A stretch of 31,965 nucleotides of DNA from a virus. Positions 1 through 31,965 of this stretch are shown here, one piece after another. A program made the position numbers and the translations under genes. Each line of letters opens with the position of its first letter. The stretch's first letter is position 1. A model generated the notes under the pieces. The model saw nothing but the letters and a program-made list of their open reading frames with translations. It was not told where the DNA came from and made no database searches. The stretch covers positions 1-31,965 of the IMG/VR virus record IMGVR_UViG_3300046782_000268, one strand, 5' to 3'.

Positions 1-732
1 GTCGAGCGTTTGCGAGGTCTTCAGGTGCGCCATGAAGCGTTGCACCCAGGTCTGCCAGACATCCTTCTCGGTCCAGTCGAGCGTGCCTGGGGTGAGGTGC
101 TCGCCCTCCAGGCTGATGACCTCGCCAGTCTCCGGGTGGGTGTATTCGTTGGGTTTCATCGCATTGGGATTGTGCGGACGATCGGCTGGCGCCGGCGGCC
201 GCCGCGGCGCGTTGCCGTCGTTGTCCTCGCCGATCGCCAGATTGAACATCATGATCTCCAGGTTACGCTTGCCGTAGGAGACCGCCGACATGGTGGCGTG
301 GATCGGCGTCATCATCTCGGTGCCCTTGAAGCCTTTGGTCGTGATCGGCACCGGCACCTGGTAGCGTTTGGATCCGCCGAGCCGGTGCGACAGCGTGCCG
401 ACCACCAGCAGCATCTCCGGCGTGCCCATCGGCTCGGTGGTGAACGAGATGTTGAAACCGTGCCTGGTGTAGATCGGGCGGACGTCGCGATCGACCTGGG
501 CGAAGGTGGCGTAGCGCGACCGGGTCTGGTCGTTCCTGGCGTTGGCGTTGATGGTTTCCATCTCGGCTTCGGCCGCGGTGTGCGAGGCGGCAAACGCCTT
601 GTCGGCGTTGCGGATCTCTTCGGCCTCGCGCATGTCGAGGAGGCGCTGCAGCTTGTCGAGATCGAAGGTGGGATCCGCGGCCGCGCGCTCGATGATCGAG
701 GGCAGGCCGCCCTGGGTGGCGGGTGCGTTCAT
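1..732 (-). CDS. ERF-family single-strand DNA annealing protein (3' end cut by window edge)
   Basis: The reading frame is open from an ATG at 732 down to base 1 (244 residues, no stop reached). An AGGAAG-type ribosome site precedes the ATG. An acidic/helical N-terminus (LDKLQRLLDMREAEEIRNAD) is followed by the ERF-like core: YATFAQVDRDVRPIYTRHGF near residues 85-105, a central LVVGTLSH strand, then SAVSYGKRNLEIMMFNLAIG and an acidic ...GEDNDGN stretch. In this superfamily the YGKR(Y/N)xLxxxLNxxxGxDDD-like block is the hallmark. ERF proteins anneal complementary single strands during phage recombination. It overlaps the upstream exonuclease gene by four bases (ATGA), so the two are translationally coupled and probably act as an exonuclease/annealase pair. 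Family call is firm; the C-terminus is unseen. Confidence 0.88.
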   Translation of the reverse strand, partial: MNAPATQGGLPSIIERAAADPTFDLDKLQRLLDMREAEEIRNADKAFAASHTAAEAEMETINANARNDQTRSRYATFAQVDRDVRPIYTRHGFNISFTTEPMGTPEMLLVVGTLSHRLGGSKRYQVPVPITTKGFKGTEMMTPIHATMSAVSYGKRNLEIMMFNLAIGEDNDGNAPRRPPAPADRPHNPNAMKPNEYTHPETGEVISLEGEHLTPGTLDWTEKDVWQTWVQRFMAHLKTSQTLD

Positions 733-1523
733 GACTTCCTCCGGGTGATGACGAGCGCGCCCTTTTTGTTGCGGGCGATGATGTGGTTCTCGCAGAGCAC
801 GCGGCCGACGTCGTCGGGGACGAGCCCTTTGGCCTCCTTGCCGGAGGTCTCATGGGTTTCGGAATATTCGCGGGTGAACTCATACGTGACGAGGTGGTAC
901 ATCAGCTCGTCGCCCCAGTTGGGGGTGTCGCGGGCGAGATCGATGGTGCGCCATTTCTCCGGCGGCACGATGGTCGGCGATGGGATGTCGACCGGCGGCG
1001 TCAGGCTGTCCATGCATTCGAGCATCGCGGTGGCGCGCGTCAGCAGGATCATCTCATAGCCAGCATCCCTGACACACTCGATCTCGTAGGGGTCGTTGGT
1101 GCCCTGGGCGATCACCAGGAAACCGCAGGCGGCGTCGGTGCAGTGCATCTGCATTGCGACTTGCGGATAGTAGCTGCTGAAAATTTGGTCACGTTCGAAG
1201 AACGGCGAGCAGAACTTCGATTCGATGACCGCGTTGCGGGCGACGCTGAAGCCATCGAGCGTGGAGCGGAACCGATCGTTGACCGGCGAGGGAACCACGG
1301 CCTGGCGCCGGGTGATCACGTCGCCGGCCTGCTTCTGGTATTCGTCGATGATGGGCTCGCCGAGCAGGGAACCGAGCTGCATCGCCCAGTTGGGTGGATC
1401 CGGCTCGCGCAGCCCGACCTTGACCTCCCACCATTTCAGCAGCTGCTCCGGCGTCTTGTCGTTCATGACGAACGGCATGTCGCTGGCGCCGAGGTAGCCG
1501 GCCCGTTCCGAGGCGGTAAACAT
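729..1523 (-). CDS. YqaJ-type viral recombinase / lambda-exonuclease-like nuclease
   Basis: 264 residues. The N-terminal YLGASDMPFVM block (residues 10-20) matches the GxSD motif that opens YqaJ/lambda exonuclease folds. A STLDGF block supplies the metal-binding aspartate (D90), VIESKF gives the E101-x-K103 pair, and QVAMQM (from Q121) fits the last conserved helix. These enzymes degrade one strand of double-stranded DNA ends to leave a tail for the annealing protein, which is encoded immediately downstream with a 4-base overlap. The start at 1523 is supported by AGAAGGAG about ten bases upstream. It is the first gene of the leftward operon and must be expressed from the divergent region 1524-1911. 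The C-terminal 60 residues (GDELMYHLVTYEF...) are less recognisable and may contact the partner. Confidence 0.88.
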   Translation of the reverse strand: MFTASERAGYLGASDMPFVMNDKTPEQLLKWWEVKVGLREPDPPNWAMQLGSLLGEPIIDEYQKQAGDVITRRQAVVPSPVNDRFRSTLDGFSVARNAVIESKFCSPFFERDQIFSSYYPQVAMQMHCTDAACGFLVIAQGTNDPYEIECVRDAGYEMILLTRATAMLECMDSLTPPVDIPSPTIVPPEKWRTIDLARDTPNWGDELMYHLVTYEFTREYSETHETSGKEAKGLVPDDVGRVLCENHIIARNKKGALVITRRKS

Positions 1524-1669
1524 CGTGCGTGCTCCTTCTCGCCGTTGAGAGCGGAGGGGGAGGGGGTGACACTACGGCTCGCTAGAGTTCCAGGGTATTT
1601 AGTTGCGATCGTCTATGTCGTTCTACTGCTCGTTAATGAGAACCCTCCGTCGCACGCCGGCGTTCCCTT

Positions 1670-1692
1670 TGTCATCAAATGATGGGATGACA
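1670..1692. promoter_or_regulatory. Operator-like inverted repeat TGTCATC-N9-GATGACA
   Basis: Perfect 7-base arms, TGTCATC at 1670-1676 and GATGACA at 1686-1692, flank a 9-base centre; a second, nested dyad CATCA-aa-TGATG sits at 1673-1684. Size and position in a divergent promoter region fit a binding site for a dimeric repressor. Which regulator binds is unknown; the HTH-like gene at 1912 and the XRE-like gene at 7843 are candidates. Confidence 0.4.
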
Positions 1693-1758
1693 GGGCCTGA
1701 GCAAACACCCGCTGCGCAGATAATTCAAGCGCAGAAAACTAAAATAATTTTGCGGACG

Positions 1759-1810
1759 TTCACCGCAATTCACCGCTGTTGCCGCAGTCTCCATCAATCA
1801 ACATCAATCA
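1759..1810. repeat. Helically phased short direct repeats
   Basis: TTCACCGC occurs at 1759-1766 and again at 1769-1776. CATCAATCA occurs at 1792-1800 and again at 1802-1810. Each pair is spaced by 10 bases, one helical turn, which would place the units on the same face of the DNA. They lie directly upstream of the proposed rightward promoter. Confidence 0.4.
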
Positions 1811-1826
1811 TTATCTAACGGACAAT

Positions 1827-1856
1827 TTGCGTTTTTTAGGGCGCGGTTGTTTTAAT
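1827..1856 (+). promoter_or_regulatory. Possible sigma70-like promoter for the rightward replication operon
   Basis: TTGCGT at 1827-1832 and TTTAAT at 1851-1856 are separated by 18 bases, and the predicted start would be about 50 bases upstream of the first gene at 1912. Match to consensus is moderate, and alphaproteobacterial promoters are degenerate, so this is tentative. Confidence 0.3.
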
Positions 1857-1911
1857 GCGCAGCGGGCTGGCGTGCGACGGCTGCAAGCGATGATGTTGGC
1901 GAGCAGCTCCG

Positions 1912-2151
1912 ATGCAAATCCTGAAATCGATCGACGACGTGATCACGATACTCGGCGGCCCGGCCGCGGTGGGTCGACTGACCGACCAGCCGACGTCGGG
2001 CGTGTGTAATTGGCGACGCGGCTGGAAGGGCGACACCCCGCATTTCCCGCCGAAATACTTTCAGACCATCCAGGCAGCGTTGGGGGAGCGCGGCTACAGC
2101 GCCGCACCCTTTCTGTTTGCCTTCCACGGGGTCACCCGCAAATCGGCCTAA
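1912..2151 (+). CDS. Small helix-turn-helix-like DNA-binding protein, paralogue of the protein at 8925-9248
   Basis: 79 residues. The core LGGPAAVG (14-21), a short turn, then VCNWRR (31-36) and PPKYFQTIQAAL (46-57) looks like a compact Cro/YdaS-type HTH in which the second block would be the recognition helix. The 107-residue protein encoded at 8925-9248 shares LGGPxAVG, SxVCNWRR, PxKxxxxIQxxL and AAxxLFxF in the same order, roughly 40 percent identity by eye over 65 residues. It is the first gene of the rightward operon, so a role as early regulator is likely, either autoregulating from 1524-1911 or acting on the other control region. No strong AGGAGG precedes the ATG. The fold assignment is inference; the paralogy is seen directly. 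Confidence 0.65.
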   Translation: MQILKSIDDVITILGGPAAVGRLTDQPTSGVCNWRRGWKGDTPHFPPKYFQTIQAALGERGYSAAPFLFAFHGVTRKSA

Positions 2152-2166
2152 CCATGTCTGGCGCAG

Positions 2167-2583
2167 ATGAAGCAGCTCTCGCTGTTCAAGGGCAAAAAGC
2201 AACGCGGCGTGTCGCCACCATCGCCGCTTGAGTTTGCGAGTCACGCCTTCATCGCCGATCTGCTGAGGCGGTTCTGCAATCCGGAGTGGATCTACACCCA
2301 CGTTCCGCTCGGCGAGCATCGAGAGAAGGCGACCGCAGCGAAGCTCGCGCGGATGGGCGTCAAGCCAGGCTGGCCCGACTTTCAATTTGCCGGCCGCGGC
2401 GGCCGGATGTTCTTCCTGGAGCTGAAGCGCAAGGGCCGCGGCCGCGTCAGTGATGACCAGTCGTTCGTGATCGCGCACCTGGCAACGTGCGGCTTCCCGA
2501 TCCTGGTCACCGACAGCGTCGACGATGCGGTGGCGACGCTGAAACAGATCGGCATTCTGCCCTCGGAGATCGAGGTGCAGTGA
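2167..2583 (+). CDS. VRR-NUC domain nuclease
   Basis: 138 residues. The conserved core is EFASHAFIADLL (E22, H26), then GVKPGWPDFQFAG with the metal-binding PD (70-71), then FFLELKRKG with E85-x-K87 and a downstream Q98. This E...PD...ExK...Q arrangement is that of the VRR-NUC branch of the PD-(D/E)xK nucleases, small stand-alone versions of which are common in phage replication modules. They cut structured or flap DNA. The gene starts 16 bases after the HTH-like gene, and its stop overlaps the next start by one base (TGATG), so it belongs to the operon. The natural target is unknown; processing of branched intermediates from the ERF/exonuclease pathway is plausible. Confidence 0.85.
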   Translation: MKQLSLFKGKKQRGVSPPSPLEFASHAFIADLLRRFCNPEWIYTHVPLGEHREKATAAKLARMGVKPGWPDFQFAGRGGRMFFLELKRKGRGRVSDDQSFVIAHLATCGFPILVTDSVDDAVATLKQIGILPSEIEVQ

Positions 2584-3101
2584 TGGCGACGGCGGACGTG
2601 ATCTCGTTACATGCGGTGGCGCCAGGTCTGCGCGCCAACAACACCAAGGCCGAGCTCGCCAAGGTCAAGGTCGGCTGGTGGTATCACGCCATCGGCGGCT
2701 ATCAATTCCGATGTCCGGAGCTGCGCTATGCGCCGCGGCTTGCGGACGTCGCCGACTACGCCGACAACGGTGACTTGTTTCTAGCGTGCTCCTGGCTGTT
2801 TGCCGATGAGATCCGTTGCGAGGTGAAGTGGCGGCCGGATCTCAGCTTCACCGATGCCGAGAGCTACGACTACGACACCGTGTTCTTTTCCAATGGCGAG
2901 GCAATGCAGCGCGCCGGCGACAGCGTCGCGGCCTACCATGTCGTCAACGCCGGCATGACCCACGCCGCCATCATCGGGCGACACACGCGGGCGGCCTGGG
3001 CCAAGACCACGCGCTACATGAAGAACAGCCAGCAGGAGGAGGAGGCCTGGGAGATCGACAAGAGGCTGGTGCCGTTCGTCTCGATCGGAGTGACAACATG
3101 A
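2583..3101 (+). CDS. Conserved-looking hypothetical protein in the replication operon
   Basis: 172 residues. The start is the ATG at 2583 that overlaps the preceding stop (TGATG); the frame is open further upstream but that part only shadows the nuclease gene. I recognise no family. The protein is rich in aromatic residues (GWWYHAIGGYQF, YDYDTVFFSNGEA), has no membrane segment, and carries a Lys/Glu-rich stretch (NSQQEEEAWEID) near the C-terminus. Its four-base overlap with the primase gene suggests coupled expression and a possible accessory role in replication, but nothing in the sequence gives a reaction. Confidence 0.7.
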   Translation: MATADVISLHAVAPGLRANNTKAELAKVKVGWWYHAIGGYQFRCPELRYAPRLADVADYADNGDLFLACSWLFADEIRCEVKWRPDLSFTDAESYDYDTVFFSNGEAMQRAGDSVAAYHVVNAGMTHAAIIGRHTRAAWAKTTRYMKNSQQEEEAWEIDKRLVPFVSIGVTT

Positions 3102-3976
3102 TCGCCGCCGAGCTCGCGCATGCGTTGGGTGCGGTCCGGTCGGGCCGGCAGTGGAAGTGCCGCTGCGTGGCACACGAAGATGCGGCGCCATCGATGATCA
3201 TTTTTGATGGGCGCGAGCGGATCCAGGTGCGCTGCCTGGCGGGCTGCGCGCAGGAGGATCTGATCGGCGCGCTGCGTGGGCGCGGGCTGTGGGCGCATGA
3301 TCGTTGGACGGATATTGAGAGAGATAGGCAGCCGCAACAAGCAAACATTTCACATGAAACGGATGCGCGGCGCTCGCGCAGCATGGCTCAGAGCTGGTTC
3401 GACCGCTCGATCCTGACCGCCGGCACGCTGGCGCAACGCTATCTGGAGGCCAGGGAGATCTGGTCGGTGGCGCGCGACATCGAGGACATCCGGTTCAATC
3501 CGCGGACCTGGCGCGAGCATGAGGTGGTGCCGGCGATCGTGGTGGCGATGCGCCACATCCGGGAGGGATCGATCGAGGCGGTGCAGCGGATCTTTCTGAC
3601 GCCGGATGGCGCCAAGGATGGCAAGCCGATGATGCTGGGGCCGGTGCGCGATGCCGCAATGATGCTGGAGCCGATCGGCGGCTTCCGTGAGCTGCACATC
3701 GCCGAAGGTCTGGAGACGGCGTTGTCGGTCATGGCGATGGATGCGAGCGGGCCGGTGTGGGCGCTCGGATCCTGCGGCGCGATCGAGCGGTTTGTGGTGC
3801 TCGACGATGTCGACCGCCTGGTGATCTGGGCCGACCATGATGAGGCAGGGCAGAAGGCGGCCGACATCTGTGTCGAACGCTGGGCCGAGGCCGGCCGGGC
3901 GACCCTGATCAGGACACCAAACCATGTGGGCTGGGATGCGGCAGACGTCTGGAGATGTCGCAATGCCAGAGCATGA
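3098..3976 (+). CDS. TOPRIM primase with N-terminal zinc finger
   Basis: 292 residues, starting at the ATG that overlaps the previous stop (ATGA). The N-terminus has a CHC2-like zinc-binding site, CRCVAHED (C21, C23, H26) and RCLAGC (C46, C50), in the form typical of phage primases. A basic, low-similarity linker follows (residues 70-110). The TOPRIM domain follows near 195-260, with the glutamate in LHIAEGLETAL (E203) and the metal-binding DxD in WADHDEAG (D246, D248). Such proteins synthesise RNA primers on single-stranded DNA. The next gene is a RepA-like helicase overlapping by 14 bases, so primase and helicase are probably made in step and act together at the phage fork. Confidence 0.87.
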   Translation: MIAAELAHALGAVRSGRQWKCRCVAHEDAAPSMIIFDGRERIQVRCLAGCAQEDLIGALRGRGLWAHDRWTDIERDRQPQQANISHETDARRSRSMAQSWFDRSILTAGTLAQRYLEAREIWSVARDIEDIRFNPRTWREHEVVPAIVVAMRHIREGSIEAVQRIFLTPDGAKDGKPMMLGPVRDAAMMLEPIGGFRELHIAEGLETALSVMAMDASGPVWALGSCGAIERFVVLDDVDRLVIWADHDEAGQKAADICVERWAEAGRATLIRTPNHVGWDAADVWRCRNARA

Positions 3977-5234
3977 CGACGAGGGATTTGCCGAGCGCGA
4001 GCGTGGCCGGGTGTTTCACCTCGACCGCGAGCTGGAGTTCTATTCGGTGGCGCAGCGCCACAAGCGGGGACTGTCGACGCGCGAGTGGCTGGTCGAGGAG
4101 ATGATCCCGCGGCGCGCGGTGGTGATCCTGTCGGGCTGGTCGAGCGTCGGCAAGACGCACATCGTCAACGACCTGATGTACTCTTGCGCCTTCGGCGAGC
4201 CGTTCGCCGGCTACCAGGTGATGCGGCGCTGCGGGTCTTTGATGTTTGCGGCCGAGGGCCAGGACGACGTGCGGCCGCGGTGGAACGTGCTCGACCACGC
4301 CAAGATCAAACCCTGGCAGGCGCAGCATCGCGAGCCGTTCGATTATTCGCAGATCATCTCCTGGACCGAGCAGATCCCCAGGCTCGACGCCGCAGATGCC
4401 TTCGTGGCCTATTGCGGCAAGATCGATCGGCTGAACGGCCTGCAGCGCCAGCTCTGCGGCCAGGGCTATCCCGGGCTCGGCCTGGTCGCGATCGACACCA
4501 TGACGGCGGCGGCCGACCTCAACGACGACCAGCACAATGCCGCCGGCAGCAACCAGAAGATCTTCAACATGCTGCATGCGCTGGCCGCGAAGTATGATTG
4601 TGCCGTGGTGGTGACCGACCATCTCGGCAAGGATGCCGCCAAGGGCACCAGGGGCAGCTCGGCCAAGGAGGCCTCGGCCGACGTGGTGCTGCAGGTGACC
4701 GGAACGGTCAATGATGATGGCATATGTTCCAACACCGCCATGACCATCAAGAAACTGCGCGGCGGGGTCGCCAACAAGCGGATCACGTTCTCGCTTGCTG
4801 ACGTCCGGATGCCGCTCGACGAGGAGGGCCGGCGCCAGGACGGCGTCGTGGTGAAGTGGGATGTGGCCTCGTCCCTGCTGCGCGGCGGCAAGGGCCCGGC
4901 CAAGCAGAATAAGCGCAATGCCTTCCTGATGCGGGCGATCGATGCGGCCCTGCTGGAGAGCCCGCCCAGTGCCGTGCTGTGGGTGCACATTGCCAGGGAT
5001 ATGAACTTCCGCGCGGTCGACGAGCGGACAGTTCTCGACCAGTACAAACTGTCCGCCCCTCCGAGCGGCCAGGACGAGGTCAAGCATCTGGAGAGCGTCC
5101 GCAAGAGCTACCGGCGCGCCATGTCGGACAGTTTGTTGTGCAGCGCGATCGGGCAAAAACGCCTGGAAGACGGTAGGGTTATGATTTGGCGGACAGATCA
5201 CAGACACCCGGACAGTTCTAAAGTGTCCGGGTAA
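3963..5234 (+). CDS. RepA-like replicative helicase (RecA-fold, AAA_25 type)
   Basis: 423 residues from the ATG at 3963 (GGAG eight bases upstream); an ATG at 3924 would overlap the primase more and has no better ribosome site. The Walker A motif is GWSSVGKT (58-65). A second core block is MFAAEGQDD (94-102). Walker B is LGLVAIDTM (172-180), and VVVTDHLGKD (215-224) followed by GTRGSS fits the sensor/DNA-contact segment of the hexameric RSF1010 RepA / DnaB-like group. The protein should unwind DNA for the primase encoded just upstream. The last 70 residues lie over the CGGACAGTT repeat cluster, which is read in more than one frame there, so that part of the coding sequence is constrained at the DNA level. 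Confidence 0.85.
   Translation: MPEHDDEGFAERERGRVFHLDRELEFYSVAQRHKRGLSTREWLVEEMIPRRAVVILSGWSSVGKTHIVNDLMYSCAFGEPFAGYQVMRRCGSLMFAAEGQDDVRPRWNVLDHAKIKPWQAQHREPFDYSQIISWTEQIPRLDAADAFVAYCGKIDRLNGLQRQLCGQGYPGLGLVAIDTMTAAADLNDDQHNAAGSNQKIFNMLHALAAKYDCAVVVTDHLGKDAAKGTRGSSAKEASADVVLQVTGTVNDDGICSNTAMTIKKLRGGVANKRITFSLADVRMPLDEEGRRQDGVVVKWDVASSLLRGGKGPAKQNKRNAFLMRAIDAALLESPPSAVLWVHIARDMNFRAVDERTVLDQYKLSAPPSGQDEVKHLESVRKSYRRAMSDSLLCSAIGQKRLEDGRVMIWRTDHRHPDSSKVSG
5206..5232. repeat. Hairpin 1: 9-bp perfect inverted repeat at the helicase stop codon
   Basis: ACCCGGACA at 5206-5214 pairs with TGTCCGGGT at 5224-5232 around a 9-base centre. It includes two of the CGGACAGTT units and ends inside the TAA stop of the helicase gene. 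No T-tract follows. Confidence 0.65.
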
Positions 5235-5251
5235 ATGAGGGTGGGTTCCCA

Positions 5252-5271
5252 TGTGTCGCCCCGACGACACA
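5252..5271. repeat. Hairpin 2: 7-bp perfect inverted repeat
   Basis: TGTGTCG at 5252-5258 pairs with CGACACA at 5265-5271 around a 6-base loop. Its arms are not the CGGACAGTT unit, so it is a separate element placed between hairpins 1 and 3. Confidence 0.55.
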
Positions 5272-5276
5272 AAACC

Positions 5277-5317
5277 GGACAGTTACCCCCCCTCTCTAAG
5301 GAGAGGGGGAACTGTCC
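5277..5317. repeat. Hairpin 3: 17-bp stem with 4-base loop
   Basis: GGACAGTT (5277-5284) pairs with AACTGTCC (5310-5317), and CCCCCTCTC (5288-5296) pairs with GAGAGGGGG (5301-5309). The loop is TAAG and the only interruption is a 3-base bulge at 5285-5287. It is the strongest hairpin in the window. No T-run follows, so it is not a classical intrinsic terminator; it lies 25 bases before the next start codon. Confidence 0.75.
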
Positions 5318-5341
5318 GCCAGCGAGACCGGAGGAGAGAGT

Positions 5342-5581
5342 ATGGCCAGAGGAGGATCAGGCAATGCCGCCTGGAAAGCAGCAGCGATCGCAAACCAAAT
5401 CCAACCAGGTCGCCGCAATAGGCGCCAGTGCACCGCCACCGCCAAAGGATCCGGTCAACGCTGCAGGAACATCGCCGTCTCCAATGTCGCCACCTGCCGG
5501 CTCCACGGAGGCAAAGGGCTCCTCACCCAACTCAAGATGCGGGAGCGCGCCAGAAGGCACGTCCGGATCACTGAGGGATGA
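5342..5581 (+). CDS. HGGXG-motif small zinc-finger-like protein
   Basis: 79 residues. The core CTATAKGSGQRC then CRLHGGKG gives a C-x(10)-C...C-x2-HGGxG pattern, which I recognise from small phage and prophage proteins of alphaproteobacteria usually called HGGXG-motif proteins; the cysteines and histidine probably bind a metal. The start at 5342 has GGAGGAG at 5330-5336, an excellent ribosome site. The N-terminus (residues 1-30) is basic. These proteins are often found near small-terminase-like genes, and the next gene here has that flavour. Function is not known. Three hairpins lie between it and the helicase gene, so its mRNA may be separately controlled. Confidence 0.75.
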   Translation: MARGGSGNAAWKAAAIANQIQPGRRNRRQCTATAKGSGQRCRNIAVSNVATCRLHGGKGLLTQLKMRERARRHVRITEG

Positions 5582-5582
5582 A

Positions 5583-5777
5583 GTGAGGGAGGCGCTGCGA
5601 AACGTGCTGCATAGCAGCACGGCCTCGGCCGCGGCGGTTGCCTCGGCCGGCCGGACGCTTTTGGAGTTCTACGGCGAGGCGAGCGGCACTGACTCAGGAG
5701 GGGGCCGCAGATCGTCAGAACTGACCGCTGGTGAGCTGGATGCGGAGATTGATCGATTGACGGCCCTGCGCAAATGA
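5583..5777 (+). CDS. Small protein resembling the C-terminal part of small-terminase-type proteins
   Basis: 64 residues if begun at the GTG at 5583, one base past the previous stop, with GAGG at 5573-5576 well spaced. The frame is open upstream to an ATG at 5364 (137 residues, GGAGG at 5351-5355), but that extension lies wholly inside the HGGXG gene and encodes Pro/Ser-rich sequence typical of a shadow frame. The 64-residue part looks genuine: helical VREALRNVLHSS, AAVASAGRTLLEFYGE and a final ELTAGELDAEIDRLTALR. Phage small-terminase or terminase-associated proteins often end with such helices, but the large terminase lies 14 kb away, so this is only a resemblance. Start uncertain. Confidence 0.5.
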   Translation: MREALRNVLHSSTASAAAVASAGRTLLEFYGEASGTDSGGGRRSSELTAGELDAEIDRLTALRK

Positions 5778-6086
5778 GCGCATCCTGGGGCTGCCCTGGC
5801 CGTTCTCTGTCCCACAAGCAGAGTGTCCCTCAGTCCTTCCTTCGCCGGCCAGGGCAACCAGGATCCTGGGACAGGATCCACATCAGCCAGCCAAGTCATT
5901 GATCCATCCCCGGTTTAGCCTGGTGCCGCGGCGCCAATGGATATATCACTGGTCGCGGCAGTCACCGCCGAGGTGGGCCCATGCCGGCCCCCGGAACCCG
6001 CCCCCTGGCGGGGCCCGATCGCGCCATCGTCGGTGAGTGCATCCCTCTCCGCCAAAATTTTGCTATTCTGAAGCATGGAGGTAGCG
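5778..6086. other. Non-coding stretch with several inverted repeats
   Basis: No credible gene is seen in these 309 bases. TGCCCTGGCCG (5792-5802) is complementary to CGGCCAGGGCA (5846-5856) across a 43-base loop. GGATCCTG (5861-5868) pairs with CAGGATCC (5872-5879), overlapping a 12-base palindrome at 5858-5869. CCCGCC (5997-6002) pairs with GGCGGG (6007-6012). TGTCCCACAA at 5808-5817 recurs at 9269-9278. The region could terminate or process the replication transcript or carry a small RNA; no T-tract is present. Confidence 0.5.
6061..6069 (+). promoter_or_regulatory. Possible extended -10 promoter element
   Basis: TGCTATTCT fits the TGnTATAAT extended -10 form with two mismatches. A start near 6076 would give a leader of about ten bases that just includes the GGAGG at 6077-6081 of the gene at 6087. 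No good -35 is visible. Confidence 0.25.
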
Positions 6087-6281
6087 ATGCGTGTGAAGCT
6101 CCCAGGCGGTGATTTCTATGGTGAGGTGATCGACACTCACAAGACGGGTGTTTATGGCGACGGTGCCGAGGCGAAGGCGGCACAGACGGTGGTTCTGGTG
6201 CAGCTGGACAATTCGGAGATGGTGTGTCGGTCGCTGTTGGAGGACTGCACGGTCATAGCGGATGTTCCGACGCCGCGATGA
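6087..6281 (+). CDS. Hypothetical small protein
   Basis: 64 residues. The ATG at 6087 is chosen over one at 6075 because GGAGG at 6077-6081 lies five bases before it and overlaps the earlier ATG. The sequence (RVKLPGGDFYGEVIDTHKTG, then VVLVQLDNSEMVCRSLLEDCTV) alternates hydrophobic and polar residues as in a small beta-barrel, and resembles short phage proteins of unknown role. No catalytic motif or membrane segment is visible. It overlaps the next gene by four bases (ATGA), so the two are coupled. Confidence 0.6.
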   Translation: MRVKLPGGDFYGEVIDTHKTGVYGDGAEAKAAQTVVLVQLDNSEMVCRSLLEDCTVIADVPTPR

Positions 6282-6379
6282 CGACGCCGCTGGACGATTT
6301 GCCGGTCTGGATCACGATTGCGGTGATCATCGCGCTCTCGACGCTGGCGCTCTTGGCAGCGCATGTTCTGTTGAGGTGA
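6278..6379 (+). CDS. Tiny single-pass membrane protein
   Basis: 33 residues starting at the ATG that overlaps the preceding stop (ATGA). After MTTPLDDLPVW, an uninterrupted hydrophobic stretch of about 20 residues (ITIAVIIALSTLALLAAHVL) forms one membrane helix, ending LLR. It is the last gene before the convergent hairpin at 6381-6415. The coupling overlap and the clean hydrophobic helix argue that it is real despite its size. Function unknown; a superinfection-exclusion or membrane-anchoring role would be guesswork. Confidence 0.6.
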   Translation: MTTPLDDLPVWITIAVIIALSTLALLAAHVLLR

Positions 6380-6380
6380 T

Positions 6381-6415
6381 CCAGGGCGGCTCTCGACCAA
6401 AAGGGACCGCCCTGG
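6381..6415. terminator. Bidirectional terminator-like hairpin between convergent operons
   Basis: CCAGGGCGG (6381-6389) pairs perfectly with CCGCCCTGG (6407-6415) across a 17-base loop. It begins two bases after the last rightward stop and lies 28 bases beyond the last leftward stop. There is no T-run on either side, so it may act as a weak or factor-assisted terminator or as an RNA end-stabiliser. Confidence 0.6.
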
Positions 6416-6442
6416 GTCCTCATCTGCCGGCGTATTCCGGCG

Positions 6443-6685
6443 TCAGCTCTTATCTTTCTTGGGGATCCGCGTGCGCACGTCGGGCAGAGGGTGGGGGCGT
6501 GGAATAATTCGTGGTGTTACGCCGCGAATGATCGTCATGATTTCAGCGAGCTCACGCTGCAGGTCCTGCAGTTTTTTGTCTACTGGATCACTGCCGACAT
6601 AGAGGTGAGCGCAGCTGATAGCGAGCGTCAGTGCATTGGACTGCGCTTCGGTAAGTTGTTGTCCGTTGATGTTGATCTTAAACAT
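6443..6685 (-). CDS. Hypothetical small helical protein
   Basis: 80 residues, the last gene of the leftward operon. The N-terminus is KININGQQLTEAQSNALTLAISCAHLYV. A predicted coiled segment follows, DKKLQDLQRELAEIMTIIRGV (residues 37-57), then a Pro/Arg/Lys-rich tail ending KKDKS. I do not recognise a family. The tail and short coiled coil suggest a small oligomer that binds nucleic acid or a partner protein. The ribosome site is weak (AGCGAG). It is separated from the upstream gene by 33 bases. Confidence 0.6.
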   Translation of the reverse strand: MFKININGQQLTEAQSNALTLAISCAHLYVGSDPVDKKLQDLQRELAEIMTIIRGVTPRIIPRPHPLPDVRTRIPKKDKS

Positions 6686-6718
6686 GGCTTGCTCGCTTGT
6701 CTGGGATCGGGCGCCGGG

Positions 6719-7117
6719 TCATGGCTTCGGCTCCTCATCGGGTTTGCTTTCTGCCGATGAGAGCGCCAGCGCCTTCCTCGCCACCAATGCGGCTTCTTGG
6801 CATCGGTCGCAGCAACCGTTAGCGGCGATGCTTTCAAGCGCATTGCGCATTATCGCGCTGTCTTGCGTTGGTTGGGCAACAGCGCATGTGGGGCAGATTG
6901 CCGCCATCATGCCGTGGCCGCACCAGTTGGTCCCTCCGATCACTGGCGATGTCGCCGCTGCATCGGGGATAACCGGGAACGTGGTGTGGATAAGCATGTC
7001 AACCGTCTTGGTGGACGGATAATGCGCGGCCTCGGTCGCGTGCAGCCAAACGGCATTAACAAGCCGCCGCAAGTCGTCGTGAGTGCAGGCCCTCACGATG
7101 TCAGGAGATGATTGCAT
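6719..7117 (-). CDS. Hypothetical Cys/His-rich protein
   Basis: 132 residues from the ATG at 7117, which overlaps the upstream stop by one base (TGATG); the frame is open a little further upstream without a better start. Two cysteine clusters stand out: WCGHGMMAAICPTC (C66, H68, C75, C78) and CCDRC (C102, C103, C106), both likely to bind zinc. The N-terminal half is helical (DDLRRLVNAVWLHATEAAH) and the C-terminus is acidic and proline-rich. This could be a small zinc-ribbon adaptor. I do not recognise a family. Operon context with DNA-binding proteins suggests a regulatory or host-takeover role, by inference only. Confidence 0.65.
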   Translation of the reverse strand: MQSSPDIVRACTHDDLRRLVNAVWLHATEAAHYPSTKTVDMLIHTTFPVIPDAAATSPVIGGTNWCGHGMMAAICPTCAVAQPTQDSAIMRNALESIAANGCCDRCQEAALVARKALALSSAESKPDEEPKP

Positions 7118-7632
7118 CAGTCGGCATCCTCGTAGGCGAGCAAGAACGCCTGGATCCATTTCTGATCGACCCAGACGCCGCAGACGCCGTTGGCAATGCC
7201 GGCGGCGGCGATCGCCCGCCCGCGGCTCCAGGCCACGCCGGCCATCTCGATCGCCGGCTGCAGCGTCGGCTTGTTGCGGTCAATCTGATCGGCGGCGTCG
7301 GGCTCCGGTGTCTTCCAGACCGAGTTCGACGAGCGATCGATCCCGAAGGCGCCGGGTGTTGCGATCTCGGCCGGCTGCAGCGGGTGCGAATTATCAGGCG
7401 TCGACATCGCACTGTTCACCTCGCCCATGTTGCTGATGTTGGGGTCGTCGATCGCAAAATTGCGATATTGGCGGCGCAGCACGCGCCGGCCGCTCTCGGT
7501 GATTTCCAGGTAGCCCCAGCCATCGAAGGCGAGGCCGGCCTCGATCAGCTCGCGCGACACCACCGACAGGCAGTTGAACCTGGCGCCGCTTTCCAGCAGG
7601 CCGAGCGTCTCAAGGGCTACTTTTGTAAGCAT
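7117..7632 (-). CDS. Hypothetical protein with winged-helix-like N-terminus
   Basis: 171 residues with GGAGG six bases before the ATG. Residues 1-55 (TKVALETLGLLESG, VVSRELIEAGLAF, GYLEITESGRRVLRRQ) read like a winged-helix domain: helices followed by a GYLEITESGRR wing, where 'ITxxGRxxL' is common in phage winged-helix proteins. The middle is low-complexity (residues 70-125), and the C-terminus (GVAWSRGRAIAAAGIANGV, WVDQKWIQAFLLAYEDAD) is a separate unit. No family name is offered. It sits 13 bases after the 66-residue gene and overlaps the Cys-rich gene by one base. Confidence 0.62.
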   Translation of the reverse strand: MLTKVALETLGLLESGARFNCLSVVSRELIEAGLAFDGWGYLEITESGRRVLRRQYRNFAIDDPNISNMGEVNSAMSTPDNSHPLQPAEIATPGAFGIDRSSNSVWKTPEPDAADQIDRNKPTLQPAIEMAGVAWSRGRAIAAAGIANGVCGVWVDQKWIQAFLLAYEDAD

Positions 7633-7645
7633 GGTTGTCCTCCGA

Positions 7646-7846
7646 TCATTGCCGGTCCAGCTTGAGGCGGTCGGCGAGCTCGATGGCTTGCTTGATCCGC
7701 TCGAAGGCGCCGTGCTGATGGCCTTGCTCGCCGGCGATCCGCATGCATTCGATCACGGTCCTGGCGGCGACCATCACCGCAACGCTGGGCTCTTCGTCCT
7801 TCAGGATAGCCATCACCTCAGCTAGCAGCTCGTCCTCGATGCTCAT
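7646..7846 (-). CDS. Hypothetical small alpha-helical acidic protein
   Basis: 66 residues, nearly all predicted helix: SIEDELLAEVMAILKDEE, then SVAVMVAARTVIECMRIAGEQ, then AFERIKQAIELADRLKL. There is no membrane segment and no cysteine or histidine cluster. A CGGAG ribosome site lies six bases before the ATG, which overlaps the upstream HTH gene by four bases (ATGA). It may be a partner or antagonist of that regulator, but that rests only on the coupling. Confidence 0.6.
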   Translation of the reverse strand: MSIEDELLAEVMAILKDEEPSVAVMVAARTVIECMRIAGEQGHQHGAFERIKQAIELADRLKLDRQ

Positions 7847-8214
7847 GCGCGGCTCCGTTTTTTGGTTCGTGCCTCCTCGCGCTCGCGCAGTTTCTTGAGC
7901 CGCGCTTTATGCGCCTTGAACTGCTCGCGCGCCAGCGGCAGCTCGGTCGCGTAGTCAGGCGCCTGCTCGCGGTGCAGGCCATACTCGAAGCCCATCGCCG
8001 CGGCCATCTTGGCGAACGTCGCATGCTGGGGGCGGGCGGTCTTGCCGCCAAACATATTCTTGACGGTGGAGACTGATAAGCCGGCCAGCACGGCGAGATC
8101 GGTCTCGCGGAACAGCTTGCGCTCCTGTTGAAACAACGTCCGGAACTTGTCGATCTCCGGATCCTTGTCGACGAAATTGTAGCTCCTGGTGAGCCAACTT
8201 CCGTTGCTAGCCAT
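7843..8214 (-). CDS. XRE/Cro-type helix-turn-helix regulator
   Basis: 123 residues. The HTH is at about residues 35-80: FRETDLAVLAGLSVSTVKNM, then GGKTARPQHATFAKMAAAMG, the usual pattern of Cro/CI-like proteins in which the second helix reads DNA and later helices pack the fold. The C-terminal 40 residues are strongly basic (KAHKARLKKLREREEARTKK), which could add non-specific DNA contact. A GGAGG lies six bases before the ATG at 8214. It overlaps the double winged-helix gene upstream by eight bases. A role as early or lysogeny regulator is likely; with no integrase in view, lysogeny cannot be judged. Confidence 0.75.
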   Translation of the reverse strand: MASNGSWLTRSYNFVDKDPEIDKFRTLFQQERKLFRETDLAVLAGLSVSTVKNMFGGKTARPQHATFAKMAAAMGFEYGLHREQAPDYATELPLAREQFKAHKARLKKLREREEARTKKRSRA

Positions 8215-8857
8215 GGGCGGCCTCCGTCACCGCGTGATCGGCGCCGTTGCCCTTCTTCGGCTTTGCCGCCTTCTGCGGCAGGACATATTCCGAGTCGGAG
8301 ACCCGCTTGATCTGTTTCTTCTTCATCAACGCCGAGATCGTCGGCGAGACGCTGCCGCTGCCGCGGCCGTCGGCCTCAAACTGCTTTTTCATCCAGGCGG
8401 TGTTGAAGCGGCCATGGTTGCGGCTGGCGGCGCGCAGGATGAAGGTGTGGTTATCGACATCGCGATGCTTGGCCGCCGCCTTGGCCTTCTTCGGCTGAGA
8501 CTTGGCAGCGACCGTCGAATACTGACCCTCGCCGACCTTGCGGATCAGCTTGCGCTCGCGCAACACCCGCATCGCGGTGTAGCAAGAGCCGTCGGTGCGG
8601 CCGGCGGCGCGGAAATGCGTCACCGCCTCGATCGCGCGAAAATTGGGATGCTCGGCCATCCAGTCGATCAGGAAGTCTTCCGCCTTGACCGCGTGCGCCT
8701 GCTTCTTGTTGTAGGTGACGACGTCGGTGATCAGCTCCGGCTTGATGTCAAAGATCTCGCGCCGGGCGAGATCAGCGATCACCACGCCGAGCTGCTCCTG
8801 ACTGAGCCGGTTGATCACCAGGCGGAAATAGTCGACCGTCTCCGGTTGTTTGCGCAT
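8207..8857 (-). CDS. DNA-binding protein with two winged-helix-like repeats
   Basis: 216 residues. Two stretches have matching layout: residues 60-116 (EDFLIDWMAEHPNF ... SCYTAMRVLRERKLIRKVGEGQYSTV) and 136-193 (NHTFILRAASRNHGRFNTAW ... SPTISALMKKKQIKRVSDSEYVL). In each a helix pair leads to a T/S-rich recognition helix, then a 'K-I-R/K-R-V-x-x-x-x-Y' wing. They are joined by a Lys/Ala-rich linker (QPKKAKAAAKHR). This looks like a tandem winged-helix DNA binder, possibly binding two half-sites as a monomer. Its ribosome site is buried in a perfect hairpin (8861-8889), so translation is probably controlled. The specific family is unknown. Confidence 0.68.
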   Translation of the reverse strand: MRKQPETVDYFRLVINRLSQEQLGVVIADLARREIFDIKPELITDVVTYNKKQAHAVKAEDFLIDWMAEHPNFRAIEAVTHFRAAGRTDGSCYTAMRVLRERKLIRKVGEGQYSTVAAKSQPKKAKAAAKHRDVDNHTFILRAASRNHGRFNTAWMKKQFEADGRGSGSVSPTISALMKKKQIKRVSDSEYVLPQKAAKPKKGNGADHAVTEAAHG

Positions 8858-8860
8858 GCG

Positions 8861-8889
8861 AGCTCCTTCGGTTGTCCCACCAAGGAGCT
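8861..8889 (-). promoter_or_regulatory. Hairpin sequestering the ribosome binding site of the 8207-8857 gene
   Basis: In the leftward mRNA, AGCTCCTT (8889-8882) pairs with AAGGAGCT (8868-8861) over eight perfect base pairs. GGT and ACC can extend the stem by three more across one bulged G, leaving a GGGACA loop. The AAGGAG is the ribosome site of the gene whose ATG is at 8857, so the whole site is hidden when the stem forms. Confidence 0.6.
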
Positions 8890-8908
8890 AAGATAATCTG
8901 AGCTGTGG

Positions 8909-8927
8909 TGACAGGCAATGCCTGTCA
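8909..8927. promoter_or_regulatory. Perfect palindrome TGACAGGC-aat-GCCTGTCA
   Basis: Eight-base arms at 8909-8916 and 8920-8927 are separated by three bases, and the element includes the TGA stop of the HTH-like gene at 8925. It could be a regulator's operator placed in front of the double winged-helix gene, or a short RNA hairpin at the end of the HTH-like gene. No T-tract follows. It resembles TGACAGGGCCTGA at 1688-1700. Confidence 0.45.
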
Positions 8928-9248
8928 GGCCGCCAGCCGCGCCTTGCGCTGCCGAAAGTCCATCCAGATCACATTGCTGGCGTCAAAGTCGCAGTAGACC
9001 TTGCGGCGCTTTTTGCGGGCGGGGCGCTTGGCAAAGCCAAACAGATGGTCGGCCGCCACAAAGCCTTGGCCGGCCAGCTCATCCTGGATGATCAGATAAA
9101 ATTTCGCCGGGATTTTGCCATTGAACCGCCGCCAGTTGCAGACGTGGCTGGAGGATTGTCCGACCAGGATGCCGACCGCGGTCGGGCCGCCCAGCGTCTT
9201 CACCAGCGTGGTAAACGTCGCCAGCCGGCGCAGCGGAAGCCTCGTCAT
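8925..9248 (-). CDS. Small helix-turn-helix-like DNA-binding protein, paralogue of the protein at 1912-2151
   Basis: 107 residues from the ATG at 9248. An unusually complete ribosome site (AAGGAGGTGAT) ends six bases before it, which decides against the upstream in-frame ATG at 9278. The core LGGPTAVG (19-26), HVCNWRR (35-41), IPAKFYLIIQDEL (46-58) and AADHLFGF lines up with the 79-residue protein encoded at 1912. This copy adds a basic segment KRPARKKRRK (74-83) and a C-terminal VYCDFDASNVIWMDF strand pair. It is the first gene of the leftward early operon, as the other is first of the rightward one, so the two face each other. A paired regulatory role is inferred. Confidence 0.7.
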   Translation of the reverse strand: MTRLPLRRLATFTTLVKTLGGPTAVGILVGQSSSHVCNWRRFNGKIPAKFYLIIQDELAGQGFVAADHLFGFAKRPARKKRRKVYCDFDASNVIWMDFRQRKARLAA

Positions 9249-9448
9249 CTCAATCACCTCCTTCGCAGTGTCCCACAATGTGCATAAAAAATTAGCATGA
9301 GTCTGGCGCCGGACCTATCGCAATGGTTGCGCCTGATCACCGGCTTTTGACTTTTTGGGCCGATCGGTGCCATAAACAGCCGCTCGCAACGGCCCCGGCA
9401 GGCCCGGCCTTCGCTTCAGGCCACCCCCATTGAAGCCTTCTCGATGCG
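9249..9448. promoter_or_regulatory. Second divergent control region (leftward early, rightward late)
   Basis: This 200-base gap separates the leftward HTH-like gene from the rightward tail-fibre gene and must carry both promoters. It holds an A/T-rich patch at 9282-9296, the leader motif GTGGGACA on the minus strand (9276-9269), and a fair rightward promoter at 9347-9376. No gene is seen in it. The leftward promoter could not be assigned. Confidence 0.6.
9347..9376 (+). promoter_or_regulatory. Likely sigma70-type promoter for the late (tail/structural) genes
   Basis: TTGACT (9347-9352, five of six consensus bases) is followed after 18 bases by CATAAA (9371-9376, four of six). The expected start near 9383 lies about 65 bases before the first late gene. 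This is the best promoter match in the two control regions; spacing is one base over optimum. Confidence 0.45.
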
Positions 9449-10855
9449 ATGCCCGCCATCACGCGCCCGGCCAAGGCGTTCTCGTTTGCGAGCTATGTCC
9501 AGAACAACCCGCGCGGCCCGCTGCCTGGGGACCGGCTCGATGCCCAGATCCAGAACCTGATCGAGGCCATCCATTCGACCCAGCAAGCCTTGGCCGAGAT
9601 CCGCCGCGACGACGGCCGGCTCGTCAACGAAAGCGTCGCGCTCGAGCAGCTCGCCCCGGTGGTGCGGCAGGCCTTCACCCAGGACGTCATCGCCCACACC
9701 GAGCTCGCCGCCACCCGCGCCGAGCAGGGCGCCGCCCTGGTCGGGGCCGCCGAAAACAACATCGCGCTCTTGGCCGGCGACGCCGAGGCCGCAGCGTTCA
9801 GTGCCGCGGAATTTCTCAACGCGGTGAACCTCGCGCGCAAGGCGGTCGACCAGGACCGCAACGGCGTCGCCGCCCTGGCCGACACCGTCGACGCGCAAAC
9901 CACCGACGCCGAGAACTGGGCCAATTATTCCCAGGCCAATGCCGAGAACGCGGTTGCCGCCAAGGACCAGGCGCTGCAGTGGGCCGAATATCTCGCAGGC
10001 CCGGTGGTCGATGCCGAGGCCGCACCGGCCTACATCGCCGGCACGCCATTTCCGCACGGGCTGTACTACCAGCCGGTCGAGGGCTACGGCGGCAACGCCG
10101 GACTGTGGTCGGCAAAATGGTGGGCGATCTACGCCGCACAATTAGTCGGGCCCTGGGGGTTTTATTATCTCGGCGGCTGGCAGACGCCGCCGGTGCCCGG
10201 CGAAGTCAATCCGGACACCGGCATCAAGGTGCCGGCCCCGATCCCGCCGGGCTCGTTCTATTACGACATCACCACCGGCACGATCTATGTCTGGAACGGC
10301 AGCGCCTGGACCAGCCCCTATGCGCTGGCCTCCGGCGTGGTGTCGCGCTTCGTCTATCTCGCGAGCGCCGGCCAGACGGTGTTCTCCGGCGCCGATTACA
10401 ATGGTGCCGCCCCCAATGTCGGCGCCTCGCCGAGCGACGTCCATCTCAACGGCGTGCGCCTGGTCGAGAACCTGGATTTTGTCATCGACACCGCGGGCTC
10501 GGCGCTGACGCTGACCGCACCGGTCTCGATCAATTCGATCGTGCAATGGGATCTGCTGGTGCCGACCGACGACCTCATCCCCGGCGCCGTCCATACCTTC
10601 AAGGTGGTGATGACGCCGCCGGCGCCCGACGGCGTCACCACCCAGTTCATGATGCAATATCTGCACCCGGTGCACGGCCTGCAGCCAGTCGCCGTCACCG
10701 ACGGCGTGCAGCTCCAGGTCTCGATCGACGGCGTGATCCAGGAGCCCGGCGGCGACTACGTCGCGCTGCGCAATGTCCTGACCATGGGCGCCGCGCCGGT
10801 GGCGGCCGCGCATTTCTGGGCGGTGTGGTTCAGTAATGCGGTGCTGACGTCATGA
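9449..10855 (+). CDS. Tail fibre-type structural protein
   Basis: 468 residues. The N-terminus ([20 protein letters not shown] then [21 protein letters not shown]) is the kind of attachment region found at the start of podoviral fibre proteins, followed by an Ala-rich helical stretch (residues 60-190; [36 protein letters not shown]) that would form a trimeric coiled shaft. A Trp/Tyr/Gly-rich part follows ([37 protein letters not shown]), then two beta-rich units with repeated '[15 protein letters not shown]' and '[14 protein letters not shown]' that look like repeats of one fold. No Shine-Dalgarno is obvious and an ATG at 9444 is out of frame. It overlaps the next gene by four bases. Confidence 0.75.
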
Positions 10856-11259
10856 CCCAGAACGCCCGCCTCGCATTGTGGATCCCCTCCACCGACGACG
10901 CCGATCCCGGCGAAACCGTCCAGGCCACCGGATACAGCGGCGGCGATCGGGTGATCCCGACCGCGTTCGCGCTCGGCAGCGGGCCGCCGGGGCCCCAGGG
11001 CGTGCCTGGCCCTGTCGGACCTCAGGGGCCGCAGGGCAATGCCGGGCCCCAGGGAGGCAAGGGCGACCAGGGCATCCAGGGCCCGCCGGGTGCGATCGGC
11101 CCCGCCGGTCCGCAGGGCCCGCAAGGTGTCCAGGGCATCCAGGGCGCCACCGGCGGCACGTTCCCCGACGCGCCGAACGACGGCCAGCAATACGCCAGGC
11201 AGTCCAATGCCTGGACCACCGTGTCGATGCCGCCGGTTCTCGACGGCGGCACATTTTAA
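10852..11259 (+). CDS. Collagen-like phage tail protein
   Basis: 135 residues. About 19 uninterrupted Gly-X-Y triplets run from residue 44 to 100 ([19 protein letters not shown] and so on), Pro- and Gln-rich as in collagen-like phage fibres, which trimerise into a rod without hydroxyproline. The N-terminal 40 residues form a small head ([24 protein letters not shown]), and the C-terminus ([21 protein letters not shown]) is a short motif seen on many tail appendages and likely nucleates the trimer or faces the host. ATGA overlap with the preceding fibre gene argues for co-assembly. Confidence 0.82.
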
Positions 11260-11273
11260 AAAAGGAGAAGACC

Positions 11274-11690
11274 ATGGCAGTGCATTACGAAGTCCCCGCC
11301 GGCCAGAACCTGGTGATCTCAGGGCCCGCCAACGTCACCATCAAGGGCGGCGAGATGCCGCTGATCGGCGAGGATGCCGCCGACCTTGCCGCTAGCGCGC
11401 CGACACTCTCTGCGCTCGATCCCGACACCGTCGAGTCCGGCGCCGAGGACATCACCCTGGTGATCTCCGGCACCGGCTTCGATGGCAACTCGACCATCGT
11501 CTTCGGCGACTACGACGAGCCCACCACGTTCGATGCCGCGGCCGGCACGGTGTCGACCGGCGTCAAGCCGTCGCTGTTTGCGCCGGCCGTCGTCCCGGTT
11601 TTGGTGCGCAACGGTCCGGCGCGATCGCAACCTTTGGATTTCACGTTCATTGATCCGGCGGCGGCAGGAACATCCAGAAAAAGGAAATGA
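11274..11690 (+). CDS. IPT/TIG-domain virion protein
   Basis: 138 residues from the ATG at 11274, preceded by AAAGGAGAAGACC. After a short beta-rich N-terminus (VHYEVPAGQNLVISGPANVT), residues 46-127 form one IPT/TIG immunoglobulin-like domain: SALDPDTVESGAEDITLVIS, GTGFDGNSTIVFGD, then PAVVPVLVRN and LDFTFI. Such domains decorate phage capsids or tails and often bind carbohydrate weakly. The C-terminal RKRK is basic. A second IPT domain ends the glycine-rich protein at 16015-17133, so this host-contact module uses the fold twice. Placement on fibre, tail or head cannot be decided from sequence. Confidence 0.75.
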   Translation: MAVHYEVPAGQNLVISGPANVTIKGGEMPLIGEDAADLAASAPTLSALDPDTVESGAEDITLVISGTGFDGNSTIVFGDYDEPTTFDAAAGTVSTGVKPSLFAPAVVPVLVRNGPARSQPLDFTFIDPAAAGTSRKRK

Positions 11691-11692
11691 CC

Positions 11693-12037
11693 ATGTCGAG
11701 TCGAAGCAAAGCCAAGAAGAGCAAAAAGCCGGTGAGTAGGCCGAAGGCCAAGGTCACCAGCAAGTCCCACCGCAAGGTGGCGGTGAAGAAGACCGCAGTG
11801 TTGAAGCGCAGCAAAAAGAGGAGAGCCAAAACCATGACCGGCAAGAAGCACGACGACGAAGACGAGGGCCACAAGCAGGCCCCGCACAAGAAGGCACCTG
11901 ATCCGGCCGGCAGCGATCCAACCCCGGATCCGATGGGACAACCGCCGGATCATCCGATCCCGGCGCCGCCGCCGACGACACTGCCGCCGGCACCACCGGT
12001 CCCGCCACCCCCGCCGCCACCGCAAGGAAAACCCTGA
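11693..12037 (+). CDS. Lys-rich / Pro-rich low-complexity protein
   Basis: 114 residues if begun at 11693. An ATG at 11687 (two residues longer, ATGA overlap) is also possible, but the GGA is too close to it. The N-terminal 50 residues are almost entirely Lys, Arg, Ser, Ala and Val (SRSKAKKSKKPVSRPKAK), like histone H1 tails. An acidic/His patch (KKHDDEDEGHK) follows, then a C-terminal run of prolines (PPAPPVPPPPPPPQGKP). No fold is evident. A cationic tail of this sort might bind DNA in the capsid or the negatively charged host envelope; neighbours are all host-contact genes. Function unknown. Confidence 0.6.
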   Translation: MSSRSKAKKSKKPVSRPKAKVTSKSHRKVAVKKTAVLKRSKKRRAKTMTGKKHDDEDEGHKQAPHKKAPDPAGSDPTPDPMGQPPDHPIPAPPPTTLPPAPPVPPPPPPPQGKP

Positions 12038-12396
12038 TGTCGAGATGGCCCGTCGAACAGCCGCCGAAAGACGACAGACTGCACATCAATCTGCAATGCA
12101 CCCAGCTGCCGGATCCGGACACGTTCGTCGGGCCACTCAACAAATACATCGCCCTGAACGGCGTCACATCGGCGTCGGTCACCGCGCATCAGAACCGCGC
12201 GGACTACGATAGCTTTCATCCCGAAGCATCGCGGACCGCCCTCACACCGCAGCCGCAGCCGCAACCGCTGCCGATGTCTGATGTCGGCGCGGTCTCGGCC
12301 GGCCGGCCGATCCACTACCAGGGCGGCGAGGTCGATCCTGGTATCGCCGCGCGGGTCAGACTGCACCGACCACCGCCGCGACCTCCTCCTGGCTAA
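12037..12396 (+). CDS. Hypothetical protein in the tail-fibre module
   Basis: 119 residues, start overlapping the previous stop by one base (TGATG). The N-terminal half (HINLQCTQLPDPDTFVGPLN, KYIALNGVTSASVTAHQNRA) may form a small beta domain. A Pro/Gln repeat (TPQPQPQPLP) and a Pro/Arg-rich end (RPPPRPPPG) make the rest flexible. I do not recognise it. The proline runs match the style of its upstream neighbour, suggesting that the two act in the same structure. Confidence 0.55.
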   Translation: MSRWPVEQPPKDDRLHINLQCTQLPDPDTFVGPLNKYIALNGVTSASVTAHQNRADYDSFHPEASRTALTPQPQPQPLPMSDVGAVSAGRPIHYQGGEVDPGIAARVRLHRPPPRPPPG

Positions 12397-12420
12397 TGCT
12401 TGATTGATTGGGGCTTTGAA

Positions 12421-14784
12421 ATGACCAGCCAATATCGCCATCGCCGCACCTCCGCTCCCGCTACCGCCTTCCCGAACCCGCTGGAGCCAGGCGAGATCGC
12501 CGTCAACACAGCCAACCGCCAGCTCGCCGTCGGCGACGCCGCCTCCGGCGCCGTCGGCGTGCCGCTGCCGCTGCTGGCGGTGCGGTTCTTCGATCAGCGC
12601 GCGATCTATGCCGCCAATGATCTTGTGATCGGCAGCGGCGGCATCCTTTATCGCGCCAAGCACAGCAACGGCCCCGGCGTTTTTAATCCGGCCGACTGGT
12701 TCGCCGGCGCCACCCAGCTGATCGTGGCCGACACGCCGCCACCCGGCGTGCTGCCGGGATCGCTGTGGTGGGAGAGCGACTCCGGCATCCTCTACATCCT
12801 CTACGATGACGGCAACTCGACGCAGTGGGTGATCGCGAGCCCGCAGCCCGACATCTCGCTGTTCGTGCAGCGCGCCGGCGATACCATGACCGGACCGCTG
12901 AATGTTCTTGCTAAGGTTTCTGTCGGCGGCGCCACCGATCTTGTGCCGGCGGCAACTTCCGGCCTGTCGATCAATGCGGTCTCAGCACCGGGGGGCCTTC
13001 TAGCGGTCGGACAAGACACCAATCATCACATTGAATTTCTTTGGAACTACAACGACACGCCGGCCAATGCCACAGGCGCGATCGCGACCTTTGGTTACCT
13101 CAACAATCTCGGCATCGACGCGAAGGTTTTGATATTACAAGGGGCCAGTGCCGGCGTGACGAATATTGGTGGATCGTTGAATGTCGGTGGTATCGCCCAA
13201 TTTGGTGGTGGTGCAAATATCCTCAACTACGCTAGCCCCGGCGCCGGCTTCTGGTATGCGTCGAGCACCACTGTCAATCGATGGTTTGTAGGCAGCGACC
13301 TCGTCTCGGATCTTTGGCGCGTCTATTGTTCTGGTGTTGGAGGCAATGCGCTAGCGATCAACGGCGCAACTGGCGCCGTCCAGGTTACATATAATTTGAC
13401 CGTTAATGGTCCAGCAAGTGTCGGCGGCGATCTGTCGATTGCTCCTGGCGCGGCTGTCGCGAGAATTAACTTTGGCAATGCCGGCTCCGGGATCTATTGG
13501 GACGGCACCAACTACCAACTCAGCGGGCCGATCTATAACGCAGCCAGTGCTGCCAATCATCTCTATGTCGGTGGCGCCGTTTTCACTGGCTACGGAAACA
13601 CCAACATCGGTTCGTACTATTTTGGACAGGACGGCACCAGGCGCATCTATAGCGACGGCCTGGATTTCGCTTTCAGCGGTGGCTCGCTGCGCAGTGCCCT
13701 GAAGTCACCTATAACCTTCCCCGGCTATTCCACCAACGATTGGACCGCCGCCTTTCACGCAATGGCGCCCAGTTCGTGGGCCTTCATGGAGGATCAAGGC
13801 TCCGGCGGCAGCGGTGGCCTGCCGGGGACGTGGTGGTTCAACACCAACATGCGCCACCAAAATCCCGGCACCTATTATGGGCTACAGCAGGCCTGGGGCT
13901 GGAACGACAATGCCAACGAGTTCTACAGCCGCGACTGGGAGGGTGGAACGCCGGGGCCCTGGGTCCGTTTTTTAAATTCCAACAACATCGGAAGCTACGC
14001 CGTCACGCTCGCCTCCGGCGATGCCCGCTACGCTAAAACCCCACACTGCGGACGGCTTGCGGCCGTGGCTGGCAACCAGCTGCTATTTTCTCCGTACAAT
14101 GGCGACGACATCAAGATCAACGGCGCGTTCTACCACATCCCTCCCGCTGGCATCGCTATCGCCAATACGGGCGTGTGGGTTGATGCGGTTACCGGTCAGA
14201 ACCTTGCAGCGAACACGCTTTATTATCTTTTTCTGACAATCTCCGGCGGGGTGCCAACTCCCTATTTTGCACACAGCGTCACGCACACCACTAGTGTTCT
14301 GGCGGGAAATGTTGGCGTCGAGATCGCTGGAAATGGTGACAACAACTTCACGCTGATCGGAATGGTTTACACCAATGCATCGGGGCAGTTCACCGATGCC
14401 TGCACCTTGTCGTGGTTCAACAAGCGTCCGCGCGCATTTGTGACCGGAGTTGATAACGCCGGCACGACTTCCACAACGCCGGGCAAGCTCGGCTCGCAAT
14501 CCCTCGACATCTGTTCGTGGGCCAGCGAAGCCACCAATGCAACGCTGCTGTCGCAGTGTGCCGTCAACGCAGGGTATGCGGTGATGACGGTCGCGTATGA
14601 CACCCCCGCTTCGTACTTCGTCAATCAAACGATCGTCTACATGCCGCAGACATCGCCTTATCCCGGCGGTGGCACCGGCGTCGTTGCCGAAGGCAAGCAC
14701 AACTGGATGATCGCTGGCTATGTCGGAACTGCCGCAAACCTTAACTGCCTCAATCAAATGCTCCAGGTAGTGATACGGGGATAA
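12421..14784 (+). CDS. Long tail fibre / receptor-binding protein
   Basis: 787 residues from the ATG at 12421 (GGGG eight bases upstream; a TTG at 12400 would add seven residues). The opening TSQYRHRRTSAPATAFPNPL, then EPGEIAVNTANRQLAVGD, is the particle-anchoring domain common at fibre N-termini. It is followed by a carbohydrate-module-like stretch (AIYAANDLVIGSGGILYRAK) and a GDTMTGPL segment at 153-160, the repeat that typically precedes fibre shaft domains. The middle is Gly/Asn/Ser-rich beta repeat (VGGDLSIAPGAAVARINFGN), and SWAFMEDQGSGG, YYGLQQAWGWNDNANEFY and a compact C-terminal domain follow. Base use from about 13000 is less GC-rich than the flanks, suggesting exchange of the distal part. 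Confidence 0.8.
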   Translation: MTSQYRHRRTSAPATAFPNPLEPGEIAVNTANRQLAVGDAASGAVGVPLPLLAVRFFDQRAIYAANDLVIGSGGILYRAKHSNGPGVFNPADWFAGATQLIVADTPPPGVLPGSLWWESDSGILYILYDDGNSTQWVIASPQPDISLFVQRAGDTMTGPLNVLAKVSVGGATDLVPAATSGLSINAVSAPGGLLAVGQDTNHHIEFLWNYNDTPANATGAIATFGYLNNLGIDAKVLILQGASAGVTNIGGSLNVGGIAQFGGGANILNYASPGAGFWYASSTTVNRWFVGSDLVSDLWRVYCSGVGGNALAINGATGAVQVTYNLTVNGPASVGGDLSIAPGAAVARINFGNAGSGIYWDGTNYQLSGPIYNAASAANHLYVGGAVFTGYGNTNIGSYYFGQDGTRRIYSDGLDFAFSGGSLRSALKSPITFPGYSTNDWTAAFHAMAPSSWAFMEDQGSGGSGGLPGTWWFNTNMRHQNPGTYYGLQQAWGWNDNANEFYSRDWEGGTPGPWVRFLNSNNIGSYAVTLASGDARYAKTPHCGRLAAVAGNQLLFSPYNGDDIKINGAFYHIPPAGIAIANTGVWVDAVTGQNLAANTLYYLFLTISGGVPTPYFAHSVTHTTSVLAGNVGVEIAGNGDNNFTLIGMVYTNASGQFTDACTLSWFNKRPRAFVTGVDNAGTTSTTPGKLGSQSLDICSWASEATNATLLSQCAVNAGYAVMTVAYDTPASYFVNQTIVYMPQTSPYPGGGTGVVAEGKHNWMIAGYVGTAANLNCLNQMLQVVIRG

Positions 14785-14786
14785 CC

Positions 14787-15128
14787 ATGAGCAATCTCGC
14801 TGCCGTACAGAAAGATGTTGTTGCCCATCAAGAGATGATGAACGCGCTCGTCGATTATTGGCCGGGCGCGCAGTGGACACTGAACGGGTCCGACTATTCT
14901 GGCTTGGTGTGGCTCGACGAAAAAACACCGAAGCCAACCGAGAAAGAATTGGCAGCAGCGATGGCTATCCCGAAGCAGCCGGAGCTCGCGGCAGAAGACA
15001 AGGTTCTCTTCGAGCATGAAAACCGGCTGCGCTCGCTGGAGGGCAAGCCACCGCTGACGCTGCAGCAATTTACGGCTTCGATGGTGACGCCGGCCGCGCC
15101 GCCACCGGCGAAGAAGAAGGGACGCTGA
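14787..15128 (+). CDS. Small tail-fibre-associated (assembly-like) protein
   Basis: 113 residues, directly after the long fibre gene. A helical N-terminus (LAAVQKDVVAHQEMMNALVD) leads to the motif WTLNGSDYSGLVWLDEKTPK, then PTEKELAAAM. The 'W-x-L-x-G-x-x-Y-x-G-L-x-W-x-D ... P-T-x-x-E-L' pattern is familiar from small proteins next to phage fibre genes (XkdW-like) that act in fibre assembly or attachment. A helix (EDKVLFEHENRLRSLEGKPP) and a Pro/Lys tail finish it. Base use is slightly less GC-rich at the start, as in the fibre tip, so it may have moved together with the tip. Confidence 0.6.
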   Translation: MSNLAAVQKDVVAHQEMMNALVDYWPGAQWTLNGSDYSGLVWLDEKTPKPTEKELAAAMAIPKQPELAAEDKVLFEHENRLRSLEGKPPLTLQQFTASMVTPAAPPPAKKKGR

Positions 15129-15130
15129 TC

Positions 15131-16015
15131 ATGGCGCTCGATTTTCCCAACGCTCCGACCGTCGGTCAGAAATATCCGCAGCCCTCGATCCCCGGCGTGC
15201 CGACCTACGGCTGGGACGGCGAGAAGTGGACCACCAATGGCGGCGCCGCCGCGGTCGGCGCCGGACCATCGAACGCGGTGCCGGCCATGGACGGAGCCGG
15301 CGCCTCCGGCATCAGCGTCAACTACACCCGCGGCGATCACGTCCATCCCAGCGACACCTCGCGCGCCGCGAAGAGCTACGTCGATAGCCAGGACAACGCG
15401 ATCATCGCCAACTACCAGGCCGCGGACAACACCAGGGTCGCCAAGACCGGCGACACCATGACCGGCCCGCTGACGATCAACAGTGCGCTTTTTTCTGGAG
15501 ACTTCACCACCTCGCGCAGTGCCACCCTGGGTGTGGTGTTCTTTGGGTCCAGCCAGGGACAGTATATTTATTTCAACGGCGTCGATTTCAGCATCACGCA
15601 GCAGATCGTGTTGCCGATCGATCCGGTCGGACCGATGCACGCCGCCACCAAGCAATACGTCGACAACGCTAATGCCGCCAATCTGAAGATCGCCGGCGGC
15701 CAGAACCTCACCGGCGGATTTAGCTTCACGGTGTTTGCGCCGACGCTGTCCGGCACGTTCACGCCGGATCCGACCAAGGGCAATTATCAGCACGGCATCA
15801 ACAACGGCGCCTTCACGCTGGCGGCGCCGACGGTGGACTGCGCCATCGATCTAATGGTCACCAACGGTGCCAGTGCCGGCGCCATCACGTTCTCCGGTTT
15901 CTACGTCAGTGCCAACACCGGCGACGCGTTGAGCACCACCAATGGTGCGCATTTCATCATCTCGATCCGTCGCATCTCAAACCTGCCGACCTACACGATC
16001 AAGGCGCTGCAATAA
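15131..16015 (+). CDS. Tail fibre / appendage protein with GDTMTG segment
   Basis: 294 residues. N-terminal FPNAPTVGQKYPQPSIPGVP then YGWDGEKWTTNGG (26-38) is a small domain often found on fibre-like proteins. TRGDHVHPSDTSRAAKSYVD (66-85) matches the 'DHVHP.DtSR' segment seen in many fibres, with a following shaft helix. GDTMTGPLTI (107-116) starts the next shaft repeat, and AATKQYVDNANAANL then gives another. The C-terminal 110 residues form a beta domain (GGFSFTVFAPTLSGTFTPDP, CAIDLMVTNGASAGAITFSG) ending TYTIKALQ. Two fibres in one module suggest branched or alternative receptor-binding tips. Confidence 0.75.
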   Translation: MALDFPNAPTVGQKYPQPSIPGVPTYGWDGEKWTTNGGAAAVGAGPSNAVPAMDGAGASGISVNYTRGDHVHPSDTSRAAKSYVDSQDNAIIANYQAADNTRVAKTGDTMTGPLTINSALFSGDFTTSRSATLGVVFFGSSQGQYIYFNGVDFSITQQIVLPIDPVGPMHAATKQYVDNANAANLKIAGGQNLTGGFSFTVFAPTLSGTFTPDPTKGNYQHGINNGAFTLAAPTVDCAIDLMVTNGASAGAITFSGFYVSANTGDALSTTNGAHFIISIRRISNLPTYTIKALQ

Positions 16016-17133
16016 TGCCATGGTATGCCTTCGGAGCGAGTGGCAACTTCACCGTTCCGGCCAATGTGAACCTGCTCACCTATGTCGACTGCATCGGCCC
16101 CGGTAGCCCCGGCGCCGGTGGGCAGGGGGCTTACGGCTACACCGCGCAGCCACCGAGCGGCACCGGCGGGCCAGGCGGCGTCGGCGGCGGTGGTGGCGCG
16201 TTCTCCAGAAAGCGCAATGTTGCGGTCACGCCCGGCCAGGTGATCCCTTTCATCGTCGGTGCGCCAGGCGGCTACACACAATTCGGTTCGAACATTTGTC
16301 TCGCCTACGGCGCCAACGGGCAGACCGGAGGCCAGGCCGGCAGCGGCGTCGGCGACGTCAGATATAGCGGCGGCAACGGCGGGCCAGGTGGAACGACAGT
16401 CTATGGCGCAGGCCAAGGCGGTGGCGGTGGCGGTGGTGGCGGTGGCGCCGCGGGCCCCAACAATCCCGGTGTGTCTGGCGCTGCCGGCGCGCCTGGCGAC
16501 GTCAGTGGACCCTACGGCCGCGGCGGTCCTGGCGGGGCCGGCGATGGTGGCAGCGGCGGCGCGCCCGGTGGCGGCGGCGTAAATGCGCCTGGTGCTGTCG
16601 GAGGGAACGGCCAGGAGTATGGCACCAATCTCGGCGCCGGCGGTGGCGGCGGCGGCGGCAATGGCGGCTTCGATCCGCCGATACCTCCGGGGCAGGCCGG
16701 CGGCTCTGCCGGATATTATGGTGCAGGCGGCGGCGGTGGCGGCGGCCAGGATACGTTTGGCGCGTCGACCGGGCAGCCTGCCGGCGCCGGCGGTGCCGCC
16801 ATCCAGGGCCTGCTGATGATCTACGCCGACCCGATGCCGGTGCCGACCGTCACGGTCTGCTCGCCGAGTGTCGGCCCCACCCCTGGCGGCACGCCGGTCA
16901 CCATCAGCGGCACTGATTTCACCAGCGGCAGCACGGTCACGATCGGCGGCGTCGCAGCGACTAGTGTTGTTGTGCTCAACAGCGCCACGCTGACTTGCGT
17001 GACGCCGGCACATGCTGCCGGCACGGTCGATGTCGTGGTGACAAATGTCGTTGGTCCCGGCACCGGCGTCGGGCTGTTCACCTACCAGGCCAAGACCATC
17101 ACCGGTTTCAACATGCCAATGCTGGGGATGTGA
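16015..17133 (+). CDS. Glycine-rich tail protein with C-terminal IPT/TIG domain
   Basis: 372 residues, with its start overlapping the previous stop by one base. The first 30 residues (PWYAFGASGNFTVPANVNLL) form a small beta cap. From about residue 28 to 265 glycine dominates, with several runs of seven to ten Gly and GGxGG spacers. That resembles the polyglycine-helix sandwiches known from some phage adhesins, although the family cannot be claimed from composition. Residues 275-355 form an IPT/TIG domain (VCSPSVGPTPGGTPVTISGT, TIGGVAATSVVVLNSATLTC, GTVDVVVTNVVG) ending FNMPMLGM. Likely a tail-tip adhesin. It overlaps the small membrane protein gene by one base. Confidence 0.72.
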   Translation: MPWYAFGASGNFTVPANVNLLTYVDCIGPGSPGAGGQGAYGYTAQPPSGTGGPGGVGGGGGAFSRKRNVAVTPGQVIPFIVGAPGGYTQFGSNICLAYGANGQTGGQAGSGVGDVRYSGGNGGPGGTTVYGAGQGGGGGGGGGGAAGPNNPGVSGAAGAPGDVSGPYGRGGPGGAGDGGSGGAPGGGGVNAPGAVGGNGQEYGTNLGAGGGGGGGNGGFDPPIPPGQAGGSAGYYGAGGGGGGGQDTFGASTGQPAGAGGAAIQGLLMIYADPMPVPTVTVCSPSVGPTPGGTPVTISGTDFTSGSTVTIGGVAATSVVVLNSATLTCVTPAHAAGTVDVVVTNVVGPGTGVGLFTYQAKTITGFNMPMLGM

Positions 17134-17324
17134 TGATGAATGTGCCGGCCGACATCGCGCACAAGGTGGTAGAGAGTATGAAGGCCACGCCGTTCCTGCT
17201 CGGCCTGGTGATGCTGAATACGATCGTGCTCGGCGGCTTTTGCTTCACGCTGTTGCAGGTCAACGCCGCGGCCGAGCGCCGCGACGCGATCCGCGACAAG
17301 ATCATCGAGAGGTGCATCAAATGA
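17133..17324 (+). CDS. Small membrane protein, possible holin or inner-membrane lysis protein
   Basis: 63 residues; ATG at 17133 with a second ATG immediately after. A helical N-terminus (VPADIAHKVVESMKAT) precedes one membrane segment (PFLLGLVMLNTIVLGGFCFTL, about residues 20-42), and a charged helix follows (NAAAERRDAIRDKIIERC). A single membrane helix with a charged tail fits small phage holins, and equally the inner member of a spanin pair, although its periplasmic part is short for that. It overlaps a lipoprotein gene by four bases, an arrangement typical of lysis cassettes. No endolysin is recognisable next to it. Function is inferred from size, topology and neighbours. Confidence 0.58.
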   Translation: MMNVPADIAHKVVESMKATPFLLGLVMLNTIVLGGFCFTLLQVNAAAERRDAIRDKIIERCIK

Positions 17325-17509
17325 GCAAGCTAGTGATGTTGGGAATGCTGGCTGTACTGAGTGGCTGCGTCACCGACCAGGACGTCAACCTCTTAGCTTC
17401 GAACTACTACAGCCGATCGGACGTCGACGCGATCACCGCGCAGGCGCAATGCAAGGCGCTCGCTCGCACCCTGGTGCAGATCGCGCGCTGCGACACATGG
17501 AGGAGGTAG
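17321..17509 (+). CDS. Small lipoprotein, possible outer-membrane spanin subunit
   Basis: 62 residues, start overlapping the previous stop (ATGA). A short signal peptide (MSKLVMLGMLAVLSGC) ends in a good lipobox, L13-S-G-C16, so the mature protein would be a 47-residue lipoprotein attached at Cys16. The mature part, TDQDVNLLASNYYSRSDVDA then ALARTLVQIARCDTWRR, has two further cysteines. Size and position behind a one-helix membrane protein match Rz1-like outer spanins, but the usual proline-rich segment is missing. A role in disrupting the outer membrane or in superinfection exclusion are both possible. Confidence 0.6.
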   Translation: MSKLVMLGMLAVLSGCVTDQDVNLLASNYYSRSDVDAITAQAQCKALARTLVQIARCDTWRR

Positions 17510-17511
17510 AC

Positions 17512-17676
17512 ATGCAGAACCTTGGTTTGATCCTGCTGGTGTTTGCGTTTGTGCTGGCCTGCGTCGCGATGCGGATCCCCGCCGCCGGCCCCTGGGGCCT
17601 GCTGCCGATGTCGATTGCATTCTGGATCGCATCGGAGCTAATCGGCGGTCTTGGTCGTGTGACGGGAATGCACTGA
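17512..17676 (+). CDS. Two-helix membrane protein, possible holin/antiholin
   Basis: 54 residues from the ATG at 17512, two bases after the previous stop, with GAGGAGGTAGAC in front. Two hydrophobic stretches, NLGLILLVFAFVLACVAMRI and WGLLPMSIAFWIASELIGGL, are joined by a short PAAGP turn, so both ends would lie on the same side of the membrane, as in class II holins. The short hydrophilic ends are unlike most enzymes. Together with the two preceding genes it forms a three-gene membrane cassette between the adhesin genes and the packaging genes. Lysis is the most likely use. Confidence 0.58.
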   Translation: MQNLGLILLVFAFVLACVAMRIPAAGPWGLLPMSIAFWIASELIGGLGRVTGMH

Positions 17677-17677
17677 C

Positions 17678-19249
17678 ATGGCTGATGAAGGTCTTGCCGC
17701 GAGCCTCGCTGCCACCGCCGCCAATGGGCTGCCGTGGGATCGACCGCCGCCGGTATATCCGGCGGGCGCCGCATTTGGCACCGGCAGTCCTGCTGAAGAA
17801 GCGCAGCAGCCGGCGGGATTGGCCGCGCTTCTCGGCGGCCTCTACAATTCGCTCGGCGGGCTCGCCAAGCGGTCCTTCGGCGCGTCGGAGGAAATGCGCC
17901 AGGGTGAGGCATATAACCCGGCGCCTGCGGTTGAAGCAGCAATGACGGCAATGACAGGCGGCGTCGGCGGTACGGGGGCTGGCGGCGTGGCGCTGGGTGC
18001 TGGACCGATCCGCGCCGCAAAGAAGGTCGCCGGGGCACCGGCAGCACCGATCGCCGAGCAGCTCGGAAAAACAATTTCAGTACCGGTGCTTGGTCCGACA
18101 TCGGACGTCAGTCTCGCCAAGCCTTACATCAGCAACCCGCAGCGCATTGCCAACCCTGGCGTCTATAAGCGTCCAGACGAGATCGCGGCCGAGGCCGCCG
18201 CCAACGTGGCGCCGGAGCACCCCGCGTTGAAGCAGCTGTTTGGTGTCACGCGGGACGATCTCTACGGCATCAGCCAGCAGGGCCGCCGGCAGGGCAATAT
18301 CGATCCGCAGCTGTGGGCGCCAAGCAAGGCCTCCAAGCCGAACGAGGCCGCGGCGGCGGTGATGAACCCGGCCAATGCGCAGCGCATCGTCGACGCCCTG
18401 AGCGAGGCCTCCAAGTATCCAGAGCTCGTCAAGGGCATGGTGCCTTGGTACGTCATGGACCCGGCCTACCAGCGCATGGCGCAACTGGTCGGGCCGGAGC
18501 GCGCGGCCAAGGAATATCACGATTTCAACATGACGGTGTCGCCGTTCTCGGCGGGCTCGGCCGTTCCTGTCGAGCTCAACCGCGGCACCGCCGCCAACAT
18601 GATGCGGATGCGCGGCGAGTACCCGGCGTTCCAGCAGTCTGGCGGCATGCCGCCAGGTAAGCGTCCAGAGGACATCCGTGATCTCCTGGCCGGCGTCCAG
18701 GGCCACCTGATGCACAAGGAGCCGGCCAAGGCCGTGGCGCGCTACATCGAGACCGGCGAGCACGGCTTCGATCAGAACACAGTCAAGATCCCGCTCTATG
18801 CCCAGGCCTCCGGCGTGCCGCAGACTGGCTTCCAAACCAAATTGCCGGTGCCTGACACACATTTCGCCAGCGCAATCGGCATGCCGGAGGCGCGCACGTC
18901 GACCGACTTCCGCGGCTTCATGCAGGGCCCTGAGTATCGTCAGGTGGGGCCCTGGTTCCGGGAGAACGTCGCGAGACCAATGAACATGGAGGCGGTGCCG
19001 GCCCAGGCCTTTACCTGGGGCACCTACGGCCCGCAGACCGGCGTCAGAACCAATGTCGGCGCCGGCAAGCTGGAGCTGTTGGCACAAAACATCTGGGAGC
19101 GAGCGAAGAAGCTAGGTGTCGACCCCGCCTGGCTGCGCGACCAGGTGCTGACCGGCAAGGGCCATGCTTCGATCCTGGCGACGGGCGGTCTCGGCGGCCT
19201 GCTCGGCGGCGCGGCCCTGCAGGGCCAGAACCAGGAACAACGACAGTAA
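17678..19249 (+). CDS. Large virion-associated protein of unknown function
   Basis: 523 residues; the ATG is one base past the preceding stop. The N-terminal 110 residues are low-complexity Ala/Gly/Pro with a hydrophobic Gly-rich patch (TGGVGGTGAGGVALGAG). The remainder is a well-formed domain: HPALKQLFGVTRDDLYGISQ, EASKYPELVKGMVPWYVMDP, YHDFNMTVSPFSAGSAVPVE, then NTVKIPLYAQASG, VPDTHFASAIGMPEA and a conserved-looking AFTWGTYGPQTG. The C-terminus repeats the Gly-rich style (ILATGGLGGLLGGAA). I recognise the middle from hypothetical phage proteins encoded beside terminases but know no activity. The hydrophobic Gly-rich ends are typical of ejection or internal proteins that touch membranes. Confidence 0.6.
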   Translation: MADEGLAASLAATAANGLPWDRPPPVYPAGAAFGTGSPAEEAQQPAGLAALLGGLYNSLGGLAKRSFGASEEMRQGEAYNPAPAVEAAMTAMTGGVGGTGAGGVALGAGPIRAAKKVAGAPAAPIAEQLGKTISVPVLGPTSDVSLAKPYISNPQRIANPGVYKRPDEIAAEAAANVAPEHPALKQLFGVTRDDLYGISQQGRRQGNIDPQLWAPSKASKPNEAAAAVMNPANAQRIVDALSEASKYPELVKGMVPWYVMDPAYQRMAQLVGPERAAKEYHDFNMTVSPFSAGSAVPVELNRGTAANMMRMRGEYPAFQQSGGMPPGKRPEDIRDLLAGVQGHLMHKEPAKAVARYIETGEHGFDQNTVKIPLYAQASGVPQTGFQTKLPVPDTHFASAIGMPEARTSTDFRGFMQGPEYRQVGPWFRENVARPMNMEAVPAQAFTWGTYGPQTGVRTNVGAGKLELLAQNIWERAKKLGVDPAWLRDQVLTGKGHASILATGGLGGLLGGAALQGQNQEQRQ

Positions 19250-19284
19250 AGCCCCTGTAACAAACGGAGAACGAGGAGGAACAA

Positions 19285-19506
19285 ATGGCAAAATTGACAA
19301 AAGCACCACCGCCGATCCCGATCCGGCCGCTGCCGACGGCAAAACCACCGCCAGTGTCGAAGACGATGGACAACTACACCCACCACACCTCGCCGGTGAA
19401 CGGCCCGCAGGCCGGTCCGCCGGAGATGTATGGCGAGACGTCGTCGCCGAGGGCCAAGATCAAGCAGATCCCCGACGTCCCGATGCACGTCACCAAGCAT
19501 GAGTGA
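19285..19506 (+). CDS. Proline-rich small protein before the terminase
   Basis: 73 residues with GAGGAGGAACAA immediately before the ATG. It is proline- and lysine-rich in its first half (KLTKAPPPIPIRPLPTAKPP), with no helix or membrane segment. The second half contains NYTHHTSPVNGPQAGPPEMY. It overlaps the large terminase by eight bases, so it is co-translated. A small terminase subunit would be expected in this slot, but the sequence shows no HTH or coiled coil, so I would not call it one. Confidence 0.55.
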   Translation: MAKLTKAPPPIPIRPLPTAKPPPVSKTMDNYTHHTSPVNGPQAGPPEMYGETSSPRAKIKQIPDVPMHVTKHE

Positions 19507-21064
19507 CGATCGATACCTGATGCTGCTGAAGCGCAAGAAGGCGCTGCTGACGGCGCGCGACGATCTGATTGCGTTCACCCGGCTGATGATGCCGGACCCG
19601 AACCATGACGAGGATCCAGAGCAGTCGCTCTATCGTCCGCAGCGTTTTCACCGCGTCATCGGTGCTGCGCTGGAGGAGGTCGAGCGCGGCGACTACCGCC
19701 GGCTGATGATGACCATGGGGCCACGCATGGGCAAGACCACGCTGGCGAGCGCAATGTTTCCGGCCTGGTATGTCGGCCGGCATCCCGATCGCTCAGTGAT
19801 CGTCGCGACCTACAACGAGCACTACTCCTGGGATCTCGGCCGCCGGGTTCGCGACATCATGGCGACGCCGCAATACGCTCAGGTGTTTCCCGGCGTCGAG
19901 ATCAAGACCGGCGCCTCCGCGGTCAACCGGGTGCAGACCACCAGGGATGGCGTGGTGTTCTCGGTCGGCCGCGGCTCCTCGATCACCGGCCGCGGCGGTC
20001 ACTGCATCCTGCTCGACGATCCGATCAAGGACAGGGCCGAGGCCGACAGCGTCCTGGTGCGGGAGAAACTGTGGGTCTGGTACAACCAGGTGCTCAAGTC
20101 CCGCTTGATGGACTCGACCGGCACCATCGTGATTATTCAAACCCGCTGGAATGAAGACGACCTGGTCGGCCGGCTGATCGACGAGCGCAATCCCTACTAC
20201 AACGAGACCGAAGCCAAGCTGTGGCGCAAGATCGATTTCCCGGCGCTCGCCGAGGACGACGACGTGCTCGGCCGGCAGCCCGGCGAGCCCTTGTGGCCGG
20301 ACCGCTTCTCCAAGGAATATCTGGAAGAGATCCGCAACTCCGATCCCCGTGGCTTTGCTGCGCTGTACCAGGGCCGGCCGGCGCCGCGGGAGGGTGCGTT
20401 CTTCCGCACCATGGACCTGGTGCCGTACAACCGCATGGACGAGATGCCGGCGTTCCACAAGATGCGGTTCTATGCGTCGAGCGATCACGCCGTCTCGGTC
20501 GAGCGCAACGCCGATAAGTCATGCCTGATGGTGGTCGGCGTCGACGAACAGGATCACATCTGGATCATGCCCGACGTGGTGTGGCTGCGGCTCGATGCCC
20601 GCGCCGCGGTTGAGGGCATGGTCGCGCTGATGAAAAAATACAAGCCACAATTCTGGTGGGCCGAGGCCGGCGCCATCACCAAGTCGATCGGGCCGTTCCT
20701 GCGCAAGCGCATGGTCGAGACCCAGACCTTCTGTGCGATGGATCCGATCTCGCCGGCGGTCGACAAGCAGCAGCGGGCGCAGGCGATCCAGGCCCGCACC
20801 GCGATGCGGATGGTGCACTTTCCAATTTGGACCCGGTGGTGGGCCGATGCGCAGGATCAGATCCTGAAATTTCCGCACGGCGCCAAGGATGACTTCGTCG
20901 ATGCGCTGTCGCTGATCGGCCTTGGCCTCGCCAAGATGCACGGTCGCACCCGCATCCGTAAAATTGAGACGGAGCCGGTCGCCGGCACGTTCGCAGCGAT
21001 GTGGGAAAAGACGCGGAAGAGGGAGGGACGTGACCGTCGACAGAGGAGCCTGCAGGGATGGTAG
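19499..21064 (+). CDS. terL: Terminase large subunit (DNA packaging ATPase/nuclease)
   Basis: 521 residues from the ATG at 19499, overlapping the upstream gene by eight bases; a longer frame to 19430 shadows that gene. The ATPase domain has Walker A GPRMGKTT (74-81), a VATYNEHYSWDLGRRVRDIM block, SITGRGGHCILLDD with Walker B ILLDDP (170-175), and the coupling motif IIQTRWNEDD. The nuclease half holds FYASSDHAVS with the first catalytic Asp and ends with DDFVDALSLIGLGLAK. It packages DNA into the prohead through the portal encoded next (7-base overlap). Length is normal. The small subunit is not evident beside it. Confidence 0.93.
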   Translation: MSDDRYLMLLKRKKALLTARDDLIAFTRLMMPDPNHDEDPEQSLYRPQRFHRVIGAALEEVERGDYRRLMMTMGPRMGKTTLASAMFPAWYVGRHPDRSVIVATYNEHYSWDLGRRVRDIMATPQYAQVFPGVEIKTGASAVNRVQTTRDGVVFSVGRGSSITGRGGHCILLDDPIKDRAEADSVLVREKLWVWYNQVLKSRLMDSTGTIVIIQTRWNEDDLVGRLIDERNPYYNETEAKLWRKIDFPALAEDDDVLGRQPGEPLWPDRFSKEYLEEIRNSDPRGFAALYQGRPAPREGAFFRTMDLVPYNRMDEMPAFHKMRFYASSDHAVSVERNADKSCLMVVGVDEQDHIWIMPDVVWLRLDARAAVEGMVALMKKYKPQFWWAEAGAITKSIGPFLRKRMVETQTFCAMDPISPAVDKQQRAQAIQARTAMRMVHFPIWTRWWADAQDQILKFPHGAKDDFVDALSLIGLGLAKMHGRTRIRKIETEPVAGTFAAMWEKTRKREGRDRRQRSLQGW

Positions 21065-23754
21065 ACACATCATTTGGCGATGCCATGGACGGCATCCTGG
21101 GCGGCGGTTCTCCCGATCAGAGTGGCGGCCCCGACGTCAATCCGGCGACCGGGCAGCCCTACTCTGTGCCGCGCGACGCCCCGGATCCGCCGGAGCGGCG
21201 CCGGCGCCTGGTCACCGCCTGGACCGATCGCGTCAAGCACGCCAAGCGATACTGGAAGCCTGCCTTCGAGCGCATGCGTGAAGACCAGGAATTTGCCTTC
21301 GGCAAGCAGTGGTCGAAGAATTACCAGGACCGCCGCTATGTCGCCAATTTGACGCTGCGCCTGGTGGCGCAGAAGACCGCGTTCCTCTACGCCAAGAACC
21401 CCAAGGCGGTGGCGAAGCGGCGCGAGCGGCTCAACGCGACGAGCTGGGACGAGAGCCAGACCACGCTGACGCAACTGATGCAGTCCGGCGCCATGATGAT
21501 GGGCCAGATGCAGCAGCAGGTGGCGGCCGGCCAGGCGCCGCCGCCGCAGCTCGGCGGCATGCTGCAGGGCGCCCAGAGCATGATCTCTGGCGCGATGCCG
21601 ATGGCGACCGGCGGCCAGCCGCCGGAGACGATCGATCAACTGATGGCTGGCGGTGCCCCGCCGGCGCCGGGCGCATCGCCGATGGGTGCGCCCGGCCCGA
21701 TGGGGATGCCGATGCCTCCTGGTCCTGGTGTACCTCCAGGCCTGCCTGGGCCGATGGGGACGCCTGGCGAGCGGGGGCCTGGCGCCGGCATCAACGCGAT
21801 CTCTGGTGCTGTAGGTGCCGCGCTCGGCGGCGCCACCATGCCGGCGATGGGGGCTGGCCCGATCCCCGGTTCGATGCAGGGGCCGCCAGGTCTCGGCGAT
21901 CAGCTCGGTGCGGCTGCCTCCGGAGCCGCGGCGGCGCAGATCCCCGGCGTCTCGCCGATGATGGCGCAGGCGGTCGGATCCGGCATGGACATCATGATGG
22001 ATGCGGCGCGGGTCAAGTCCGAGAACATCATGATGGACAAGCTCGCGCGCACCCTGGAGCTGCTCTACGCCTACGAGGTCGACAACCAGGCGCATCCCTT
22101 CAAGGCGATGCTGAAGACCACGGTGCGGCGCGCCGTCACCAACGGCGTCGGCTACGTCAAGCTCGGCTACGAGCGGGTGATGCAGGAACGGCCCGACATG
22201 GAAGACGGCGTCGCCGACGCCAACGAGCGGCTGTCGACGCTGCAGCGGCTCGCCGCCGATCAGTCCGACGACATCACCGACGACAACGACAAGGAGGCCG
22301 AGCAGCTCAAGCTATTGCTGTCCGACATGGCGCAGGAGCAGGGTGCGGTGGTGCGCGAGGGCCTGACCTTCGACTATCCGTTGCCGACCCGCATCATCCC
22401 CGACGTCAAATGCCTCGACGTCAAGAACTGGATCGCCGCCGACTGGGTTGCCGAGGAGTTCGTGCTGTCGCCGCATGAGATCGAGGAGATCTACGGCGTC
22501 GACGTCCGCGGTCACTGCAACGAATACTCGTCGTCCAGCGACTGGGGCGGTCCGGATCCGATCGCGATGTCGCGTGAGTGGGGCTCCTCATCGTCATCCA
22601 GGGAGTGGGACGATCGCACCCACAAATCGGCGGTGGTGTGGGAGATCTACAGCCGCAAGGACGGCCTGGTCTATGTGATCTGCGACGGCTATTCCGATTT
22701 CCTGCGCGAGCCGATGTCGCCCGACATCTACAATGAGCGGTTCTATCCCTGGTACGCGCTGTGCTTCAATTCGGTCGAGGACGAGCATGAGCTGTTCCCG
22801 CCCTCCGACGTCCGGCTGATGCGCGACATGCAGCTCGAATACAATCGCTGCCGTGAAGGCCTGAAGGAGCAGCGCATCGCGGCGCGGCCGTTCATCGGCG
22901 TGGTCTCCGGCGCGCTCGATGAGGAGGATCTCGACAAGCTCGCCGAGCGCGATCCCAATGCCATCATCGAGCTCAACGCGCTGCAGCCCAACCAGGACAT
23001 CAAGCAGTTGCTGCAGTCCTACGCCGGCAGCGGCATCGATCCGAACCTGTACGAGGTCAATCCGGTCTACGAGGACATCCTGCGCACCACCGGCATCCAG
23101 GAAGCCAACCTGGGCGGCACGTCGAACACTACGGCGACCCAGGCGCAGATCGCCGAGGGCTCGCGGCAGACCTCGATGGGCTCCAACATCGACGACCTCA
23201 ACGACCTCTTGACGCAGCTCGCCCGCAATGGCGGCCAGATCCTGATGCGCGAGATGAACCAGGACCGCGTCAAGAAGATCGTCGGCCAGGGCGCAGTGTG
23301 GCCGGCGAGCGCCGACGCCCAGGAGATCGCCAACGAGATCCTGCTGGAGATCGAGGCCGGCAGCATGGGCCGGCCGAACCAGCAGCAGGACATTGCCAAC
23401 GCGCAGCGGCTCTATCCGCTGTTGATCCAGCTGCCCGGCATTGATCCTGAGTTCCTGGCGAAGGACGTCTTGCGACGCCTGGACGATCGTCTCGATCTCA
23501 CCCAGGCGTTCAAGAGCGCGCTGCCCTCGATCGTGGCGATGAACGGCATGGCGCAAGGGGGCGGCGCCGCAGGCCCCACCATACCTGGCGCCGGCGCAGG
23601 GCCGGGCGCGGCGCAAGGCCCGCAGGGCGCGATGCATGCCGGCGGTCCGCCGGTGCCGCCGCCTGGCGGGGCACCGGATGCGTCGGGGCAACTCAGTGGT
23701 GCGCCACCGCCGCGGCCACATCCGACGCCGGGCGCGCCGCCGATGCCGACCTGA
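21058..23754 (+). CDS. Portal protein with a long Gly/Met/Pro-rich insertion
   Basis: 898 residues, longer than P22 portal (725). The ATG at 21058 has GAGGAG eight bases upstream. The N-terminal part RVKHAKRYWKPAFERMREDQ, FAFGKQWSKNYQDRRYVANL and later core (AYEVDNQAHPFKAMLKTTVR, RDMQLEYNRCREGLKEQRIA, GIQEANLGGTSNTTATQAQI) mark a P22-like portal, which forms the dodecameric channel at the capsid vertex. Residues about 142-310 are almost wholly Gly, Met, Ala, Pro and Gln, a large low-complexity insertion into the first domain, and residues 832-898 form another Gly/Pro-rich tail. Gene position between terminase and scaffold confirms the role. Confidence 0.9.
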   Translation: MVDTSFGDAMDGILGGGSPDQSGGPDVNPATGQPYSVPRDAPDPPERRRRLVTAWTDRVKHAKRYWKPAFERMREDQEFAFGKQWSKNYQDRRYVANLTLRLVAQKTAFLYAKNPKAVAKRRERLNATSWDESQTTLTQLMQSGAMMMGQMQQQVAAGQAPPPQLGGMLQGAQSMISGAMPMATGGQPPETIDQLMAGGAPPAPGASPMGAPGPMGMPMPPGPGVPPGLPGPMGTPGERGPGAGINAISGAVGAALGGATMPAMGAGPIPGSMQGPPGLGDQLGAAASGAAAAQIPGVSPMMAQAVGSGMDIMMDAARVKSENIMMDKLARTLELLYAYEVDNQAHPFKAMLKTTVRRAVTNGVGYVKLGYERVMQERPDMEDGVADANERLSTLQRLAADQSDDITDDNDKEAEQLKLLLSDMAQEQGAVVREGLTFDYPLPTRIIPDVKCLDVKNWIAADWVAEEFVLSPHEIEEIYGVDVRGHCNEYSSSSDWGGPDPIAMSREWGSSSSSREWDDRTHKSAVVWEIYSRKDGLVYVICDGYSDFLREPMSPDIYNERFYPWYALCFNSVEDEHELFPPSDVRLMRDMQLEYNRCREGLKEQRIAARPFIGVVSGALDEEDLDKLAERDPNAIIELNALQPNQDIKQLLQSYAGSGIDPNLYEVNPVYEDILRTTGIQEANLGGTSNTTATQAQIAEGSRQTSMGSNIDDLNDLLTQLARNGGQILMREMNQDRVKKIVGQGAVWPASADAQEIANEILLEIEAGSMGRPNQQQDIANAQRLYPLLIQLPGIDPEFLAKDVLRRLDDRLDLTQAFKSALPSIVAMNGMAQGGGAAGPTIPGAGAGPGAAQGPQGAMHAGGPPVPPPGGAPDASGQLSGAPPPRPHPTPGAPPMPT

Positions 23755-23773
23755 GCTAAGATTTCCTGAACTG

Positions 23774-23805
23774 TGCGACCGCGCTTTTTCGGCGTAAGGG
23801 TCGCA
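23774..23805 (+). other. Hairpin between portal and scaffold genes
   Basis: TGCGACC (23774-23780) pairs with GGTCGCA (23799-23805) across an 18-base loop containing a run of five T; CTG on both outer sides can add pairs across one mismatch. It lies in the 86-base gap after the portal stop. It may trim or partly terminate mRNA so that scaffold and coat are expressed at a different level. Confidence 0.4.
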
Positions 23806-23840
23806 GCTGAAGGATTGTGGTGGATGCTCGGAGTTAGCCT

Positions 23841-24914
23841 ATGGCTGACGAGCCGCTGCTTGCGTCCGAGCCGACATCACCGTCCCCAGGCGAAACCGCA
23901 CCCTCGCCAAGTGCACCCGGCGAACACGCGCCATCGCCCAGCGCAGAACAATCCCACGGCGAAACCAAAGAAAGCCTCCTTGAGGCCGTGCAGCGCGCAG
24001 TCCCAGAGCTGCGTCAGACCGGCAAAGAGGATGCAGATGGTTCAGGAGCCTCGCCACCTCAAGTCGCAAAGGACAAGGCCGCAGGAGACGATGACCCGGA
24101 GCTACCCGATGAGGTCACCGCCGACGAGCTGGCTAAATACTCGCAGACGGCAAAGCGTCGCATCAACAAACTGACCAATCAGCGCAAGAAGCTGACGGGT
24201 GAGGTTCAACGGTTGAAGGCGATCGAGCCGAGTGCACAAGCTGCCGACCAGGTCACCAAGTATCTTCGCGACAACGACATCAGTCGCGACGACTTTTTGA
24301 TGACGCTGGAGTTGGCGAGCGCGATGCGCCGTGGTGACTTCAAGACGTTCTATGAGGGCGTCAAGCCCTACATGCGACTGGCGGAAGAGTATCTCGGCGT
24401 CTCGCTCCCGCCGGACCTGCAACAGCTGGTCCAGCAAGGTCAGATGACGACGCAGGCTGCGTCCATGCATTCGAAAGAGCGCATGGACCGGGCGATGGCG
24501 CAAACCAACGCCGCGCGCCAGCAGCAGGCGTTCCAGCAATATCAGCAAACGTCAGCGACCCAGCAAGAGCAGCAGCAGCGCGAGAATTTGGCCCGCCAGG
24601 TGACCGACACCGTCAATGCTTGGGAAAACGATATCAGGCGGACTGATCCGGACTATGCGGCGAAGCAACCCGCTGTGCAGGATACGATGTGGGCTGTGGT
24701 GCGCGAACAAGGTCCGCCACAGTCACCTGATCACGCCATTGCCATCGCTAAAGAGGCATATCGACGTGTGAACGCGCGTTACAGCGCCTGGGCGCCTCAG
24801 AGACGCCCGACATCGCGAGCTCCGAGCAGCACCGGAAGAACCGCAGGCGTGACGCCGGAGCCGAAATCCTTGCTCGATGTAGTCAAGCAAGCACGGGAAA
24901 GCGCACGCCTCTGA
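23841..24914 (+). CDS. Scaffolding protein
   Basis: 357 residues, between portal and major capsid genes, the usual scaffold position. The first 95 residues are acidic, Pro/Ser-rich and disordered (EPTSPSPGETAPSPSAPGEH, EDADGSGASP). Residues 95-150 are basic and helical (YSQTAKRRINKLTNQRKKLT), the middle is an all-helical rod, and residues 210-260 are very Gln-rich (ARQQQAFQQYQQTSATQQEQ). The C-terminus is basic (RRPTSRAPSSTGRTA, VVKQARESARL), as in scaffolds that bind the coat electrostatically. Scaffold guides coat assembly and leaves before packaging. GGAG nine bases upstream supports the start. Confidence 0.8.
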   Translation: MADEPLLASEPTSPSPGETAPSPSAPGEHAPSPSAEQSHGETKESLLEAVQRAVPELRQTGKEDADGSGASPPQVAKDKAAGDDDPELPDEVTADELAKYSQTAKRRINKLTNQRKKLTGEVQRLKAIEPSAQAADQVTKYLRDNDISRDDFLMTLELASAMRRGDFKTFYEGVKPYMRLAEEYLGVSLPPDLQQLVQQGQMTTQAASMHSKERMDRAMAQTNAARQQQAFQQYQQTSATQQEQQQRENLARQVTDTVNAWENDIRRTDPDYAAKQPAVQDTMWAVVREQGPPQSPDHAIAIAKEAYRRVNARYSAWAPQRRPTSRAPSSTGRTAGVTPEPKSLLDVVKQARESARL

Positions 24915-24929
24915 TCCGAGGCGACAGAA

Positions 24930-26051
24930 ATGCCGACATATACGGCGCCACTACTCAACCACATCACCACCGCGGCCCTCGACTGGTGGCTCAACAAGGG
25001 GACCGCATTTCAGGAGGCCATCCAGGAGAAACCGCTGCTCGCCTCGATGGAGTCGAAGAAGAAGACGTTCCCAGGCGGCAAGGGGAACATCATCATCAGC
25101 GTGAAGGGCGACTTTGGCAACACCGCCGCCCCTGGCACCGCCGACCAGCTGGTCGGCTACGAGCAAGCCGACACCGTCGTCTACTACACGCCGGCAAACC
25201 TCACCCAGGCGATCTTCCCCTGGAAGGAAATGCATCTCGGCATCATGCTCACCCACTCCGAGCTGAAGAGCGACGGCATCACGGTTGTCGACAGCGACCC
25301 TGACGAGAACCGCACCACCGAGCATTCCGGCCGCGACGACACCGTCCTGGTCGGCATCCTCGACGACGCCCTGCAGGATCTGTCCGAGCAATATGCCCGC
25401 GGCATGAACAACCTGCTGTGGACCAACGGCACCGCCGATCCGAAGGCGCTCGCCGGCATGGCTGCGCTGATCACCGACAACCCGACCACCGGCACGGTCG
25501 CCGGTCTCGATCGGGCGACGCGGACGTGGTGGCGCAACCGGTCCTATACGACCGCGATGGGTGCTGCGGTGACCGGCACGCCGGCGCTCGCGGCCTGGGG
25601 CGGCGGTCCGATCACGTCCGCCACCACCAATGGCGGTGCGCTGATCACGCTGCTGCAGAACGAATACCGGCAGCTGACCAGGTATGGCGGCAAGCCGAAC
25701 ACCGCGTTCTGTGGTTCGTCCTGGCTTTCGGCTCTGGAGACCGAGCTGCGCGCCAACGGCAACTACTCGATGACCGGCTTTGCCACCGGCAAGGACGTCT
25801 CGGTCGGCAAGATCTCCTACATGGGGACTGACTTCGAATACGACCCGTCGCTCGATGCGCTGGGCAAGGCGAAGCGTTGCTACTGGTACGACAGTCGCGA
25901 CATCTATTTGGTGGCGATGCAAGACGAGTGGCGCCACCAGCACTCACCCGACCGGACCCCGGACAAGTACGTCCTGTACCGGTCACTCACCTCGACCGGG
26001 CAACTTTGCGCGCGACGGCTCAACAGCGCCGCCGTGATCGATATTGCCTGA
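24930..26051 (+). CDS. Major capsid protein
   Basis: 373 residues, directly after the scaffold. HK97-fold features: an N-terminal arm (LDWWLNKGTAFQEAIQEKPL), ESKKKTFPGGKGNIIISVKG which opens the E-loop, then YTPANLTQAIFPWKEMHLGI, and a long C-terminal half with AALITDNPTTGTVAGLDRAT, GGALITLLQNEYRQLTRYGG, ISYMGTDFEYDPSLDALGKA and MQDEWRHQHSPDRTPDKYVL. I recognise this from the P22-like podoviral coat group. Gene order portal-scaffold-coat fits. A strong hairpin follows the stop (26058-26092). Length is short for P22 coat (430), so it may lack the extra I-domain. Confidence 0.87.
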   Translation: MPTYTAPLLNHITTAALDWWLNKGTAFQEAIQEKPLLASMESKKKTFPGGKGNIIISVKGDFGNTAAPGTADQLVGYEQADTVVYYTPANLTQAIFPWKEMHLGIMLTHSELKSDGITVVDSDPDENRTTEHSGRDDTVLVGILDDALQDLSEQYARGMNNLLWTNGTADPKALAGMAALITDNPTTGTVAGLDRATRTWWRNRSYTTAMGAAVTGTPALAAWGGGPITSATTNGGALITLLQNEYRQLTRYGGKPNTAFCGSSWLSALETELRANGNYSMTGFATGKDVSVGKISYMGTDFEYDPSLDALGKAKRCYWYDSRDIYLVAMQDEWRHQHSPDRTPDKYVLYRSLTSTGQLCARRLNSAAVIDIA

Positions 26052-26057
26052 TCGAAA

Positions 26058-26092
26058 CGCCGGAGGTGAGGGCAAACCTTCCACCTCCGGCG
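26058..26092 (+). terminator. Strong hairpin after the major capsid gene
   Basis: CGCCGGAGGTG (26058-26068) pairs perfectly with CACCTCCGGCG (26082-26092), and AGGG/CCTT can add four more pairs (one G-T) inside a CAAA loop, with one bulged C. It lies seven bases after the coat stop and 18 before the next start. With no T-tract it is more likely a partial terminator or 3'-end stabiliser than a full stop. Confidence 0.6.
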
Positions 26093-26110
26093 ACCAGCAA
26101 AGGACAATCG

Positions 26111-26575
26111 ATGTCGAACAAAACACACTACTGCACATGCCGCATCAATCTGAGCGGCCAGAACTGCCACATCATCACCTACGACCAGTACAACGCGGTG
26201 AGCTGGCCGGAGGTGCAGGTGCTGATGGCGCTGCACGGCGACGAGAACGTGATGGACATCATGCCGATCTCGATCGGCGAGGTCTGGGTCGGCCAGGAGA
26301 AGGACCGCCTGATCGGGCTCTACGGCCGGCGCGTCGTCGAGGCCTGCTTCCCTGGTCGCACGCCGCGGATGGAATTGATGATGACCGGCGAGGAGGATCT
26401 GCCGGTCTACGGCGCCGGCAAGGTCTCGACCAAGGTGCATGAGCCCGGCAAGAACGGCGACGACGACGAAGAGGACGACGACGAGACCGCCAAGGTCGCG
26501 ATCGGCGCGGCGCCGGTGTTCAAGCCGGGACGGCATCACCGCCCGACGCCGCCTGATCTGCCGAAGGAGGCTTGA
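26111..26575 (+). CDS. Hypothetical head-completion region protein
   Basis: 154 residues from the ATG at 26111, where AAAGGA lies a few bases upstream. The N-terminal 100 residues form a compact domain (YCTCRINLSGQNCHIITYDQ, WPEVQVLMALHGDENVMDIM, EVWVGQEKDRLIGLYGRRVV). A highly acidic linker follows (NGDDDEEDDDETAK), then a Pro/His/Arg tail. I recognise no family. Its place between coat and the gp4-like adaptor is where head-decoration or head-completion proteins sit, and the acidic linker is typical of surface proteins, but that is inference. Confidence 0.65.
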   Translation: MSNKTHYCTCRINLSGQNCHIITYDQYNAVSWPEVQVLMALHGDENVMDIMPISIGEVWVGQEKDRLIGLYGRRVVEACFPGRTPRMELMMTGEEDLPVYGAGKVSTKVHEPGKNGDDDEEDDDETAKVAIGAAPVFKPGRHHRPTPPDLPKEA

Positions 26576-26576
26576 G

Positions 26577-27317
26577 ATGCCGCTCGGCGTGCAGCTATCG
26601 GATTTACGTCGCGAGCTGCGCGCCGAAACCGGCACATCGCTCAACCCGGCGCAGGGCACCCAGGCCCAGGCCACGCTCGACATCGTGCTGGCGCGGCAGC
26701 AGCGCGAGCTGTGGGACGCTTATAACTGGCAGCACCTCAAGATCTGGAAGGACATCCCGATCAGTGCCGGGCAGGCGATCTACAGCTACCCGAAGGAGAT
26801 CGCGTTCGACCAGATCCTGCACATCTACATTGCGACCTCGCCGTCGGCGCAGTGGATGCAGATGACCTATGGCATCAAGCCATGGATGATCAAGGCCAGC
26901 GGACCGCTGGTCGGCAACCCGGTGCGCTGGCACAACGTCATCACCGTCGACGTATCGGGGCCGACGCCGATCACCAACCCGGTCGGCCAATTCGAGATCA
27001 CGCCGATGCCGCAGAGCAACACTATGACGCTGCGCATCGAGGGCCAGGCCCCGCTCAACCCGCTGGTCGCCGACAGCGATACCTGCATCATCGATAGCAA
27101 GGTGATCGTGCTGTTCGCCGCCGCCGAGGTGCTGGCGGTGCAGAAGAGCGAAGGTGCGGCGATGAAACTGACCAAGGCGCAGAACTATCTGCGCCGGCTG
27201 CTGGCCGACCAGGGCGCCGACAAGCGGCAGAACTACAACATGGGCGGCTCGCGGCGCTTCGGCCACGATCCCGACAAGGGCGGCGGGCGCATCCCCTATC
27301 TCGACTACATCCCGTAG
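26577..27317 (+). CDS. P22 gp4-like head-to-tail adaptor protein
   Basis: 246 residues; the ATG at 26577 has AAGGAGG ten bases upstream. The opening QLSDLRRELRAETGTSLNPA, then GTQAQATLDIVLARQQRELW and DAYNWQHLKIWKDIPISAGQ, is the helical start of gp4-like adaptors, which dock below the portal and close the DNA channel. Later DSKVIVLFAAAEVLAVQKSE and AMKLTKAQNYLRRLLADQGA complete the helical core; the C-terminus is Gly/Arg-rich. P22 gp4 also carries muralytic activity, but no catalytic residues can be identified here. Position between coat and the gp10-like gene matches P22-type order. Confidence 0.8.
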   Translation: MPLGVQLSDLRRELRAETGTSLNPAQGTQAQATLDIVLARQQRELWDAYNWQHLKIWKDIPISAGQAIYSYPKEIAFDQILHIYIATSPSAQWMQMTYGIKPWMIKASGPLVGNPVRWHNVITVDVSGPTPITNPVGQFEITPMPQSNTMTLRIEGQAPLNPLVADSDTCIIDSKVIVLFAAAEVLAVQKSEGAAMKLTKAQNYLRRLLADQGADKRQNYNMGGSRRFGHDPDKGGGRIPYLDYIP

Positions 27318-27325
27318 GTGAAGGC

Positions 27326-28708
27326 ATGCCTTACTTCACCATCACCGATTTTGCGGCCGGCCTGGATCTCCGACGTTCCGAGCTGACGGCGCCGGCTGGC
27401 ACGCTGCGATCGATGGTGAATTGCCACATCACGCCAGGCGGCGAGATCGAGAAGCGGATGGCGTTTGTGCCGTTCTGGAGCTGCGACCCCTCGACCAAGG
27501 GCCTGGTTGCGCTGAACCAGAAGCTCTACACGTTTGGGCCGAACGGTCCGTACCGCACCGAGCCGCCGGAGCCCTGGTCGGTCGGTGTGCTCGGCCAGGC
27601 GACGCCGACTATTTTCGAGATCATCGACTACGACCTGTTCGACTCCAAGGTGTTCTGCATCCTGTGGACCGACGCCGCCGGCACCGTGATGCGGTTCTAT
27701 GACGGCATCAGCATTCCCGCCGCCAGCGGTTATTATTGCCGGACCTACAAGACCAAGATCTACACGATCGCCGGCTCGGTGCTTTACTTCTGCGCGGTCG
27801 GCAACGCCGCCGACTGGACCGGCACCGGCAGTGGATCGATCGACCTGTCGCTGGAGGACAGCGACATGACCGACTGCATTGCGCTGGAGGTCTACTACAA
27901 CAACCTGGCGATCATGAGTAAGACCGCGACCCAGCTCTGGCTGATGGATCCGGATCCGCTCAAGAACACCTACCAGCAGACGCTGCGGCAGGCCGGCACC
28001 ATGGCCTGGAGGAGTGTGTTGCAATATGGAAGTGGCGACGTGATGTACCTGGCGCCTTCCGGGATCCGTTCGCTGCGCGCCCGCAACGCCTCGCTGGCAG
28101 CTGCGGTGTCCGACATCGGCTCGCCGCTCGATCCGGTGATCCAGGATCTATTCCGGTTCTATGGCGAGGACTGGATGAGCGGCACGATCGCCATCCTGCA
28201 GCCGGTCACCGGGCGGTTCTGGATCATCCTGCCCGACCGCATCTACATCCTCTCGGCATTTCCTGGTCCGAAGATCACCGCCTGGTCGGAATACGACCCC
28301 GGCTTCGTCATCACCGCGGCCGCCATCTTCAACAACCGCATCTGCGTGCGCGACGACAACAACACCGTCTACGCCTTCGGCGGCATCAGCGACGAGGGGC
28401 CGGTCTACGACGATTGCTATGTGGAGCTGATCTTCCCTTTTCACGCCGGCGACCAGGTCGCGACCTACAAGACCTTCACCGAGCTCGATGCCACCTGCGC
28501 CGGGGTGCCCTGGGACGTCTACACCGCCTTCAATGTCGAGGATGGCGAAGCGGAGGACTATGTTGGCTCGTTCAACGGGCCGACGTTCCTGCAGGGCAAA
28601 TTCGAGATCAAGGGACACTCGACCCATATGTCGCTGCGGCTGCGCTCGCAGGCGCCGGGCCCGCAGACGCTGTCGAACATGGTGGTGCACTATACGGTTT
28701 CGGAGTAG
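27326..28708 (+). CDS. P22 gp10-like tail hub / packaged-DNA stabilisation protein
   Basis: 460 residues, start with GTGAAGGC just upstream. It opens DFAAGLDLRRSELTAPAGTL then RSMVNCHITPGGEIEKRMAF, the typical start of gp10-like and related podoviral tail hub proteins. It continues as repeated short beta units (FILxxx..YxFxG pattern: KLYTFGPNGPYRTE, YTIAGSVLYFCAVGNAADW, NLAIMSKTATQLWLMDPDPL, GDVMYLAPSGIRSLRARNAS, RIYILSAFPGPKITAWSEYD), consistent with a beta-propeller-like body. The last 100 residues (GDQVATYKTFTELDATCAG, GKFEIKGHSTHMSLRLRSQA) are a beta-sandwich. These proteins seal the tail below gp4 and hold packaged DNA. Order and start motif make the call good. Confidence 0.8.
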   Translation: MPYFTITDFAAGLDLRRSELTAPAGTLRSMVNCHITPGGEIEKRMAFVPFWSCDPSTKGLVALNQKLYTFGPNGPYRTEPPEPWSVGVLGQATPTIFEIIDYDLFDSKVFCILWTDAAGTVMRFYDGISIPAASGYYCRTYKTKIYTIAGSVLYFCAVGNAADWTGTGSGSIDLSLEDSDMTDCIALEVYYNNLAIMSKTATQLWLMDPDPLKNTYQQTLRQAGTMAWRSVLQYGSGDVMYLAPSGIRSLRARNASLAAAVSDIGSPLDPVIQDLFRFYGEDWMSGTIAILQPVTGRFWIILPDRIYILSAFPGPKITAWSEYDPGFVITAAAIFNNRICVRDDNNTVYAFGGISDEGPVYDDCYVELIFPFHAGDQVATYKTFTELDATCAGVPWDVYTAFNVEDGEAEDYVGSFNGPTFLQGKFEIKGHSTHMSLRLRSQAPGPQTLSNMVVHYTVSE

Positions 28709-28714
28709 CGATGA

Positions 28715-29230
28715 ATGTCGATCGAAATCACGATGGCCGACCGTGGCATGATCCGCGCGGTGCTGAACAACCTGCGCTCGGAAGATGCGCTGGAGATGGC
28801 GGCGTGCAACACCGACTTAGGCCGGCTGCCCGACGTCTTGATGCGGCACAAGGTGTTCGCGTTCTGCGCCTACAATTTCGAGCTCGGCCCGGTGGCGATC
28901 TGGGGCACCATCCTGCAGCGGCCTGGCGTCGGCGCCGGCTTTGCGTTTGGCACCGAGCACTGGGGCAAGGCGCTGCTGCCGATGCTGCATCAGATCCATC
29001 AATTCGTGCTGCCGTTCCTGGTGCAGGCCGGCATCCACCGCGTCGAGGCGATAGCGATGGCGCGCCGCGAAGATGTCGGGCGCTTCATGGAGCTGATCGG
29101 TGCCGAGCCGGAAGGCCTGCTTCGCGGCTACGGGACGGAGCGCGAAGATTTCATTTCATACAGGTGGCTTGCTGATGAATATGACGACAAGAGAGTTGCG
29201 CAGGAGCAGAGCCAATTCCTCACACATTGA
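28715..29230 (+). CDS. GNAT-fold-like phage protein (T7 gp13-like type)
   Basis: 171 residues. Start at 28715 gives SIEITMADRGMIRAVLNNLR then SEDALEMAACN, the usual opening of phage GNAT-like proteins in which D/E residues follow 'LRxxDxxE'. Next come KVFAFCAYNFELGPVAIWGT, a strand pair, GFAFGTEHWGKALLPMLHQI and a long helix, then EAIAMARREDVGRFMELIGA. This resembles the small acetyltransferase-like proteins of the T7 internal-virion cluster (gp13). The acetyl-CoA loop R/QxxGxG is not clear, so catalysis is doubtful. It overlaps the next gene by 56 bases, and that gene has the same fold. Confidence 0.65.
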   Translation: MSIEITMADRGMIRAVLNNLRSEDALEMAACNTDLGRLPDVLMRHKVFAFCAYNFELGPVAIWGTILQRPGVGAGFAFGTEHWGKALLPMLHQIHQFVLPFLVQAGIHRVEAIAMARREDVGRFMELIGAEPEGLLRGYGTEREDFISYRWLADEYDDKRVAQEQSQFLTH

Positions 29231-29678
29231 TGTGCGGCTGGCGAAGCTCGAAGACGCTCCTATGATTGCGCCTTTCCTGGGCTCGTTCTTCGCGCGCTCC
29301 AGCTGGGCCCAGCACCTGTCGTTCCATGAGGCGAAGGCGCTGGCTTATCTGCAGCGTGTCATCAGCAACGGCTACGCGCCCTATGTGATCGCGCTCGACG
29401 GCGACGAGCTGGTCGGCGTCTGCTCCTACCATGTCTACGACGTCTTCACCGATCCGCTCGCGGTGATGGACGAAACCTATGTGGTGCCGCGGCTGCGGCG
29501 CACTGATCTCGGCCGGCGCCTGGTCTACCTGGCGATACACCTGGCGAAGGGCGACGGCTGCAAGGTGATGAACTTCCCGATCGCGTCGGGAATGCCGGAG
29601 CAAAACAGTCTCATGAACATGGTCGGGCGTCACTTCGGTGCCGAGCCGATCGGCATGATTTTCAGAAAGGTGCTGTGA
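29175..29678 (+). CDS. GNAT-family acetyltransferase-like protein
   Basis: 167 residues from the ATG at 29175, inside the end of the previous gene (AGGTGG nine bases upstream). After a basic lead (TTRELRRSRANSSHIDVRLA) the GNAT outline is clear: AKLEDAPMIAPFLGSFFARS, PYVIALDGDELVGVCSYHVY, then VMDETYVVPRLRRTDLGRRL with the acetyl-CoA-binding R-R-T-D-L-G-R loop, and VYLAIHLAKGDGCKVMNFPI. It is a better candidate for a working enzyme than its neighbour. Other possible starts exist downstream. Its place ahead of the internal virion proteins suggests modification of virion or host proteins, or a purely structural use. Confidence 0.72.
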   Translation: MNMTTRELRRSRANSSHIDVRLAKLEDAPMIAPFLGSFFARSSWAQHLSFHEAKALAYLQRVISNGYAPYVIALDGDELVGVCSYHVYDVFTDPLAVMDETYVVPRLRRTDLGRRLVYLAIHLAKGDGCKVMNFPIASGMPEQNSLMNMVGRHFGAEPIGMIFRKVL

Positions 29679-30151
29679 TGGGTGGCAAGGGCGGCGGCGG
29701 CGGTGGCAACTGGCAGGATACTTACGCAACGGACCCCAACACCGGCGGGGTGATGATGGACGCTGCCGGTGTCCCGGTAACCAAGGATGCTTATGCGAAG
29801 AAGCAGGCAGCTGACGCGGCTGCCGCGGCTCCTGCTGCACCGGCGCCGCAGGCCGCCCCGCCACCGCCGCCGCCCGCGCCGCCCGACGTGCCACCGCCAC
29901 CACCACCGCCACCGCCGGAGCCGCCTGGTCCGAGCGGACCGCTGTCGCCGCCAGGCAGTCCAATTTCGCAGCCGACGTCAACCGACAATCCGCCGGGAGG
30001 ACCGACCGGCGGCGTCGGCGGTGGGCTCGGAGGTGCAGTGCTCACGCCGCCCAAATACTGGGTCGGTGGCATCGATCGCTTCACCAACGCCAATCCTACC
30101 GGCGGCCGCGGGCCCGGCAGGATCAAGACGTCGAACCCAGGAGGGGGCTGA
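29678..30151 (+). CDS. Proline/glycine-rich protein of the MGGK family (copy 1)
   Basis: 157 residues; ATG at 29678 overlaps the previous stop by one base. It begins MGGKGGGGGGNWQDTYATDP, with its first 26 nucleotides identical to those at 30154. The centre is a poly-Ala/poly-Pro stretch (residues 45-95, including PPPPPPPPPEPP), and the end is GAVLTPPKYWVGGIDRFTNA, then Gly-rich. The VLxPPxYW motif recurs in the next protein (VLAPPNYWS), so the two are diverged paralogues with different linkers. No enzyme motif is seen. They sit at the head of the internal virion gene cluster and could be injected or tail-associated proteins. Confidence 0.65.
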   Translation: MGGKGGGGGGNWQDTYATDPNTGGVMMDAAGVPVTKDAYAKKQAADAAAAAPAAPAPQAAPPPPPPAPPDVPPPPPPPPPEPPGPSGPLSPPGSPISQPTSTDNPPGGPTGGVGGGLGGAVLTPPKYWVGGIDRFTNANPTGGRGPGRIKTSNPGGG

Positions 30152-30153
30152 TC

Positions 30154-30492
30154 ATGGGTGGCAAGGGCGGCGGCGGCGGCGACTACTACGCGCAGCCTGC
30201 GGACACGTCGGGCTACGGCACGCCGGAAGAAGCCAAGGCCACGCTGGCGGCGACCAAACCGCTTGACATGACCAACTATCAGCAATCGATCGACGTCCAG
30301 AAGGCCGCGGCCGACGCCACCGCGCCGACCGTGACCGACACCGGCACCGCTGGGAACAACGACACCAGTCAAAGCGGCAACAGCGGCTCGACACTGGGCA
30401 ACTCGGTGCTGGCGCCGCCGAACTATTGGAGCACGCGGCAAGATCTGCAGCCGCCGCCGATCAACCGCTCCTCTGTCAAGACAACGCCTTGA
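30154..30492 (+). CDS. MGGK family protein (copy 2)
   Basis: 112 residues with AGGAGGGGGCTGATC before the ATG. It starts MGGKGGGGGDYYAQPADTSG and continues with a helical, Ala-rich centre (EEAKATLAATKPLDMTNYQQ, DVQKAAADATAPTV), a Ser/Thr/Asn/Gly linker (TGTAGNNDTSQSGNSGSTLG), and the shared C-terminal motif VLAPPNYWS, ending SSVKTTP. It resembles copy 1 at both ends and not in the middle. Function unknown; likely a virion-associated protein by position. Confidence 0.65.
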   Translation: MGGKGGGGGDYYAQPADTSGYGTPEEAKATLAATKPLDMTNYQQSIDVQKAAADATAPTVTDTGTAGNNDTSQSGNSGSTLGNSVLAPPNYWSTRQDLQPPPINRSSVKTTP

Positions 30493-30502
30493 GGATCTGA
30501 TC

Positions 30503-31165
30503 ATGGGTGGCAAAAGCGGACCTTCCAACAATCAGATGGTCCAATTCGAGATGCAGCAGGCGCAGGAGGCGAAGGACAAGGAAAACCTGCGCCAGGCCCG
30601 GCTCGACCAGGGCAAGACCGCGATCGACACGCTGTTTGGTCCGAGCAATTTCGGCGATGCGTTCTACAACAAGTACAACAAGGCCGAGCTCGACTACACG
30701 CAGCCGCAGCTCGCCGACCAGTACGACAAGGCCAAGCAGGGCATGACCTACGACCTGGCGCGGGCCGGCACGCTGCGATCGTCTGCGGCCGGCTATGCCC
30801 AGGCGCTGCTGGAGAAGCAGAACGCATTGAACCAGGCCGGGCTCTCGGCGAAGGCCGACACCGACACCGCCGCCTTGCGGCAGTCGATCGCCAGCCAGCA
30901 GAACCAGGCCTACAACCAGCTCTACGCCACCGAGGATCCGACGGTCGCCGCCAACACCGCGGCGACCTCCGTCGGCAACGCACAGCTGACGCAGCCGAAC
31001 CTGACGCCGCTCGCCAACGCCTTCCAGCCGGTCGCGATCGGGCTCGGCAGCGCGCTGTCACAGCCCTACGGTCAATACGCCGCCAACCAGTATCTCGGCG
31101 GCGGCATGAACCCATCGAACCCCTTGAGCCAGGGGTCCATCGCAACATCGAGCCAACCAACATAA
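30503..31165 (+). CDS. Internal virion-type protein with MGGK start (copy 3)
   Basis: 220 residues. It opens MGGKSGPSNNQMVQFEMQQA, sharing the first residues and the CTGATC-ATG leader with copy 2, then is helical and Gln/Lys/Ala-rich: AQEAKDKENLRQARLDQGKT, AELDYTQPQLADQYDKAKQG, LRSSAAGYAQALLEKQNALN, SIASQQNQAYNQLYATEDPT. The Gly/Pro-rich C-terminus is PYGQYAANQYLGGGMNP. This pattern of amphipathic, Gln-rich helices fits podoviral ejection proteins, which form a channel through the cell envelope. It is one base from the gp14-like gene. The exact counterpart in P22 or T7 cannot be fixed. Confidence 0.65.
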   Translation: MGGKSGPSNNQMVQFEMQQAQEAKDKENLRQARLDQGKTAIDTLFGPSNFGDAFYNKYNKAELDYTQPQLADQYDKAKQGMTYDLARAGTLRSSAAGYAQALLEKQNALNQAGLSAKADTDTAALRQSIASQQNQAYNQLYATEDPTVAANTAATSVGNAQLTQPNLTPLANAFQPVAIGLGSALSQPYGQYAANQYLGGGMNPSNPLSQGSIATSSQPT

Positions 31166-31166
31166 A

Positions 31167-31865
31167 ATGTGTGATCCAATCTCCATCATTGGTCTCGGAC
31201 TGTCGATCGGCATGGCGGTCGCCAATTATTCTGCGCAGCAGGATATGGTCAACCAGCAGAACTCTGCCAACGATGCCTGGGTGGCGTACCAGAAGCGGCA
31301 GAGTGACGCCTACCTGGCGCGCGATGAGGAGCTGCGCAAGAACGCCGAGGCCGCGCGCGAAAGTTCGCTCTCCGAGCTGACGCCGCAGAAGCAGCAGCAG
31401 GCCCAGGTCAACGAGCAGGCCCGCCTGGTCAACACGCTGACGCCGGAAGAAACCAAGGCGATGGCGGAAGGCAACAAGGCGACGCTGAACGACAAGCTGC
31501 TGTCGGGCCAGCAGAACACCGCGGCGCCAGTCGCAGCCTCGATCCAGCAGCAGATCCAGCAGGCGGCGCAGGAGGCCCGGCAACGCATCGCCGCCCTGGC
31601 TGCCGTGCAATCCTACGGTGGCTCACAATTCGGCCTCACCAACCGCGCCAACGTCATTTTCAACGCCTCCGGCCAGGACATCCGCGCCGCGAGCGACGAG
31701 CGCCAAGGCCTGCAGGCGGCGTACAATGTCGCGAAGGCGGTCGAGCCGATCAAGATTGTGCAGGGCGGCGGCGGCAGCGCGCTCGGTGGTATCGCCAACG
31801 CCGGCGCGCAGATCGCCGGCAGGGGTCTCGGCAGCTCGATGGCGTCTACGATGTTTCCAGGATGA
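31167..31865 (+). CDS. T7 gp14-like internal virion protein
   Basis: 232 residues. The N-terminus MCDPISIIGLGLSIGMAVAN with a hydrophobic Gly-rich segment (residues 5-22) is the mark of gp14-like proteins, which insert into the outer membrane during ejection. A long amphipathic helix follows (SAQQDMVNQQNSANDAWVAY, DEELRKNAEAARESSLSELT), and then a Gln/Ala-rich coiled-coil body (ASIQQQIQQAAQEARQRIAA). Gly-rich C-terminal SALGGIANAGAQIAGRGLGS may again contact membrane. Its start is one base past the previous stop. The family call rests on the N-terminus, helix layout and place. Confidence 0.75.
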   Translation: MCDPISIIGLGLSIGMAVANYSAQQDMVNQQNSANDAWVAYQKRQSDAYLARDEELRKNAEAARESSLSELTPQKQQQAQVNEQARLVNTLTPEETKAMAEGNKATLNDKLLSGQQNTAAPVAASIQQQIQQAAQEARQRIAALAAVQSYGGSQFGLTNRANVIFNASGQDIRAASDERQGLQAAYNVAKAVEPIKIVQGGGGSALGGIANAGAQIAGRGLGSSMASTMFPG

Positions 31866-31874
31866 GGTGATGTG

Positions 31875-31965
31875 ATGGGTTCGCAATGGGTCGAGGATCC
31901 GAGCTGGGGCAATATCTTCACCGGCATTGCCAACAGCATGCAGGCCGCACCGGGCGAGGCCTTGA
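31875..31965 (+). CDS. Start of a further internal virion-type protein (cut by window edge)
   Basis: Only 30 residues are seen: MGSQWVEDPSWGNIFTGIAN then SMQAAPGEAL. The ATG at 31875 follows GAGGTGATGTG. The short helical, Gln-rich start is compatible with the next ejection protein (gp15/gp16-like in T7 order), but there is too little sequence to assign it. Confidence 0.55.
   Translation, partial: MGSQWVEDPSWGNIFTGIANSMQAAPGEAL

Follow-up and report, generated by a model that had tools for sequence, protein, structure and literature searches.

What is the role of a cluster of short repeats that runs across the 3′ end of a phage helicase gene, and which protein reads it? The stretch of DNA considered here (the window) comprises an entire virus record of 31,965 bases, in which a scan of both strands locates exact copies of CGGACAGTT at 5025..5033, 5125..5133, 5209..5217 and 5276..5284 on the plus strand and at 5047..5055 and 5310..5318 on the minus strand. 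Two further copies carry one mismatch each, CGGACAGAT at 5190..5198 (plus) and CGGACACTT at 5221..5229 (minus), giving an array of six exact and two one-mismatch copies within 294 bases. Copies one and two form an inverted pair with a spacer of 13 bases, copies five and six one with a spacer of 3 bases, and copies seven and eight one with a spacer of 25 bases. The helicase stop codon is at 5232-5234, with the sixth copy shortly before it, so that six copies lie inside the open reading frame (ORF) and two beyond it. These counts, spacers and orientations had been reported by a first-pass annotation made from the sequence alone, as had the absence of any further exact copy in the remainder of the record, and all of them held. 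Its statement that four copies are in the coding region failed, as it had counted only the plus strand. Its claim that the coding copies are read in two frames held for the four plus-strand copies, of which those at 5025 and 5190 share one frame and those at 5125 and 5209 another; the minus-strand copies at 5047 and 5221 are read in the frame of the latter pair. When one mismatch is allowed, CGGACAGTT has 14 matches in the record where 5.8 are expected, a number reached by none of 100 shuffles. Similarly, the 600 bases that surround the end of the helicase gene hold seven copies of a single 7-mer, and none of 202 other windows of the record exceeds six.

The annotation had also placed the array beside primase and helicase genes, which domain matches confirm. 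The helicase gene (3963..5234, plus strand, with an alternative ATG at 3924) matches Pfam AAA_25 (E 3.5e-23), and its product has the Walker A motif, the RecA-like ATPase core and the RecA/DnaB-like fold that define the hexameric helicases resembling RSF1010 RepA. RSF1010 RepA (1G8Y, E 5.2e-12) is the best solved relative of the helicase group alignment. Neither a DUF927 nor a D5/Primase_Cterm domain was found in the window helicase, AAA_25 alone being matched. The DnaG-like primase (3098..3976, plus strand) carries DUF7146 and Toprim_3 domains, and the PHROGs families of both proteins agree with these assignments. Upstream of the primase are a VRR-nuclease-like gene and a gene of unknown family. 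The first gene past the array (5342..5581, plus strand) encodes a small protein with a CRLHGGKG motif; it holds the same position in one close relative (L020) but is not constant in the class.

The first-pass annotation proposed an iteron origin at which an initiator loads the helicase, and suggested an inflection of cumulative GC skew as a check. That check gave only weak information. The cumulative skew of the record has no clear inflection at the array and peaks at approximately 6.5-7.5 kb, about 2 kb away, at a switch of coding strand. A block of minus-strand ORFs occupies 6443-9278 between plus-strand modules and the peak falls at its start, and therefore the skew probably reflects coding direction.

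A search of viral contigs with the helicase protein found nothing, because the helicase diverges fast. We therefore used the primase as the search anchor, and this recovered relatives. All of the first four (L020 to L023) carry an array at the helicase end, built from different units: CCGGACA copies spanning the stop codon and shortly past it in L020, ACTGGAGC-type copies in L021 and L022, and GCCGACA copies in L023. Pairwise protein identity between these loci and the window is 47-63% for the primase, the better conserved of the two proteins among relatives, and 21-26% for the helicase, a contrast which suggests that helicase and array are exchanged as a unit. When 7-mers were counted de novo, the strongest array of most close relatives proved to be the one at the helicase 3′ end, and the words again differed from one relative to the next (CGGGACA, GTTGGTA, CTTCCGA, TGCGCCAA, TGAGCAA and others). 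The first-pass annotation had held that relatives with the same helicase and no repeats at this place would refute its proposal; the four relatives all have an array there, and so do 125 of the 180 loci of the wider survey described below.

For that survey, bacterial genomes were searched with helicase alignments. Prophages came from 27 of the 398 genomes examined in the host order and from 73 of the 379 examined in the host family; searches outside this order were on too small a scale to contribute. An array was scored at non-redundant loci with a helicase match when at least five copies were present and the count beat shuffled sequence. By this measure arrays occur in 76 of 115 non-redundant loci in a first set and 49 of 74 in a later one. 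In the merged collection, drawn from phages, prophages and phage-plasmids, 125 of 180 non-redundant AAA_25 (RSF1010-RepA-like) loci have an unmistakable array of short repeats where the helicase gene ends, and the other 55 lack one by a looser cut. Of 345 control stretches taken from these loci, 10 passed the identical test. Both orientations are present in 116 of the 125 arrays, and in 62 a copy starts within the final 200 bases of the helicase gene. The unit itself varies widely (73 distinct top 7-mers), while place and layout persist. The window array is thus one case of a widespread and fast-changing class of repeats. Rhizobium phage 16-3, for example, has CGTGACA in 15 copies at the 3′ end of p101, one of them spanning the stop codon; other members are RHph_X2_25 (16 copies), Roseobacter phages CRP-811 and CRP-823 (11 copies of CTACAAA) and Escherichia coli phage SECphi18 (7 copies of GCGGGAC, approximately 170-290 bases 3′ of the stop codon). 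No clear array was seen at the helicase loci of Gordonia phage Gustav, Jerseyvirus, Microcystis phage Mae-JY30 or Mycobacterium phage Newman, nor at that of Gordonia phage Widow, where a weak match resembles chance. The open-access literature that we searched contains no description of arrays of this kind at RepA-like phage helicases, and an account in an older subscription journal remains possible.

Several other repeat arrangements were met during these searches. A DNA pattern scan for the inverted CGGACAGTT pair returned mostly chance matches, together with three loci that have real arrays beside other replication genes. In one GC-rich viral contig (L008, 3574-3832), nine copies of GGACAGT lie in the 5′ part of a DNA-polymerase-I-like gene, so that the core word of the window adjoins a different replication gene. 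In two related viral contigs (L015, 6826-7091, and L005, 4638-4903), five copies of GGACAGT directly follow a primase/helicase-like gene of a different type, placing the same word in an unrelated replication module. Elsewhere, about 20 head-to-tail copies of GCTGACC in a single orientation lie 5′ of a primase match (L061, 2679-2894), unlike the helicase-end arrays, and nine same-strand copies of ACCTGAGC (L047, 1097-1405) lie approximately 4 kb before the primase, separate from a CGGAACA array at the helicase end of that locus. In four loci (L183, L184, L186 and L193) the helicase ORF extends past the array, and the repeats are translated as short peptide repeats of the form GTYGTYGTNV or VTGVTSVTNV. 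The RepA-family helicase gene of pPNAP03 (L200, 4020-4420) is followed by a CCCCCTTTAGGGGG hairpin without a clear repeat array.

Between the seventh and eighth copies of the window array, direct reading of the letters reveals a C-run, a T-A-rich loop and a G-run that can form a hairpin (CCCCCCCTCTCTAAGGAGAGGGGG region, 5288..5309). In many related arrays, similarly, the copies lie around a C-run followed by a short A/T stretch and then a G-run, as in L021 (CACCCCTAAAGGGGTG). The simple pattern C3+(A/T)2-6G3+ is present in 58 of the 125 arrays, compared with 9 of the 55 loci without an array and 10 of 473 control stretches, and in 50 of the 58 arrays it is flanked by repeat copies on both sides. 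The window element is a longer form that falls outside this simple pattern and is the counterpart of the related elements. One could suppose that the hairpins serve in transcription termination or RNA processing and that the repeats merely supply their stems. In favour of this reading, the window hairpins fold strongly (z of -4.6, -6.3 and -7.5, the last for 5274-5320). Against it, a terminator scan found no hairpin with a U-tract at 5204-5320, most related arrays are rich in direct copies that are unable to form stems, and in four relatives a C-run stands on both sides of the A/T stretch (CCCCCCTATACCCCCC-type elements), which cannot pair. We have rejected this explanation, which these observations all but exclude. 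Because the elements of the four relatives cannot pair, the C-AT-G element more likely acts as DNA than as an RNA hairpin. That it is a melting or loading site is conceivable and no more than a guess.

To identify a candidate reader of the repeats, we considered the helicase itself, a possibility that the first-pass annotation did not foresee. The helicases of the window and of L020 were modelled with AlphaFold (mean pLDDT 80.8 and 83.2, respectively), and both models comprise a RecA-type core and a C-terminal domain. In the window this domain spans residues 317-414, numbered from the start at 3963 (4911..5204, plus strand). The order of its elements in both models, namely helix, one or more strands, helix, long helix and two strands, fits a winged helix. 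The predicted recognition helix, which includes the sequence ESVRKSYRRAM, corresponds to residues 372-392 (5076..5138, plus strand), with the codon for Lys381 at 5103-5105. A fold search with the whole model is dominated by RecA, DnaB and KaiC cores, and a sequence comparison of the C-terminal domain alone with solved structures returned nothing meaningful. Since the ATPase core swamps the fold search, the assignment as a winged helix rests on predicted topology and not on a matched structure.

If the C-terminal domain reads the repeats, the two might be expected to vary together, and we asked how far the resemblance of units between loci follows that of the C-terminal domain or that of the ATPase. 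As a safeguard against circularity, units were taken solely from beyond the stop codon and the last 20 residues of the protein were dropped. Across 53 loci, unit similarity is related to the C-terminal domain given the ATPase (partial r 0.36, p=0.0003) and is not significantly related to the ATPase given the C-terminal domain (partial r 0.05, p=0.14). After dereplication the corresponding values are 0.35 and -0.01, and within one helicase family they are 0.45 and -0.12; an earlier run without the safeguards gave 0.35 and 0.07. These computations show that the unit tracks the C-terminal domain and not the ATPase, with the reservation that the permutation and Fisher tests used in this work leave shared ancestry incompletely removed.

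A second line of evidence comes from single residues. In loci whose units end in ACA, we placed the long helix by a fixed scoring rule and scored the residue two before its conserved aromatic. Three prophages (L183, L186 and L193) have CGGGACA and a fourth (L184) has CGTGACA, and their C-terminal domains are nearly identical; the sole consistent change in the recognition helix is from Lys in the three to Gln in the fourth. The same switch separates L119 (CGGGACA, Lys) from L121 (CGTGACA, Gln). In the first set after dereplication, Lys or Arg occupies the scored position in 15 of 16 GGACA loci and 2 of 9 TGACA loci (Fisher p=0.0005). Loci fetched later and scored with the same code gave 15 of 15 and 0 of 3, respectively (p=0.001), and with dereplication Lys or Arg accompanies GGACA in 12 of 12 (p=0.002). 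Glu accompanies CGTCACA in all three such loci of the later set and in one earlier locus (L113), and Thr accompanies CGACA units in two loci (L174 and L259). The window conforms to the rule, having Lys381 at the scored position of its helix (RKSYRR) and GGACA in its unit. Exceptions are L126, L129 and L130 (Lys with TGACA), L166 (Gln with GGACA), and L232 and L247, which have neither residue. Pairings of Lys with G, Gln with A and Glu with C are usual in protein-base contacts. One residue of the C-terminal domain therefore predicts part of the repeat sequence, a result shown by computation, with exceptions and with ancestry only partly controlled. A candidate rule that Met marks units with A before ACA, suggested by L125 and L128, was not borne out in later loci.

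We infer from the covariation and the residue rule, in the absence of binding data, that the helicase C-terminal domain probably binds the repeats. Alternatively, a separate DNA-binding protein, a small helix-turn-helix (HTH) protein or some other, could read the array and load the helicase, in the manner of RepC in RSF1010 or O in lambda. This explanation is supported by the dependence of RSF1010 RepA, the closest solved relative, on RepC (PMC8965321) and by the presence of an HTH-like gene at 1912-2151. It is opposed by the finding that the unit follows the helicase C-terminal domain and a single residue therein. Moreover, the 279-residue RSF1010 RepA is matched in the ATPase core alone, and these helicases have about 100 extra C-terminal residues; no conserved partner gene except the primase was seen around the arrays. 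No RepC-like domain was found among the ten window proteins scanned. We regard a separate initiator as very unlikely. For the alternative offered by the first-pass annotation, an operator array for an HTH protein encoded elsewhere, we found nothing in support.

We therefore return to the helicase as the putative reader and consider what its binding might accomplish. The module is present on complete circular phage-plasmids. Methylobacterium currus unnamed4 carries a primase, a helicase, eight copies of CGCAACA and ParA, and pMRAD08 carries a helicase, six copies of CCGGACA and ParA; no known Rep domain was found among the 18 and 10 proteins scanned from them, respectively, which do not cover all of their proteins. 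Arrays are also present on Caenibius p1, on Klebsiella pneumoniae pKp_Goe_795-4 and on a plasmid of X. dioxanivorans, the last two of which could be prophage-derived circles or carriers of other replicons. As a separate observation, the Methylobacterium currus phage-plasmid (L196, 24772-26482) has a DarT-family ADP-ribosyltransferase gene beside a macro-domain gene, resembling a DarTG pair.

The main rival to an origin is that the helicase C-terminal domain binds the array as an autoregulatory or copy-control site. The covariation and the residue rule indicate a probable reader and not its purpose, and the inverted pairs and hairpins could act on the gene 3′ of the array. Nevertheless, the array occupies the 3′ end of the gene, and no promoter-like site was found in 4900-5500. 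The genes 3′ of the array differ between loci, and as many as 16 sites over several hundred bases would be large for an operator. Among the proteins scanned from the circular phage-plasmids, in addition, no further replication protein was recognised. Autoregulation is for these reasons unlikely. The more probable interpretation is that the array is the phage replication origin and that its iterons are bound by the C-terminal winged helix of the AAA_25 helicase encoded there. Computation establishes the array, the constancy of its place among relatives, its connection with the C-terminal domain and the residue-base rule; binding, self-loading, the function of the hairpin and origin activity are inferred. 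The iteron origin put forward by the first-pass annotation is supported to this extent.

By analogy with known systems, several helicase subunits would bind CGGACAGTT sites in both orientations through the recognition helix at residues 372-392. The helicase would then assemble on both sides of the C-run/G-run hairpin and the DNA would open, after which the neighbouring Toprim primase would prime synthesis and host polymerase would complete the replisome.

The nearest precedent is the Rep protein of the staphylococcal pathogenicity islands (SaPI), whose C-terminal domain recognises iterons directly 3′ of its own gene, and Cch2 of SCCmec appears to recognise iterons as SaPI Rep does (PMC7581432). 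Both systems resemble the window class in having iterons at the 3′ end of the helicase gene and a primase nearby. Their helicases belong to the DUF927 or D5/Primase_Cterm families (PMC7581432), whereas the window helicase is an AAA_25 protein with a RecA/DnaB-type core, and unlike the SaPI origin half of the AAA_25 arrays (62 of 125) begin inside the coding end. The window array is likely to be a SaPI-Rep-type origin that belongs to another helicase family, a reading made by analogy and with binding inferred; the helicase may work like SaPI Rep without being classed as one. RSF1010 RepA shares the ATPase core and is loaded at an oriV melted by RepC (PMC8965321). In the window class, by contrast, recognition is proposed to occur via the added C-terminal winged helix, and no RepC-like protein was identified among those scanned. 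Initiators of iteron plasmids are a dedicated Rep family encoded beside the iterons, and none was found among the window replication genes or the scanned phage-plasmid proteins. The alpha protein of phage P4, which acts at ori and crr, combines helicase, primase and C-terminal origin recognition in one polypeptide; its helicase core is of the AAA+ SF3 type, unlike AAA_25, and its primase is part of the same protein. Origin repeats also lie inside the gene of their own binder in the case of the lactococcal Tuc2009 and TP901-1 replisome organisers (PMC8965321), and the lambda O gene contains the origin repeats that O binds. In these phages the binder is an initiator without helicase activity, whereas in the window class the proposed binder is the helicase.

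A bolder reading, towards which we lean without firm commitment, is that many phages, prophages and phage-plasmids encode RepA-type helicases of the RecA fold that act as self-recognising initiators, each with a C-terminal winged helix that reads iterons at the end of its own gene. Specificity for the two bases before ACA would be set by Lys or Arg for GG, Gln for TG, Glu for TC and, tentatively, Thr for CG, and origin and reader would constitute one swappable unit. For most phages with a RepA-like helicase, neither has an origin been mapped nor an initiator named. If the model is correct, the sequence would supply both, with the array at the end of the helicase gene as the origin and the C-terminal domain of the helicase as the initiator. 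It would also explain how phage-plasmids without a recognised Rep protein replicate, and it would provide many natural helicase-iteron pairs, some of them almost identical, for studying how winged-helix specificity changes. The model is open to test in laboratory strains with phages such as SECphi18 of E. coli and Rhizobium phage 16-3. Self-recognising helicase initiators would then extend from the families represented by SaPI Rep to a RecA-fold family.
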